This document shows positions 1-64,000 of a stretch of 64,000 nt of DNA, in pieces. The translations under genes were made by a program, and so were the position numbers. Where the stretch lies: NCBI GenBank assembly GCA_019747905.1, contig JAIEQG010000038.1, forward strand, positions 1-64,000, in the 5' to 3' direction. The notes beneath the pieces were generated by a model. That model was not told the DNA's origin and did no database searches. It saw only the letters and a list, made by a program, of their open reading frames with translations. Positions within the stretch are counted from its first letter, which is position 1; each line of letters starts with the position of its first letter. Source of the DNA: Burkholderiales bacterium. Lineage in GTDB: Bacteria; Pseudomonadota; Gammaproteobacteria; Burkholderiales; Ga0077523.

Positions 1-665
1 TAGCCCGGCCGGAAATCGAAGGCGATCGGCGTTCCCGTGAGCAGCACCCACGCGCTGCAACCGATCGCGCCGTAGGTCATGCCCCAGGCGAGCGCGGGCC
101 AGACCGCCACGCCGCGCTGGTTGTTGCGCGCTGCGATGGCGGACGCGAAGGCCTGGACGCTGACGGCGATGGCGGTGAGCGCGATACCCACGAGGGCAGT
201 CGTCGATGCCGACAGCCGGGCGAACTCCGGCGAGAACACGAGCACGATGCCGGCGATGCCGAACAGCCCGCCGACCGTGACGCGACGGCTCATCGGGGTG
301 CCATAGAGCAGGCGCGAGCAGAGCATGTTGGCGATGGGGCTCGCCGAGTAGCCGACCGCCACCAGGCCCGATACCACGCGTGCCTCGGCTTCGTAGACGC
401 ACACGTAGCCGGCGCCATACATGAGAAGCCCCTGCAGCGCCAGCATGGCGTGGTCGCGCCGGCCGTAGCGGATCGTTTCGCCGCGTGCCAGGCAGATGCC
501 GAACAGCAGCAGCGCTGCGGCAATGAAGCGCCACGCCACCGATACCACGGGCTCGACCACGCCCAGCTGATGGGTGATCGCGATCCAGGTGGAGCCCCAG
601 ATCAGGATGCAGATCGAGTACAGGAACCGGGTCGGCACGGGGCAGGGGCCATCGAGGAAAACCAT
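1..665 (-). CDS. EamA/DMT-family transporter, partial (runs off window start)
   Basis: Reading the minus strand from the ATG at 665 gives MVFLDGPCPVPTRFLYSICILIWGSTWIAITHQLGVVEPVVSVAWRFIAAALLLFGIC..., typical EamA N-terminus; open to window edge. Confidence 0.8.
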   Translation of the reverse strand, partial: MVFLDGPCPVPTRFLYSICILIWGSTWIAITHQLGVVEPVVSVAWRFIAAALLLFGICLARGETIRYGRRDHAMLALQGLLMYGAGYVCVYEAEARVVSGLVAVGYSASPIANMLCSRLLYGTPMSRRVTVGGLFGIAGIVLVFSPEFARLSASTTALVGIALTAIAVSVQAFASAIAARNNQRGVAVWPALAWGMTYGAIGCSAWVLLTGTPIAFDFRPG

Positions 666-667
666 CG

Positions 668-3600
668 ATGGTAGATGAGCGCCGGTCCGGCGGGGTGCTC
701 GCGATAGAATTGCTACCCGCTGCTCCCTCGTATCCCGCCGCGTTGTCCGCGCCCGCCTCCAGAACTGCCGCCCCCCGTTCCGCCTCCGATCCGCTACTGG
801 CCCGACTCGCGGATTGCATGCTCGCCGACCAGGGGCGGCTGCGTGCGCAGATCAATCGGTTGCGCGATGCGAAGCAGCCGGCACCGGACGAGATCAAGAG
901 GACGGCAGCCGCGATCGATGCCTCGATCGCGCGCGTTGCGCAACGGCGCTCTCGATTGCCCGCGCTGCGCTACCCGGAAGAGCTGCCGGTCAGCGAGCGT
1001 CGCGACGAGATCGCCTCGGCGCTGCGGGCCAGCCAGGTGGTCATCGTCTGCGGCGAAACCGGATCGGGCAAGACCACGCAGCTGCCCAAGATCTGTCTCG
1101 AGATCGGACGCGGCGTCACCGGTCTGATCGGCCACACGCAGCCACGGCGCATCGCGGCGCGCACGGTTGCCGCGCGGATCGCACAGGAACTCGGCTCGCC
1201 GCTGGGTGAACTGGTCGGCTACAAGGTGCGGTTCCACGATCAGATCGGTCCCGAGCCGTTCGTGAAGCTGATGACCGACGGCATCCTGCTGGCGGAAACC
1301 CAGACCGATCGCAGCCTGCGGGCGTACGACACGATCATCGTCGACGAAGCGCACGAGCGCAGCCTCAATATCGATTTCCTGCTGGGCTACCTGCGCCAGC
1401 TGCTGCCGCGACGGCCGGATCTCAAGCTGATCATCACGTCGGCGACCATCGACGCGGAACGCTTCGCACGGCACTTCTTCGACGCGCCCGTGGTGGAAGT
1501 GTCGGGCCGGCTGTACCCGGTGGAAGTCAAATACCGGCCGTTGAAGCCGGACGAGCAGGGCGAGGCCCCGGACCTGGGCGAAGCGATCGCCGATGCGCTC
1601 GACGATCTGTATCACGCGCACGGTCCGGGCGACGCCCTGGTGTTCCTGCCGGGCGAGCGCGAGATTCGCGAGACCGCCGAACACCTGCGCAAGCACCCCG
1701 TGGGACGTCACCGGGCCGGCATGGTGGAGATCCTGCCGTTGTTCGCGCGGCTGTCCGCCGCAGAGCAGGACCGCGTGTTCAAGCCCGACACGGGGCATCG
1801 CGTGGTGCTCGCGACCAACGTGGCCGAGACGTCGCTGACGGTGCCGCGCATCCGCTACGTGGTCGATCCGGGCTTCGCGCGCATCAACCGCTACAGCTAT
1901 CGCAACAAGGTGGAGATGCTGCAGGTGGAGCCGATCTCGCGCGCGTCGGCCAACCAGCGGGCGGGCCGATGCGGGCGCGTGTCGAGCGGCGTGTGTGTGC
2001 GCCTGTACGGGGAGGACGAATTCGCCGCCCGGCCCGAATTCACCGATCCGGAGATCCTGCGTTCGTCGCTCGCGTCGGTGATCCTGCGGATGAAGGCGCT
2101 CAAGCTGGGCGAACCCGAGAGCTTCCCCTTCGTCGAGCCGCCGCAGCCGCGCATGATCGCCGACGGCTACCAGCTCCTGACCGAGCTCAACGCCGTGGAC
2201 GAGCGGCACAATCTCACCGCAGTCGGTGCCCAGCTCGCCAAGCTGCCCATCGATCCGCGCATCGCCCGGGTGATCGTGGCCGCGAAGCAGGAGAACTGCC
2301 TCAAGGAAGGGTTGATCATCGCCGCAGCGTTGTCGGTGCAGGACCCGCGCGATCGCCCGATGGAGAAGGCCGATGCTGCCGACCAGGCGCACGCGTTGTT
2401 CGTGGACGAGCGCTCGGACTTCCTCGCCTATCTCAAGATGTGGGAGTTCTACGACGAGCTGCTGAAACACAAGAAATCCACGCGCAAGCTGCATGCGGAC
2501 TGCCGCGACCGCTTCCTGTCGTGGCTGCGGTTGCGCGAGTGGCGCGACCTGCACGGGCAGTTGCACGCCCTGGTGTCGGAACTCGGCTGGCGCGAGAACG
2601 AGAAGCCCGGCGACTACGGGCAGATCCATCGTGCGCTGCTGGCGGGACTGCTCGGCAACATCGGCATGAAGAGCGAGGATGGCGGCGACTATCTCGGCGC
2701 GCGCGGGATCCGTTTCCACGTTTTCCCCGGGTCGGCGCTGCGCCGGAAGCAGCCGAAGTGGGTGATGGCCGCGGAGCTTACCGAGACCACCCGCCTGTTC
2801 GCGCGCAGCGTCGCCGCCATCGAACCGGAATGGATCGAGCAGGTCGGCGCCCACCTCGCGAACCGGCAGCATTTCGATCCCCATTGGGAGAAGGCTTCGG
2901 GCCAGGTCATCGCCTACGAGCGCGTCATCGTCTACGGACTGACGGTGGTCGCGCGCCGGCGCGTGAGCTACGGGCCCATCCAACCCAAGGAGGCGCGCGA
3001 AATCTTCATCCGCGGCGCACTCGTGGATGGCGATTCGAAACTGGATGCGCCGTTCCTGCGCGCCAACCGTGCGCTGGTGAAGGACGTGGAAGCGCTCGAG
3101 CACAAGTCGCGGCGCCACGACGTGCTGGTGGATCCGGAGGTGATGGTCGCGTTCTACGGCAAGGTCGTGCCGGAGGGCATCTGGAACGTCGGTGCGTTCG
3201 AACACTGGCGCAAGGAGGCCGAGCGCGCGAATCCGCGCCTGCTCTACATGACGCGCGAAGCTCTGATGCTGCACGCCGCCGAGGACATTACGGCAGCGCG
3301 CTTTCCGGATTCGATCGAGATGAACGGGGTGCGCTACGCGCTCAAGTATCGCTTCGAACCGGGCCACCCGTTCGACGGCGTGACCATGACCGTGCCGCTG
3401 CACCTGTTGAATCAGGTAGACGAAAGACGCTGCGAGTGGCTGGTGCCGGGGCTGTTGCGCGACAAGGTCACGCAGCTCTTGAAGGAATTGCCCAAGGGCC
3501 TGCGCAAGCATTTCGTGCCGGTGCCTCAGGTGGTGACTGCCGTGCTCGGTGCGATCGAGCCCGATGCGGTCCCTCTCACCGAGATCCTGTCGGAAGTGCT

Positions 3601-4693
3601 GCTCAAGCAGACCGGCGTGGAGGTACCCGAGGATGCATGGAACACTGCGGATGTCCCTTCGCACCTGCGCATGAACTTCCGTGTGGTCGACGATCACGGT
3701 GCGGAGGTGGCGACGGGTCGCGACCTGCCGGAGCTGCGCTTGCAGCTCGGCGTGAAGGCACGCCGGCAGTTCACCGAAACGGCGCGCAGCTCGTTCGAGC
3801 GGCAGGGCGTGACCACCTGGGATTTCGGCGAGCTGCCGGAGCAGGTGGAGTTCGTGCGCGCCGGGCAGAAGCTGGTGGGCTATCCGGCCATCGTCGACGA
3901 AGGCAAGTCGGTGTCGCTGGGGTTGCTCGACACCGAGCAGGAGGCGGAAGCGGCGACCCACCGCGGTTTGCGCCGGTTGTTCCAGTTGGCTGCGGTGGAA
4001 CAGGTGCGGCATCTGGGCCGCAGCCTGCGCGGCCTGCAGGAAATGGCGCTCAAGTACACATTGCTCGCGGAGATCGACGGCACCCGGCCGCACGACAAGG
4101 CGTCGGCCATCGAGAAGCTGCAGGAGGAACTGGTCACCGCCATCTGCGATCGCGCGTTCTTCGTGGAGGAGGAGCGCATCCGCAACAAGGCGGCCTTCGA
4201 TGCGCGGGTGATCAAGGCACGCACACGGCTCGGCGACGTCGCGAACGAAGTGTGCGGCCTGGTGAACGAGATCCTGACCGAGTACTACGCGCTGCGACCG
4301 CGGATCCAGCAACCTGGCGCCCAGGCCTGGCAACGGTTGATGAACGACATCAAGGCCCAGTTGAAGGCGCTGCTGCCCAACGGCTTCATCGTAAGCGCGC
4401 CCTATGCGCGCCTCAAGCACTTTCCGCGTTACCTGAAGGCGATCGACGTGCGCCTTACCAAGTTTCCGTCCAACCCGACCCGCGATGCGCAGTGGCAGGA
4501 TACGCTCGCCAACTGGTGGCGATCGTGGGGCCAGCGCCTCGATGTGGATCGCGCGCGCGGCATGCGCAATCCGAAGCTCGAGGAATTCCGCTGGATGCTG
4601 GAGGAGCTGCGCGTCTCGCTCTGGGCGCAGCAGTTGAAGACGCCCTATCCGGTTTCGTTCAAGCGCGTGGAAAAGGCCTGGGAGGAGATCTGA
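668..4693 (+). CDS. hrpA: ATP-dependent RNA helicase HrpA (DEAH box)
   Basis: 1341 aa; GETGSGKTTQLPK Walker A, DEAH (IIVDEAHERSLN), SATIDAERF, QRAGRCGRVSSG motif VI, long HrpA C-terminus. Start may be further in (about 818). Confidence 0.95.
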   Translation: MVDERRSGGVLAIELLPAAPSYPAALSAPASRTAAPRSASDPLLARLADCMLADQGRLRAQINRLRDAKQPAPDEIKRTAAAIDASIARVAQRRSRLPALRYPEELPVSERRDEIASALRASQVVIVCGETGSGKTTQLPKICLEIGRGVTGLIGHTQPRRIAARTVAARIAQELGSPLGELVGYKVRFHDQIGPEPFVKLMTDGILLAETQTDRSLRAYDTIIVDEAHERSLNIDFLLGYLRQLLPRRPDLKLIITSATIDAERFARHFFDAPVVEVSGRLYPVEVKYRPLKPDEQGEAPDLGEAIADALDDLYHAHGPGDALVFLPGEREIRETAEHLRKHPVGRHRAGMVEILPLFARLSAAEQDRVFKPDTGHRVVLATNVAETSLTVPRIRYVVDPGFARINRYSYRNKVEMLQVEPISRASANQRAGRCGRVSSGVCVRLYGEDEFAARPEFTDPEILRSSLASVILRMKALKLGEPESFPFVEPPQPRMIADGYQLLTELNAVDERHNLTAVGAQLAKLPIDPRIARVIVAAKQENCLKEGLIIAAALSVQDPRDRPMEKADAADQAHALFVDERSDFLAYLKMWEFYDELLKHKKSTRKLHADCRDRFLSWLRLREWRDLHGQLHALVSELGWRENEKPGDYGQIHRALLAGLLGNIGMKSEDGGDYLGARGIRFHVFPGSALRRKQPKWVMAAELTETTRLFARSVAAIEPEWIEQVGAHLANRQHFDPHWEKASGQVIAYERVIVYGLTVVARRRVSYGPIQPKEAREIFIRGALVDGDSKLDAPFLRANRALVKDVEALEHKSRRHDVLVDPEVMVAFYGKVVPEGIWNVGAFEHWRKEAERANPRLLYMTREALMLHAAEDITAARFPDSIEMNGVRYALKYRFEPGHPFDGVTMTVPLHLLNQVDERRCEWLVPGLLRDKVTQLLKELPKGLRKHFVPVPQVVTAVLGAIEPDAVPLTEILSEVLLKQTGVEVPEDAWNTADVPSHLRMNFRVVDDHGAEVATGRDLPELRLQLGVKARRQFTETARSSFERQGVTTWDFGELPEQVEFVRAGQKLVGYPAIVDEGKSVSLGLLDTEQEAEAATHRGLRRLFQLAAVEQVRHLGRSLRGLQEMALKYTLLAEIDGTRPHDKASAIEKLQEELVTAICDRAFFVEEERIRNKAAFDARVIKARTRLGDVANEVCGLVNEILTEYYALRPRIQQPGAQAWQRLMNDIKAQLKALLPNGFIVSAPYARLKHFPRYLKAIDVRLTKFPSNPTRDAQWQDTLANWWRSWGQRLDVDRARGMRNPKLEEFRWMLEELRVSLWAQQLKTPYPVSFKRVEKAWEEI

Positions 4694-4703
4694 CGGGTAC
4701 CCG

Positions 4704-5156
4704 TCAGCGTTCGCCCAGTGCCGAATGGACCCAGCGTTCGAGCGTGCCCTGATCCATGGCGCCCGACTGGCGCCCGATCTCGCGTCCGCCGCGAAAGGCG
4801 ATGAGGGTGGGAATGGAGCGGATGCCGTAGCGGCCCGCGATCGCAGGCGCGGCTTCGGTGTCGAGCTTGGCCAGGCGAACAGCGGGTTCGAGCGAACGCG
4901 CGGCGCGTTCGAAATGCGGTGCCATCATCTTGCACGGGCCGCACCAGTCGGCCCAGAAATCCACCACCACCGGCAGGTCGGCACCGATGTGCCGATCGAA
5001 AGTCGTCGCGTCGAGCGCGACCGGTGTACCGGTAAACAAGGGCTGCTTGCACTTGCCGCAGTTGGGTGCCTGCCGCAGACGTGCCTGGGGGACGCGGTTC
5101 ACAGCCGCGCAATGGGGACAGGGTACGTGCCAGGTCTCGTCCATGGCCCGGAACAT
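4704..5156 (-). CDS. trxC: Thioredoxin 2 (TrxC) with N-terminal zinc-binding CxxC motifs
   Basis: CPHCAAVNR...CGKCKQPL then DFWADWCGPCKMMAP active site. Confidence 0.93.
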   Translation of the reverse strand: MFRAMDETWHVPCPHCAAVNRVPQARLRQAPNCGKCKQPLFTGTPVALDATTFDRHIGADLPVVVDFWADWCGPCKMMAPHFERAARSLEPAVRLAKLDTEAAPAIAGRYGIRSIPTLIAFRGGREIGRQSGAMDQGTLERWVHSALGER

Positions 5157-5269
5157 GGGGTCGCCGCTCGGCGACTCAAGGCCCGGGTGGTGTCGCTTCC
5201 TCCGGGCGGCGGATTTGCCTACACTTCCGTGGTCCCGGAGTGAGGCCGGACGCCGAGGAGGGTGACGAC

Positions 5270-5698
5270 ATGAAGACCGTGCAACAGGTCATGGAAGACA
5301 AGAAGATCAAGGTGCTGTCGGTGGCGCCGAGCTCGTCGGTCTACGACGCGCTCAAGCTGATGGCGGAGCGCGACGTCGGGGCCCTGCTGGTGCTGGAGGG
5401 CGAGCGGTTGGCAGGGATCTTCTCCGAGCGCGACTACGCGCGGAAGGTGATCCTGTTCGGCAAGTCCTCGCGCGAGACGCAGGTGCGCGAGATCATGACC
5501 GAGAAGGTGCTGTGCGTGCCGCCGTCCGCGACCATGGAAGAATGCATGGCGTTGATGACGGACAAGCGTGTGCGGCACCTGCCGGTGCTGGATGCGAACC
5601 GGGTGACGGGGGTGATTTCGATCGGGGACGTGGTCAAGGAGACGATTGCGGATCAGCGGCAGACGATCGAACAACTCGAACAATACATAGCCGGTTAG
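5270..5698 (+). CDS. CBS-domain protein
   Basis: MKTVQQVMEDKKIKVLSVAPSSSVYDALKLMAERDVGALLVLEGERLAGIFSERDYARK... two CBS repeats; ATG 5270 preceded by GGAGGGTGAC. Confidence 0.9.
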   Translation: MKTVQQVMEDKKIKVLSVAPSSSVYDALKLMAERDVGALLVLEGERLAGIFSERDYARKVILFGKSSRETQVREIMTEKVLCVPPSATMEECMALMTDKRVRHLPVLDANRVTGVISIGDVVKETIADQRQTIEQLEQYIAG

Positions 5699-5790
5699 AG
5701 GACCGGCGTGGCCGGCCCTCCAACTCCGCGGAATCGAGCGGACGCGCGTTGCGCGCCGCTCATTCTGCGGGGTCGTCGGCGTCTCGAAGA

Positions 5791-6045
5791 ATGACATCGA
5801 TGAGATACGTTTGCCTGTTCGTTTTGCTTGCGCTCGCGGGATGCGCCACGCAGAGTTCGCGCACGGCCGATGCTGTCGGTTGCCGTCGCAACGACATCGA
5901 CATTCTCAACAGCCAGTACAAGCGCGAGGGCAGCACCACGGTGTGGTGCGCCCGCTGCAAGGACAATATCTACAAGTGCGTCGGCAACGCCGACAAGACG
6001 CGGCTCGAATGCCGGCCGGCGACGGCCGACGGCGGTTGCACCTAG
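5791..6045 (+). CDS. Small Cys-rich lipoprotein-like hypothetical protein
   Basis: MTSMRYVCLFVLLALAGCATQ lipobox-like LAGC; 84 aa. Confidence 0.65.
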   Translation: MTSMRYVCLFVLLALAGCATQSSRTADAVGCRRNDIDILNSQYKREGSTTVWCARCKDNIYKCVGNADKTRLECRPATADGGCT

Positions 6046-6159
6046 GGCCCGTTAACACTTAGAACGGACCTGCGTGACCTCCATGACGAGCGCAATCAAG
6101 GCGCAAAGCACAGCTGCAGGACCCCCAGCGCAGGTCCGTTCTAAGCGTTAACAGGCCCT
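6044..6159. repeat. 31-bp near-perfect inverted repeat flanking about 54 bp (hairpin/MITE-like)
   Basis: Left AGGGCCCGTTAACACTTAGAACGGACCTGCG (6044-6074); right arm (6129-6159) reverse complement AGGGCCTGTTAACGCTTAGAACGGACCTGCG, 2 mismatches in 31. Confidence 0.85.
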
Positions 6160-6215
6160 GGCCCGACAGCATTTCACATCTTCGGCGCTTATGATGTTCG
6201 CGTCATCTTCGCGGA

Positions 6216-6977
6216 TTGCACCCCATGGCGTTAGGCGTACTCATCATCGGCGACGAGATCCTGTCCGGCAAGCGGCAGGACAAGCACCTCGCCAAGGCCA
6301 TCGAACTGCTGCGCCAGCGCGGCCTCGCGCTCGCGTGGGCCCACTACCTGGGGGATGACCGGCGGTTGATCGTCGAGACGCTGTTTCGCACGTTTGCGAC
6401 CAGTGACATCGTGTTCAGTTTCGGTGGCATCGGTGCCACGCCCGACGACCACACGCGCCAGGCGGCGGCCGAAGCGGCCGGCGTGCAGCTTGTGCTGCAC
6501 CCGGAAGCGAAGATCGAGATCGAGGCGCGCTTTGGCGCCGAGGCTTACCCGAAGCGGATTCTCATGGGGGAGTTTCCCGCCGGCGCGCGGATCATCCCGA
6601 ACCCGTACAACCGGGTGCCGGGATTCAGCTATGCCGATCATCACTTCCTGCCGGGTTTTCCGGAGATGGCGTGGCCGATGATGGAGTGGGTGCTGGATCA
6701 ACGCTACGTGCACCTGCAGAGCGCCTCGCGCGAGCGTGACGAGGCCATCATCGTGCGCGAAGCGGGGGAGAGCCAGCTGATCGACCTCATGCAGGACATC
6801 GTCCATCGCTATCCCACGTTGAAGCTGTTCAGCCTGCCGCACATCGGTGCCGAAGGGCGGCACATCGAACTGGGGGTGAGGGGGGATGGCGCCGTGGTCG
6901 AGACCGCCATGGGCGAGATACGGGAGGGCGTGACGCGGCTGGGGTTTCCCTGGAAGGATCGCGAAGCCTTGCCGTAA
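6216..6977 (+). CDS. Molybdopterin-binding (MoCF/CinA N-terminal-like) protein
   Basis: ALGVLIIGDEILSGKRQDKH...DIVFSFGGIGATPDDHTRQAAAEAAG typical MoaB/CinA-N motifs. Confidence 0.88.
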   Translation: MHPMALGVLIIGDEILSGKRQDKHLAKAIELLRQRGLALAWAHYLGDDRRLIVETLFRTFATSDIVFSFGGIGATPDDHTRQAAAEAAGVQLVLHPEAKIEIEARFGAEAYPKRILMGEFPAGARIIPNPYNRVPGFSYADHHFLPGFPEMAWPMMEWVLDQRYVHLQSASRERDEAIIVREAGESQLIDLMQDIVHRYPTLKLFSLPHIGAEGRHIELGVRGDGAVVETAMGEIREGVTRLGFPWKDREALP

Positions 6978-7070
6978 GGAGGTTCTGGCAGGTCCTGTGC
7001 TTGCAGGTGTATGCTTCCCGAGGTTGCCAGCGCCGACCTTCAGGCTACTGATCCGACAAGGAAATTCCCC

Positions 7071-8945
7071 ATGAATTCTTCCACGCCGAATCCGGCGGAA
7101 GGACGCCCGCACCTCCAGGTCGCCGATCCGGCGCGACTGCGGGCTGCTGCCGAAGACGACGCGTGGATGCGTTTTGCCCAGGCCGAGAACGCCGAGGCGT
7201 TCTGCCAGGCCTGGCTGGCGGTCACCTGCATCAAGGCGGGTGCGGCCGACGGGATCCTGGTGCTGGCGCAGCCCGGCGGCGGCGGGTTCGTCCCGGCGGC
7301 GGTCTGGCCCGATACCAAGCGCGACCGTGCCAAGCTCGGCGAGGCCATCGAGCGCGCGATTCACGAGAATGCGCTGATCGCCGTCCCCGCTGGGGAGAAC
7401 GGCGCCAGGTCGCACGTGGCCCAGCCGATCCAGGCGGACGGCACGGTCCTCGGTGCGGTCGCGGTGGACGTGGAAGGACGAGCGGAACGGGAATTGAAGG
7501 CATTGGCCCGTGACCTCGCGTGGGGTGCGGGTTGGCTCGAGGCCCTGCTGCGCCGGCACATGGGGGCGGGCGACGCGGCGGCGGCTGCGAGATTGCGACG
7601 GGTGTTCGACGTGTTCAGCGCTGCGCTGGAACACCACGGTTTCGTGCCGGCGGCGACCGCCACGGCGACCGAGCTTGCATCTTTGCTCGACTGCGACCGG
7701 GTGTCGCTCGGCATTCAGCGCGGCAAGCGTTCGCAGGTGAAGGCGCTGTCGCACACCGTCCAGTTCGAGAAGAATGCGGAGCTGACCCGCGCCATCGAGA
7801 CCGCGATGGACGAAGCGGTCGACCAGAGGACGCGCCTGGTGTGGCCGGCCGAGGAGGGCGTCGAGGGTCACGTCCTGCGCGCTCACGAGAAGCTCGCACA
7901 GATTCACGGGTCGGCAGCGGTGTTGACCATACCGCTCACGCGCATGGGCGAAGGTGTCGGGGCCCTGTGTCTGGAACGCAGCCGCCCGTTCACGCATGAA
8001 GACATCGAACTGGCGGACGGTCTCGCGGCGCTGCTCGGCCCGTTGACCGAGATCCAGCGCGAGGCGGACCGTGGTCCGGCGGCGCGCACATGGGAAGCGA
8101 TGAAGGCGCTCTGGTTCCGTTTCTTCGGTCCGGGCCATGTCGCCTGGAAGCTTGCCGGCATCATCGTCGCGGTGGTCACGCTGTTCTTCACTTTCGCCAC
8201 GGGGACGTACCGCGTTGCCGCGGACACCAAGGTCGAGGGCTCGATCCAGCGGGCGCTGGCGGCGCCCTTCGACGGCTACGTCGGCGAAGCCGCCAAGCGT
8301 CCGGGCGACGTGGTGAAGGAAGGCGAAGTCGTCGCCCGCCTCGAGGATCGCGACCTGCAACTGGAGCGCATGAAGCTTTCAGCCAAGCGCGAGCAGCTCA
8401 CCAAGCAGTATCGCGAAGCGCTCGCCAACCATGAACGTGCGGACATCCGCGTCATCGGCTCCCAGGTGGAGCAGGCCGAGGCGGAGCTCGCCATCGTGGA
8501 AGAGAAGCTCGCGCGCACCGCCATCGCCGCGCCGTTCGACGGCGTCGTGGTGAGCGGCGATCTCACGCAGAAACTGGGGGCCCCGGTGCAGCGCGGCGAC
8601 GTGCTGTTCGAGATTGCACCTCTGGAGGATTACCGCGTGGTGCTGAAGGTGGACGAGCGCGACATCCGCGACGTGGCCGTGGGCCAGAAGGGCGAACTGG
8701 TGTTGCAGTCGATGCCCTCGCAGAGGCAGCCGATCACCGTGGCGCGGGTCACGCCGGTGAGCACGCCGGAGGACGGGCGCAACTATTTCCGCGTGGAAGC
8801 GAAGCTCGATCGCGGCATCGAACGGCTGCGCCCCGGGATGGAAGGGGTGGGCAAGGTGAGCGTGGGTGACCGCAAGCTGATCTGGATCTGGACGCGATAC
8901 CTGCTGGATTGGGTGCGGTTGCAGGTGTGGTCGCTGGTGCCCTAG
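7071..8945 (+). CDS. GAF-domain protein fused to a HlyD-type membrane/periplasmic adaptor
   Basis: GAF-like N-terminal half, single TM (LAGIIVAVVTLFFTFATGTYRV), then biotinyl-lipoyl/coiled-coil adaptor (VEGSIQRALAAPFDGYVGEAAKRPGDVVKEGEVVARLEDRDL...TAIAAPFDGVVVSGD). ORF opens at 7011; start ATG 7071. Confidence 0.85.
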   Translation: MNSSTPNPAEGRPHLQVADPARLRAAAEDDAWMRFAQAENAEAFCQAWLAVTCIKAGAADGILVLAQPGGGGFVPAAVWPDTKRDRAKLGEAIERAIHENALIAVPAGENGARSHVAQPIQADGTVLGAVAVDVEGRAERELKALARDLAWGAGWLEALLRRHMGAGDAAAAARLRRVFDVFSAALEHHGFVPAATATATELASLLDCDRVSLGIQRGKRSQVKALSHTVQFEKNAELTRAIETAMDEAVDQRTRLVWPAEEGVEGHVLRAHEKLAQIHGSAAVLTIPLTRMGEGVGALCLERSRPFTHEDIELADGLAALLGPLTEIQREADRGPAARTWEAMKALWFRFFGPGHVAWKLAGIIVAVVTLFFTFATGTYRVAADTKVEGSIQRALAAPFDGYVGEAAKRPGDVVKEGEVVARLEDRDLQLERMKLSAKREQLTKQYREALANHERADIRVIGSQVEQAEAELAIVEEKLARTAIAAPFDGVVVSGDLTQKLGAPVQRGDVLFEIAPLEDYRVVLKVDERDIRDVAVGQKGELVLQSMPSQRQPITVARVTPVSTPEDGRNYFRVEAKLDRGIERLRPGMEGVGKVSVGDRKLIWIWTRYLLDWVRLQVWSLVP

Positions 8946-8976
8946 CGCCGGCGAAAAGGGCAATGCAAAGCTCCAG

Positions 8977-9067
8977 CACGAAGGACACCAAGAACACGAA
9001 GGAGCACGAAGGAAAGGCTGGCAAGCTGCTTGTCGTTCCTTCGAGGCCCTTCGTGTTCTTCGTGTTT
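8977..9067. repeat. Palindromic CACGAAGGA-type dispersed repeat, copy 1
   Basis: CACGAAGGACACCAAGAACACGAAGGAGCACGAAGGAA ... TTCCTTCGAGGCCCTTCGTGTTCTTCGTGTTT, inverted arms; related to 18585-18679. Confidence 0.8.
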
Positions 9068-9096
9068 GAAGCGGTTACCCTGCTACCTCCGGTGCG

Positions 9097-11244
9097 ATGA
9101 GCTCCGAACTACACAGCCCCTCCTGGTACCGTGTCGCTGCGCTCAAGCCGCGGCTGAAGACGCATGCCGAAGTGCACCGCCACCACTACCGCGGGCAGCT
9201 CTGGTACGTGCTGCAGGATCGCGCGTCGCGCCGCATGTATCGCTTCAACCCGGCCGCATGGCAGTTGATCGGGCTGCTGGACGGCGAACGCACCGTTCAG
9301 GAAGCCTGGGATCTCGCCTGCCACCGGCTCGGCGATGACGCACCGACCCAGGAAGAATCGATTCGTCTGCTCGGTCAGCTCCACGGGTCCGATCTGCTGC
9401 AGAGCGATCTTCCGCCCGACGTCGACGAACTGCTGCGCCGCTACGGCAAGCAGCAGAAGGGCAAGTGGTGGCGCAACTTCAAGAACCCGATGTCGATCAA
9501 GCTGCCGTTGATCGACCCCGATCGGATTCTGCGCGCCACCTACGCGTTGTATGCACCGCTCTTCTCGCGGTGGGGGTTCTTCGTGTGGCTCGCACTGGTC
9601 GGGGCTGCGTGCGTCGCCGCGGCCTTTGCCTGGCATGACCTTACCGAGAACCTGTCGGACCGCGTGCTGGCACCTGGCAACCTGCTCACCATGTTCCTGC
9701 TGTTCCCGATCGTGAAGACAGTGCACGAGTTCGGCCATGCGTGCGCGGTGCGCGCCCGGGGCGGCGAAGTGCACGAGATGGGCGTCATGTTCCTCGTGTT
9801 CCTGCCGGTACCCTACGTCGACGCTTCGGCCTCGTCGGCCTTCCGCAGCAAGTGGGAACGGTTCGTCGTCGGCGGCGCCGGCATGATGGCGGAACTGGCA
9901 TTGGCGGCGATCGCTATGTTCGTCTGGCTCAATGTCGAGCCGGGACTGGTGCGTGCGATCGCCTTCAACGTGATGCTGATCGCCGGCATCTCCACGGTAC
10001 TGTTCAACGGCAATCCGCTGCTGCGCTACGACGGCTACTACATGCTGGCCGATCTGATCGAGATTCCCAACCTCGGACCGCGGGGAAACAAGTACGTGCT
10101 CTACCTCATCAACCGGTACGCTTTCGGTGTTCGCGAACTGCATGCACCGGAGGCGACCGACGGCGAAAAGCGCTGGTTCGTCGGCTACACCATCGCGGCA
10201 ACGGTCTATCGCCTCTTCATCACGTTCGCGATCATCCTGTTCATCGCCGGCGAGTATTTCGTGATCGGCGTCTTGCTCGCCATCTGGGCCGGCTTCTCGT
10301 CGATCGTCCTGCCGATCGGCAAGGGCATCGCGCACCTCACGTCGGGCAAGACCCTGCGGCGGCGGCGGCAGCGTGCCTGGGCAGTGGCCGGAACGACGAC
10401 GGTCGTCCTGCTGGGAGCTTTCCTCTTCGTGCCGTTTCCGGTTTGGACTCGCACCGAAGGCGTGCTGTGGGTGCCGGAGCAATCGGTCGTGCGCGCCGGT
10501 GCCGACGGCTTCGTCACGCGTATTGCCACTGTTCCGGGCACCAGCGTGGACGCCGGCGTCACGCTGATCGAGATCGAGGATCCGCTCCTGGCGCCCCAGG
10601 AGCGGCTGCTCGAAGCGCGGCTGGAAGAACTCGATTTCAAGCAACGCGCGCTGCAGTTGGATGCGCGCGTGCAGGCCGGCATGACACGGGACGAGATCGC
10701 CTACACGGAAAAGGAACTCAAGCGCGTACGCGAGCGGCTGGCCGGGCTCACCGTCACGGCACCGTCCGCAGGTCGCTTCGTGCTGGCGAACCCCAGCGAC
10801 ATGCCGCTGAGGTTCGTGCGTCGCGGCGAGCAACTGGGTTTCGTGGCGCCGCCGTCGGAGCGCATCGTGCGCGTGATCGTGCGGCAGGACGACGTCGACT
10901 ACGTGCGCAGCCACACTCGGTCGATCGAAGTGAAGCTCACCGAGCGTGTCGCCGAGACTCTGACCGCGTCGGTGATCCGGGAAGTGCCGGCGGCTTCGGG
11001 TGAACTGCCGAGCCTTGCGTTGTCGGACCGCGGCGGCGGGTCGATCCCGCTCGATCCGCGCAAGACCGACAGGCCGCTCGCGCTCGAGCCGGTGTTCCAC
11101 TTCGAGTTGCGGCTGCCGCCCAACACTGCCGACCTGCACATCGGCGGGCGTGTGTTCGTCCGCTTCGATCACGATGCCGAGCCGCTCGCGGCACAGACCT
11201 TTCGATCGGTGCGGCGCCTCTTCCTGAAGCGGTTCAGTGTCTAG
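9097..11244 (+). CDS. M50-type (site-2 protease family) membrane protein with PqqD-like N-terminus and HlyD-like C-terminus
   Basis: N-term WYVLQDRASRRMYRFNPAAWQLIGLLDGERTVQEAWDL (PqqD-like); HEFGHA and NPLLRYDGYYMLADL metalloprotease motifs in TM domain; C-terminal lipoyl/coiled-coil region. Confidence 0.87.
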   Translation: MSSELHSPSWYRVAALKPRLKTHAEVHRHHYRGQLWYVLQDRASRRMYRFNPAAWQLIGLLDGERTVQEAWDLACHRLGDDAPTQEESIRLLGQLHGSDLLQSDLPPDVDELLRRYGKQQKGKWWRNFKNPMSIKLPLIDPDRILRATYALYAPLFSRWGFFVWLALVGAACVAAAFAWHDLTENLSDRVLAPGNLLTMFLLFPIVKTVHEFGHACAVRARGGEVHEMGVMFLVFLPVPYVDASASSAFRSKWERFVVGGAGMMAELALAAIAMFVWLNVEPGLVRAIAFNVMLIAGISTVLFNGNPLLRYDGYYMLADLIEIPNLGPRGNKYVLYLINRYAFGVRELHAPEATDGEKRWFVGYTIAATVYRLFITFAIILFIAGEYFVIGVLLAIWAGFSSIVLPIGKGIAHLTSGKTLRRRRQRAWAVAGTTTVVLLGAFLFVPFPVWTRTEGVLWVPEQSVVRAGADGFVTRIATVPGTSVDAGVTLIEIEDPLLAPQERLLEARLEELDFKQRALQLDARVQAGMTRDEIAYTEKELKRVRERLAGLTVTAPSAGRFVLANPSDMPLRFVRRGEQLGFVAPPSERIVRVIVRQDDVDYVRSHTRSIEVKLTERVAETLTASVIREVPAASGELPSLALSDRGGGSIPLDPRKTDRPLALEPVFHFELRLPPNTADLHIGGRVFVRFDHDAEPLAAQTFRSVRRLFLKRFSV

Positions 11245-13201
11245 TCTTACCCAGATCCTCGGTCACGGCTTCTATCCGGAGAAGCTCGAACCACGCGAGA
11301 ACTGGCTGGAACGCACGGCACGCCGCCCCGCGCTTTGGCTCGAGCGGATGCAGTCGATGCGCAAGGGCCGCTTCGATGCCTTCATCGCCGCCGTCAACGC
11401 GGCGGGGCCGCAATACGACGAGCTCGCGCTCGAAGCGTTGCGGGCGCGGGCCATGCAGCTGCGGCCGCAACTGAGACGCGATGGGTTCATCGATCCCCTG
11501 GTGGTGCAGGCGTTCGCCATCGTGCGCGCTGCCGCCCGGCACACGCTCGGTGTCCGCCACTACGATGTGCAGCTGGCAGGCGGCTGGATCCTCCTGTCGG
11601 GCCGCGTCGCCGAGATGGAAACAGGTGAAGGCAAGACGCTGACCGCCACTCTGGCCGCCGCGACCGCTGCGCTCGGTGGCTGGCCTACGCACGTAGTGAC
11701 CGTGAACGACTACCTCGCCGCACGCGACGCCGAGGAGATGGGGCCGCTGTACCGCTCGCTCGGCCTCACCGTCGGCTGCGTCACCCAGGATGTCGCCCTG
11801 CCCGATCGACCCGCCCAATACCGAAACGACATCACGTATTGCACCAACAAGGACGTCACTTTCGACTACCTGCGCGATCGCATGAAGCTGAAAGGGCGGC
11901 CGCGCGCATTGCGCTACGCGGTCGACAAGGTCACGGGTGCCGGCGGCGACAGCGATCTCACCTTGCGCGGATTGTCTTTCGCGATCGTCGACGAGGTCGA
12001 CAGCGTTCTGGTGGACGAAGCGCGCACGCCGCTCATCATTTCCGGCGACACCGGTGATTCGGGCCTCGAGCGCCTGTACCGCGAAGCGCTCGGCCTCGCA
12101 GGGCAACTCGTGCGTGACGAGGATTTCGTGCTCGAGCATCACCAGACCAGCATCCGTATCACCGATGCCGGCAAACAGCGATTGAAGGAGCTTGCCGCCA
12201 ACATGCGTGGCTTGTGGACCGGCCCCAACCGGCGCGAGGAACTGGTGAAGCAGGCGCTGTCGGCAACCCACCAGTACCAGCGCGACAAGCACTACCTGGT
12301 GGAAGAGGGCAAGGTGGTGATCGTGGACGAGTACACCGGCCGCACCATGGCGGACCGCTCATGGGAGCGCGGACTGCATCAGTTGATCGAGGTGAAGGAG
12401 GGCTGCGAGCTCACCGGCCAGCGCGAGACCCTGGCGCGCATCTCCTACCAGCGCTTCTTCCGGCGCTATCTCCGATTGTCCGGCATGACCGGCACGGCGA
12501 AGGAGATCTCGGCCGAACTGTGGGCCGTGTATCGCCTCAAGGTGACGCGCGTGCCGACCCGCAAGCCCGTGCTGCGCACGATCGCGCCACCGGTGCTGCT
12601 GCCGACGCTGGAAGCGAAATACGCTGCGGCGCTTGAATCGATCCGCCGCGAGCACGAGCGGGGTCGGCCGGTTCTGGTGGGCACCCGCACCGTGGAAGGA
12701 TCGGAGCGCGTTGCTGCGCTGCTGACCGCAGCCGGACTGGCGCATCGTGTGCTCAACGCGCGACAGGACAAGGAGGAAGCGGAGATCGTCGCCGACGCCG
12801 GACAACCCGGTCGCATCACCGTGGCGACCAACATGGCGGGTCGCGGTACCGACATCAAGTTGAGCCCCGAGTCGCTCGCGGCCGGCGGCCTGCACGTGGT
12901 CACGACCGAGATGAACGAAGCGGGCCGTATCGACCGCCAGCTTTTCGGCCGCTGCGCGCGGCAGGGCGACCCCGGGAGCTGCGAGGTGTTCGTGAGCCTC
13001 GAGGACGAACTGATCCAGCGCTACGGCAGCTTCTTCCACAAGCTGCTCGGGCGCGCGCTGTCGGATGCGAATGCCGGACGGCTGCTCTTCAGCCTCGCGC
13101 AGAAGCGCGCCGAGCAGGTCCACTACATGATGCGCAAGGAAGTGCTCGAGATGGACGACTACCTCGGGGATCTACTGGCGTTTGCGGGAAGGGCGGAGTG
13201 A
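11237..13201 (+). CDS. Accessory SecA-like ATPase lacking most of the C-terminal domains
   Basis: EMETGEGKTLTA Walker A, VTVNDYLAARDAEEMGPLY, DEVDSVLVDEARTPLIISG, TNMAGRGTDIKL, GRIDRQLFGRCARQGDPGSCEVFVSLEDELI; ends after RKEVLEMDDYLGDLLAFAGRAE. GTG start overlaps the M50 gene by 8 bp. Confidence 0.9.
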   Translation: MSSLTQILGHGFYPEKLEPRENWLERTARRPALWLERMQSMRKGRFDAFIAAVNAAGPQYDELALEALRARAMQLRPQLRRDGFIDPLVVQAFAIVRAAARHTLGVRHYDVQLAGGWILLSGRVAEMETGEGKTLTATLAAATAALGGWPTHVVTVNDYLAARDAEEMGPLYRSLGLTVGCVTQDVALPDRPAQYRNDITYCTNKDVTFDYLRDRMKLKGRPRALRYAVDKVTGAGGDSDLTLRGLSFAIVDEVDSVLVDEARTPLIISGDTGDSGLERLYREALGLAGQLVRDEDFVLEHHQTSIRITDAGKQRLKELAANMRGLWTGPNRREELVKQALSATHQYQRDKHYLVEEGKVVIVDEYTGRTMADRSWERGLHQLIEVKEGCELTGQRETLARISYQRFFRRYLRLSGMTGTAKEISAELWAVYRLKVTRVPTRKPVLRTIAPPVLLPTLEAKYAAALESIRREHERGRPVLVGTRTVEGSERVAALLTAAGLAHRVLNARQDKEEAEIVADAGQPGRITVATNMAGRGTDIKLSPESLAAGGLHVVTTEMNEAGRIDRQLFGRCARQGDPGSCEVFVSLEDELIQRYGSFFHKLLGRALSDANAGRLLFSLAQKRAEQVHYMMRKEVLEMDDYLGDLLAFAGRAE

Positions 13202-13221
13202 TCTGGGGGGCGAGGGAACAC

Positions 13222-13301
13222 CAGGGACTAGGGGCTAGGTAACATCGGGAGTCTCGGCATCCAACCCTAGTCCCTAGTCCCTAGTCCCTAGCCCCTCATC
13301 A
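13222..13301. repeat. CCCTAGT tandem/inverted short repeat between convergent genes
   Basis: AGGGACTAGGGGCTAGG ... CCCTAGTCCCTAGTCCCTAGTCCCTAGCCCCT; AGGGGCTAGG pairs with CCTAGCCCCT. Confidence 0.75.
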
Positions 13302-13302
13302 T

Positions 13303-13809
13303 TCACATATCGTGCTGCTGCGCCTTCGGCTGTGTAGGTGGCGGTGGCCCCGGCGGAACGACGGAGCCCGGTGCCGCAGGATTGGCTGGCGCGGGCACTG
13401 GCGCCGCGCCGCGCGCCGCGCGGATCACCATCTGCACCTTTCGTTCTTCGGTCCCCTTGGTGTTGTCGAACACCACGTAGTAGTTGCCCGACTCCGGCAT
13501 GACGAGTGCGAAGGAGAGGCGGCGCTCGACCGGTGCGGTGAACACCGGTTCCTCCGGATTGGGATAGCGCTTGAAGTCGCTTTCAGTGAGAAACGTCACC
13601 ACGACGCGGCCGGTGGCCTGGACGGCAACGGCGATCTGCGCGTCCTTCGGCAGGTTGCGCAAACGCAGCGTCTTGTGCGTGCCGGCAGGGACGGTGGCAG
13701 TCAGTGCCGCCTGATTCTGTTGCGCAGCCACGGGCGCAACTGCTGTCGCTGCGAACAGCGCGACGGTCAGCAACACCGACCGCATCACTTCGGGAATTTC
13801 ACGCGACAC
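13303..13809 (-). CDS. Secreted hypothetical protein with Pro-rich C-terminus
   Basis: Signal peptide MRSVLLTVALFAATAVAPVAAQQNQ; C-term PAAPGSVVPPGPPPPTQPKAQQHDM; overlaps the upstream HlyD gene. Confidence 0.65.
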   Translation of the reverse strand: MSREIPEVMRSVLLTVALFAATAVAPVAAQQNQAALTATVPAGTHKTLRLRNLPKDAQIAVAVQATGRVVVTFLTESDFKRYPNPEEPVFTAPVERRLSFALVMPESGNYYVVFDNTKGTEERKVQMVIRAARGAAPVPAPANPAAPGSVVPPGPPPPTQPKAQQHDM

Positions 13810-14636
13810 TTCGCGCCTGCCGGGATCTGCTGGTTGGCGTTGGGCAATTCGAGGCGCACGCCGAACGTACCACTGGCTGCATCGATGACGCGATCCACGA
13901 GAACGACCACCGCGGTGTATTCGCCGCCGGGCGCTTCGGGCGCGACCTTGGCGCGGGCGCCGACCTTTATCCTGCCGTAGAGGTTCGCCGGGAGGATCAC
14001 TTCGACGTTGAGAGGGTCCACCTCGGCGAGCTTCAGGATCGGGTTCTTGACGTTGGCGGTGGCGAACTCGCCGCTCGACAGGTAGCGCTCGATCACGACG
14101 CCGTTGAACGGGCTGCGGATGGTGCGCAGCTTGACCACTTCCTCGGCCCGTTGCATCTCGAGTTCGTTCAGCTTCTGGTTCTCGCGCGCTTCCTTCAGCT
14201 CCGATTCCGCCAGTTCGCGCTGGGTGCGTGCTTCGTCCAGCGCGCCGGCCGAGACGAACTTCTGCTTGTAGAGCTCTATGGCGCGCTGCTCCTTCTTGAC
14301 GGCGAAGTCGAGCCGGGAGGCAGAGGCCTCGAGCGGCCCCTTCATTGTCGCCTTGGAGCGGGCCAGCGCAAGTGCCGCCCGTTCCGGACCGGATTCGAGA
14401 GTCACGACCACCTGGCCCTTGCGGACAAAGTCGCCACGGCGGACGTGGACCTGCTCGATCAAGCCTTCGATCGGGCTGCGGATCTCGGCGGTGGTGCGGG
14501 CCTCGACGAGGCAGTCGTATTCATCCGCCAGTTCGGCGGCGCCGGCACTCGCACTCGAGGCGAGAACCATCGCCAGCACCGTCAGAGCAATTCGTTGAGC
14601 ATTCATACGGCAGGGTACCAAGTGAGGCCGGCGCAT
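13785..14636 (-). CDS. HlyD/RND-type periplasmic adaptor subunit
   Basis: AEIRSPIEGLIEQVHVRRGDFVRKGQVVVTLESGPERAAL... RTIRSPFNGVVIERYLSSGEF; signal peptide; start probably at internal ATG (MNAQRIALT). Confidence 0.88.
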   Translation of the reverse strand: MRRPHLVPCRMNAQRIALTVLAMVLASSASAGAAELADEYDCLVEARTTAEIRSPIEGLIEQVHVRRGDFVRKGQVVVTLESGPERAALALARSKATMKGPLEASASRLDFAVKKEQRAIELYKQKFVSAGALDEARTQRELAESELKEARENQKLNELEMQRAEEVVKLRTIRSPFNGVVIERYLSSGEFATANVKNPILKLAEVDPLNVEVILPANLYGRIKVGARAKVAPEAPGGEYTAVVVLVDRVIDAASGTFGVRLELPNANQQIPAGAKCRVKFPK

Positions 14637-14893
14637 TCTGGCGAGCCCGAAATCGATTGTAAAGGCACGGAAATAAAAAGTTTTTCGAAATCCGGTGACA
14701 CCGCGGAGCGATCCGAGGAAACGCGGCGGCGCATCCCCGGGTCTGCAAGCAAGTATCGTCGTCGGTCGGTGTGCCGCACGCCCAAGGGGTTCCCCTGGCC
14801 GCCCGTTCGACCCCGAAACGCTGCCGGTTCCGTTTCATCCTGCAACAACCCGGAACTGCGCTCCGGTCCTGGCGTTCGCTACACTCTCGCGCC

Positions 14894-15472
14894 ATGACGG
14901 ACGCGGATCCGACCGACGAGGCGCTGATGCTGCGTTATCGCGACGACGGCGATGCCGGGGCGTTCGCGATTCTCTACGAACGCCACCGCGGCGGGCTGTA
15001 CCGCTTCTGCCTGCGCATGGGCCGGGATGCGGCACGGGCCGAGGAGGTGTTTCAGGATGCCTGGATGAATCTCATCAACGCGCGCGAACGCTATCGCGTC
15101 GAAGCGCGCTTCAAGACGTTTCTTTATCAGATTGCGCACAATCGCATGATCGACCTGCTGCGCCGCGACGGCGCCGGCACCGTTTCCCTCGACGACGAAG
15201 CCGGCGAAGCCATCGCGGCGAGCCTGGCGGCACCGGTGCGCGAGCAGCCGGAGGCAGCCGTGGCGATGAAGCGCCGGCTCGAGCGCGTGGCCGATGCCGT
15301 CGAGCGCCTGCCGGCCGCGCAGCGTGAGGCTTTCCTGCTGCACGAGGAGGGTGAACTCACTCTGGAGGAGATCGCCGAGTTGACGGGTGTCGGGCGAGAG
15401 ACGGCCAAGAGTCGCTTGCGCTACGCGCTCGTTCGCCTGCGTGCGGACCTTGCCGGGGAAGCGGAGCCGTGA
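14894..15472 (+). CDS. ECF-type RNA polymerase sigma factor
   Basis: LYERHRGGLYRFCLRMGRDAARAEEVFQDAWMNLI...RFKTFLYQIAHNRMIDLLRR...LTLEEIAELTGVGRETAKSRLRYALVRLR. Confidence 0.92.
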   Translation: MTDADPTDEALMLRYRDDGDAGAFAILYERHRGGLYRFCLRMGRDAARAEEVFQDAWMNLINARERYRVEARFKTFLYQIAHNRMIDLLRRDGAGTVSLDDEAGEAIAASLAAPVREQPEAAVAMKRRLERVADAVERLPAAQREAFLLHEEGELTLEEIAELTGVGRETAKSRLRYALVRLRADLAGEAEP

Positions 15473-16479
15473 CGACCGATTCGGACCGCGAACTCGCCGA
15501 ACTGCTGGCGGATACGGCTGCCGTGCGGCAACGGCTGCGTGCCGAGTCCGCGGCTGAGGAGCCGCCGCCGCACGTCGACGCGGCGATTCTCGCTGCCGCG
15601 CGGCGCGCGGTCGATGCTCGACCGACGCTGGTCGGCCGGTCGCCGTGGCGGCGCTGGCAGGTGCCGCTCGCCGCGGCCGCGGTACTCGTAGTGGCTACCA
15701 GTCTTTCGCTGATGGTGGACCGGCGCAGCGAGCCCGGTTTGCCGAAGCCATCGCAGGAAAGCGGCCCCGACGCGTCGTCACCGGGCGTGCAGGCCGAACT
15801 AAGGATGCGTCCACTTCCAGCCGAGGAAGCAGCCACCACCCGGCGGCCCGACAGGCAGGCGCGGGCACTGGAACCGGCAAGCAAGCGTTCGGACGACGCC
15901 AAGACGGCCAAAGACCAGGCGGCGTCTATGGACCTCCAGGGCAAGGCAAAGACGGAGCAACTCGCCGATCGGCTGGAGTCGCCGGCGTCGGTGGCGCGCG
16001 GACCGGGGCCCGCGCCAGCGCCGGTTGCCGATGCCAAGGAAGCCAAGGCGGAGTTTCAGAATCAGGTACTTGCGCCTGCGGATCCCGCAGCCGCCCCGCC
16101 GGTACCGGCGGAGCAGGAGTTGCGGCAAGCGCAGGAATCCACGGCGAGGGCGCGCGAGCACGACGCCGTCGGTGGGATGGATTCCCGCGCCCCGGCTGCG
16201 CCGGCCGCTTCTGCGCCCGCCAGGGCTGCGGCGCCGTCGACCCTGGCCAAGCGTCGGTCGAATCTGAGCAGTGAGGAAGTACTCCGGTTCGCCGAGCGGG
16301 AGCCCGAGCGGGTGCTGGCGGCCATCCGCGAGGAATGGGAGCAAGGCCGCCGCGAGTCAGCACGCGCGATGCTCGCGGAATTCCTGCAAAAACAACCTGG
16401 TTACCCTCTGCCGCCGGACTTTCCTGTGCCTCGACCCGCAGGGGAGCCGCTTAAAGAAAGACCGCTGGAGGGCCGTTAA
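15469..16479 (+). CDS. Putative membrane anti-sigma-like protein with long low-complexity periplasmic region
   Basis: GTG start overlaps sigma stop (GTGA); single TM VPLAAAAVLVVATSLSLMV; Ala/Pro/Lys-rich linker. Confidence 0.6.
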   Translation: MTTDSDRELAELLADTAAVRQRLRAESAAEEPPPHVDAAILAAARRAVDARPTLVGRSPWRRWQVPLAAAAVLVVATSLSLMVDRRSEPGLPKPSQESGPDASSPGVQAELRMRPLPAEEAATTRRPDRQARALEPASKRSDDAKTAKDQAASMDLQGKAKTEQLADRLESPASVARGPGPAPAPVADAKEAKAEFQNQVLAPADPAAAPPVPAEQELRQAQESTARAREHDAVGGMDSRAPAAPAASAPARAAAPSTLAKRRSNLSSEEVLRFAEREPERVLAAIREEWEQGRRESARAMLAEFLQKQPGYPLPPDFPVPRPAGEPLKERPLEGR

Positions 16480-16543
16480 CCGAGGTATCGATTTTCCCAG
16501 AGGTTAGCGCCAGGTCGGGTGCATTGCCCGCGACGGTTTTGCC

Positions 16544-18547
16544 ATGGACAAGACTGCGTTCGACGAACTGAAGACGACCGGCAAGCTGCCGTCGCCTTCG
16601 GGCGTTGCCTTGCACATCATAGAGTTGAGCCGCAAGGACGACGTTTCGGTCGCCGAACTCGCCCATGCCGTTCAAGCGGACCCGGCCTTGTCCGGTCGCC
16701 TCATCAAGTTCGCCAACTCGGCCATGGCCGGGCCGCGTCGTCCCGTGGTGGCAGTGGCCGATGCGATCCGGCTGCTCGGCATCGCCACGGTGCGCCAGCT
16801 GGCGCTCGGTTTCTCGATCCTGGGCAACCACCGCACCGGCGCCTGCAAGTCCTTCGACTATCAGGGGTTCTGGTCCCGTTCGCTCGCGTCCGCAATTGCC
16901 GCCAACGCGTTGTGCCTGCGCACGCGCACCGCGGCCGCGGACGAGGCGTTCACCTGCGGGTTGCTGATACGCGTGGGTTCGCTGGCACTCGCGACCTTGC
17001 ATCCGGACGGTTACGGTAACCTTCTGGAGGAACGCGCCGGTATCGGCGGTGCAGCGCTGGCGGAGTTTGAGCGCGAACGCTTTCGCACCGATCACAACGA
17101 ACTCTGCGCGGCGTTGCTCGAGGATTGGATGCTCCCGCGCATCTTCGTCAACGCGGTGTTCCACAACGAGCGGCCGGAACAGGCCCATTGGCCCGAAGGT
17201 TCGCGCGAGGCGGTTCTGTGCAATCTGCTGCACCTGTCCGCGCATGTCGGCGACTACTGCACCCAGACCGACGCGGGGCGCTCGGCGATGGTCGCCGACC
17301 TCATCTTCGAGGCTGCAAAGGTGGGCATCGACGCTGACGCACTGGCGCTGTTGACGGATCAGGTCGTGGTCGAGTGGCGCGAGTGGGGCCGAATCCTCGA
17401 AGTACCCACGGCGGACCTGGCCGGTTTCGCCAGTCTGGTCCAGGCAGCTGAGCAGGCCAGTGCCAAGGGCGGTCCGGCGCCAGTGGTCAAAATACCTCCG
17501 GCCGAGCCGCCGGGCGCGAGCGCGATCAGTGACAAGCTCGCCTCGCGCAGCCGGCTCGAACCGCTGCGCGTGCTGGTCGTCGACGACGATCCGTCCGCCC
17601 TGCTGGTGCTGCAGCATCTGCTGACCGAACAGGGGCACACCGTCATCACGGCGAAGGACGGGCGCGAAGCTCTGAAGCATGCGATGGCGGAGCGGCCGCA
17701 GCTCATCCTGTCCGACTGGGTCATGCCCGAGATGGACGGCCTCTCGCTGTGCCGCGCGCTGCGCGAAACGGAGGAAGGGCGGCAGATCTACTTCCTGCTG
17801 GTCACCGGCCTCGAGAAGGACGACAACCTGGTCGAAGCATTCGAGGCCGGGGTCGACGATTTCGTGACCAAGCCGTTCTCGCCGCGAGTACTGCTTGCCC
17901 GGCTGCGTGCCGGCCACCGCGTCATCCGACTGCAGGAAGAAGCCGTGCGCGACAGCCAGAGCCTGCGCCGGTTCGCGACCGAACTGGCTGTGGCGAACCG
18001 CCACTTGCGCCAGGCAGCGCTCACCGACCCGCTGACCGGCCTGCCGAACCGGCGGTATGCCATGGAGCGGCTCGAGCAGGAATGGACCGCTGCGAACCGC
18101 AACCAGCGGCCACTCACGCTCATGATGGTGGACGTCGACCGTTTCAAGAGCGTCAACGATACCTACGGGCACGATGTTGGCGACCAGCTGTTGCGCCACA
18201 TCGCGCTCACGCTGCGCAAGGCTGCGCGCGCCGAGGACGTGATCTGCCGTCTGGGCGGCGAGGAGTTCCTGGTGGTGTCACCCGATACCAGTCTCGCGTC
18301 GGCCATGCGTCTGGCCGAGCGCCTGCGGGTCGCGGTCGGCGGGACACCGGCGCAGCTCGGTGCTATCCGCTACTCGATCACGGTTTCCATCGGCGTCGCC
18401 GAACGCGATCCGGTCATGGTGAAGTTCGACGAACTGCTTAAGGCCTCGGACCAGGTGCTCTATCACGCCAAGCATCAGGGTGGCGATCAGGTGCAGGCGG
18501 CGAACGCCTCGACCCTCAACTCGGCAGGCGGGCCTGCGACGCGGTAG
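16544..18547 (+). CDS. HDOD-receiver-GGDEF three-domain signalling protein (putative diguanylate cyclase)
   Basis: N-terminal HDOD (LPSPSGVALHIIELSRKDDVSVAELAHAVQADPALSGRLIKFANS), REC (RVLVVDDDPSALLVL...LILSDWVMPEMDGLSL), GGDEF-type RLGGEEFLVV. Confidence 0.92.
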   Translation: MDKTAFDELKTTGKLPSPSGVALHIIELSRKDDVSVAELAHAVQADPALSGRLIKFANSAMAGPRRPVVAVADAIRLLGIATVRQLALGFSILGNHRTGACKSFDYQGFWSRSLASAIAANALCLRTRTAAADEAFTCGLLIRVGSLALATLHPDGYGNLLEERAGIGGAALAEFERERFRTDHNELCAALLEDWMLPRIFVNAVFHNERPEQAHWPEGSREAVLCNLLHLSAHVGDYCTQTDAGRSAMVADLIFEAAKVGIDADALALLTDQVVVEWREWGRILEVPTADLAGFASLVQAAEQASAKGGPAPVVKIPPAEPPGASAISDKLASRSRLEPLRVLVVDDDPSALLVLQHLLTEQGHTVITAKDGREALKHAMAERPQLILSDWVMPEMDGLSLCRALRETEEGRQIYFLLVTGLEKDDNLVEAFEAGVDDFVTKPFSPRVLLARLRAGHRVIRLQEEAVRDSQSLRRFATELAVANRHLRQAALTDPLTGLPNRRYAMERLEQEWTAANRNQRPLTLMMVDVDRFKSVNDTYGHDVGDQLLRHIALTLRKAARAEDVICRLGGEEFLVVSPDTSLASAMRLAERLRVAVGGTPAQLGAIRYSITVSIGVAERDPVMVKFDELLKASDQVLYHAKHQGGDQVQAANASTLNSAGGPATR

Positions 18548-18584
18548 ATCCACAGCGGAACTTCCACAGGGGAGAATCCACCGC

Positions 18585-18679
18585 CACCACGAAGGACGCG
18601 AAGGACACGAAGGTTCACGAAGGACGGCAAGAGAGGTTTCCTTCGTGCCACTTCGTGTCCTTCGCGTCCTTCGTGTTGA
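18585..18679. repeat. Palindromic CACGAAGGA-type dispersed repeat, copy 2
   Basis: CACGAAGGACGCGAAGGACACGAAG ... CTTCGTGTCCTTCGCGTCCTTCGTG, perfect 25-bp inverted arms. Confidence 0.9.
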
Positions 18680-18722
18680 ATGAGGTGCTATCCAGCGGTG
18701 GAATTCACGACCGACCGCAAAT

Positions 18723-18758
18723 GAAAAACCCCCGGTGGTTATCCCACCGGGGGTTTTC
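18723..18758 (-). terminator. Rho-independent terminator downstream of phasin gene
   Basis: AAAACCCCCGGTGGTTATCCCACCGGGGGTTTTCG: GC-rich stem with T-run on the minus strand. Confidence 0.85.
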
Positions 18759-18789
18759 GTTGGTACTGCTGCAGCCGGAGGCTCGTGAC

Positions 18790-19305
18790 TTACGCAGCCT
18801 TCTTGCGCGGCGTCGGCGCGGCAGCTTCGGCCAGGGTGCTGAAGCCCTGGAACGACTTCACGAACGTCTCGTAGGCCTGGTTGGCGGTGCCGAAGGCCTG
18901 CTTGAACGCGGCGACCGCTGCTTCGGAACCGGCGGGGGCGCTCTTGACCACGCTGTCGAGGGCGACGACGGCTTGCTTGTTCAAGTCGGCCACCTGGGCT
19001 TCCACCAGCTTGGCGATCTCGGACTGGGTGGCGGACAGGCTCTCGTACAGTTCACGGGCGTAGGTGGTCGCCTTGTCGACGCTGGGCTGCCACAGCTTGG
19101 CGGACAGCGCCTGCAGATCGGCCGGCTCCTTGACCGCGGCAAACGCCTTCACGCTCTTGACGCCGTCTTCGAAGGTTTCCTTGGCGGTACGCAACTGCAG
19201 TTCGGCGAAGCGCTCGGCGCCTTCGGCGGCAACGGTGGCGGCATGGATCGCGGCCTCGACTTGAGCTTTGACCACGGCATTGAGATCGGGGGTAATCGGG
19301 TTCAT
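18790..19305 (-). CDS. phaP: Phasin family protein
   Basis: MNPITPDLNAVVKAQVEAAIHAATVAAEGAERFAELQLRTAKETFEDGVKSVKAFAAVKEPADLQALSAKLWQPSVDKATTYARELYE; ATG at 19305. Confidence 0.9.
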   Translation of the reverse strand: MNPITPDLNAVVKAQVEAAIHAATVAAEGAERFAELQLRTAKETFEDGVKSVKAFAAVKEPADLQALSAKLWQPSVDKATTYARELYESLSATQSEIAKLVEAQVADLNKQAVVALDSVVKSAPAGSEAAVAAFKQAFGTANQAYETFVKSFQGFSTLAEAAAPTPRKKAA

Positions 19306-19514
19306 CGCAACACTCCTTTCGATAATCGGTTGAAATTTCGAAGATATCCCGTACATGAGGCGCCGGGGAACAGCGCCGATGTTCGGTTGTTGCGCTGCAC
19401 AAAACGGATTATCGGGATGACCTTACAGCGAGTCAAGAATTTTTTTGCAGTGCAGCAAAAAATTCCTTCGGCCAGCCCGAAAAGGGCCCGGCCGCCGCGC
19501 GGCGATCGGTCGGC

Positions 19515-20456
19515 CTATCGAAGTGCCGGCAGGGGGGCGGTGCGGACCCGTGGAATGCGGGCTCGGTCCCAATGCCCAGTCGCCCACTCGAGCAGGCTGG
19601 CCGGTGGCGCCGCGATGAGGTCGGCCGGCGGTGCATGGCCGAGAAAGGTCAGTGCCCGGGCCAGAGTCGCGGACGGCCGGTCGGATGAAACCGGTGCCGC
19701 CAAGGTCTGCTTGGAGAGCTTGGCCCCGTCGGCATCGACCGCTACCGGCAGATGCAGATAGGCGGGCCTCGGCAGCGCGAGCAGGCGTTGCAGGAAGATC
19801 TGTCGCGGGGTCGAGTCCAGCAGGTCGGCACCGCGCACCACGTGGGTGAATCTGGCCGCGGCGTCGTCGACCACGCAGGCGAGGTGATAGGTGTGGACTC
19901 CATCGCTTCGGCGCAGGACGAAATCGCCGATGGCGGCTTCGAGGTCCTGGGACACCGATCCTTGCAGCAAGTCGTCGAACGCGACGAGCGTGCCGCGGAC
20001 GTCGATGCGCCAGGCGGAAGTCGCCGGCGGGACGTCGGTTCGTTCCCGGCAGGTGCCCGGATAGCGCGGCCCTTCGATGCCCGTGAGTCCGGCGGCGGCG
20101 ATCTCGCGGCGCGAACAGACGCAGCGATACAGGTGGGCGCGCGTCGCAAGGCGCTCCAAGGCCTCAGCACAGGCGTCAGTGCGGTGCCTCTGTGCGACGA
20201 TGGGGCCATCCCAGGCGAGACCCAGGCCCTCGAGCGTGGCGACGATACTCGCGGCGGCTCCTTCGACGACCCGCGGCGGATCGAGATCGTCGATGCGCAA
20301 GTGCCATTCGCCGCCGTGGGCCCGCGCATCGAGCCAACTGCCCAGCGCCGCCACTACCGAGCCGAAATGCAGCGGGCCCGAAGGCGTGGGTGCGAAGCGC
20401 CCGCGGTAGGTTGCCTCACCCACGTTGCTTCCCCCGGGGAAGGGCCGCCGGCCCAT
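19515..20456 (-). CDS. gluQ: Glutamyl-Q tRNA(Asp) synthetase
   Basis: YRGRFAPTPSGPLHFGSVVAALGSWLDARAHGGEWHLRIDDLDPPR; about 313 aa without anticodon-binding domain; CVCSRREI zinc motif; KLSKQ. Confidence 0.93.
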   Translation of the reverse strand: MGRRPFPGGSNVGEATYRGRFAPTPSGPLHFGSVVAALGSWLDARAHGGEWHLRIDDLDPPRVVEGAAASIVATLEGLGLAWDGPIVAQRHRTDACAEALERLATRAHLYRCVCSRREIAAAGLTGIEGPRYPGTCRERTDVPPATSAWRIDVRGTLVAFDDLLQGSVSQDLEAAIGDFVLRRSDGVHTYHLACVVDDAAARFTHVVRGADLLDSTPRQIFLQRLLALPRPAYLHLPVAVDADGAKLSKQTLAAPVSSDRPSATLARALTFLGHAPPADLIAAPPASLLEWATGHWDRARIPRVRTAPLPALR

Positions 20457-20471
20457 CGATGGGACGTCGTC

Positions 20472-20816
20472 TCATGCCGAAGCGCGGCGCCTTGCCTGCA
20501 CGTAGGCGAGGCAGCTTGCGAAGAGAATGACCGCCAGCACGATCTCGATGACTGCGAGTTGCTGGGCGCGGCCCGTATCGGACCAGGCGCGCACCACACC
20601 TTCGCAGAAATACGCGAGAACCAGCAGGCTGGTCCACTGAAATGCGCGAATGCGTTCGTGCAGGAGCCCGAACAGCGGCGCCAGCAGGGGCACGGCCTTC
20701 AGCATGAGCGCCGATCCGCCGGGCCGCAGCGGTGCGAGGAAAGCCTCCCAGGAAACGCACAGCAACGCGAGCAGGATCAGGCTGACGACCCCGCTCCAAT
20801 ACGCCGCCGACCTCAC
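20472..20816 (-). CDS. DUF2069-like small membrane protein
   Basis: VRSAAYWSGVVSLILLALLCVSWEAFLAPLRPGGSALMLKAVPLLAPLFGLLHERIRAFQWTSLLVLAYFCEGVVRAWSD; GTG start overlapping upstream stop by 4 bp. Confidence 0.8.
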   Translation of the reverse strand: MRSAAYWSGVVSLILLALLCVSWEAFLAPLRPGGSALMLKAVPLLAPLFGLLHERIRAFQWTSLLVLAYFCEGVVRAWSDTGRAQQLAVIEIVLAVILFASCLAYVQARRRASA

Positions 20817-21520
20817 AAGCGGCGGCTCTCGGTGCGCGCTTCGCGGGCCAGGGTGATGAGTTGCGTGCGCGCCGAGCCGGCATCCGTCACCGGTTCGACG
20901 AACTCCATGCGCAGGATGCGCTCGTCGGCACGCACGTCGAAGCCATCGCAGTCGATGGTGAGCATTTCCACCTTGTCGGTGTCGACGCGGTGGAAGTGCT
21001 GGCAGAAATCGCGTAGCGCCGGCATGTGGTCGGCGTTCATGTGGGCGACGATGTCCGCTTCGCGCTCGTTCAGCGAGCACGGCTTGACCAGGTAGGCGTC
21101 GCGCTCGAACGTGCGGATGTCGCCGAAACCGCCGATGTAGTGACCGCCCTGGGGTTCGATGCGATAGAGGTGGAAGTCGCCGAACGAGGCGTATGCGAGC
21201 GCTTCTGGAAACACGTGCAGGTAGCGGTTGCGCGCCACCACGTCATCGTCGACGAGCGAAGCTGCGCCGACCAGGGTCACGCGCGCACCCGCGAGGACGT
21301 CGTCCTGGGTCGCGCACAGGCTCACGCGCGGGTCGGCCTGGATGTTCTGCGTGTGCGCGGCCAGGGTGCTGATGAGGATGAGCGGGCGCCCATACGGATC
21401 GACGGTGTAGGGCAAGGCCGAGCCGAACGGGAAACCCGGGAACTGCACCGACACGGTCGACAGCACGCCGCGGCGCAAGGATCGCAGCAGGAGGCGCGCG
21501 GGGCGCATGGAAGTGGTCAT
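20813..21520 (-). CDS. HugZ-family / pyridoxamine 5'-phosphate oxidase-like heme-utilisation protein
   Basis: RGVLSTVSVQFPGFPFGSALPYTVDPYGRPLILISTLAAHTQNIQADPRVSL...HMNADHMPALRDF. Confidence 0.88.
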   Translation of the reverse strand: MTTSMRPARLLLRSLRRGVLSTVSVQFPGFPFGSALPYTVDPYGRPLILISTLAAHTQNIQADPRVSLCATQDDVLAGARVTLVGAASLVDDDVVARNRYLHVFPEALAYASFGDFHLYRIEPQGGHYIGGFGDIRTFERDAYLVKPCSLNEREADIVAHMNADHMPALRDFCQHFHRVDTDKVEMLTIDCDGFDVRADERILRMEFVEPVTDAGSARTQLITLAREARTESRRL

Positions 21521-21524
21521 GGGG

Positions 21525-23503
<1,979 letters not shown>

Positions 23504-24385
23504 CATTGAAAGCTTCGGCGCGCTGCGCGGCTGCGGCGCCGGCGTCGCGGTAGCGCGCCGCGAGGTCGCTGCCGGCGAGCCGGTCGGCGTGGGACAGCGC
23601 GAGCCAGGCGAGGTCCCAGGAGCCGTAGAGCACGTGCATGATCACCGCGAGGCGCACCCAGCGCTCGGGGGTCTGCGACTGCGCATCGGTGTAGTCCTTG
23701 ACGTAAACCACGTCCGACCACAGGGTCTGGCTCATGAAGCTGGGCGGCTTCCCGGGAAATCTCGTCGGCAGCAGCGTCCGCCCGCCGCTGCCGAGAAACC
23801 GGTGGAGCATGAAGCCGCGCTCGCGCAACAGCGAGTCGATCTCGCCCACCATCGGTGCTTGCCGGTACATCGGGACGAAGCTCACTTCGGTGTGCACCAC
23901 GAGGGTGTGCTCGAGGAGGTTGCCGGCATGCGCCAGAGCATCGCGCTCGGCTCCCTGGATGTCGAGCTTGAGGTAGTCGCAGCCGTGCTCGCGCAGTTCG
24001 GCGATGTCGTCCATGCGATGGGTGCGCACACGCGGCGTATCGCGCACCATCATCAGCGTCGGCAGATCCTGGAACAGCGCAACGAAGGGAGCGTTCGGTT
24101 CGTACAGCGACGTGCACGCGCTGTAACTGGTGACGTACAGCGTGCGTTCGGTTCCGTCGCCGACCGCATAGGGCAGATAGCGCATGAACGACCCGGCTCG
24201 CGCGTTGAGCTTGTCGCACTCGGCCGCGACCGGTTCGAATCCGACGACCCGCGCGAGCCCTTCGTCGGCGAGTGGTTGCCACTCCTGGTCGCTGCCGATA
24301 TCCATGGCGCCGACGTCGACGACCCGGATCTGCGGCGGTTCTTCCAGCGCCTCGGCGATGGAAAACGGAAATGGTGTCAGTCGGG

Positions 24386-25255
24386 TCAAGAGTTGGCTGC
24401 CCCTGCCTCATAGGCAGCGAGATAGCGCGGCGCCAGATCGCTGTCGTCGCGCCGGTCCGCGTGCGCGAGAGCCAGGTGCGCAAGATCGTAGGAACGATAC
24501 AGTTCGTGCAGCAGCACGGCGAACCTGATCCAGCGCGCGGCCGGTTGCGAATCGGCGTCGGCGAAGTCCTTCACGTAGACGAAATCGGCCCAGATCTCCT
24601 GGTTGAGATAGATGCCCGGCCCGTCGTCGAGCGGCGTGTGATCCAGGGTGGCGCCGCCGCTTTGCAGATGTGAATGCACGACGAAGCCGTGGCGTCGCAG
24701 CAGCGTATCGACATCGCCCAACATCGGCTGATCGCGATACATGGGCACGAGATACACGCGAACCTGGAGGGCGAGCGTCGCTTCGAGCAGGCGCGGGGCT
24801 CCGGTCAGCGCAGCCACCGCGGCTCCCGGCACGTCGAAGTTCATGAAATCGCATCCTGCGGCCTGGAGTACTGCCACGTCGTCGAGCCGCTGGGTCCGCA
24901 CGCGTTCGGTCCCGACGACGCCGAACAGCGGGGCTGCCCCGCGCAGCAATCGAATGTAGGCCTCGTTCGGCTCGTACACCGACGTGTATGCCGGATGCGC
25001 CGTCAGGTGCAGCGTGCGTTCGGATCCGTCGCCGATCGTGAGCGGCAGAAAGGTCTGCCGCGGCGAAGCGGCGGCACTCAGGCCTGCACACGTGGCCGCC
25101 GACGCCTCGAAACCGACGACGCGCGCGATTCCCGCGTCGAGCAGGCCTTGCCAGCGCTGCGGGGTTGCAGGCTGCGCCGGGCCGACGTCGACGATGCTGA
25201 AGTCGGGAAGCGCGGGAACGATGTCGGTGATGGCGAACACGGGGTCGAGGTTCAA
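24386..25255 (-). CDS. FkbM-type methyltransferase paralogue (possibly inactive)
   Basis: Co-linear similarity to the neighbour (FSIVDVGPA...ARVVGFEASAATC...TSVYEPNEAYIRLL...VPMYRDQPMLGDVDTLLRRHGF); motif is NFDVPGAA instead of KLDIQGAE. Likely TTG start overlapping upstream TGA. Confidence 0.75.
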   Translation of the reverse strand: MNLDPVFAITDIVPALPDFSIVDVGPAQPATPQRWQGLLDAGIARVVGFEASAATCAGLSAAASPRQTFLPLTIGDGSERTLHLTAHPAYTSVYEPNEAYIRLLRGAAPLFGVVGTERVRTQRLDDVAVLQAAGCDFMNFDVPGAAVAALTGAPRLLEATLALQVRVYLVPMYRDQPMLGDVDTLLRRHGFVVHSHLQSGGATLDHTPLDDGPGIYLNQEIWADFVYVKDFADADSQPAARWIRFAVLLHELYRSYDLAHLALAHADRRDDSDLAPRYLAAYEAGAANS

Positions 25256-25932
25256 CTCTGCCCGAGATAGCGCTGGGGCCGTTGCGGTTCGCGCGGGGCA
25301 GCGGTATCGGCCGGTGGATTGGTGTCGTAGTGCCAGGTCCCGGTCCAGGCGCGGCGCACGCGGTTGGGATAATCGGCCTTGCCGAGGCTGCCGTTGTAGC
25401 GCCCCAGCGCGCGAAAGACGTTGCCGCGCTCGATGTCGAGATAGTGGCGCAGGATCGTGCAGCCGTAGCGGAGGTTGGTCCGCAGGTTGAACAGGTTCTG
25501 CCCGCGCTCGCCGATGGTGTCGACCCAGAAGGGCATCACCTGCATGTAGCCGCGGGCGCCGGCGCGCGACACGGCGAACTTGCGGAACGCGCTCTCCACC
25601 TGGATGAGCGCCAGCACCAGTTGCGGGTCGAGGCCCGCGCGCGTGGCTTCGTAGTGGATGGTGGTGAGCAGTTCGAGGCGGTCGGGCTCGGCCGGGACGT
25701 GCCGCGCGAGGCGACCGGACATGGTCTTCAGCCATACTTCGCCCGCGTACGGGTCTTCGAACGCAAGCCGTGGTGCGGCGGTGTCGGCGATCGCTCGCTG
25801 CAGTTGCGCCTGCACGGCGGCGGACAGCGGTTCGTACTGCTGCGCGCCGGCAACGGCGGGCTGCGGGCACAGCGTCAGCGTGAGCGCCATCGCACCCCCG
25901 AGACGTTTCAACCGAGCTTCGCCGTCAACCAC
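25252..25932 (-). CDS. Lytic transglycosylase domain protein
   Basis: [49 protein letters not shown]...[14 protein letters not shown]. Confidence 0.9.
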
Positions 25933-27617
25933 GAAGTGGCCTCCGCGGCCGGGAACGGTTGCGACTTCGCGTCGCGCCGGTGCTGGTACTCGAGTTCGCC
26001 GTTCTTGAGCCCGCGGTCGCCGATGGTGACGCGGTGCGGGATGCCGGTGAGTTCCATGTCCGCGAACATGACGCCCGGACGTTCGTCCCGGTCGTCGAGC
26101 AGCGCCTCGATGCCGGCGCCGGTCAGTGCCTCGAGGAGCGCATCGGCGGCCTGCTTCACTGCTTCGCTCTTGCGATAGCCGATCGCCACCAGTGCCACGC
26201 GGAACGGTGCCATCGCGTCCGGAAAGATGATGCCGCGCTCGTCGTGATTCTGTTCGATCGCCGCGGCCACGATGCGCGACACGCCGATGCCGTAGCAGCC
26301 CATCTCCATGGGTTGCGATTGGCCTTGCTCATCCAGGTAGGTGGCGCCCATGGCAGTCGAGTACTTGGCTCGCAACTGGAACACGTGACCCACTTCGATG
26401 CCGCGCAGGATGTCGAGCTTGCCCTTGCCATCGGGACTGGGGTCGCCGGCGACAGCGTTGCGAATGTCGGCGTATTCGGCAGGCTCGGGCAGGTCCCGCC
26501 CGAAATTGACGCCGGTGAGATGGAATCCATCCGCGTTGGCACCGCACACGAAGTCGCTGACGGCTTGCAGAGCGCGGTCGGCGATGATCGGGAGGTTCGC
26601 GCCCACCGGACCCATGGAGCCGGCGCCGGTACCGAGACGCGCGCGGATCTCGCCTTCGGAGGCAAAACGGAACCCGCTCGCCAGTACGGCGAGCTTGCCG
26701 GCCTTCACTTCGTTCAGCATGTGATCGCCGCGCAGCAGGAGCAGCACCTCGGTGCCGTCGTTGGCCACCACCATGAGCGTCTTGACGATGCGCTCCGCCG
26801 GGACTTTCAGCGCGGCGCACACTTCCTCGATGGTATGCGCCCCGGGTGTTGCGACTTTCTGCATGGCTTGCGCCGGTGGGCTGCGGGTTGCCGCCGGTGC
26901 CACCGCCTCGGCCAGTTCGACGTTGGCCGCGTAGTCGGAACCGGTGCTGTACGCAATCGCATCCTCGCCGGACTCGGCGAGGACGTGGAATTCGTGCGAA
27001 CCGGTACCGCCGATGGCACCGGTGTCGGCTGCCACGGCGCGGAACCCGAGGCCCAGCCGCGTGAAGATGCGGGTGTAGGCATCCACCATGTTGCGGTATT
27101 CGCGCTGCAGGTCTTCGAAGGTCGTGTGGAAGGAGTAGGCATCCTTCATCAGGAATTCGCGTGCACGCATCACGCCGAAGCGCGGCCGGATCTCGTCGCG
27201 GAACTTGGTCTGGATCTGGTAGAAGTTCACGGGCAATTGGCGATAGCTGCGGATCTCGCGACGCGCGATGTCGGTGATGACCTCTTCGTGGGTCGGGCCG
27301 AAGCAGAAATCGCGGTCGTGGCGATCCTTGATCTTGAGCATCTGCGGGCCGAACACCTGCCAGCGGCCGGATTCCTGCCACAGCTCCGCCGGCTGGACCG
27401 CAGGCATCAACAGTTCGACCGCACCGGCGGCATTCATTTCCTCGCGCACGATCGCTTCGACCTTGCGCAGCACGCGCAGGCCGAGCGGCATCCAGGTGTA
27501 CAGACCGCTGCCCAGCTTGCGGATCAGGCCGGCTCGGAGCATCAGCCGGTGACTGACGAGTTCGGCTTCTGCGGGGGCTTCCTTGAGGGTGGAGATGAAG
27601 AACTGGCTGACGCGCAT
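25908..27617 (-). CDS. proS: Prolyl-tRNA synthetase
   Basis: 569 aa; [72 protein letters not shown], YbaK-type insertion, class II motifs. Confidence 0.97.
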
Positions 27618-27689
27618 GAGAGCTCGGGGATGGGTCGAAAGATGTTGATTCTAGCCTCCGAATTCCCTATACCTTTGACCTATCGCCGC

Positions 27690-28037
27690 GTCGGCTAGCG
27701 GCGGCGACTCGCCTGGCCGTCGATCCCCGGCGCAGCCGGGCGGCGAACGCGGCGGAGCAGGGGCCCCACGCAGTCGGGATGCGACCCGCGTCCCGACGCA
27801 AATGGGATCGCCGCCCCGATGATCGCTTCCGCGGTCGGATCCCCATCTTGCGATGGGCGCGCCGGAGGACCGAGCAGGGGCCCCCTTGGGGGATGCGACC
27901 CGTAGGCGCGCGTGGGCCGGCGATTGCGCGCCTTGGCCGGCTCAACGGTCGCATCCCCGAAGGGGCCCCTGCTCCTCGTTTCGCCGGCCCCTCCTCCGCG
28001 CTCTAGCGATCCCCTCGCCGGGTGGCTCGCACCGCCA
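27690..28037. repeat. Composite palindromic repeat region (long form), three copies of a GAGCAGGGGCCCC...GGGATGCGACC subunit
   Basis: GAGCAGGGGCCCC near 27757 and GAGCAGGGGCCCCC near 27878 direct, inverted GGGGCCCCTGCTC near 27963; flanking GTCGGCTAGCGGCGGCGACTCGCCTGGCCGTCGATCCCC and CTCGCCGGGTGGCTCGCACC match the short copy at 29504-29587. Confidence 0.75.
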
Positions 28038-28057
28038 CCGGGCATAATCGAAGCCCC

Positions 28058-28846
28058 ATGAGCATTTTGTCGAAGTTGCGCGGGCGCCGGTCGGCACGCG
28101 ACGAGGCGTCGGTCGAGGTGAGTGAGCGCGATGGGCTGCGGTCGCTGCACCTTGGCAGCAGCACCGTGCAGAGCACCATGCGCGTGGACGACCCGGTCGA
28201 ACTGGTGCTCTCCTACACGCGTGCCATGATGGGCTTCCTGCTGTTCCATCCGAAGCCGCGGGACGTGACCATGATCGGCCTGGGCGGCGGTTCGCTCGCG
28301 AAGTTCGTCTATCACCGGCTGCCCGAGGCCCGCGTGACGGTGGTCGAGAACAGCGCCCGCGTCATCGCGGCGGCGCGTTCGTGGTTCGAAGTGCCGCCCG
28401 ACGACGACCGCTTCGAAGTGCGGCACGCCGATGGCGCCGAGTACGTTCGCGAGCACCCGGGGGGCTGCGACGTGCTGATGGTCGATGCCTACGACAGCGA
28501 GGCTCAGGTAGAGGCGCTGGCGACCGAGGCCTTCTACGCCGACGCCCGCGCCGCCCTGCGTCGCGACGGCGTGCTGGTCGTGAACCTGTGGAGTTCGGAC
28601 AGCCGCTTCGACAGCTATCTGCAGCGCATCGAGCGTGCATTCGACAGCCGCGTGGTATGCCTGCCAGCCGAACGACGGGGCAACGTGGCCGTGTTCGCTT
28701 TCGTCCGCACACCGGAAGCCACCGCCTGGGAGGCGTTGCGCCTGCGGGCGCGCCAGCTCGAGAAGGACCACGGCCTGGAGTTTCTCAAGTTCGTCGGCCG
28801 GATGAAGGAGATGAACCCGCACACGGAGCGGCGGCTCGTCGTGTAG
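28058..28846 (+). CDS. Spermidine synthase-like (polyamine aminopropyltransferase family) protein
   Basis: MTMIGLGGGSLAKFVYHRLPEARVTVVENSARVIAAARSWFEVPPDDDRFEVRHADGAEYVREHPGGCDVLMVDAYD; ATG 28058. Confidence 0.85.
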   Translation: MSILSKLRGRRSARDEASVEVSERDGLRSLHLGSSTVQSTMRVDDPVELVLSYTRAMMGFLLFHPKPRDVTMIGLGGGSLAKFVYHRLPEARVTVVENSARVIAAARSWFEVPPDDDRFEVRHADGAEYVREHPGGCDVLMVDAYDSEAQVEALATEAFYADARAALRRDGVLVVNLWSSDSRFDSYLQRIERAFDSRVVCLPAERRGNVAVFAFVRTPEATAWEALRLRARQLEKDHGLEFLKFVGRMKEMNPHTERRLVV

Positions 28847-28940
28847 TCCGGCGGCGACGCTCCGACGGTGCCGTCGGCTTCCGGCGGCGACCGGAATATG
28901 AAAGAATTTCGACGGCGCCACGATCGTGAGGTAAAGGACA

Positions 28941-29468
28941 ATGATCGATCGCGACGGTTACCGACCCAACGTCGGGATCATCCTCGTCAACGCGAGGAAC
29001 GAGGTGTTCTGGGGCAAGCGCGTGCGCGAACACGCGTGGCAGTTTCCCCAGGGTGGCATCAAGCCGGGGGAAACCCCCGAGAAGGCGATGTACCGCGAGT
29101 TGATGGAGGAGGTCGGGCTCGACCCCTCGCACGTGCGCATCCTCGGCCGCACCCGGGATTGGCTGCGCTATGACGTGCCGAAGCATTGGGTGCGCCGCGA
29201 AGGCCGCAGCCAGTATCGGGGCCAGAAACAGATCTGGTACCTGTTGCGCCTGGTGGGGCGGGACTGCGACGTCTGCCTGCGCCGCTCGGAGAAGCCGGAG
29301 TTCGACGCCTGGCGTTGGAACCAGTACTGGGTACCCCTCGACAGCGTCATCGACTTCAAGCGCGAGGTCTACCAGCTGGCCCTCACCGAACTCGCGCGCT
29401 TCATTTTCTCCAGGACCGAGCCGGGCTGGGACCTGCTGCCGCTGACGGTTCCGACCCTGGAAGGCTAG
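28941..29468 (+). CDS. rppH: RNA pyrophosphohydrolase (Nudix)
   Basis: [60 protein letters not shown], Nudix box. Confidence 0.96.
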
Positions 29469-29503
29469 CCTCCTGACCACCACGATAGTGCGGGCGCCTA
29501 GCT

Positions 29504-29587
29504 GTCGGCGTCCAGCGGCGATTCGCCTGACCGTCGATCCCCAGCCTGCGGCTGGGGCCCCTCGCCGGGTGGCTCACGCCGCTAGCC
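29504..29587. repeat. Composite repeat, short form
   Basis: GTCGGCGTCCAGCGGCGATTCGCCTGACCGTCGATCCCCAGCCTGCGGCTGGGGCCCCTCGCCGGGTGGCTCACGCCGCTAGC; ends match 27690 and 28037 regions. Confidence 0.75.
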
Positions 29588-30001
29588 GGTCTCCGGCAGA
29601 TCCCGGCCGACGCGACCGGTGCCGCCGAGCAGGACGGTGAAACGCACGTTCCGCTCACGCCAGAAGTTGGCGCTATCGCGGAACGCTTCGATCCCGGCGG
29701 CGAGTTCCCCGGGTGCCTGCCGCGCAAAGCGGGAGAGTCCGCCGACCTCGATCACCAGGGTGGAACCCTCGGCGAGAGCGAGATCGGTGAGGCAATCGTA
29801 GAGGGCGTCCCAGTTGCCGCCGAAATGGGGCGGAAACTCCAGGATGCCGCTCAATGCATCCAGGAGCGCCCGCTTGGTGGGCGGAGCCTGGATGCGTACG
29901 TGGCGGGGAGCCGCACCCGCGAGGCGCCCGAGGGGTGCTCCGCCGTTGCCCTCGAAGCGGTAAACGCCGCCGTTCTGTAGTGCTTCTTGCAGGGATTTCA
30001 T
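29582..30001 (-). CDS. Barstar-family RNase inhibitor
   Basis: GGVYRFEG...TKRALLDALSGILEFPPHFGGNWDALYDCLTDL hallmark barstar segment. Confidence 0.92.
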   Translation of the reverse strand: MKSLQEALQNGGVYRFEGNGGAPLGRLAGAAPRHVRIQAPPTKRALLDALSGILEFPPHFGGNWDALYDCLTDLALAEGSTLVIEVGGLSRFARQAPGELAAGIEAFRDSANFWRERNVRFTVLLGGTGRVGRDLPETG

Positions 30002-30378
30002 CGATCCTCCGCGATCTTCTTGAAAGTGCGGTAGTGGTCTGCCGTCCAGTAGTAATCCCCGCCACGACCGGCGACGATGCGGCGTGCGCCCCGGTCCCGG
30101 GCTCCGGGCGTGGGGACCGTGTACTCGCGGTAGTACCCGCGTGGGCGCGGTGGCAGCAAACCCTCGCGGTTACGGAATGTCATCCCGTCCTTTTCGTAAG
30201 GGAAGGGTCCACCGGCCCGGATGAGAGTGAGCGTGGCTTTTGCTTGCTCAGGCAGGACGGACAGGGGAATCGTGCCCAGGTCCGCCGCCCCCCGGGCCAG
30301 GGCAACTCCTGCGGCGAGCAGCAGGAGGATGCCGAGAAGTGCTCCGGCAAGTCGGGGTCGCACAATCCGTATGGCCAT
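29998..30378 (-). CDS. Secreted barnase/RNase N1-type ribonuclease
   Basis: Signal peptide MAIRIVRPRLAGALLGILLLLAAGVALARG; GGPFPYEKDGMTFRNREGLLPPRPRGYYREYTVPTPGARDRGARRIVAGRGGDYYWTADHYRTFKKI with E, R and H catalytic positions; ATGA overlap with barstar. Confidence 0.9.
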   Translation of the reverse strand: MAIRIVRPRLAGALLGILLLLAAGVALARGAADLGTIPLSVLPEQAKATLTLIRAGGPFPYEKDGMTFRNREGLLPPRPRGYYREYTVPTPGARDRGARRIVAGRGGDYYWTADHYRTFKKIAEDR

Positions 30379-30514
30379 GGCATAGTGACGCCAAACGGCG
30401 ACAGTTACCGATTTCAAAGTTGGTAAATTGTTAGTAAACAACGAATTGCCATCAAGGCGCATTAGATCCCAGACTGAACATCGACTGACCCCACCACTTC
30501 GAGCCTCCGCGACC

Positions 30515-31573
30515 ATGTCCGTCCGGCGCAATGACTTCGACGTAACCGACCAGGTCCGCACCACCGATCCGCAAGCGGTGCAGGGCGAAGTCTCGCGCAT
30601 CTATGCCGAGCTGTACGCGCCGGCATCCGATCTCGAGTTGTTGCGGCCGTTCGCCGACGCTTCCCGCCTCTACCACGGTGACTTTCCAGGTCACCGCGCC
30701 TGCGACACGGCGTACCACAACCTCCAGCACGTGCTCGACGTCACGCTCGCCATGGCGCGGCTGATGGATGGCAGCACACGGGCAGCCCACGGGGCCGTGG
30801 CCTTCGACGAGCGCTTGTTCCGCTTCGGCATCGTGCTCGCACTGTTCCACGACGCAGGCTACATCCGGTCGCGCCACGACACCCGCGCCGACAACGGCGC
30901 TGCGTACACGCGGACCCACGTTTCGCGGGGTGGCCGTTTTCTCGAGCGTTATCTGGGTGAACTTGGCCTCGCCGACCTGATTCCCGTGGCCGGTCCCCTG
31001 GTGCACTTCACCGGTTACGAGCGGCCGGTCGGGACCATCGACATCGCCGACCCTACCTTGCGGCGCCTCGGCCTGCTGCTCGGCTCGGCGGACATCGTCG
31101 CCCAGATGTCCGACCGCTGCTATCTCGAGAAATGTCGCGACCGCCTGTACCCGGAATTCGTTATTGGCGGCATCGCCGCAGGCCGGGATGCCGACGGCAA
31201 ACCCAACGTGCTGTTTGCCTCCGCCGAGGATCTGGTGGTCAAGACGCCGGGGTTCTACCGGGTCGCCAGCCGGCGCCTCGAACACGATCTCGAAGGTGTC
31301 TACCGTCTCGCCGAACCCCATTTCCGCGGTCAAAACCTGTACCTCGAGGAACTCGAGAAGAACATCCGGCATGCCGAGACGGTCGCGGAGCAGCACGACC
31401 TGTCCCTGCTGCGCCGTTCGCCGCCGCCCGCAGAGACTGCGGGCAACGCCGAGCCGGCATCCGAGACGCGTCAGGATGCTCCCGCCACACGCAGCATGAT
31501 CTTGCCGACGTGTGCGCTGGATTCCATCAGTGCGTGTGCCCTAGAAGCTTCACCGAGCTCGAACGTCGAGTGA
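30515..31573 (+). CDS. HD-domain (phosphohydrolase-like) protein
   Basis: AYHNLQHVLDVTLAMARLMDG...FGIVLALFHDAGYIRSRHDTRADNG; ATG 30515; 103-bp convergent overlap with downstream gene. Confidence 0.75.
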   Translation: MSVRRNDFDVTDQVRTTDPQAVQGEVSRIYAELYAPASDLELLRPFADASRLYHGDFPGHRACDTAYHNLQHVLDVTLAMARLMDGSTRAAHGAVAFDERLFRFGIVLALFHDAGYIRSRHDTRADNGAAYTRTHVSRGGRFLERYLGELGLADLIPVAGPLVHFTGYERPVGTIDIADPTLRRLGLLLGSADIVAQMSDRCYLEKCRDRLYPEFVIGGIAAGRDADGKPNVLFASAEDLVVKTPGFYRVASRRLEHDLEGVYRLAEPHFRGQNLYLEELEKNIRHAETVAEQHDLSLLRRSPPPAETAGNAEPASETRQDAPATRSMILPTCALDSISACALEASPSSNVE

Positions 31574-32481
31574 ATCACCGGCCGGATCTTCCCGGCCTCC
31601 AGTAGCGGCCACACCCGCGCGCGCAGCGCGCTCGCGATGCCGGTCTTGAACTCGACGGTCCGCGGCCGCAGCGTCGACCCGGTAATGGTGAGGCGCCGGT
31701 ACAGGATGTCGCCCATGTCTAGCGTGGCGGTGGTGCCACCGAGGAACGCGATGATCGACAGCCGTCCGTCGGCCGCAAGACATTTCAGTTCGCGCGGCAC
31801 GTAGTCGCCGCCGACCATGTCGAGGATCACGTCCACGCCCTTGCCGCCGGTCAGCTCCTTTGTCACGGTGACGAAATCCTCGGTCCGGTAGTTGATGCCG
31901 CGCTCCGCCCCCAGGGCTTCGCACGCCCGGCATTTCTCTTCGCTGCCGGCGGTGGCGAACACGCGGTGCCCGAGGGTGCGTGCGAGCTGGATGGCGGTGA
32001 CGCCGATGCCGCTGGAGCCACCCTGCACCAGCAGCGTTTCGCCGGGTGCGAGCTTGGCCCGTTCGAACACGTTGATCCAGACCGTGAAGAAGGTTTCCGG
32101 CAGCGACGCTGCTTCGATCGCGCTGAACCCCTTGGGGATCGGCAGACAATGTCCGGCGGGCGTCGCGCAATACTGCGCATAGCCGCCACCGGGCGTCAGC
32201 GCGCAGACGCGATCGCCCACCTGCCACTGCATCACGTCGGCACCCACCTGTGCGATGGTCCCTGCCACCTCCAAACCGGGCAGGTCGGACGCGCCGGGTG
32301 GCGGATTGTAAGTGCCCGCGCGCTGGAAGCAGTCGGGGCGGTTGACGCCAGCGGCTTCCACCGCGATCAGCACCTCGTGCGGCTTGATCGCGGGCAAAGG
32401 CCGCAAAACGGGTTTCAACACGTCGGGACCGCCGGGCTGCGTGATCTCGACGGCGGTCATGGTGGCGGGCAGTGCGCTCAT
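31471..32481 (-). CDS. NAD(P)H:quinone oxidoreductase, zinc-free MDR/PIG3 type
   Basis: MTAVEITQPGGPDVLKPVLRPLPAIKPHEVLIAVEAAGVNRPDCFQRAGTYNPPPGASDLPGLEVAGTI...LLVQGGSSGIGVTAIQLAR; ATG 32481. Confidence 0.94.
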   Translation of the reverse strand: MSALPATMTAVEITQPGGPDVLKPVLRPLPAIKPHEVLIAVEAAGVNRPDCFQRAGTYNPPPGASDLPGLEVAGTIAQVGADVMQWQVGDRVCALTPGGGYAQYCATPAGHCLPIPKGFSAIEAASLPETFFTVWINVFERAKLAPGETLLVQGGSSGIGVTAIQLARTLGHRVFATAGSEEKCRACEALGAERGINYRTEDFVTVTKELTGGKGVDVILDMVGGDYVPRELKCLAADGRLSIIAFLGGTTATLDMGDILYRRLTITGSTLRPRTVEFKTGIASALRARVWPLLEAGKIRPVIHSTFELGEASRAHALMESSAHVGKIMLRVAGAS

Positions 32482-32596
32482 GGCGGGCTCTCCTCGTTCG
32501 AAGGCGCGGATTGTAGAGGGCTTGTGGCATGATCCGCGGCTTCCGTCCGCGACCTCGCGAAGGCTGCGGACTGTGCCAGCCCTAGGGGAGGACAAG

Positions 32597-33604
32597 ATGG
32601 AATACCGCAAGCTCGGCAACAGCGGCCTGAAAGTGTCGCCGCTGTGCCTCGGCACCATGATGTTCGGCGATCGTACCGACTACGCCGAGTCGGAACGCAT
32701 CGTGAAGGCGGCGCAGGATGCCGGCCTTAACTTCATCGACACCGCCGATCAGTACGCGAAGGGCGAATCCGAACGCATCGTAGGGAAGATCGTGAAGAAG
32801 GAGCGCGACGCCTGGGTAATCGCCACGAAGTTCGGCAATCCGATGGGTCCGGGCCCCAACGAGATGGGCATGTCGCGCAAATGGATCCACCAGGCCTGCG
32901 ACGCGAGCCTGAAGCGCCTCGGCACCGACTACATCGACGTCTACTACATCCACCTCGACTATCCGGATTCTCCGCTCGACGAGACGGTGCAGACGCTGGG
33001 TGATCTGATCCGGTCCGGGAAGATCCGCTACTTCGCGGTGTCGAACATGCGTGCATGGCGCATGGCGGAGCTCATCTGGACTTGCCGGCAGTTCGGCGTG
33101 CCGCGGCCAGTCGCGTGCCAGCCCTACTACAACGCGTTCAACCGCATGCCCGAGGTGGAGATCCTCCCGCTGTGCGAATACCACGGCCTCGGCGTCGTCC
33201 CCTACAGCCCGATCGCGCGCGGCGTGCTGAGCGGCAAGTACCAACCCGGCCAGAAGCCTCCCGGCGATACCCGTGCCGGTCGCGGCGACAAGCGCATGAT
33301 GGAAACCGAGTTCCGCGAGGAATCCCTGGTGATGGCGCAGACCATCCGCAAGCACGCCGAGAAGAAGGGCTACACGGCGGGTGAATTCGCCACCGCATGG
33401 GTGCTCGCCAACCGCATCGTCACCAGCGTGATCGCCGGGCCGCGCACGCTCGAGCAGTGGCAGGACTATCCCAAGGCGCTCCAGTACCGGTGGTCGGATG
33501 AAGACGAGGCGCTGGTGGATTCGCTGGTGCGCCCCGGGCATCCTTCCACGCCGGGCTACACGGATCCGCGCTATCCGGTACTGGGCCGGCCGCTGCGCGG
33601 CTAG
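32597..33604 (+). CDS. Aldo/keto reductase
   Basis: MEYRKLGNSGLKVSPLCLGTMMFG...NFIDTADQYAKGESERIVGK; ATG 32597. Confidence 0.95.
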   Translation: MEYRKLGNSGLKVSPLCLGTMMFGDRTDYAESERIVKAAQDAGLNFIDTADQYAKGESERIVGKIVKKERDAWVIATKFGNPMGPGPNEMGMSRKWIHQACDASLKRLGTDYIDVYYIHLDYPDSPLDETVQTLGDLIRSGKIRYFAVSNMRAWRMAELIWTCRQFGVPRPVACQPYYNAFNRMPEVEILPLCEYHGLGVVPYSPIARGVLSGKYQPGQKPPGDTRAGRGDKRMMETEFREESLVMAQTIRKHAEKKGYTAGEFATAWVLANRIVTSVIAGPRTLEQWQDYPKALQYRWSDEDEALVDSLVRPGHPSTPGYTDPRYPVLGRPLRG

Positions 33605-33768
33605 TGTGCGGCGCCTTGGCGCCGCGCCGCATGTCCGATCTGTCGCCGCGCGGCGTCGGCGGTGGCAGGGTCGACTGCACGAAAGGCCAATTGCGGCGGT
33701 GTCACCGGCGCAATAACATTTCACGCCGTCGTGCCACCACGGACCCGACGCTCATGGGAGGGAGCACC

Positions 33769-34638
33769 ATGCTGCATCCGCGCAAGACCGATGTTCCGTG
33801 CGGGACCTTCGCGCCGAAGGTTCTGGGTTTCGTTCTGTTGCTGTCCGGTTTCGCAGCGTTGCCGGCGCATGCCGACATCACGCCGTTGTCGTCCCGGCTC
33901 ACCGCAAGCTCTCTGTCGAACATCGTCGCCGGGACGCCGAAGGCCGCGGACACCGACGAGGACGCAACGGGTAGCCAGCTTGCCAGCCTTTCGGTGGTCA
34001 CCGACCAGTACGAAGCGCAGCCGGTGGACTTGTCCCAGACCGTGACCGCGAGCGGATCCGTCACCTACCTGAGCGACACTTCGTTCGTCGTCCAGTTGAT
34101 CGGCACCCGGTCGGGCACCGACAGCGGTCCGGGCGGAATCAGCAGCGCCTACGATTCGCGGGCGAAATTCGTGCTTGAATTTCAGAATCTCGCGGCTGGC
34201 GCCATCACGGTTGACTGGAACATCCCGTTCGAGCGCGACTACCAGGGGACCATTGCACCACTCGGCGTGGGTTTGCGCTGGTCCGGCCTGCTCGACGCGG
34301 TGAGCCCGACCGTGGATTTCAACACCGGCAGCGGCACCTCCATCGGCTCGCACACCTTTGATCTCACCAGAACCGGCGCGAGTGGCCGGTACTGGCTCGA
34401 ACTCGAGCTTTACATGGTAGGGCAGACGTCCGATCTCGCGCCGCCGGAGCATTGGACGGCCACCTTCGCCGTGACCACGCCGCGCATGACCATCACGCCG
34501 GTACCGGAGCCGACAACAGTGGTGATGCTTTCGGCCGGCCTCGCACTGCTTGGTGCGGGGCGATTGCGTCGACGCTGGCATCCGCGCAGACGCCAGCAGC
34601 ACCTCAGCGATCCTCGCGGATCGCTTCCACCGAGATAG
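33769..34638 (+). CDS. PEP-CTERM sorting-domain protein
   Basis: Signal peptide GFVLLLSGFAALPAHA; C-terminal VPEPTTVVMLSAGLALLGAGRLRRR; ATG 33769 with GGGAGG upstream. Confidence 0.85.
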   Translation: MLHPRKTDVPCGTFAPKVLGFVLLLSGFAALPAHADITPLSSRLTASSLSNIVAGTPKAADTDEDATGSQLASLSVVTDQYEAQPVDLSQTVTASGSVTYLSDTSFVVQLIGTRSGTDSGPGGISSAYDSRAKFVLEFQNLAAGAITVDWNIPFERDYQGTIAPLGVGLRWSGLLDAVSPTVDFNTGSGTSIGSHTFDLTRTGASGRYWLELELYMVGQTSDLAPPEHWTATFAVTTPRMTITPVPEPTTVVMLSAGLALLGAGRLRRRWHPRRRQQHLSDPRGSLPPR

Positions 34639-35086
34639 TGAGGACCACCTCGTCGCTCACCATCGACACGTACTTCTCCAGGCCGAACTCCGAACGGAGC
34701 ACGGTGGCGCACGGATCGCCGCGCACGTAACGCTCCAGCACGACGATCTTGACGTCCTTGCACGCGAACCGCTCCGCGGTCAGCCGCACCGGGCGCGTCA
34801 CGCCGTGAAGACTGAGCTCGCCTTCAAACTCCGCGGGTACGCCGTCGGCGAACTTGCTTGCGCGACCAGTGAAGCGCGCCGTCTTGTGCTTGACCACATC
34901 GAAGAATATCTCGCCGTTCAGCACCGCATCGAGGCGCTTGACGCCGGTATCGATGGTCCTGAGATCGATGTCGACGGTCATCTCCGCCGTCTGCTTCTCG
35001 AGATCGAGGCTGGCGGTACCCCCCTTCAGCACGCCGATTCGCCCCCGCACCGAAGACACGCCGGTGTGCACGACCGCGAAATGCAC
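34604..35086 (-). CDS. YceI-family protein (N-terminus in doubt; see frameshift finding)
   Basis: HFAVVHTGVSSVRGRIGVLKGGTASLDLEKQTAEMTVDIDLRTIDTGVKRLDAVLNGEIFFDV; GTG start called at 35086, but homologous reading continues upstream. Confidence 0.85.
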   Translation of the reverse strand: MHFAVVHTGVSSVRGRIGVLKGGTASLDLEKQTAEMTVDIDLRTIDTGVKRLDAVLNGEIFFDVVKHKTARFTGRASKFADGVPAEFEGELSLHGVTRPVRLTAERFACKDVKIVVLERYVRGDPCATVLRSEFGLEKYVSMVSDEVVLTISVEAIREDR

Positions 35087-35248
35087 GAACGTGTGATCGG
35101 GGTCGATGCGGAAGCGCTCTGCCGCGTGAGACGTGGCGTGAACGCGGGCAGCAGGGCGATCGAAGCGAGGGCGGATCTCATGGGATGTTCCTCACGGAGC
35201 GGCTGGAAGTCGGCGCGTGCATCGCGAACCGATTCTGCAGTCGACGAC

Positions 35249-35689
35249 TCAAGGGGACGCCAGCAGTGGTGTCAGCGCTCGCCGCAGATCTTCGGGTAGC
35301 GCTGTCGGCCGCCGCGTCGCGCGATCCACATACACGTGGACGAAATGCCCCTGCGCCGATGCGAGTGGATCGTCGTTGCGGAACAAGCCCACTTCGTACC
35401 GCACGCTGCTCGCCCCGAGCTTCGCCACGCGCAGGCCGGCGTGCACCGCGTCAGGGAAGGTGATCGGGCTGAAGTAGTTGCATTGCGTCTCCACCACCAG
35501 ACCGATCACCGTGCTGCGTTCGATGTCGAGGACGTTCCGTTCCAGCAGGTACTGGTTCACGACGGTGTCGAAGTACGAGTAGTACACCACGTTGTTCACG
35601 TGGCCGTATACGTCGTTGTCCATCCAGCGGGTGGTGATGGCGCGGAAGTGGCGGTAGGCGGTGCGCGGGCTCGGCATCGGCTTGGTCAT
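35249..35689 (-). CDS. Acyl-CoA thioesterase, hot-dog fold (4HBT-like)
   Basis: [33 protein letters not shown]. Confidence 0.9.
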
Positions 35690-35695
35690 GGCGAT

Positions 35696-36610
35696 CTAAT
35701 GCGATTGAGCGCTGTCGGTGGTGTCGGTGCGCCGCCGCATGTGCTTCCAGTTCACGGCGAGCAGGCCGGCCGCGATGATCACCAGCATGCCGGTGAGCGA
35801 TCCGCCGTCGGGGAACTCGTGGAACGCGATCCAGGCGAGCAGGGTCGACCAGATCAACTGCGTGTAGACGAAGGGTGCCAGCGCCATCGGCGAGGCGTGC
35901 TCCACGGCCCGGATCAGCAAGAAATGGCCGAAGCCGCCGAGCGTGCCGATGGCCACCATGATGATGAGTTGAATGCCGTTCGGCGTCTGCCAGCCCAACG
36001 GCAGCGCCAGGCTCGCCAGGGCGGAGCCCACCAGAGCCGTGTAGAACAGCGTCGTGACGGCGTTGTCGCGTCCGGCGACCTTGCGCGTGACGATCTGGTA
36101 GAGAGCGAACAACAGTGCGGTGGCCATGGGGAAGAGCGCAGTCGGGCTGAATACGGCGCCGCCCGGCCGGATGATGATCAGTACGCCGATGAAGCCAAGC
36201 CCCACCGCGATCCATTGACGACGCGTCACCCGCTCGCCGAGTACCGGCCCCGACAGCACGGTCACGATGACCGGTGCGATGAAGCTGATGGCGGCGGCTT
36301 CCGCTAGCGGCAGGAACTTGAGCGACAGATAGAACATCACCGTGGAACTGGTGAGCAGCACGCCGCGCAGGATCTGCAGTCCACGGTGCTGGGTGCGCAC
36401 CAGCGTGAAGCCCATGCGCGGGGCGAACAGCGCGAGCATGAACAGCATGTGGATGGTGTAGCGCACCCACAGCAGCGGTCCGATCGGATAGGACTTGAGC
36501 GCGAGCTTGGCCAGCGTGTCGCCGGTGGAGAACATGAAAACGGCGGCCATCATCATGCCGACGCCACGAAAGAAGTGTCGGTGATGATGCGGATCGTGCG
36601 CGGCGCTCAC
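35696..36610 (-). CDS. EamA/DMT-family transporter
   Basis: Ten-TM pattern; [26 protein letters not shown]. Confidence 0.92.
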
Positions 36611-37908
36611 GACAGCCGCGGTCCTGCGCCGGCCGGAAGGACTGCGCGCCCGGCAAAGCGCGCCGTCGCACCGAGGGATTCTTCGAGCCGCAATGCTTCA
36701 TTCCACTTCGCCATCCGCTCCGAACGCGTGAACGAACCCACCTTGAGTTGACCCGCATCCCAGCCGGTCGCGAGATGCACGATGGTCACGTCCTCGGTTT
36801 CGCCGGAGCGTGCGGAGACGATGGTGCCGAAGCCGGCCCGCTTGCCGGCCTCGAGTGCCGCGCGAGTCTCCGTCACCGTCCCGGCCTGGTTCGGCTTGAT
36901 CAGCACCGCGTTGCAGGCGCGATCCGTCGCCGCGGCGCGCACGCGATCGGCGTTGGTCACGAGATAGTCGTCGCCGATGATCTGGATGCGGCCACCCATC
37001 GCAGCGGTGAATGCGCACATGCCTTCGGCGTCGTCCTCGGCGAGCGGGTCCTCGATGGAGGCGATGGGGTAGCGCCGGCACCATTCGAGCAGCATCGCGA
37101 TCATGCCGTCGCGGTCCAGTTCGCGCCGCTCCAGGCCCAACGTATAGCGGCCGCGGTGGCCGAACTCGGAGGCGGCTATGTCGAGTGAGATGGCGACCTC
37201 GTCGCCCGCCCGATAGCCGGCCTTCTCGATGGCGCGCGTCAGCACCGACAGAGCTTCCTCGTTCGAATCGAACAGCGGCCAGAAGCCGCCCTCGTCGGCG
37301 ACGCCGGCCAGCTTGCCGGCATCGCTCATCAGTTGGCCGGCGGCGCGATACACCTCGGCCGTCATCACCAGCGCTTCGTCGAAGCTGCCGGCACCGAGCG
37401 CCATGACCATGAAGTCCTGGATGTCGACGCGGCGGCCGGCGTGGGCACCGCCGCCGAAGATCTGGATCTCGGGCAGCGGCAGGCGCACCGGTTTGCCGCC
37501 GGCCAGGTACGACCACAATGCCTCCCCGCACGATGCGGCGGCGGCGTGCAGCACGGCCATCGAGACGGCGATGGTCGCGTTGCCGCCGAGACGCGCCTTG
37601 TTGGGCGTCCCGTCGAGTGCGATGAGTGCGGCGTCCACGGTCGCCTGGTCGGTGGCATTCATGCCGGCCAGGTGCCGGGCAATCTCGCCGTTGACGTTCG
37701 CCACGGCACGGGCCACGTCGAGTCCGCCGAGTTTCGATCCGCCGTCGCGCAGGTCGATCGCTTCGTGGGTCCCCCGCGAGGCGCCGGCCGGTGCGATGGC
37801 ACGGCCGATCGCTCCTCCCGCAAGGTGCACTTCGGCTTCGACGGTGGGCCGGCCGCGGGAATCCCAGATGCGGCGGCCGCGAACGCGGACGATGGTGGAG
37901 TCGGTCAT
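36607..37908 (-). CDS. Enolase-like protein (phosphopyruvate hydratase paralogue)
   Basis: [94 protein letters not shown] overlap with the downstream transporter. Confidence 0.88.
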
Positions 37909-37940
37909 GGGCAGTACAGCAGGAAAAGAACGCGGGGCGG

Positions 37941-38327
37941 TCAGGCGGTGAGTTCGATGCGATTGCCGTCGGGATCCACCGCGACGCTCTCGTAGTAGCC
38001 GTCGCCGGTGCGGCGCGGCCCATCGAGGATCGGGAACCCGGCTGCACGCAGGCGTGCGGTGATGTCATCGACGGCCCCTTCCGATCCGAGCGCGAGTGCG
38101 ATGTGCGCGTAGCCCACGGCGGGCTGTGTTGCGGCGGTCGCCAGAGCCGGAATCTGCATCACTTCGATGCGCGCCCCGTCGCCGAAGCGCAGGAACCACG
38201 ACCGGAAGGCCTTCTTCGGATTCTCATAGCCGTCGTTGGCGGTGGCCCCGAACCAATGCACGTAGAAATCACGCAGTCGTTCCGGATCCGTGGACCAGAG
38301 GGCCACATGCTCGATGCGGACGTTCAA
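37941..38327 (-). CDS. VOC-superfamily (glyoxalase-like) protein
   Basis: MNVRIEHVALWSTDPERLRDFYVHWFGA...AVDPDGNRIELTA; probable TTG start 38327. Confidence 0.82.
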   Translation of the reverse strand: MNVRIEHVALWSTDPERLRDFYVHWFGATANDGYENPKKAFRSWFLRFGDGARIEVMQIPALATAATQPAVGYAHIALALGSEGAVDDITARLRAAGFPILDGPRRTGDGYYESVAVDPDGNRIELTA

Positions 38328-38331
38328 GGGT

Positions 38332-39339
38332 TCACCATCTGGCGATTCCAGCCCGCCAAGCGTCGCGGACGGCGCCCAGCCGCTCGACCGGGTCGAGCAG
38401 CAGCGGCCGGGCAACCCGCCGTACCTTGTCGCGATCGCGGTCGTCGGTGATGTATTCCGCCGGTGACTTGCCGTCGACGCGGGCGAGGAGCAGGCCGGGC
38501 AGCAGATGGGCGACGCGCGCCTCGAGCTGCGCAGGCGGTTCCCACTTCACGCCGGCCAGGTAGGTCTCGTACAGCGTGGTGAAGCTCTGCAGATACACAG
38601 CCCACCAGCGCGGCCGCCAGACGCATTTCAGCAGCAGGTGATTCAGGCAGAAGGCAAGATCGAACGCCGGATCGCCGTACCAGGCGCACTCGGCATCCAC
38701 GAACACCGGGCCGCGCGGCCCGACCAGGATGTTCTTGGGACTGACGTCGCCGTGAACCAGGGCGCGCTTGTTGGAGGCCGTGATCTCGACGAGGCGCTCC
38801 AGTGTCGGCGCACAATCGGCGTGGGCGCGCGCGGTTGCTTGCAGATACGGCTCGAGCCGTATCGGGAAGAAAATGTGGTCGGTGGCGAAGCGCTCGGCCA
38901 GTTCGCTCCGGTCGGCGGTGCTGGCGTGGATGAGCGCGAGTCGGCGCCCCACTTCGCGTGCCGTCGCTCCGTCGACGATGCCGTCGCGCAACTGGAGCTT
39001 CCACACCGGGTGGTCGGCTGGATCGAGCCAGGCCATCGCGAAGAGGCTCGATTCGACGTCTTCGCCCAGGATGGCCGGCACTGCGTCCGGCGCGATGGCT
39101 CCCGCGACCCGCATCCATTCGACCTCGTAGCGGTTACGTTCGGTCGGCGCGCGCCAATCCGCTTCCACCTTGAGCTTCGGCAGAGCGCGCTTGATGCATA
39201 CCGAACCGCGCGGCAGGTCGGCCCGGAAGATATCGGACGACACGCCGCCCGCCAGCGGTTCCAGCGTGAGTGCCTCGCCGGGCGCAGCCAAACCCATGCG
39301 CTCGAGCGCGGCTCGAAAAACGGCGGTGTGATCCTCCAC
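38332..39339 (-). CDS. Aminoglycoside phosphotransferase (APH)/MTR-kinase-like protein
   Basis: ALVHGDVSPKNILVGPRGPVFVDAECAWYGDPAFDLAFCLNHLLLK kinase motifs. Confidence 0.87.
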   Translation of the reverse strand: MEDHTAVFRAALERMGLAAPGEALTLEPLAGGVSSDIFRADLPRGSVCIKRALPKLKVEADWRAPTERNRYEVEWMRVAGAIAPDAVPAILGEDVESSLFAMAWLDPADHPVWKLQLRDGIVDGATAREVGRRLALIHASTADRSELAERFATDHIFFPIRLEPYLQATARAHADCAPTLERLVEITASNKRALVHGDVSPKNILVGPRGPVFVDAECAWYGDPAFDLAFCLNHLLLKCVWRPRWWAVYLQSFTTLYETYLAGVKWEPPAQLEARVAHLLPGLLLARVDGKSPAEYITDDRDRDKVRRVARPLLLDPVERLGAVRDAWRAGIARW

Positions 39340-39452
39340 GGCGATGACGGCGTAACATCGGGTCGTCGTTCGCGCTTCTCGTCGGTTCGGAAGGCGCGGT
39401 GCGACCGGAAAAAGCGGAGCAAGACTCTAGCACAGCGTTCCTTCGGAGACCC

Positions 39453-40940
39453 ATGCAGGCCATCCTCGCCCTCGACCAGGGCACCACGAGTTCGCGCGCG
39501 CTGGTGTTCGATGCCACCGGCCGCGTCCTCGGCGTGGCGCAGCGCGAACTGCCGCAGATCTACCCGCAGCCTGGGTGGGTGGAACACGACCCGGAGACCA
39601 TCTGGGCCACGCAGATCGCGACTGCCCGCGAGGCGCTCGCTCAGGCCGGTGTCGGCGTTGCCGACATCGCCGCCATCGGCATCACCAATCAGCGCGAGAC
39701 TACCGTCGTGTGGGAACGAGCGAGCGGTCGCCCGATAGCCAATGCCATCGTCTGGCAGGATCGGCGGACCGCCGGGCACTGCGAGCGGCTGCGATCGGAC
39801 GGACTCGCGGGGCTCTTTCAATCGCGCACGGGCCTCGTGCTCGACGCCTACTTCTCCGGGACCAAGGTGGCCTGGATTCTCGACCACGTACCCGGCGCCC
39901 GCGCGCGGGCAGAACGCGGCGAGCTGGCCTTCGGCACAGTGGACGCGTGGCTCATCTGGAAGCTGACCGGCGGTCGTGTTCATGCGACGGACGCGAGCAA
40001 CGCGTCGCGCACGTTGCTCTACGACATTCGCGAGCGCCGCTGGGACGCCGAACTCGCTGCCGCGTTGGGCGTGCCTCTGCCCGTGCTGCCGGTCGTGGTG
40101 CCATCGAGCGGTGTGGTGGCGCAGGCCGACGCGCAGATCCTGGGTGCACCGATCCCCATCGCGGGCATCGCGGGCGACCAGCAGGCGGCGCTGTTCGGTC
40201 AGCGCTGCGTCACGCCCGGCAAGGTGAAGAACACTTACGGCACCGGCTGTTTCATGCTCATGCATACCGGTGAGCGGGTGCCGGAGTCACAGCATCACTT
40301 GCTGGCGACTGTTGCATGGCAGATCGGTGACCGCACCGAATACGCGCTCGAGGGCAGCGTGTTCATCGCGGGCGCCGCGGTTCAGTGGCTGCGCGACGGC
40401 CTGGGTCTGATCGCCAGTGCCGGCGAGATCGAAGCCCTTGCCGCGTCGGTGCCCGATACCGACGGCGTGTACTTCGTGCCGGCATTCACCGGCCTCGGCG
40501 CGCCCCATTGGGATCCGCTCGCGCGCGGCACGATCTGCGGGATCACGCGCGGCACGAACCGCGCGCACCTGGCACGCGCGGCGCTCGAGTCCATCGCGTT
40601 CCAGACCGCCGACATTCTGGAATGCATGCAGGCCGATGCCGGCGTCGCGCTGGCCGAGTTGCGCGTCGACGGCGGCGCCACGCGCAACGACCTCCTGATG
40701 CAGTTCCAGGCCGATCTGCTCGGTGTCCCGGTAGTGCGCGCTGCCAACGCCGAGTCCACCGCGCTAGGTGCCGCGCTGCTTGCCGGTCTCGCAGTGGGCG
40801 TCTGGAAGGATGCCGGGCAGGTGAACGGATTGTGGCAGGCGCAGCGCGCGTTCACGGGCGCAATGCCGCGGGAACGAGTAGCCTCGATGACATCACGGTG
40901 GCACGCAGCGGTCGAGCGTGCCAAGGGTTGGAGCGTTTGA
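39453..40940 (+). CDS. glpK: Glycerol kinase
   Basis: [81 protein letters not shown]. Confidence 0.95.
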
Positions 40941-41004
40941 GTCGCAGCAGGGTCAAGACAGGGGAGAGCGCCAGGAAAGACATCACTGCAATCGGGGAGG
41001 AGAC

Positions 41005-43056
41005 ATGAAGGCAATCGCTACCGAGAACATCCGCACCGTGGCGCTGGTGGGCCATGGTGCGGCCGGCAAGACCACGCTCGCGGAGTCGCTGCTGAAAACC
41101 GCCGGGGCCATCGCGTCCGCCGGCACCGTCGAGCGCGGATCGACCGTCAGCGATCATCTCGCGATCGAGAAGGAGTACCGGCACTCGCTGCAGGCGTCGG
41201 TGCTGCGGTTGGAAACCCAAGGCAAGCGCGTGCATCTCATCGACACGCCGGGATTCCCGGATTTCATCGGGCAGTCCATCGGCGCCCTCGATGCCGTGGA
41301 AACCGCGGCGGTGGTGGTAAGCGCGCAGTCGGGTATCGAGATGATCACTTCGCGCATGATGCAATGGGCCGCGAAGCGGCAGTTGTGCCGGCTCGTGATC
41401 GTCAACAAGATCGACGCCGAGCACATCGACCTGCCCGGCTTGCTGCGAGCCATCCAGGGCGCCTTCGGCAAGGAGTGTCTGCCGATCAACCTGCCGGCCG
41501 GAGGCGGAACGCGGGTCGTCGATTGCTTCTTCAATCCGGGCGGCGAGGCGGACTTCCTGTCGGTCGCGGAGGCCCATCGGGCACTGGTCGACCAGGTGGT
41601 GGAAGTCGACGAGGAGCTGATGGCGCTCTACCTGGAGAAAGGCGAGATCGCCCCGGAGCAACTGCACGCGCCGTTCGAGAAGGCCTTGCGCGAAGGGCAT
41701 CTCGTGCCGGTGTGCTTCGTCTCGGCCCGCAATGGCGCCGGCGTGGCGGAACTGCTCGACGTGTTTGCGAAGCTGCTGCCGAACCCGACCGAAGGCAATC
41801 CGCCGCTGTTCTACAAGGGTGAGGGCGCGGACGCGGTCGAGTTCCAATCCGAACCCGATCCGGCGAAGCACGTGCTGGCACACGTCTTCAAGATCGTGAT
41901 CGATCCGTTCGTGGGCAGGCTGGGTGTGTTCCGCGTGCACCAAGGGACCGTGACGAAGGACACGCAACTCTTCGTCGGCGACGGCCGCAAGCCATTCAAG
42001 GTGGGACACCTTTTCATGCTCCAGGGCAAGGAGCATGTCGAGGTGGTGTCGTGCGTGCCGGGCGACATCGCTGCCGTGGCCAAGGTGGACGAGATCGAGT
42101 TCGACAGCGTGCTGCACGACTCGCACGACGAGGACCACATCCACATGCGGCCGCTGGAGTTCCCGGTGCCGATGCACGGTCTCGCGATCCAGCCCAGGCG
42201 TCGCGGCGAGGAACAGCGGCTGGCCGACGCCTTGCACAAGCTGATCGCCGAGGACCCGACGCTACGGGTCGAACACGACCCCCACATGAACGAGACCGTG
42301 CTGCGAGGCCTCGGGGAATTGCATCTTCGTGCGACGCTGGAGCGCATGGCGCAGCAATACAAGGTGGAAGTGGACACGCGCCCGCCGCGCGTGCCCTACC
42401 GTGAAACCATCACCATGCCGGCTGAAGGTCACAATCGCCACAAGAAGCAGACTGGCGGTGCCGGTCAGTTCGGCGAGGTGTTCCTGCGCATCGAACCGCT
42501 TCCCCGTGGCGAGGGCTTCCAGTTCGTCGATGCGGTGAAGGGCGGGGTGATTCCGTCGCAATTGATTCCGGCGGTGCAGAAGGGCGTGGAACAGGTGCTC
42601 GCTGCCGGTCCGCTCGCCGGTTTCCCGGTGCAGGACGTGCGCGTCACGGTCTACGACGGCAAGCACCACCCGGTAGACTCGAAGGAAGTGGCCTTCGTCG
42701 CGGCGGGTCGCAAGGCGTTTCTCGACGCATTGACCAAGGCCGGATCGATCGTGCTGGAACCCATCGTGCACGTCGAGGTGTTGTGCCCCGAGTCGACCAT
42801 GGGTGACATCACCGGCGATCTTTCTTCACGTCGCGGGCAGATCACCGGCACGCGCGCGCTGCAGGCCGCGACGCTGACGGTGAGCGGGCTGGCGCCGCTG
42901 GCTGAACTGAACGGCTATGCCTCGCGCCTCAAGGCGTTCACCGGCGGTCAGGGCTCGTATTCCATGGAGTTGAGCCACTACGAGCAAGCGCCACCGACCG
43001 TGCAGCAACAGCTAGCAACCGACTACCGGGCGATGCGCCGGCATGAGGAGGAGTGA
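41005..43056 (+). CDS. Elongation factor G-like translation GTPase
   Basis: MKAIATENIRTVALVGHGAAGKTTLAESLL; DTPGFPDF; NKID; EF-G domains III-V; switch I lacks canonical RGITI. Confidence 0.93.
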   Translation: MKAIATENIRTVALVGHGAAGKTTLAESLLKTAGAIASAGTVERGSTVSDHLAIEKEYRHSLQASVLRLETQGKRVHLIDTPGFPDFIGQSIGALDAVETAAVVVSAQSGIEMITSRMMQWAAKRQLCRLVIVNKIDAEHIDLPGLLRAIQGAFGKECLPINLPAGGGTRVVDCFFNPGGEADFLSVAEAHRALVDQVVEVDEELMALYLEKGEIAPEQLHAPFEKALREGHLVPVCFVSARNGAGVAELLDVFAKLLPNPTEGNPPLFYKGEGADAVEFQSEPDPAKHVLAHVFKIVIDPFVGRLGVFRVHQGTVTKDTQLFVGDGRKPFKVGHLFMLQGKEHVEVVSCVPGDIAAVAKVDEIEFDSVLHDSHDEDHIHMRPLEFPVPMHGLAIQPRRRGEEQRLADALHKLIAEDPTLRVEHDPHMNETVLRGLGELHLRATLERMAQQYKVEVDTRPPRVPYRETITMPAEGHNRHKKQTGGAGQFGEVFLRIEPLPRGEGFQFVDAVKGGVIPSQLIPAVQKGVEQVLAAGPLAGFPVQDVRVTVYDGKHHPVDSKEVAFVAAGRKAFLDALTKAGSIVLEPIVHVEVLCPESTMGDITGDLSSRRGQITGTRALQAATLTVSGLAPLAELNGYASRLKAFTGGQGSYSMELSHYEQAPPTVQQQLATDYRAMRRHEEE

Positions 43057-43142
43057 GTGGATGCCCCCCCGAGAAGCCTTGCGGCCTCTCCGCCCAGGCG
43101 ATGGTCCAGCCCGCTTCCTCGCCTTGGGCGCGGTTGGTCGCT

Positions 43143-43604
43143 TCAGCAGTTGCCGCTCACGCAGCGGATCATGCGCTGCGCGCACGTGATCTGATCGAAG
43201 TCGGCACCCAGCTGGAACTCGGTGTCGACGCCGATGTGCTGGACGATCGCGTTGTTGCACTGAACGCGGCTGGTCACGTAGCGCGCCGGTGCCAGCCATC
43301 GCGCGTTCGCGCATCCGGGATCGCCGTGTCCGAACCGGATGCCGACTTCGTACGTGGCGCACAGGAATCCGTTGTGCTGCACCCAGGTCTCGACGTACAG
43401 CTCGCCCTTGCGCGCCACCCAGCCCTTGCCGCGGTTGCGACCGAAGTCGAACTCGAGACGGTCGGTCTTGCCGCTGGCCGTTACGGCGATGGCAGGCACC
43501 GCCGGAGCGTTGGCGCGGCGGATCGCGGGGTCTTCGTCGTCCTGGGCCAGGATGCAGGCGGACGGCAACACGTATGCAGCAAGCGCGATTACGACGAGGC
43601 GCAT
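43143..43604 (-). CDS. Secreted hypothetical protein
   Basis: MRLVVIALAAYVLPSACILAQ signal peptide; several Cys. Confidence 0.6.
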   Translation of the reverse strand: MRLVVIALAAYVLPSACILAQDDEDPAIRRANAPAVPAIAVTASGKTDRLEFDFGRNRGKGWVARKGELYVETWVQHNGFLCATYEVGIRFGHGDPGCANARWLAPARYVTSRVQCNNAIVQHIGVDTEFQLGADFDQITCAQRMIRCVSGNC

Positions 43605-43731
43605 GAACCACTCCTTTGGATCGGACCATGGTAAACCCTGGCACGATACGTCCCAAGTGGTTCTAGGCGTGGCGTGCGTCCGTCAGCGGCCACGTCCTGT
43701 TGGACCGGCCGTCACGCCGACCACAGCGCCC

Positions 43732-44553
43732 CTATCGGTACTCGATCGCCTCGGGCGTTCCCCGCCAGTAGACGAACCGACCCGTGGGCAGGGACCAGGC
43801 CGCCTCGCTGTCCAGCGGAACCAGCATCGTTCCGCGGCGCTCGTAGCGCCGATACGTGCCCCCCCAGGGTTGGATGGCAGGCGGGTTCGTCCCGTCGTCG
43901 AAGGTGCGTTCGCTGGATGTCATCGACTCGATGAGTCCGTCGGCACCGAAGTGGAACTCGGCTTGCACCGTCGAGGTTCCGTTCGAGATCGCGGCCCGGG
44001 CCGTGGCATCGTCGATGGCCGTCCAGCGAACGCCCTGGCTCGGCAGCAGTGCGGTGGGCACCCAGACGGCTTCACCCAGGAAGCGCAACAGCGCATTCGT
44101 CGCGATGTTCGTGGTTCCGCGAACATCGACCACGGTGATCAGGCCCATGATCGCACCCAGCATCGAGCCTTGCCCGCCGACCAGTTCGTCGCGCACCAAG
44201 ACGGGGACACCCGGCAGCATCCGCATGCGTGCATCCCAGACGAATGCGTGCGTGGTCGGCACGAAGTCCTGGATGGCGCTGAAGGCCACCCATTGGTCAC
44301 GGCCGGGCTTGCCCATGTTGAAAGTGCCGGACCACCGCACGCGCGCATGTCGCACGATGGGCTGCCTGTCCGTGAGCACCTTGCGAAAATAGCGTGCGAC
44401 CGGGGGCGGGAGGTCCGCGAGATCGCTTTCGGAGTACACCGCAATCGCTGGCGCAGCGGCTTCCACGAGCATCGCAGCCCGGATCGATTCCGTCGCCTCA
44501 TGCCAGCGCCAGTGAGCGTGCCACAGGACTGCGGCAGCCGCAGCCGCGAGCAC
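43732..44553 (-). CDS. Uncharacterised membrane-anchored protein (possibly DUF6544/DUF6920-like)
   Basis: LPPPVARYFRKVLTDRQPIVRHARVRWSGTFNMG...; N-terminal TM. Confidence 0.65.
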   Translation of the reverse strand: MLAAAAAAVLWHAHWRWHEATESIRAAMLVEAAAPAIAVYSESDLADLPPPVARYFRKVLTDRQPIVRHARVRWSGTFNMGKPGRDQWVAFSAIQDFVPTTHAFVWDARMRMLPGVPVLVRDELVGGQGSMLGAIMGLITVVDVRGTTNIATNALLRFLGEAVWVPTALLPSQGVRWTAIDDATARAAISNGTSTVQAEFHFGADGLIESMTSSERTFDDGTNPPAIQPWGGTYRRYERRGTMLVPLDSEAAWSLPTGRFVYWRGTPEAIEYR

Positions 44554-44642
44554 GCAAAGAACCAGGAGAACGCGCAGGTACGATTCCTCGAGTCAGCGGG
44601 CCGCGTATCCGACGCGGCACGGTCCGGCTTTACGCCGTCGGG

Positions 44643-44972
44643 TCAGTCGCAGTGCCAGTCGGAAAAGAACGCGGCGTCGGAACTTCTGGCGGTCGCGGTA
44701 TTGCTCGACGGCGGCGTATCGACCAGCGCCGACACCGAGACGCCCAGCGCATCCAGTTCGCTGCGGGCGGCGCGCTCCGAATCGAAAGGCCCCGAGTAAT
44801 GCGCGTGCATGTCGAACAGCGGCTCCTCCACGTCATCCGGCCACTGTACGAGGTACCAGTATCCCGGCAGCAACGGATGACCGTTCGCCGTGCGATACCG
44901 GCAGTCGTGGCCGGCGGTGTCGGTGAGATGGTTGTGACTGTTGACGAACACGACCCTCGCGTGTGTGACCAT
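44643..44972 (-). CDS. Small hypothetical protein
   Basis: 109-aa ORF in a gap consistent with the neighbouring genes; no recognised domain. Confidence 0.4.
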   Translation of the reverse strand: MVTHARVVFVNSHNHLTDTAGHDCRYRTANGHPLLPGYWYLVQWPDDVEEPLFDMHAHYSGPFDSERAARSELDALGVSVSALVDTPPSSNTATARSSDAAFFSDWHCD

Positions 44973-45081
44973 GGTGCTTTCCTCGTTCTTGCCGGCGCAA
45001 CTGAAGGCGCGGCGGCGACAACTCGATCCGCCACGCGGCCACCCGTCGACAACGTCAGGGTTGAAGGAAATCCAGGTACGT

Positions 45082-45133
45082 CAGTCGTGCATCCCGGGCC
45101 CCGTCTCGGGTCGGGATCCGACATGCACGACTG
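45082..45133. repeat. Inverted repeat/hairpin
   Basis: CAGTCGTGCAT (45082-45092) / ATGCACGACTG (45123-45133) exact inverted arms. Confidence 0.75.
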
Positions 45134-45146
45134 CCGTTAACGGCAG
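45131..45146. promoter_or_regulatory. Perfect 16-bp palindrome upstream of the speB-like gene
   Basis: CTGCCGTTAACGGCAG. Confidence 0.5.
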
Positions 45147-45353
45147 GTTCCCGATTTCCTTGCGCCAAAATGTCCTTGTACTCGCTTTTTCCGATGCTCG
45201 TCGTTGACGCCGATCAACGATGCTGCCATCCGGGTGCGGAAATTGGCGTTTCGGACGGGTTGCCGGCCCTGCAGGGCTCGCTGGCCGGCGAAGTGACGCC
45301 GCTTGGCGACGCCTTCTCGTAAACTCCCGGCTCGTTGCGTGTCGAGGTATCCC

Positions 45354-46304
45354 ATGGAAAACCCTGCCTTCAACCCCCAGAACTCCCCGCGGTACATGGA
45401 GATTCCCACTTTCATGCGCTCGCCGCTGCAGCGCGATCCGGCGGGTCTCGACGTGGCGATGATCGGCGTGCCCTACGACGGTGGCGTGACCTGCCGGGCC
45501 GGTGCGCGCCACGGACCGCGCGAGATCCGCAACCAGTCCTCGATGTGCCGGGGCATCCACCACGTGTCGCGCATCAACCCGTTCGAGATCTGCAAAGTGG
45601 CGGATGTCGGCGACGTCGCGTTCTCGAAGATCTTCGATCGCGACGCCGTGTTGGCCGACATCGAGGGGTTCTATCGCCGGATCCTCGAGTCCGGTGCGCT
45701 GCCGCTCACGGCCGGCGGCGACCATTCGATCACGTACCCGATATTCCGCGGCATCGCGCGCCATCGTCCGATCGGCATGATCCACATCGATGCCCATACC
45801 GACACGTGGGGCGAATGGGGCGGCAGCCGGTTCCATCACGGCTCGCCGTTTCGCTATGCGGTCGAAGACGGGCTGCTCGACCCGAAGCGCACCATCCAGA
45901 TCGGCATCCGCGGCGGCCAGGCCGTCGACGACGGGTGGCGCTACTCTGCCGACTCGGGTATGCGCGTCGTGTTCATCGACGAATTCGTCGAGTTGGGCGT
46001 CGAGAAAGTGATCGCCGAAGCGCGCCATGTCGTCGGCGACGGACCGACCTACATCACCTTCGACGTGGACGGGCTCGACCCGGTGTACGCGCCCGGTACC
46101 GGCACGCCGGAGATCGGCGGGCTCACCACGCGCGAAGCGCAGCAGTTCCTGCGCGGATTGCGGGGCCTGAACCTGGTCGGCGGCGACGTGGTCGAAGTGT
46201 GCCCACCCTTCGATCCCTCCGGCAATACCGCGCTGGTGGGTGCGACCATCATGTACGAGATCCTTTGCCTGCTGGCGGAGGTGGTGGCAGCGCGCAAGCG
46301 CTGA
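45354..46304 (+). CDS. speB: Agmatinase/ureohydrolase family
   Basis: GVPYDGGVTCRAGARHGPREIR, GGDHSITYPIFRG, MIHIDAHTDTWG, TFDVDGLDPVYAPGTGTPEIGG. Confidence 0.93.
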   Translation: MENPAFNPQNSPRYMEIPTFMRSPLQRDPAGLDVAMIGVPYDGGVTCRAGARHGPREIRNQSSMCRGIHHVSRINPFEICKVADVGDVAFSKIFDRDAVLADIEGFYRRILESGALPLTAGGDHSITYPIFRGIARHRPIGMIHIDAHTDTWGEWGGSRFHHGSPFRYAVEDGLLDPKRTIQIGIRGGQAVDDGWRYSADSGMRVVFIDEFVELGVEKVIAEARHVVGDGPTYITFDVDGLDPVYAPGTGTPEIGGLTTREAQQFLRGLRGLNLVGGDVVEVCPPFDPSGNTALVGATIMYEILCLLAEVVAARKR

Positions 46305-46362
46305 ACCGCGGCGCCAATCGGTATCATCCGCAACCGGCCAATGCCCGGCAGCGTCCCAGTTC

Positions 46363-47922
46363 ATGAACTCCCTCGTCTTCGACAACACTTTCGTCCGCGA
46401 TCTGCCCGCCGATTCCGAACCCGGTCCGCGGCGGCGACAGGTGCATGGTGCCTGCTACTCGCGGGTGGACCCAACGAAGGTGGCTGCGCCACGACTCATT
46501 TCCTGGTCGCCCGAGTGCGCGGCGCTGCTCGGCCTGACGGTGGCCGACGTGCAATCGCCCGACTTCGCGCAAGTGTTCGGCGGCAACCGGACGCTGCCCG
46601 GCATGCAGCCCTACGCCGCGGTCTATGGCGGCCATCAATTCGGCCAATGGGCGGGGCAACTGGGTGATGGTCGCGCGATCACGCTTGGCGAGATCGTCAA
46701 CCGGAACGGCGAGCGTTGGGAGCTGCAGTTGAAAGGCGCGGGACCCACGCCGTACTCCCGTACTGCTGACGGTCGTGCCGTGCTGCGTTCGTCGATCCGT
46801 GAATTCCTCTGCAGCGAGGCGATGCATCACCTCGGCGTACCCACGACGCGGGCCCTGTGCCTGGTGGGTACCGGCGAAGCAGTGGTCCGGGACATGTTCT
46901 ACGACGGCCGGCCCCGTGCGGAGCAAGGCGCGATCGTGTGCCGCGTGGCGCCTTCGTTCATTCGCTTCGGCAACTTCGAGATCTTCACGTCTCGCGAAGA
47001 CTTCGCGACGCTCGAACGCCTCGTGGACTTCACCATCCGGCGCGATTTTCCCGAGATCGAAGGTGATCCGGCGGAGCGCCGTACGCGCTGGTTCCATGAG
47101 GTCTGCGAGCGCACGGCGACGATGGTCGCGCACTGGATGCGCGTGGGGTTCGTGCATGGGGTGATGAACACCGACAACATGTCGATCCTCGGGCTCACCA
47201 TCGACTACGGCCCCTACGGCTGGCTGGAGGATTTCGATCCCGGCTGGACGCCCAACACCACGGATGCAGCCGGGCGCCGCTATCGCTTCGGCCAGCAGGT
47301 CGAGATCGCTCACTGGAATCTCGCCCAATTGGCGAACGCCTTGGTGCCGGTGTTCCCGTCGACCGAGCCTCTCGAAAGCGGGCTCGATCGGTACGCGGCC
47401 GTCTTCGAAGCGGAACAACAGCGCATGACGGCAGGCAAGTTCGGATTCGATGCCTGGCGCGATCGCGACGTCGAGATCGGCTCCGATTTCTATCGGCTGC
47501 TGCGCGACGCGGAGGTGGACATGACGCTCGCGTTCCGCTTGCTCGCCGACGTGGATCCCGAGCATCCGGACCCGGATGTGCTGGCGCCGGCTTTCTACGA
47601 CGACGCCAAACGCGTTGCGACGCGCCCGCAGTTCGCCACTTGGCTCGACCGCTACGCGCAGCGCATCCGATCGGACGGGATGCCTGCCCACGAGCGGCGT
47701 GCACGCATGAACGCGGTCAACCCGCGCTATGTCCTGCGCAACTACCTCGCGCAGGAAGCCATCGACCTCGCGGAGCAGGGTGACTTCGGCCGGATCGATG
47801 AACTGCTCGACGTGATGCGCCGTCCCTACGACGATCAACCTGGCCGTGAGCGCTTTGCCATGAAACGGCCCGACTGGGCACGCACGCGCGCAGGGTGTTC
47901 CATGTTGTCCTGCAGCTCGTAG
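46363..47922 (+). CDS. selO: SelO/YdiU protein adenylyltransferase
   Basis: YAAVYGGHQFGQWAGQLGDGRAITLGE, LKGAGPTPYSRTADGRAVLRSSIREFLCSEAMHHLGVPTTRAL, VMNTDNMSILGLTIDYGPYGWLEDFDP. Confidence 0.96.
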   Translation: MNSLVFDNTFVRDLPADSEPGPRRRQVHGACYSRVDPTKVAAPRLISWSPECAALLGLTVADVQSPDFAQVFGGNRTLPGMQPYAAVYGGHQFGQWAGQLGDGRAITLGEIVNRNGERWELQLKGAGPTPYSRTADGRAVLRSSIREFLCSEAMHHLGVPTTRALCLVGTGEAVVRDMFYDGRPRAEQGAIVCRVAPSFIRFGNFEIFTSREDFATLERLVDFTIRRDFPEIEGDPAERRTRWFHEVCERTATMVAHWMRVGFVHGVMNTDNMSILGLTIDYGPYGWLEDFDPGWTPNTTDAAGRRYRFGQQVEIAHWNLAQLANALVPVFPSTEPLESGLDRYAAVFEAEQQRMTAGKFGFDAWRDRDVEIGSDFYRLLRDAEVDMTLAFRLLADVDPEHPDPDVLAPAFYDDAKRVATRPQFATWLDRYAQRIRSDGMPAHERRARMNAVNPRYVLRNYLAQEAIDLAEQGDFGRIDELLDVMRRPYDDQPGRERFAMKRPDWARTRAGCSMLSCSS

Positions 47923-48021
47923 CAGGGCCGGGGCGGTGACGGCGACCCGGTGCATCGGGTATCGTCGGCCGATGGGCACGCCGGGGCGTCGCCCGACAAC
48001 GATAAGCGGGGGAGGACGACG

Positions 48022-48972
48022 ATGACCAGGATGCTGGAACTGCGCGGGCGCGAGATGGCTTCGGGTCTGCAGTTTCCCGAAGGCCCGGTGGCCATGCCCG
48101 ATGGCTCCGTGGTGCTGGTGGAGATCGCACGCCGAACGCTCACGCGCGTGCATGCGGACGGGCGCAAGACCGTGATCGCCGAACTGGGCGGCGGCCCCAA
48201 CGGCGCTGCGGTGGGGCCGGACGGCAAGTGCTACGTCTGCAACAACGGCGGCTTCGAGTTCGGCCGCGAGGCCGACGGTCTGTTCCGCCCCATGCGCCGC
48301 GCCGACGACTACAGCGGCGGCCGGATCGAGCGCGTGGATCTCGCCACCGGCAAGGTCGAAGTGCTCTACACCGAATGCGATGGCGTGACGCTGAAGGGCC
48401 CCAACGACATCGTGATGGACGGGAAGGGCGGGTTCTGGTTCACCGACCTCGGCAAGATCTACGACCGCAAGATGGATCGAGGAGCCGTCTACTACGCGCG
48501 CATGGACGGGAGCTTGATCCGTGAGGTGGTCCACCCCATCGTCACGCCGAACGGCATCGGCCTGTCGCCGGACGGCCGCACGCTCTACGTCGCCGAGACC
48601 GAGACCTCGCGCCTGTGGCAGTTCCGGATCGTCGGCGAAGGCCAGCTCGACAAGCTGCCGTTTCCCTCGCCCCACGGCGGCACGCTCGTGGCGGGCTTGC
48701 CCGGATACCAGCGCTTCGATTCCCTCAAGGTGGAGGCCGGCGGCAACATCTGCGTCGCGACGCTGATCACCGGCGGCATCAGTGTCATTTCGCCGCAGGG
48801 CGAGCTGCTCGAGTTTCACAAGGCGCCGGAGGTCTACACCACCAACCTCGCATTCGGTGGTCCGGATCTCACCAAGGTGTACGTGACTCTCTCGGGCTTC
48901 GGCACCCTGCTCGAAGTGGATTGGCCGCGCCCGGGATTGCAGTTGCATGGCCAGGTGCTGGCGAAACATTGA
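48022..48972 (+). CDS. SMP-30/gluconolactonase/LRE-family protein
   Basis: LQFPEGPVAMPDGSVVLVEI...GPNDIVMDGKGGFWFTDLG...TPNGIGLSPDGRTLYVAET. Confidence 0.92.
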   Translation: MTRMLELRGREMASGLQFPEGPVAMPDGSVVLVEIARRTLTRVHADGRKTVIAELGGGPNGAAVGPDGKCYVCNNGGFEFGREADGLFRPMRRADDYSGGRIERVDLATGKVEVLYTECDGVTLKGPNDIVMDGKGGFWFTDLGKIYDRKMDRGAVYYARMDGSLIREVVHPIVTPNGIGLSPDGRTLYVAETETSRLWQFRIVGEGQLDKLPFPSPHGGTLVAGLPGYQRFDSLKVEAGGNICVATLITGGISVISPQGELLEFHKAPEVYTTNLAFGGPDLTKVYVTLSGFGTLLEVDWPRPGLQLHGQVLAKH

Positions 48973-48991
48973 TCGATCGAGGAACGCCCCC

Positions 48992-49663
48992 ATGACTCCC
49001 GAACAGGAATCCATCCGCAACCGCTTTCTCGCCGTGGACACGACGACGGTCTCCGACGTGCTGGAGGGCGTCGGTCGCTACGACCAGGCACTCTCCACCG
49101 CGTTGACCCCCATCGCGGCGAATCAGGAGAAGCTCGCGGGCTTCGCGTACACGGTGCGCATGCACCTGCAGCCCTACGAGGGTCCGGGCGATCCGGACAA
49201 GATGCAGGCCATCAACGGCATGATGCCCGGCGTCGTGTCGGTGTGGGCCGGTGATGCCGAAGGCATGGCTTCGTTCGGCGAGCTGCTCGCTCTTGGCATG
49301 AAGGTGCGCGGATGTGTCGGCATCGTGGTGAACGGCGGCGTGCGCGACAGCGCGTGGATCGCGAAGCACGGCATGCCGGTCTATGCGAGATACCGCTCGC
49401 CCGTGCAATCCATCGGGCGGTTGAAGGTCACCGGCTGTCAGGTCCCGATCGTGATGCCCGGCGCCACCAGTCGGCGCGTGGAAGTGGCACCCGGCGATTT
49501 CCTGCTCGGCGACGCGGACGGCGTGGTCGTCATTCCCGCCGCGCACATCGAGACGGTGCTCGCCGAGGCCGAGAAGATCACCGAGCGGGAGAAGAGCATC
49601 CGCGCGGACATCGACAGCGGGGCGCCGCTGGACATCATTCTCAAGCGGTACGGGCGGATCTGA
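48992..49663 (+). CDS. RraA-family protein (HMG/CHA aldolase-like)
   Basis: VDTTTVSDVLEG...GCVGIVVNGGVRDSAWIAKHGMPVYARYRSP...VAPGDFLLGDADGVVVIP. Confidence 0.92.
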   Translation: MTPEQESIRNRFLAVDTTTVSDVLEGVGRYDQALSTALTPIAANQEKLAGFAYTVRMHLQPYEGPGDPDKMQAINGMMPGVVSVWAGDAEGMASFGELLALGMKVRGCVGIVVNGGVRDSAWIAKHGMPVYARYRSPVQSIGRLKVTGCQVPIVMPGATSRRVEVAPGDFLLGDADGVVVIPAAHIETVLAEAEKITEREKSIRADIDSGAPLDIILKRYGRI

Positions 49664-49726
49664 CGGCAGGCGCGTGCGCAGGACGTCGCCTCCAGGCGAC
49701 GTCCCCTGAGGGGTGTGCCCTTTTCG

Positions 49727-49747
49727 CTATTCGCGATTCGCGAATAG
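49727..49747. promoter_or_regulatory. Near-palindrome immediately upstream of HTH gene; candidate operator
   Basis: CTATTCGCGATTCGCGAATAG, arms CTATTCGCGA/TCGCGAATAG. Confidence 0.5.
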
Positions 49748-49756
49748 AATGCGGCC

Positions 49757-50392
49757 ATGCTCAAGCCTCAGGATGTCTGCCTGCTGCTCAAGATCGTGGC
49801 GCGCGGCCCCGAGCCCTGGAGCTATACCCAGCTCGCCTGGGAACTGGGCATGTCCGCCTCGGAGGTCCACGCGGCGGTCAAGCGCTGCGGTGAAGCGGGG
49901 CTGCTTCGGCTGAACGAAGGCTGGGGCGTGCCGGATGCCAGGGGGCTGGACGAACTGCTGATCTACGGTGTGCGGTACGTCTGGGCCGCGGAGCGGGGTG
50001 GGCTGACCCTGGGGCTGCCGACGGCCGAGTCCGCGGCGCCGCTCAAGGACCTGCTGCCGCCGACCGACGAGCCGCCGGCCGTGTGGCCCGATCCGGCGGG
50101 CGAAATCCGCGGCGTCGCGCTGGAGCCGCTGTACAAGTCGGTACCGGTCGCGGCAATCCGCGATCCGGTGCTGCACGAACTGTTCGCCCTGGTCGATGCG
50201 ATCCGGAGCGGTCCGGAAGCGGTGCGCGTCATCGCGATCCGCGAACTGCGCAAGCGCCTGGGCACCGACCGCTCGGGTGCCGTACCCAAGATCTCCCACG
50301 CCGCCGGGCCGCAGCGCCACGCGGCGCATCAGGTTCTCTCGAAAGACAAAGATGGCAAAGAAAGACAGCGCGTACACCGCGGAAGACATTGA
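49757..50392 (+). CDS. Winged-helix/HTH DNA-binding protein, function unknown
   Basis: MLKPQDVCLLLKIVARGPEPWSYTQLAWELGMSASEVHAAVKRCGEAGLLRLNEG; 3' end overlaps parE start by 41 bp. Confidence 0.7.
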   Translation: MLKPQDVCLLLKIVARGPEPWSYTQLAWELGMSASEVHAAVKRCGEAGLLRLNEGWGVPDARGLDELLIYGVRYVWAAERGGLTLGLPTAESAAPLKDLLPPTDEPPAVWPDPAGEIRGVALEPLYKSVPVAAIRDPVLHELFALVDAIRSGPEAVRVIAIRELRKRLGTDRSGAVPKISHAAGPQRHAAHQVLSKDKDGKERQRVHRGRH

Positions 50393-52343
50393 GATCCTCG
50401 AGGATCTCTCGCCGATCCTGCATCGGCCGGGGATGTACACCGATCCGGTCAATCCCAACCATGCGCTGGTCGAGATCATCGACAACGCGGCGGACGAAGG
50501 GCTGGCGGGCTTCGCGAAGAACGTCGTGGTGACCTTGTACGAGGACGGCTCGGCGGAAGCCGTGGACGACGGCCGCGGCATCCCCGTGGACATCCACCCG
50601 AAGAAGAAGGTGCCGGCGGTGCAGGTGATCTTCACCACGCTGCACTCCGGCGGCAAGTTCCGCAAGACGGACAAGGACGCCGTCTATCGCATCGCGGGCG
50701 GTCTGCATGGCGTCGGCGTGTGCGTGAGCAACGCTCTGTCGACGAAGCTCGAGGTGGACGTGAAGCGCGATGGCGCTGCCTGGCGCATCGTGTTCGGCCC
50801 CAACGGCCAGTTGAAGGAGCCGCTGCGGAAGACCGGCAATGCCGGTCCGCGCGAGACCGGCACGCGCGTGCGCTTCTGGCCCGACGCGAAGTATTTCGAT
50901 TCGCCGAGGATAGTGCCGGGCGATATCGCTGCGCTCCTGCGCGCGAAGGCGATGTTGCTGCCGGGGGTGAAGTTCACCCTGAACGTCGAGAAAGGCGGCA
51001 AGTTCGAGACGACGCAATGGCATTTCCCCGAAGGCATCCGCGGCTACTTCGCGAATGCCATGGTGGGTGCGGAACCGGTGGCGTCGAGCTTCCTGGGCGA
51101 GCGCTACATCAGTGCGCAGTCGGAATCCGACAGCTTCGCCGAAGGCGAAGGCGCGTTGTGGGCGATCGCGTGGACGGCCGATGGCGACCTGGTGAACGAG
51201 AGCTACGTGAACATGATCCCGACGCGGCACGGCGGCACCCACGTGTCGGGGCTGCGCGAAGGGGTCTACAACGCCATCCGCAACTTCATCGACCTGCACG
51301 CCATGGGGCAGCGCGGTCTCAAGGTCGTGCCGGAAGACGTCTGGTCCCGCGCCAACTATGTGCTTGCGGTGAAGATGCTCGACCCGCAGTTCAAGGGCCA
51401 GGTAAAGAACGAACTCATCTCGCGCGACGCGGTGAAGCTCACCGCGCAGATGGTGCGCGACCCGTTCGAACTCTGGCTGAACCAGCATGTGGACGAAGGC
51501 AAGCGCATCGCCGACCTGGTGCTCCGACAGGCGATGGCGCGCACGCGCGCGGCGCAGAAGGTGGAGCGGCGCAAGAGCTCGGGCGTGGCCGTGCTGCCCG
51601 GCAAGCTCACCGATTGCGCATCGGACGATCCGGATCGCAACGAACTCTTCATTGTCGAGGGCGACAGCGCCGGCGGGTCGGCCAAGCAGGCACGCGACAA
51701 GGAGTTCCAGGCCGTGCTGCCCCTCAAGGGCAAGCCGAAGAACACCTGGCAGGACTCCCCCGACACGCTCTACGCCAACAAGGAGATCGAGGCGATCGCC
51801 TTGGCGGTGGGCGTCGACCACCACAAGGCTGGCGACAACCCCGATCTTTCGGGGCTGCGCTACCGCAAGGTCATCATCCTCGCCGATGCCGACGTGGACG
51901 GCTCGCACATCCAGGTGCTGCTGCTCACGCTGTTCTTCCGGCATTTTCCGAAGCTGATCGAGAAGGGCCATGTGTACGTGGCGCAGCCGCCGCTGTTCCG
52001 CATCGACGTGCCCGCCCACGGCAAGAACAAGCCGGCGCGCAAGCTCTATGCGCTCGACAAGCAGGAGCTCGCGAGTCTCGAGGAGAAGCTCGAGGACGAA
52101 GGGGTCAAGGAGGGCGCGTGGACGGTCAGTCGCTTCAAGGGTCTGGGCGAGATGAGCCCGGAACAATTGTGGGAGACCACGCTCAATCCCGATACGCGAC
52201 GGATGCTGCCGGTACTGGTGGAGGACGGCCAGCTCGAGGCCTCGAACGACATCTTCAACATGATGATGGCGAAGGAGAACGCGTCGCAGCGACGGGAGTG
52301 GATGGAGACGTACGGCAATCTCGTGGATGCGGATATCTCGTGA
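50352..52343 (+). CDS. parE: DNA topoisomerase IV subunit B
   Basis: HRPGMYTDPVNPNHALVEIIDNAADEGLAGFAKN, GGLHGVGVCVSNALS, FIVEGDSAGGSAKQARDKEFQAVLPLKGK, DADVDGSHI. Confidence 0.96.
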   Translation: MAKKDSAYTAEDIEILEDLSPILHRPGMYTDPVNPNHALVEIIDNAADEGLAGFAKNVVVTLYEDGSAEAVDDGRGIPVDIHPKKKVPAVQVIFTTLHSGGKFRKTDKDAVYRIAGGLHGVGVCVSNALSTKLEVDVKRDGAAWRIVFGPNGQLKEPLRKTGNAGPRETGTRVRFWPDAKYFDSPRIVPGDIAALLRAKAMLLPGVKFTLNVEKGGKFETTQWHFPEGIRGYFANAMVGAEPVASSFLGERYISAQSESDSFAEGEGALWAIAWTADGDLVNESYVNMIPTRHGGTHVSGLREGVYNAIRNFIDLHAMGQRGLKVVPEDVWSRANYVLAVKMLDPQFKGQVKNELISRDAVKLTAQMVRDPFELWLNQHVDEGKRIADLVLRQAMARTRAAQKVERRKSSGVAVLPGKLTDCASDDPDRNELFIVEGDSAGGSAKQARDKEFQAVLPLKGKPKNTWQDSPDTLYANKEIEAIALAVGVDHHKAGDNPDLSGLRYRKVIILADADVDGSHIQVLLLTLFFRHFPKLIEKGHVYVAQPPLFRIDVPAHGKNKPARKLYALDKQELASLEEKLEDEGVKEGAWTVSRFKGLGEMSPEQLWETTLNPDTRRMLPVLVEDGQLEASNDIFNMMMAKENASQRREWMETYGNLVDADIS

Positions 52344-52393
52344 AGGGCAGCCTCGGCATGAATGGCATTGCCGTCGAAACGGACGTGATGTTG

Positions 52394-52480
52394 CCCCCAT
52401 CCCAACCTTCCCCCGGCAAAGCCGGGGGAAGGGGTGAAGGTTCCCTCCCCCGGCTTTGCCGGGGGAGGGCTAGGGTGGGG
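52394..52480. repeat. GC-rich palindromic repeat, CCCCCGGCAAAGCCGGGGG type, copy 1
   Basis: CTTCCCCCGGCAAAGCCGGGGGAAGG and CCCTCCCCCGGCTTTGCCGGGGGAGGG; same family at 55404-55606 and 59196-59287. Confidence 0.85.
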
Positions 52481-52924
52481 GCAGCTCTTGCGCTCGCCAC
52501 TGTCGGCGCGACCTCGTTCGTCTACGCCCAAGGCATCCCTACCGGCGAGATCACCGAGTACGGCCTCTACACCATCGTCAACGGCAAGCCCGCCCTGGAG
52601 AAGCAGACCGACAAGGTACCCGCCCGCAAGGGCGTGCGGTTCGGCTTCTGCGCCGACTTGGCGGGCCTCAACGACAGCGGCGGCAAGACGATGCTTTCGG
52701 AGTTCGTGCGGCATCCGGTGCTCACACAGCCGAACGGCATCGAGACCAACGGCTGGAATGCCCCGCACATGGTCGCGGTGATGAACGGCCGCGGCCGCTG
52801 GTGCGGTGGCCACGAACTTCGCAACGACTGGCAGCTCGTCCCCGGCAAATGGCGTTTCGTCGTGACCGACGGCGTGCGCGACATCGTGGTTCAGGATTTC
52901 GAAGTCGTCGCCGATGGAAAATAA
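52475..52924 (+). CDS. Secreted DUF3859-like protein
   Basis: GTG 52475 gives [43 protein letters not shown]... signal peptide plus conserved-looking body. Confidence 0.72.
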
Positions 52925-55382
52925 GGATCGAAGCATGGAAGACCAGAGAGACCTGTTCGACGAGGCCGGCGGCGACACCGCGGTGGCACCGCCACCGCCG
53001 AAGAACGAAGCCCCGCAGGCGCCCCGCGCGCCTGCGGGCGGTGGTGGCGGGGACGGCAAGCTGCCGCCGCATTTCGCACCGATGGAAGGCGAGTTCGGCG
53101 ATGCGCTGCCGATCGGACGTTATGCCTCCTTGCAGTACCTGCAGTACGCCATCGCCACGGTGAAGGACCGCGCGCTGCCGCGGGTGGGCGACGGACAGAA
53201 GCCGGTGCAGTCTCGCATCCTCTATGCGATGTGGGACATGAACGGGCGTGCGGGCACGCCGCGCAAGAAGTCGGCGCGCGTGGTCGGTGACGTGCTCGGC
53301 AAGTTCCATCCGCACGGTGATCAATCCGTCTACGACGCCCTGGTGCGGCTCGCGCAGGATTTCACCCTGCGCTACCCGCTGATCGACGGCGAAGGCAACT
53401 TCGGCTCGCGCGACGGCGACGAACCTGCCGCCATGCGGTACACGGAAGCGCGGCTCACGAAGTTCTCCGAAGTGCTGCTGGCGGAGCTCGATCAGGGCAC
53501 CGTGGACTTCGTGCCGAACTACGACGGTTCCACGGAGGAACCTTCTGTGCTGCCCGCCCGGCTGCCCGTGCTGCTGCTGAACGGGGCTTCCGGTATCGCG
53601 GTGGGCATGGCGACGGAGATTCCCAGCCACAACCTGGTGGAAGTGGGCAACGCGGCCATCGCGATGATCCGCAATCCGAAGCTGAAGACGGCCGATATCG
53701 TCCAGCACATCCAAGGCCCGGATTTTCCCGGTGGGGCGCAGATCATCACACCGCGCGACGAGCTGATCGCTGCCTACGAGAGTGGACGGGGTTCGGTGCG
53801 CGTGCGCGCGCGTTGGACCATCGAGCGGCTCGCGCGCGGCCAATGGCAGATGGTCGTGACCGAATTGCCGCCCGGAACGTCGACGCGCAAGGTGCTGGAG
53901 GAGATCGAAGGGCTCACCAACCCGGTGCCCAAGCCCGGCAAGAAGTCGCTCACGCCGGAGCAACAGCGCGAGAAGGGCCTGATGCTGTCGATGCTCGACA
54001 AGGCACGCGACGAATCCGACCGTACCCACCCGGTGCGCCTGGTGCTGGAGCCGAAGACCTCGAAGGTGGACGAGACCGAGTTCGTCAACCTGCTGCTCGC
54101 CAAGACCAGCCTGGAAGGCAACGCGTCCATCAATCTGGTGATGGTGGGCCTCGACGGCCGGCCTACGGGCAAGTCGCTGCGCGAGATGCTGCTCGAATGG
54201 ACCGAATTCCGGCTCGCCACCGTGACACGCCGGACGCAGTTCCGTCTGGATCAGGTCCTCGATCGCATCCACGTGCTCGAAGGCCGGATGATCGTCCTGC
54301 TCAACGTGGACAAGGTCATCAAGGTGATCCGCAATGCCGACGAGCCGCGGGCGGAGCTGATGGCGGCGTTCTCGCTGACCGAACGGCAGGCCGAAGACAT
54401 CCTCGAAATGCGCCTGCGGCAACTGGCGAAGCTGGAACACATCAAGGTCGAGCAGGAACTCGACGCCAAGCGCAAGGAACAGAAGGATCTCGAGAAGATC
54501 CTCGGATCGCGCAAGGCGCTCGAGAACCTGGTGGTGAAGGAGATCGAGGCCGACATGAAGACCTTCGGCGATGCGCGCCGGACGGTCATCCAGGTCTCGG
54601 AGAAGGCGGTGATGGCTGCGCCCGTCATCGACGAGCCGATCACCGTGATCTTCTCGCGCAACGGCTGGATCCGCGGGCGCCAAGGCTGGGAGGTGGACGC
54701 ATCGGCCCTGTCCTTCAAGGAGGGCGACGGTCTGCAGACGCTGATCCAGTGCCGCACCGTCGACCCGGTGGTATTCCTCGACTCCAAGGGCCGCACCTAT
54801 TCGGTCGAGGCGACTGCGCTGCCGTCCGGTCGTGGCGATGGCGTACCGGCCTCGTCGCTCGTGGAAGTGCAGGATGGCGCCAAGATTCTCTACTGCCTCG
54901 CCGGCAAGGCCGAGACGCAGGTGCTCGTGGCGTCGACCGGCGGCTACGCGTTCCACACCAAGCTGGCCGACATGGTTTCGAATCGTCGGGCCGGCCGCGA
55001 GTTCATGTCGCTCGAAGAGACCGAGACGCCGGTGCCGCCGGTGACGTTCACTGAAACGCCGGGAAGCTATGTCGCCTCCGTTTCCGAACACGGCAAGCTG
55101 CTGCTCGTGCAGTTGTCCGAACTCAAGTATCAGCCGAAGGGCCGCGGGCTGATCCTGATGGGACTCGACAAGGACGAGAAGCTGGTCGCGGTGCTCGTGT
55201 CCGATCTGCCGACGTTGACCGTGGTGGGTGTCGGGCGCGGCGGCAAGGAAAAGGAAGTCACGCTCGGCAAGCGGGAGCTCGGACACTTCGCCAGCACGCG
55301 CGCACACAAGGGGCGGGTGTTGCCGGAGAAGGTGAAGCCGACAGGGTTCAAGGTGGTGCCGAAGCTCGAGTTGAATGGGTGA
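52914..55382 (+). CDS. parC: DNA topoisomerase IV subunit A
   Basis: [40 protein letters not shown]...[53 protein letters not shown]. Confidence 0.96.
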
Positions 55383-55403
55383 TGATGTGCCCTCGCCCTG
55401 ACT

Positions 55404-55606
55404 CTCCCCCGGGGCAGCCGGCGCTGTGCGCCCCCTCCCTCCGCCCTTCCCCGGCACAGCCGGCGCTGTGCGCCCCCTCCCTCCGCCCTCCCCCGGGGCA
55501 GCCGGCGCTGTGCGCCCCCTCCCTCCGCCCTCCCCCGGCACTGCCGGGGGAGGGGACTTACGGCTCCTTCCCCCAGCTTTGCTGGGGGAAGGTCGGGATG
55601 GGGGCA
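55404..55606. repeat. 42-bp tandem repeat (about 3 units) plus palindromic GC-rich repeat, copy 2
   Basis: Repeated CCCCCGGGGCAGCCGGCGCTGTGCGCCCCCTCCCTCCGCCCT, then CTCCCCCGGCACTGCCGGGGGAGGGG and CTTCCCCCAGCTTTGCTGGGGGAAGG. Confidence 0.85.
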
Positions 55607-55647
55607 CGCGGTCTTCCTGGCAACAACGATCCCAAAGACCTCGGACG

Positions 55648-56655
55648 ATGAAGCTGCTCAGAGCCCTGCTGCTGTCCCTGATCGCAGTCGTCGCATCCGC
55701 GCACGCTGCCCCGCCCGAGAAGCCCAACCTCACCATAGCCGTCGGCGGCAGGGCCACGCTCTACTACCTGCCATTGACGCTGGCCGAACGCCTCGGTTAC
55801 TTCCGCGACGAAGGCCTCGAAGTGGAGGTGCTCGATTTTCCGGGCGGTGCAAAGGCGTTGCAGGCACTGATCGGCGGCAGTGCCGACATCGTCTCCGGTG
55901 GCTTCGAGCACACGCTCCAGATGCAGGCGAAGGGGCAGAAGGTCCAGGCGTTCGTCCTGCAAGGCAATGCCGCGCTGGCCCTCGGCCTCGCGAAAGGCAA
56001 GTTCGCTTCCTACGCGGGACCGCAGGATCTCAAGGGCCGCAAGATCGGGGTCACGGCACCGGGCTCGAGCACGCACACGTTCCTCAACCACCTGCTCGCG
56101 TCGGCGAAACTGAAACCCGAGGACGTCTCGGTGATCGGTGTCGGTACCGGGGCCACGGCCGTGGCGGCGGGGCGCAGCGGTCAACTCGACGCCATCGCCA
56201 ACGTGGAGCCGGCGATCGCGATGCTGGAGAAATCCGGCGATCTCAAGGTCGTGCACGAAACCTTCAGCGAAGCCGGCACCCGCGCGATCTACGGCGGTCC
56301 GGTGCCCTCCGCGTGCCTGTACGCGAAGCAGTCGTTCATCCAGGGCAACCCGAACACGGTGCAGGCGCTGACCAATGCCATGGTCAAGGCGCTGCGCTGG
56401 CTGCGCAAGGCCTCCGCCGACGATGTGATGAAGGTGATTCCGCCCGAGTACACCTTCGGTGACCGCGCGGTGTATGCCGCCGTCCTCGATCGCCTGCGCA
56501 CCGTGTATTCGCTCGACGGAACGGTCACGTCCGAGGGCGTGGAACGTTCCTATCGAACGACGGCGGCGAGCGATGCTTCGGTGCGCGACGCCGGTGCTGC
56601 CATCAGGCTCGACGAAGCGTGGACCAATGCGTTCGTTGCGAAGGTACCCCGCTGA
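55648..56655 (+). CDS. ABC transporter substrate-binding protein, NitT/TauT (SsuA/ThiY) type
   Basis: MKLLRALLLSLIAVVASAHAAPPEKPNLTIAVGGRATLYYLPLTLAERLGYFRDEGLEVEVLDFPGGAKALQALIGGSADIVSGGFEHTLQMQAKG. Confidence 0.9.
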   Translation: MKLLRALLLSLIAVVASAHAAPPEKPNLTIAVGGRATLYYLPLTLAERLGYFRDEGLEVEVLDFPGGAKALQALIGGSADIVSGGFEHTLQMQAKGQKVQAFVLQGNAALALGLAKGKFASYAGPQDLKGRKIGVTAPGSSTHTFLNHLLASAKLKPEDVSVIGVGTGATAVAAGRSGQLDAIANVEPAIAMLEKSGDLKVVHETFSEAGTRAIYGGPVPSACLYAKQSFIQGNPNTVQALTNAMVKALRWLRKASADDVMKVIPPEYTFGDRAVYAAVLDRLRTVYSLDGTVTSEGVERSYRTTAASDASVRDAGAAIRLDEAWTNAFVAKVPR

Positions 56656-56709
56656 CGGTGGGCAGCGGCGTCGTGGTCGCTCCCGGTGCGCGCACCGCTT
56701 GCGTGACCG

Positions 56710-57219
56710 CTACTTCGGGTACTCGACGGTGGCCTTGATGGGTTTGCCGGAGACGGCATCCACTTCCACCGTCGCTTTCCTGTTTTCCGGCAGGGCCAGC
56801 GTATAGGTGTAGTAAGGCACGCCGCGCATGCTGATCGACAGCTCCATGCGGGTCAGTCGCGTCGGAGGTACGAACACCACCGGCGCGACGGCACGGGCTG
56901 CCGGCTCTGCCACCTTCGCGCGTTGGTACATCTCGTAGCGCACCAGCCCGGTCTTCTTGTCGAAGGTCAGCGGGGCGGAGTCACCGGGTTTGCACTGCGT
57001 CAGTCCGACGCTGCCGTCCTTGCCGACGATGCGCACGTAGTAGCCGTCCTCGGGCTTGTCGGTCAGTTCCTGCCAGCCGGTCACGGCGCCCTCGCGCGCC
57101 GCCTGCGCTTTTGCGATGCAACCGTCGAGCGGGCTGGTGGCTTCGTCGGCCCACGCGGACAGGGACAGGGATATGAATGCGGCGAAGGCGAGCGCCCGCC
57201 GGGTTCCGGGAAGGATCAT
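56710..57219 (-). CDS. Secreted hypothetical protein (PepSY-like C-terminal end)
   Basis: Signal peptide LAFAAFISLSLSAWA; C-term RKATVEVDAVSGKPIKATVEYPK. Confidence 0.6.
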   Translation of the reverse strand: MILPGTRRALAFAAFISLSLSAWADEATSPLDGCIAKAQAAREGAVTGWQELTDKPEDGYYVRIVGKDGSVGLTQCKPGDSAPLTFDKKTGLVRYEMYQRAKVAEPAARAVAPVVFVPPTRLTRMELSISMRGVPYYTYTLALPENRKATVEVDAVSGKPIKATVEYPK

Positions 57220-57283
57220 GATGTCTCCTGGTTAGGTCGATGTTGGAATCGTGTCTGCGACAGCGTGCGGCCGGGATTCGTTC

Positions 57284-57697
57284 TCAAGGCTTGAACACGT
57301 CCACTGCCACGACCACGGTCGGCACCGTGCCCTTGTTCTGCGCCCAGTGAACCACGCCCTTGCCTTCGGTCCAGCTGTCGCCGGGCTGATGCACCTTCAC
57401 CCAATCGCCGTCGCGGCGCTCGGTCAACTCGCCGCTCACGAGGTGGGCGACGGTCGGACGGCCGTCGTGGCTGTGGTTCGCCACCACGCCGCCGGGCTCG
57501 ATGGTGACGATGCGCAGGCGCAATTGCCTGCCTTCGACACTGTCGACTTCCTTCGACAGTTCGAGATAGGTCGGAGCGCTCACGGTGACGCCCTGATTGG
57601 CCGAAGGCGGGGTCTGTTGGCCCACGGCGACACCGACGCCGAAAGCTGCGGCGGCGATGGCGGTGCCCGCGATGGCGAGCGAAACGGCGCGATGCAT
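57284..57697 (-). CDS. Secreted cupin-domain protein
   Basis: IVTIEPGGVVANHSHDGRPTVAHLVSGELTERRDGDWVKVHQPGDSW; signal peptide; ATG 57697. Confidence 0.82.
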   Translation of the reverse strand: MHRAVSLAIAGTAIAAAAFGVGVAVGQQTPPSANQGVTVSAPTYLELSKEVDSVEGRQLRLRIVTIEPGGVVANHSHDGRPTVAHLVSGELTERRDGDWVKVHQPGDSWTEGKGVVHWAQNKGTVPTVVVAVDVFKP

Positions 57698-57824
57698 GAT
57701 GTTCTCCCCTGATTGTCGTTGGTCGACCGCGGTGCTGCGGCGAGCCGTGACCATACGCCGAACCGGGAGCGATTGCAGGTGGCGTTCGCCACGAATCGCC
57801 CGGCGCGTTACGATGCGGGTTCCC

Positions 57825-59189
57825 ATGCGAGACGGGGCCCCGAGAAGCCCCCTGCCGGAGGTGAAGAGCGTGATTCCAGATCGTATCGAAGTGAGCATCG
57901 CGGGCGGACTCGATTTTCCGCTGCCGCCCATGGCGCGGGTGCGCCAGAAATTCGATCCGGCACGGCTGGACGACATCGCCGGTGCGGTGCGGCGCGAGTT
58001 CCAGCGCCCCGAAGTGCGGGCGAAGGTGAAGGCGGGGCAGTCCATCGCGGTGGGTTGCGGCAGCCGAGGCGTGGCCAACATCGGGCTGATCGCACGTACG
58101 GTGATCGAGGAACTGCGCGCGTTGGGTACCAAGCCCTTCATCTTCCCGTGCATGGGAAGCCACGGTGCCGCGACCGCGGAAGGTCAGCGCAAGGTGCTCG
58201 AGACCTATGGCATCACGGAGGAGGCCACCGGCGTGCCGATCCGCGCGAGCATGGACACCGTGATCACCGGCCATCTCGAGGATGGAACGCCGGTGCACAT
58301 GGATCGCAATGCGGCCGAAGCCGACGGCATCGTCGTCATCAACCGCATCAAGCCGCACACGGGCTTCCGCGGCGCCACGGAAAGCGGACTCACCAAGATG
58401 CTGTCCATCGGCATCGGCAAGATCGTCGGCGCTGCCACCTACCATCGGCACGGCATGGACCGCTTTCCCGAGCTTCTGCCGAAGATCCGCGACGTGCATC
58501 TCGCGAACCGCAACGTGCTGTTCGGTGTCGGCATCGTCGAGAACGCATACGACGAGACCGCGCACGTCGAACTCGTGCTATCGGGAGAACTCGCCACGCG
58601 CGAACCGGTCCTGCAGGCAAGAGCCAAGGACCTGATGCCACGGCTCTTCTTCGACGAGATTGACGTGCTGATCATCGAGGAAATGGGCAAGAACATCTCG
58701 GGCGCGGGTTTCGACCCCAACATCACCGGCCGCAATCGCCGCAACGTGCAGTGGTCCAACAAACCGATGGTGAAGAAGATCGTCGTGCTCGGCCTGACGC
58801 GCGTCTCGCACGGCAACGCCACCGGCATCGGCGGCGCCGACGTTGTCACCATGCGTCTGTTCCGCGATCTCGACGTGTCGTCCACCTACGCCAACGTGAT
58901 CACGGCGGGCAACCTCGACGGTGCGGCGATCCCCATCGTGATGAACAACGACCACGAAGCCATCGCGCTGGCGGTGAAGACGGTGGTGCGCGTGAAGCCC
59001 GAAGGTTGTCGCGTGGTGCGCATCCGCAACACGCTGCATCTGTCGGAGATCGAAGTGTCCGCGCCCATGCTGGCAGAGGTGAGGGCGCAGCCGGAACGGT
59101 TCGAACTCGTCGCGCCGGCACATCCGTGGAGCTTCGATGGTCAGGGGAATCTGGGGCCGTTGACGGGACATATCGAGGCGGCGGCGTGA
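57825..59189 (+). CDS. LarA-like / DUF2088-family protein (lactate racemase-domain homologue)
   Basis: GQSIAVGCGSRGVANIGLIARTVIEELRALGTKPFIFPCMGSHGAATAEGQ...INRIKPHTGFRGATESGLTKMLSIGIGK; start uncertain. Confidence 0.8.
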   Translation: MRDGAPRSPLPEVKSVIPDRIEVSIAGGLDFPLPPMARVRQKFDPARLDDIAGAVRREFQRPEVRAKVKAGQSIAVGCGSRGVANIGLIARTVIEELRALGTKPFIFPCMGSHGAATAEGQRKVLETYGITEEATGVPIRASMDTVITGHLEDGTPVHMDRNAAEADGIVVINRIKPHTGFRGATESGLTKMLSIGIGKIVGAATYHRHGMDRFPELLPKIRDVHLANRNVLFGVGIVENAYDETAHVELVLSGELATREPVLQARAKDLMPRLFFDEIDVLIIEEMGKNISGAGFDPNITGRNRRNVQWSNKPMVKKIVVLGLTRVSHGNATGIGGADVVTMRLFRDLDVSSTYANVITAGNLDGAAIPIVMNNDHEAIALAVKTVVRVKPEGCRVVRIRNTLHLSEIEVSAPMLAEVRAQPERFELVAPAHPWSFDGQGNLGPLTGHIEAAA

Positions 59190-59195
59190 AGCGCG

Positions 59196-59287
59196 GCCCC
59201 CTCCCCGACCCTCCCCCGGCTAAGCCGGGGGAGGGGGTGTACAGCTCCTTCCCCCACCGAAGGTGGGGGAAGGTCGGGATGGGGGCC
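59196..59287. repeat. GC-rich palindromic repeat, copy 3
   Basis: CCCTCCCCCGGCTAAGCCGGGGGAGGG and CTTCCCCCACCGAAGGTGGGGGAAGGTCGGGATGGGGGCC. Confidence 0.85.
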
Positions 59288-59360
59288 GGCGTCCGCACAA
59301 AGCGCCGCTAGCCCGAAGTACTCCACGACACGACCAACCGCACGACAACAACCTCGAGAG

Positions 59361-59759
59361 ATGCCTTCGGCCGGCCAGCAACGACGCAGCTACTTCGTCA
59401 AGGCCGGAGCAGTCCCCGGCTACCATCCCGCCAACCACAGCGGCACCACGAACCGTCGCCTCGTCGGGCGCGAGACGGTCGGTGCGAAGCAGGTGGAAGT
59501 CATCCTTGGCGTCATCGAGAAGGGCAAGGGTGCCATGCCGCACGCTCATCCCGGCATCGAGCAGGTCTGCTATCTCCTCGAAGGGGCGATCCGTGCAGAA
59601 GTCGACGGCGAGGTCTGCGACCTGCAACCGGGCGACTGCTGTTTCTTCCCCCCGGACGTTCCGCATAGCGTGATCGTGCTGAGCGATGGGCCGGCGAAGC
59701 TGCTCGTCATCTATGCGCCGCCCTACGAAGAGCATCCGGAACGTGTGGTCAGGAGCTGA
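59361..59759 (+). CDS. Cupin-domain protein
   Basis: GAMPHAHPGIEQVCYLLEGAIRAEVDGEVCDLQPGDCCFFPPDVPHSV. Confidence 0.87.
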   Translation: MPSAGQQRRSYFVKAGAVPGYHPANHSGTTNRRLVGRETVGAKQVEVILGVIEKGKGAMPHAHPGIEQVCYLLEGAIRAEVDGEVCDLQPGDCCFFPPDVPHSVIVLSDGPAKLLVIYAPPYEEHPERVVRS

Positions 59760-60735
59760 ACGGTCCGGACCGCGGTTGTGTCGTCGCCTGCTGGCTGCGG
59801 CATTTCTTGTGCTGGCCGCGGCGCCGAGTCTCGCCGCCGATCCGCCTTATCCGAACCGCCCGATCCGCATGGTCGTGCCCTTTGCCGCAGGCAGTGCCAC
59901 CGACAGCATGGCGCGCGTTCTCGCGCAGGAGCTGGGTCAGCGTCTGGGCCAGAACGTGGTCGTCGACGACCGGCCCGGCGCGTTCGGTCAGATTGCCGCC
60001 GTGTTCGTCGCGAAGAGCAAGCCGGACGGCTACACCATCTTCGTCACGACCAACACGACCCACTCGGCAAATCCGCACCTGTACAAATCCCTGCCCTACG
60101 ATCCGGTGAAGGAGTTCGAGCCGGTGGCGCGCACGGCGACGCTGCCGTTCATGCTGGTGGTGAATCCGTCGTTGCCCGTTCGGAGCACCGCGGAGTTCAT
60201 CGCGCATGCGCGCAGCCATCGCGGTGCGCTCACCTATGCCTCGGCGAGCAGCACCTCGCTCGTGGCGGCGGAAAGCCTCAACACCCAGGCGGGCTTGGGG
60301 CTGACCGGCGTGCTGTACAAGGCTAGTCCGCAGGCGATGCTCGACGTGGTGTCCGGCGAAGTGCCGGTCATGGTGGCCGACTTCGCCACGGCCATGCCGC
60401 ACGTCACGGCCGGGCGCGTCAAGGTGCTCGGCGTTACCACCGCACGGCGCTCGGCACTCGTGGCCGGTGTACCGCCCATCGCCGAGACCGTGAAGGGATT
60501 CGACGTGACGTCGTGGAACGGGCTGTTCGTCCCGGCGGGTACACCCAGGCCCGTCGTCGATCGCCTCGCGAAGGAAACGCTTGCCGTCCTCTCCAGTAGC
60601 GAAGTGGTCGACAAGCTCGCGCTCATCGGTTTCGAGGTGGATCCGCTCGGCCCCGAGGAGTTCACCAGATACCTGCGCGCGCAGTTCGACTACTGGGGCA
60701 AGCTGATCCGCGATGCCGGCATCAAACCCGAATAG
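59686..60735 (+). CDS. Bug-family (tripartite tricarboxylate transporter) substrate-binding protein
   Basis: PPYPNRPIRMVVPFAAGSATDSMARVLAQELGQRLGQNVVVDDRPGAFGQIAAVFVAKSKPDGYTIFVTTNTTHSANPHLYKSLPYDPVKEFEPV; true start within the ORF, near the signal peptide. Confidence 0.9.
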   Translation: MGRRSCSSSMRRPTKSIRNVWSGAERSGPRLCRRLLAAAFLVLAAAPSLAADPPYPNRPIRMVVPFAAGSATDSMARVLAQELGQRLGQNVVVDDRPGAFGQIAAVFVAKSKPDGYTIFVTTNTTHSANPHLYKSLPYDPVKEFEPVARTATLPFMLVVNPSLPVRSTAEFIAHARSHRGALTYASASSTSLVAAESLNTQAGLGLTGVLYKASPQAMLDVVSGEVPVMVADFATAMPHVTAGRVKVLGVTTARRSALVAGVPPIAETVKGFDVTSWNGLFVPAGTPRPVVDRLAKETLAVLSSSEVVDKLALIGFEVDPLGPEEFTRYLRAQFDYWGKLIRDAGIKPE

Positions 60736-60742
60736 GAAACCC

Positions 60743-61939
60743 ATGGCAGGCCCGCTCGAAGGTGTGCGCATCCTCGATCTCACCACGGTCGTGATGGGGC
60801 CGTTCGCGACCCAGATCCTCGCCGAACTCGGCGCCGACGTGATCAAGGTCGAACCGCGCGAAGGCGACAACATGCGCTACGCGGGGCCCATGAAGTCCGA
60901 AGGCATGGGTCACCTGCACCTGCACCTGAATCGCGGCAAGCGCGATCTCGTGCTGGACCTGAAGCAGCCCGAAGGGCGGGAGGCGCTGTTGCGGCTCGCT
61001 CAGGACGCCGACGTACTGATCTACAACGTGCGGCCCGCGGCCATGCAGCGCCTGGGTCTTTCCTACGACGACGTCCGCGCCGTGAATCCGCGCATCATCT
61101 ACGTGGGCGCCTACGGTTACTCGGAGCGCGGTCCGAACGCCGGCCGGGCTGCGTACGACGACCTCATCCAGGGTGGCACCGGGCTGCCGTGGCTTGCCTC
61201 CCGCAACGGCACGACGGCGCCCCACTACGCGCCGGTCAATCTGGCCGATCGCGTGACGGGTTTGCACGTCACCTACGCCGTGAACGCCGCGCTGTTTCAT
61301 CGCGAGCGTACCGGTGAAGGACAGGCGGTCGAAGTGCCCATGTACGAGAGCGTCGCGCAGTTCGTGCTGGGCGATCATCTGGCCGGGCTCTCCTATGAGC
61401 CGCCGATCGGCGGTACCGGGTATGCACGGCTGCAGGAGCGCAGGCCCTATGCGACCAAGGACGGCTGGCTTTGCGTGCTGGTGTACAACGACAAGCAATG
61501 GCGGCGATTCCTGCCGGCCGTCGGCCGCGACGATCTGCTGCAGGACGAACGTTTCGCCTCGCAGGGCAAGCGTGCGGCGAACATTGCCGCGATCTACGCG
61601 TTTCTCGCCGATCTGTTCAAGACGCGCACCACCGCCGAGTGGACGGCAATGCTGGAGAGAATCGATGTGCCCGTGGCACCGATGCGCACGGTTGCCGACC
61701 TGGTGACCGATCCCCATCTGGTCGACAGCGGTTTCTTCGTGCACGAAGATCATCCGACCGAAGGCGCGATGCTGGCGCTGCGCACGCCCACGAACTGGTC
61801 GAAGTCGCAGCCTGGACCACGTGAGCCGGCGCCTCGCCTGGGCGAGCACTCCGCCGAGATTCTTCGCGAAGCCGGGTATTCGGACGCCGAGATCGCGGAA
61901 CTCGCGCGGAAGCAGGTGACGCAGCTCATGAGCCGGTAA
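60743..61939 (+). CDS. CaiB/BaiF-type CoA transferase
   Basis: GPLEGVRILDLTTVVMGPFATQILAELGADVIKVEPREGDNMR. Confidence 0.95.
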   Translation: MAGPLEGVRILDLTTVVMGPFATQILAELGADVIKVEPREGDNMRYAGPMKSEGMGHLHLHLNRGKRDLVLDLKQPEGREALLRLAQDADVLIYNVRPAAMQRLGLSYDDVRAVNPRIIYVGAYGYSERGPNAGRAAYDDLIQGGTGLPWLASRNGTTAPHYAPVNLADRVTGLHVTYAVNAALFHRERTGEGQAVEVPMYESVAQFVLGDHLAGLSYEPPIGGTGYARLQERRPYATKDGWLCVLVYNDKQWRRFLPAVGRDDLLQDERFASQGKRAANIAAIYAFLADLFKTRTTAEWTAMLERIDVPVAPMRTVADLVTDPHLVDSGFFVHEDHPTEGAMLALRTPTNWSKSQPGPREPAPRLGEHSAEILREAGYSDAEIAELARKQVTQLMSR

Positions 61940-61945
61940 TCGCCG

Positions 61946-63112
61946 GTGGACTTCTCGTTCACCTCCGAGCAGCGTTCCATTCGCGACGCGATCCAGCGCG
62001 TCTGCGAACCCTTCGATGCCCGCTATTGGCTGGAGCGCGACGGCCAGGGCGGCTTCCCCGACGATTTTCACGGCGCCGTCGCGCGCGACGGCTGGCTCGG
62101 CATCGCGATGCCGGAAGCTTACGGTGGCGCCGGCCTTGGCATCACCGAAGCCGCGATCATGATGCAGGCGGTGAGCGAGTCGGGTGCGGGATTCTCCGGC
62201 GCTTCGGCCATCCACATGAACATCTTCGGGCTCAACCCGGTGGTGGTGTTCGGCACCGAAGACCAGAAGGCACGCTGGCTGCCGCCGCTCATCCGCGGGG
62301 AAGAGAAGGCCTGCTTTGCGGTGACCGAGCCCAACGTGGGTCTCAACACCACGCGCATCGAGACGATTGCCCGGCGCGAGGGCGACCGCTACGTGTTGAA
62401 CGGACGCAAGATCTGGATCTCGACCGCGCAGGTGGCCGAGCGCATGCTGGTCCTTGCGCGGACCACGCCGCTCGCCGAGTGCCGCAAACCGACAGAAGGG
62501 CTGTCGCTGTTCTACACCCGGCTCGACCGCGACCGCGTCGAGGTGCGCGAGATCGAGAAGATGGGCCGCAAGGCGGTGGACTCGAACATGCTCTTCATCG
62601 AGGACCTCGCGATCCCGCTGGCGGATCGCATCGGCGAAGAGGGTAGGGGCTTCGAGTACATTCTCCACGGCATGAACCCCGAGCGCGTCCTGATCGCAGC
62701 GGAGGCGGTCGGATTGGGCCGGGCTGCGCTACAGCGTGCGGTGGACTACGCCAACGAGCGCATCGTGTTCGATCGGCCCATCGGCCAGAACCAGGCGATC
62801 CAGCATCCGCTCGCGGCGTCGTGGATGGAACTGGAGGCGGCGAACCTGATGGTGTTCAAGGCCGCCTCGTTGTACGACAAGGGCGAACCCTGCGGCGCCG
62901 AAGCGAATGCCGCCAAGTACCTCGCTGCGGAAGCCTGCTTCCGGGCCTGCGAGCAGGCGGTGCTGACACTCGGCGGCATGGGCTATGCGAAGGAGTACCA
63001 CGTGGAGCGCTACCTGCGCGAAGCGATGGTTCCCCGACTGGCTCCGGTGAGCCCGCATCTCATCCTGTGCTTCATCGCCGAGAAGGTGCTCGGACTGCCG
63101 CGATCGTACTGA
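61946..63112 (+). CDS. Acyl-CoA dehydrogenase
   Basis: MDFSFTSEQRSIRDAIQRVCEPF...CFAVTEPNVGLNTTRIETIARREGDRYVLNGRKIWIS...LGGMGYAKEYHVERYLREAMVPRLAPVSPHLI; GTG start. Confidence 0.95.
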   Translation: MDFSFTSEQRSIRDAIQRVCEPFDARYWLERDGQGGFPDDFHGAVARDGWLGIAMPEAYGGAGLGITEAAIMMQAVSESGAGFSGASAIHMNIFGLNPVVVFGTEDQKARWLPPLIRGEEKACFAVTEPNVGLNTTRIETIARREGDRYVLNGRKIWISTAQVAERMLVLARTTPLAECRKPTEGLSLFYTRLDRDRVEVREIEKMGRKAVDSNMLFIEDLAIPLADRIGEEGRGFEYILHGMNPERVLIAAEAVGLGRAALQRAVDYANERIVFDRPIGQNQAIQHPLAASWMELEAANLMVFKAASLYDKGEPCGAEANAAKYLAAEACFRACEQAVLTLGGMGYAKEYHVERYLREAMVPRLAPVSPHLILCFIAEKVLGLPRSY

Positions 63113-63234
63113 CGGGCGATCGCCGGTGGGGTCGACGAGGCACGCGCACCATCGAGGTGCAGCGATGGACAGGACGGCGAGAGCACAGGCACGATCGCGA
63201 GTGCGGTACGCCGATCCCTTCTCCGGAGTTGCCC

Positions 63235-63873
63235 TTGTATCGACTGCATTTCGCCCCCGGCTACAGCAGCATGGCACCCCACATGGTGCTGCGGCTCATC
63301 GGTTGCCCGTTCGAATGCATTCCCGTGGACCTCGCGCACGGCGAAAACCAGGGCGCGTCATTCCTCGCGCTCAATCCGCTCGGACGCATTCCGGTGCTCC
63401 AGGATGGCACGCTGGTGCTTACCGAGGCGGCTGCGATCTGCCTGCATCTCGCCGACAAGCATCCGGGTGCCGGCCTCGTGCCGCCGCTCGGCAGCGCGCA
63501 GCGCGCGGATGTCTACCGCTGGCTCTTCTACCTCAGCAATACGCTGCAGGCCGAGATGTTCTGCTGGTTCTACCCGGAGCGGCACGCAGACGATCCGGCG
63601 GCCGTGGACAGCGTGAAGGCGCACGCGGAAACGCGGATCGCCGGCATGTTCGATCATCTCGCCTTGCACCTGAGCAAGGGCGGTCCCTACTTGTGCGGCA
63701 AGGACCTGAGCGTGGCCGATCCGTTCCTGCTCATGCTGGCGTACTGGGCGCTCGACATGCAGCGGCCGGCGCGCGCGGTGCCCCATCTCGGCCCTTATCT
63801 GGAGCGCCTCGCGCAACTCCCGGCCGTCACGGCCACCTTCCAGGCTGAAGGTCTCGCGCAGCCCTGGTTCTGA
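63235..63873 (+). CDS. Glutathione S-transferase-like protein
   Basis: LYRLHFAPGYSSMAPHMVLRLIGCPFECIPVDLAHGENQGASFLALNPLGRIPVLQDGTLVLTEAAAICLHLADKHP; probable TTG start. Confidence 0.88.
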   Translation: MYRLHFAPGYSSMAPHMVLRLIGCPFECIPVDLAHGENQGASFLALNPLGRIPVLQDGTLVLTEAAAICLHLADKHPGAGLVPPLGSAQRADVYRWLFYLSNTLQAEMFCWFYPERHADDPAAVDSVKAHAETRIAGMFDHLALHLSKGGPYLCGKDLSVADPFLLMLAYWALDMQRPARAVPHLGPYLERLAQLPAVTATFQAEGLAQPWF

Positions 63874-63890
63874 AGCCGTCGCACCAGCCG

Positions 63891-64000
63891 TCAGCGCTCG
63901 TCCAGCGATTCCTCGACCGCTTCCCGCTCCAGCGATTGCTGCAGCAGCCGCTCGAGCATGTCGAGCCGGTCTTCCACCTGCTTGTGCTTCTGCATCATGC
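63891..64000 (-). CDS. Hypothetical protein, C-terminal part only (runs off window end)
   Basis: Minus strand reads ...MMQKHKQVEDRLDMLERLLQQSLEREAVEESLDER*, a charged coiled-coil tail. Confidence 0.5.
   Translation of the reverse strand, partial: MMQKHKQVEDRLDMLERLLQQSLEREAVEESLDER

Follow-up and report, generated by a model that had tools for sequence, protein, structure and literature searches.

A SecA-like ATPase, M50 protease and HlyD adaptor module as a candidate exporter of giant LEPR-XLL proteins

A bacterial gene module that combines a secondary SecA-like ATPase, an M50-HlyD membrane protein and two further HlyD adaptors is, at a probability that we put at roughly 70%, a dedicated exporter of giant proteins with LEPR-XLL leaders, which are among the largest that bacteria make. 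We analyzed this module in a 64,000-nt stretch of Burkholderiales DNA (the window; contig JAIEQG010000038.1). A sequence-only reading had proposed a dedicated machine whose SecA-like motor acts together with an M50/HlyD membrane component on a substrate; we judge this to be right, although we infer the motor role. The computed evidence consists of the parts of the module and their conservation, the fold of its RRE (PqqD-like) domain, intact ATPase and protease sites, the co-occurrence and adjacency of giants, and the matching of leader and exporter subtypes.

All five open reading frames that the sequence-only reading had listed are present, two of them with shifted starts. The GAF-HlyD adaptor (7071..8945, plus strand; Pfam GAF 1e-13, HlyD_3 3e-21) has an N-terminal GAF region, a single transmembrane helix (residues ∼357–375) and a periplasmic HlyD part. 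It is followed by the RRE-M50 intramembrane protease-HlyD fusion (9097..11244, plus strand; Pfam PqqD, Peptidase_M50 and HlyD_3), whose RRE-like domain is encoded at 9142..9423, and by the secondary SecA_DEAD ATPase (11237..13201, plus strand), in which SecA_DEAD, SecA_PP_bind and the SecA P-loop are present but the wing/scaffold domain is reduced to a fragment. The proposed 8-bp overlap between these two genes was borne out (M50 stop TAG 11242–11244, SecA-like GTG 11237). On the minus strand lie a small secreted protein (13303..13785; weak GOLD/DUF1883-like Pfam match), found near the module in only about ten relatives, and the second HlyD adaptor with a signal peptide (13785..14603; Pfam HlyD), which is the fourth gene of the published module described below. 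For the adaptor, 14603 (MNAQRIALTVLAMVLASSASAGA, signal peptide) is a more likely start than 14636, and that of the secreted protein probably moves from 13809 to the ATG at 13785, so that it shares one base with the adaptor stop (TGATG). HMM searches confirmed the domain make-up of GAF, PqqD, M50, SecA and HlyD; the PqqD and M50 Pfam scores of the window's own protein fall just below the cut-offs, while PqqD was matched in 38/45 and M50 in 41/45 of its relatives. A scan of the window for promoters and terminators gave no signal above chance level.

The earlier view of the system as undescribed did not stand, as the same gene set was published in 2015 by Kamneva, Poudel and Ward (PMC4452313). 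They reported a secondary SecA_DEAD protein with M50/HlyD, GAF/HlyD and HlyD proteins from several phyla and proposed a type-I-like system, with the SecA-like protein as the ATPase and the M50 protein as the membrane pore; its biological role was called completely unknown and no substrate was named. According to that paper, Methylobacterium extorquens AM1 has the module as META1p2399-2402. The window module matches all features listed there. Its second SecA_DEAD protein, with SecA_SW mostly missing, coexists with a housekeeping SecA (a 910-aa frame on a different contig of the same genome), and linked M50/HlyD, GAF/HlyD and HlyD/biotin_lipoyl genes are present. Both descriptions comprise four proteins with an identical loss of the SecA wing/scaffold and a similar taxonomic spread. 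A substrate, a leader, a function for the RRE and a sister type without SecA are all absent from the 2015 paper; the identity of the cargo is the new element relative to that description.

Scanning GTDB genomes, we found 79 further module loci in Beta-, Gamma- and Alphaproteobacteria, Desulfobacterota, Rokubacteria, Nitrospirota, Myxococcota, Omnitrophota and others. The GAF-HlyD gene is the conserved first gene, and the order GAF-HlyD, M50, SecA-like is fixed in ∼70 of the 79 loci within the limits of the contig; the HlyD gene usually comes next. The neighborhood check suggested earlier thus revealed linkage across many phyla, and scattering of homologs without linkage was not seen. Because this gene order is conserved, the module is more than a chance assemblage. 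When the flanking ORFs of the 79 loci were clustered, 30 loci proved to have large repeat proteins, 18 TolC-type channels (the OEP cluster; identity tested on four members) and 12 DUF3467 proteins. ABC_tran proteins flank just five loci, and no ABC protein is among the conserved module members.

Modeled alone with AlphaFold2, the RRE domain of the M50-HlyD protein (pLDDT 89.7) has the bbb-aaa fold that characterizes RiPP recognition elements. In a Foldseek search of the PDB with modest E-values (best 1e-3), its six best matches were RREs from lasso-peptide systems with a bound leader peptide; a heterocyclase, a sactipeptide enzyme and TglHI came next. We judge the earlier suggestion that the PqqD-like domain is a clue to peptide recognition to be right. 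The protease residues H210, E211, H214 and D312 are invariant in 45/45 module M50 proteins. The C-terminal half resembles MexA/MacA adaptors in its fold (AlphaFold2 model and Foldseek), which puts receptor, protease and conduit on one chain; Foldseek with the whole model returned HlyD adaptors only, and a PDB sequence search with this protein gave no match. With about seven predicted helices, the RRE would lie on the inner side of the membrane and the adaptor on the outer side.

The SecA-like protein aligns to B. subtilis SecA over residues 17–603 only. It thus lacks the wing, the C-terminal linker and the bulk of the helical scaffold, including the two-helix finger. The TGEGKT, DE and GRGTD motifs (Walker/motor motifs) are invariant in 40 SecA-like sequences. 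All SecA/SecA2 family models score below their cut-offs for the window protein. The protein could plausibly hold on to a chain and drive it forward, but not dock on SecY in the usual manner.

What does the module act on? In full-length flanks, several giants with visible N-termini carry LEPRxLLSA/D, that is, the LEPR-XLL domain NF012209. An NF012209 (NCBIfam) match of >17 bits near the N-terminus of a large protein marked a LEPR-XLL protein. Among 329 Pseudomonadota genomes, LEPR-XLL was present in 25/26 with the SecA-like gene versus 19/303 without it (Fisher p=1.6e-24), in 13/14 versus 16/183 when collapsed to genera (p=1.2e-11) and in 31/33 versus 13/296 when the full-length M50 ortholog served as the marker (p=8e-31), all p-values being inflated by shared ancestry. 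Every Pseudomonadota genome with LEPR-XLL has an M50-HlyD protein except one, whose match is a 64-aa false frame. The association recurred in a second phylum, that of the Desulfomicrobium genome (L044), where 7/10 genomes with M50-HlyD had LEPR matches versus 2/138 without (p=1.6e-8; p=1.8e-7 after removing the seed genome) and where a 15,080-aa LEPR frame ends ∼2–3 kb before the M50 gene. None of 14 control genomes had a LEPR match at the same threshold. Ramlibacter paludis XY19, a carrier of the module (locus L048), has four LEPR matches.

Adjacency and pairing within genomes do not depend on shared ancestry in the same way. Of 56 giants, counted as LEPR frames of at least 800 aa and reaching 19,427 aa, 32 lie ≤20 kb from an M50-HlyD gene, compared with 1.6 expected at random placement. 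The usual gap is ∼2 kb, which fits room for a single GAF-HlyD gene. In three relatives of the window module (L002, L005 and L006; 71–74% identity) the giant directly adjoins the second HlyD gene. LEPR-XLL giants are thus, with high probability, the cargo of the module, a link that the statistics strongly support. We found no link between LEPR-XLL and SecA/M50/HlyD in the openly accessible literature, where we found just two passing mentions of LEPR-XLL domain proteins (NF012209), neither of which named an exporter.

The window's own genome encodes two LEPR giants of 11,835 aa (NF012209 28.4 bits; LamG, CARDB, Ig, cadherin and dockerin-like domains) and 3,449 aa (27.9 bits; DUF4347, cadherins and LamG). 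They sit on contigs C163 and C141, neither near the module. We counted this distance, together with an HlyB-type ABC protein in the same genome, against the exporter reading. Neither giant has RTX repeats or GGxGxD; the giants of some relatives do carry RTX-like repeats. We also looked for a shared C-terminal hydrophobic anchor, which is not general, the C-termini being mostly heterogeneous; a short C-terminal [IV]xW motif, found post hoc, occurs in 15/33 type I giants.

The leader of the giants is basic and non-hydrophobic and ends in [LIM]E(P/D/E/Q/N)RxLLS(A/G)(D/E). Its median net charge is +5 over 40 residues and a hydrophobic core is missing in 56/59 leaders, unlike in a Sec signal peptide. 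These non-Sec-like leaders, together with the lost SecY-docking parts of the ATPase, support a route apart from SecYEG.

Can the leader tell which exporter a giant belongs to? The M50 proteins fall into subfamily Ia, which is the window's own, subfamily Ib (29–37% identical, with a SecA-like protein that is more divergent or not detected) and a distant type II, which has no SecA-like gene and the order OEP-HlyD-HlyD-M50. The leaders fall into the classes LEPRxLLS, LE(D/E/Q/N)RxLLS and LEPR[IVLM][LM][FLY]D(G/A)A, the last carried by type II giants. Among linked leader/M50 pairs, 12 were Ia/Ia, 6 Ib/Ib, 10 II/II and 4 mismatched (agreement 28/32; type I versus II pairing 21/0/1/10, p=1.7e-7). 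Moreover, three genomes (G006, G014 and G250) hold several systems, and the giant next to each system carries a leader class of its own. This tracking of exporter subtype by leader class within single genomes is as a leader-reading receptor predicts. As the SecA-like gene is missing from type II systems, its motor role is not universal; a conserved ATPase sought in the type II loci was not found.

From these data we infer how leaders would be bound, in which direction and by what energy the chain would move, through which pore, and that the leader would be cut. The giant would enter by its basic, non-hydrophobic N-terminal leader with the LEPR-type end. The M50-HlyD protein would serve as leader receptor, membrane core and conduit, its RRE domain binding the leader on the cytoplasmic side. 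The truncated SecA-like ATPase, which keeps its motor and peptide-clamp domains, would then push the chain through the M50 membrane core. Site-2 proteases are not known as protein pores, which counts against this step. Together with the remaining two HlyD adaptors, of which one bears a GAF sensor in the cytoplasm, the fused HlyD part would carry the chain to a TolC-type pore, encoded by a neighboring gene in some genomes and elsewhere in the window's genome. Finally, the conserved M50 site probably cuts the leader.

Alternatively, the module might only mature or regulate the giants, with the M50 protein cutting the LEPR leader and SecYEG or a type I ABC transporter exporting the chain. The invariant protease site would fit such a role, and there is a precedent, which speaks for the exporter reading as well. 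The best NCBIfam match of the window protein, over its RRE and M50 parts, is daptide_HExxH (NF041824; 3e-45, 154.9 bits versus a cut-off of 300), and in daptide systems an RRE-site-2 protease fusion removes leaders with a conserved ELExMEAP motif (PMC10036551). The daptide protease (MpaP) likewise has its RRE N-terminal to an intramembrane metalloprotease, and its substrates share with the LEPR giants a short conserved LE-containing leader motif (PMC10036551); in contrast, the window protein is fused to an HlyD adaptor and the substrates are thousands of residues long. Transporters that could take the exporting role are encoded as well, as the genome has a full SecA and an HlyB-type ABC protein. 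The adaptors had been described as lacking their usual partners. Neither an OEP/TolC gene nor a type I ABC ATPase was found within the window (the TIGR03375 profile was among the searches), but both follow shortly after its end on contig C157, to which it belongs, the OEP at 67.9 kb and the HlyB-type ABC (TIGR01846, 992 bits) at 81.8 kb. For maturation alone, however, a locus with three HlyD adaptors and an ATPase, frequently joined by a TolC gene, would be excessive, the leaders are not Sec-like and the genome's own giants have no RTX repeats. We therefore consider this explanation unlikely, while it is the strongest competitor of the dedicated exporter.

The 2015 proposal allows for a type-I-like exporter with unspecified or several substrates (PMC4452313), of which LEPR giants would be just a part. 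One module genome (G077) has no LEPR match, and neither do 8/28 other module genomes (fragmented MAGs, short motif). Nevertheless, co-occurrence is near-total and leader and exporter types are tightly paired, which makes a broader cargo improbable, somewhat more so than maturation alone. A RiPP-like system that matures and exports a small peptide would account for the RRE domain and the daptide-type protease, but the flanks contain no conserved short precursor among the clustered ORFs of at least 90 aa, the daptide score stays below its cut-off and no tailoring enzymes are among the conserved neighbors; we rejected such a substrate as very improbable. Least probable of all is an indirect association of two traits of large-genome environmental bacteria, which the ancestry-inflated p-values would allow but which physical adjacency, matching subtypes within the three multi-system genomes and replication in the second phylum contradict.

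A dedicated exporter of LEPR-XLL giants would share with type I secretion (HlyB-HlyD-TolC) its HlyD-type adaptors, a TolC-type channel and the one-step export of giant repeat proteins. It would differ in having no ABC ATPase but a putative SecA-like energy source, and its putative cargo signal is N-terminal rather than C-terminal. Accessory Sec (SecA2) likewise devotes a second SecA-type ATPase to large surface proteins; here, however, the SecY-contacting elements are gone, the partner is the M50-HlyD protein and the host is Gram-negative. We lean slightly toward regarding the system as a distinct class of Gram-negative secretion, in which a LEPR leader would be read by an RRE-protease-adaptor fusion and a SecA-derived motor would replace the ABC protein in one branch, with no recognized motor in the other.

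The export of bacterial proteins of 10,000–20,000 residues is poorly understood. A widespread SecA-like module, whose function was called completely unknown a decade ago, is now tied to a cargo family defined by its leader, which makes the module testable. If the proposal is true, RiPP-type leader recognition would extend to giant-protein secretion, and a SecA motor would work apart from SecYEG.

Adjoining the second HlyD gene of the module, at 14771-16479 of the window, lies an ECF sigma factor gene together with an unnamed gene that overlaps it in an anti-sigma-like position. This pair occupies the site that the giant gene holds in relatives (L002, L005, L006), and an ECF sigma factor with an overlapping gene is kept at this site only in loci L001 and L033. 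The window's own genome encodes two LEPR-XLL giants outside the window, one of 11,835 aa (contig C163:85948, loci L088-L090) and one of 3,449 aa (contig C141:21916, loci L091-L092); adhesin-like domains are present in both and RTX repeats are absent from both. The window's own contig (C157, locus L219) carries, shortly past the window, an OEP gene at 67.9 kb and, at 81.8 kb, a type I ABC exporter of the HlyB type (TIGR01846, 992 bits).

Among the C-termini of the giants (L172-L214), the short motif [RKPVLIM][IV]xW occurs within the final 100 residues of 15 of the 33 type I giants, and in the preceding 100 residues of 1/33. Among type II giants, 5/8 end in an LLxxL pattern; both patterns were found post hoc. 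LEPRxLFDGA giants adjoin sister exporters of the order OEP-HlyD-HlyD-M50 that lack a SecA-like gene (L097-L107), and no energy source for these is visible at the same loci.

The chemosynthetic gill symbiont of Solemya velesiana (L021, genome G354) has the module and a 15,167-aa LEPR frame. Close to the module in relatives, one locus carries a SapC-family protein (PF07277; L094:6703-7596) between the giant and GAF-HlyD, and 12 loci carry DUF3467 proteins of ∼118 aa (e.g. L024:4062-4418, L029:5402-5758 and L067:5514-5891), in most cases encoded immediately 5' of GAF-HlyD. The DUF3467 protein is possibly a chaperone.
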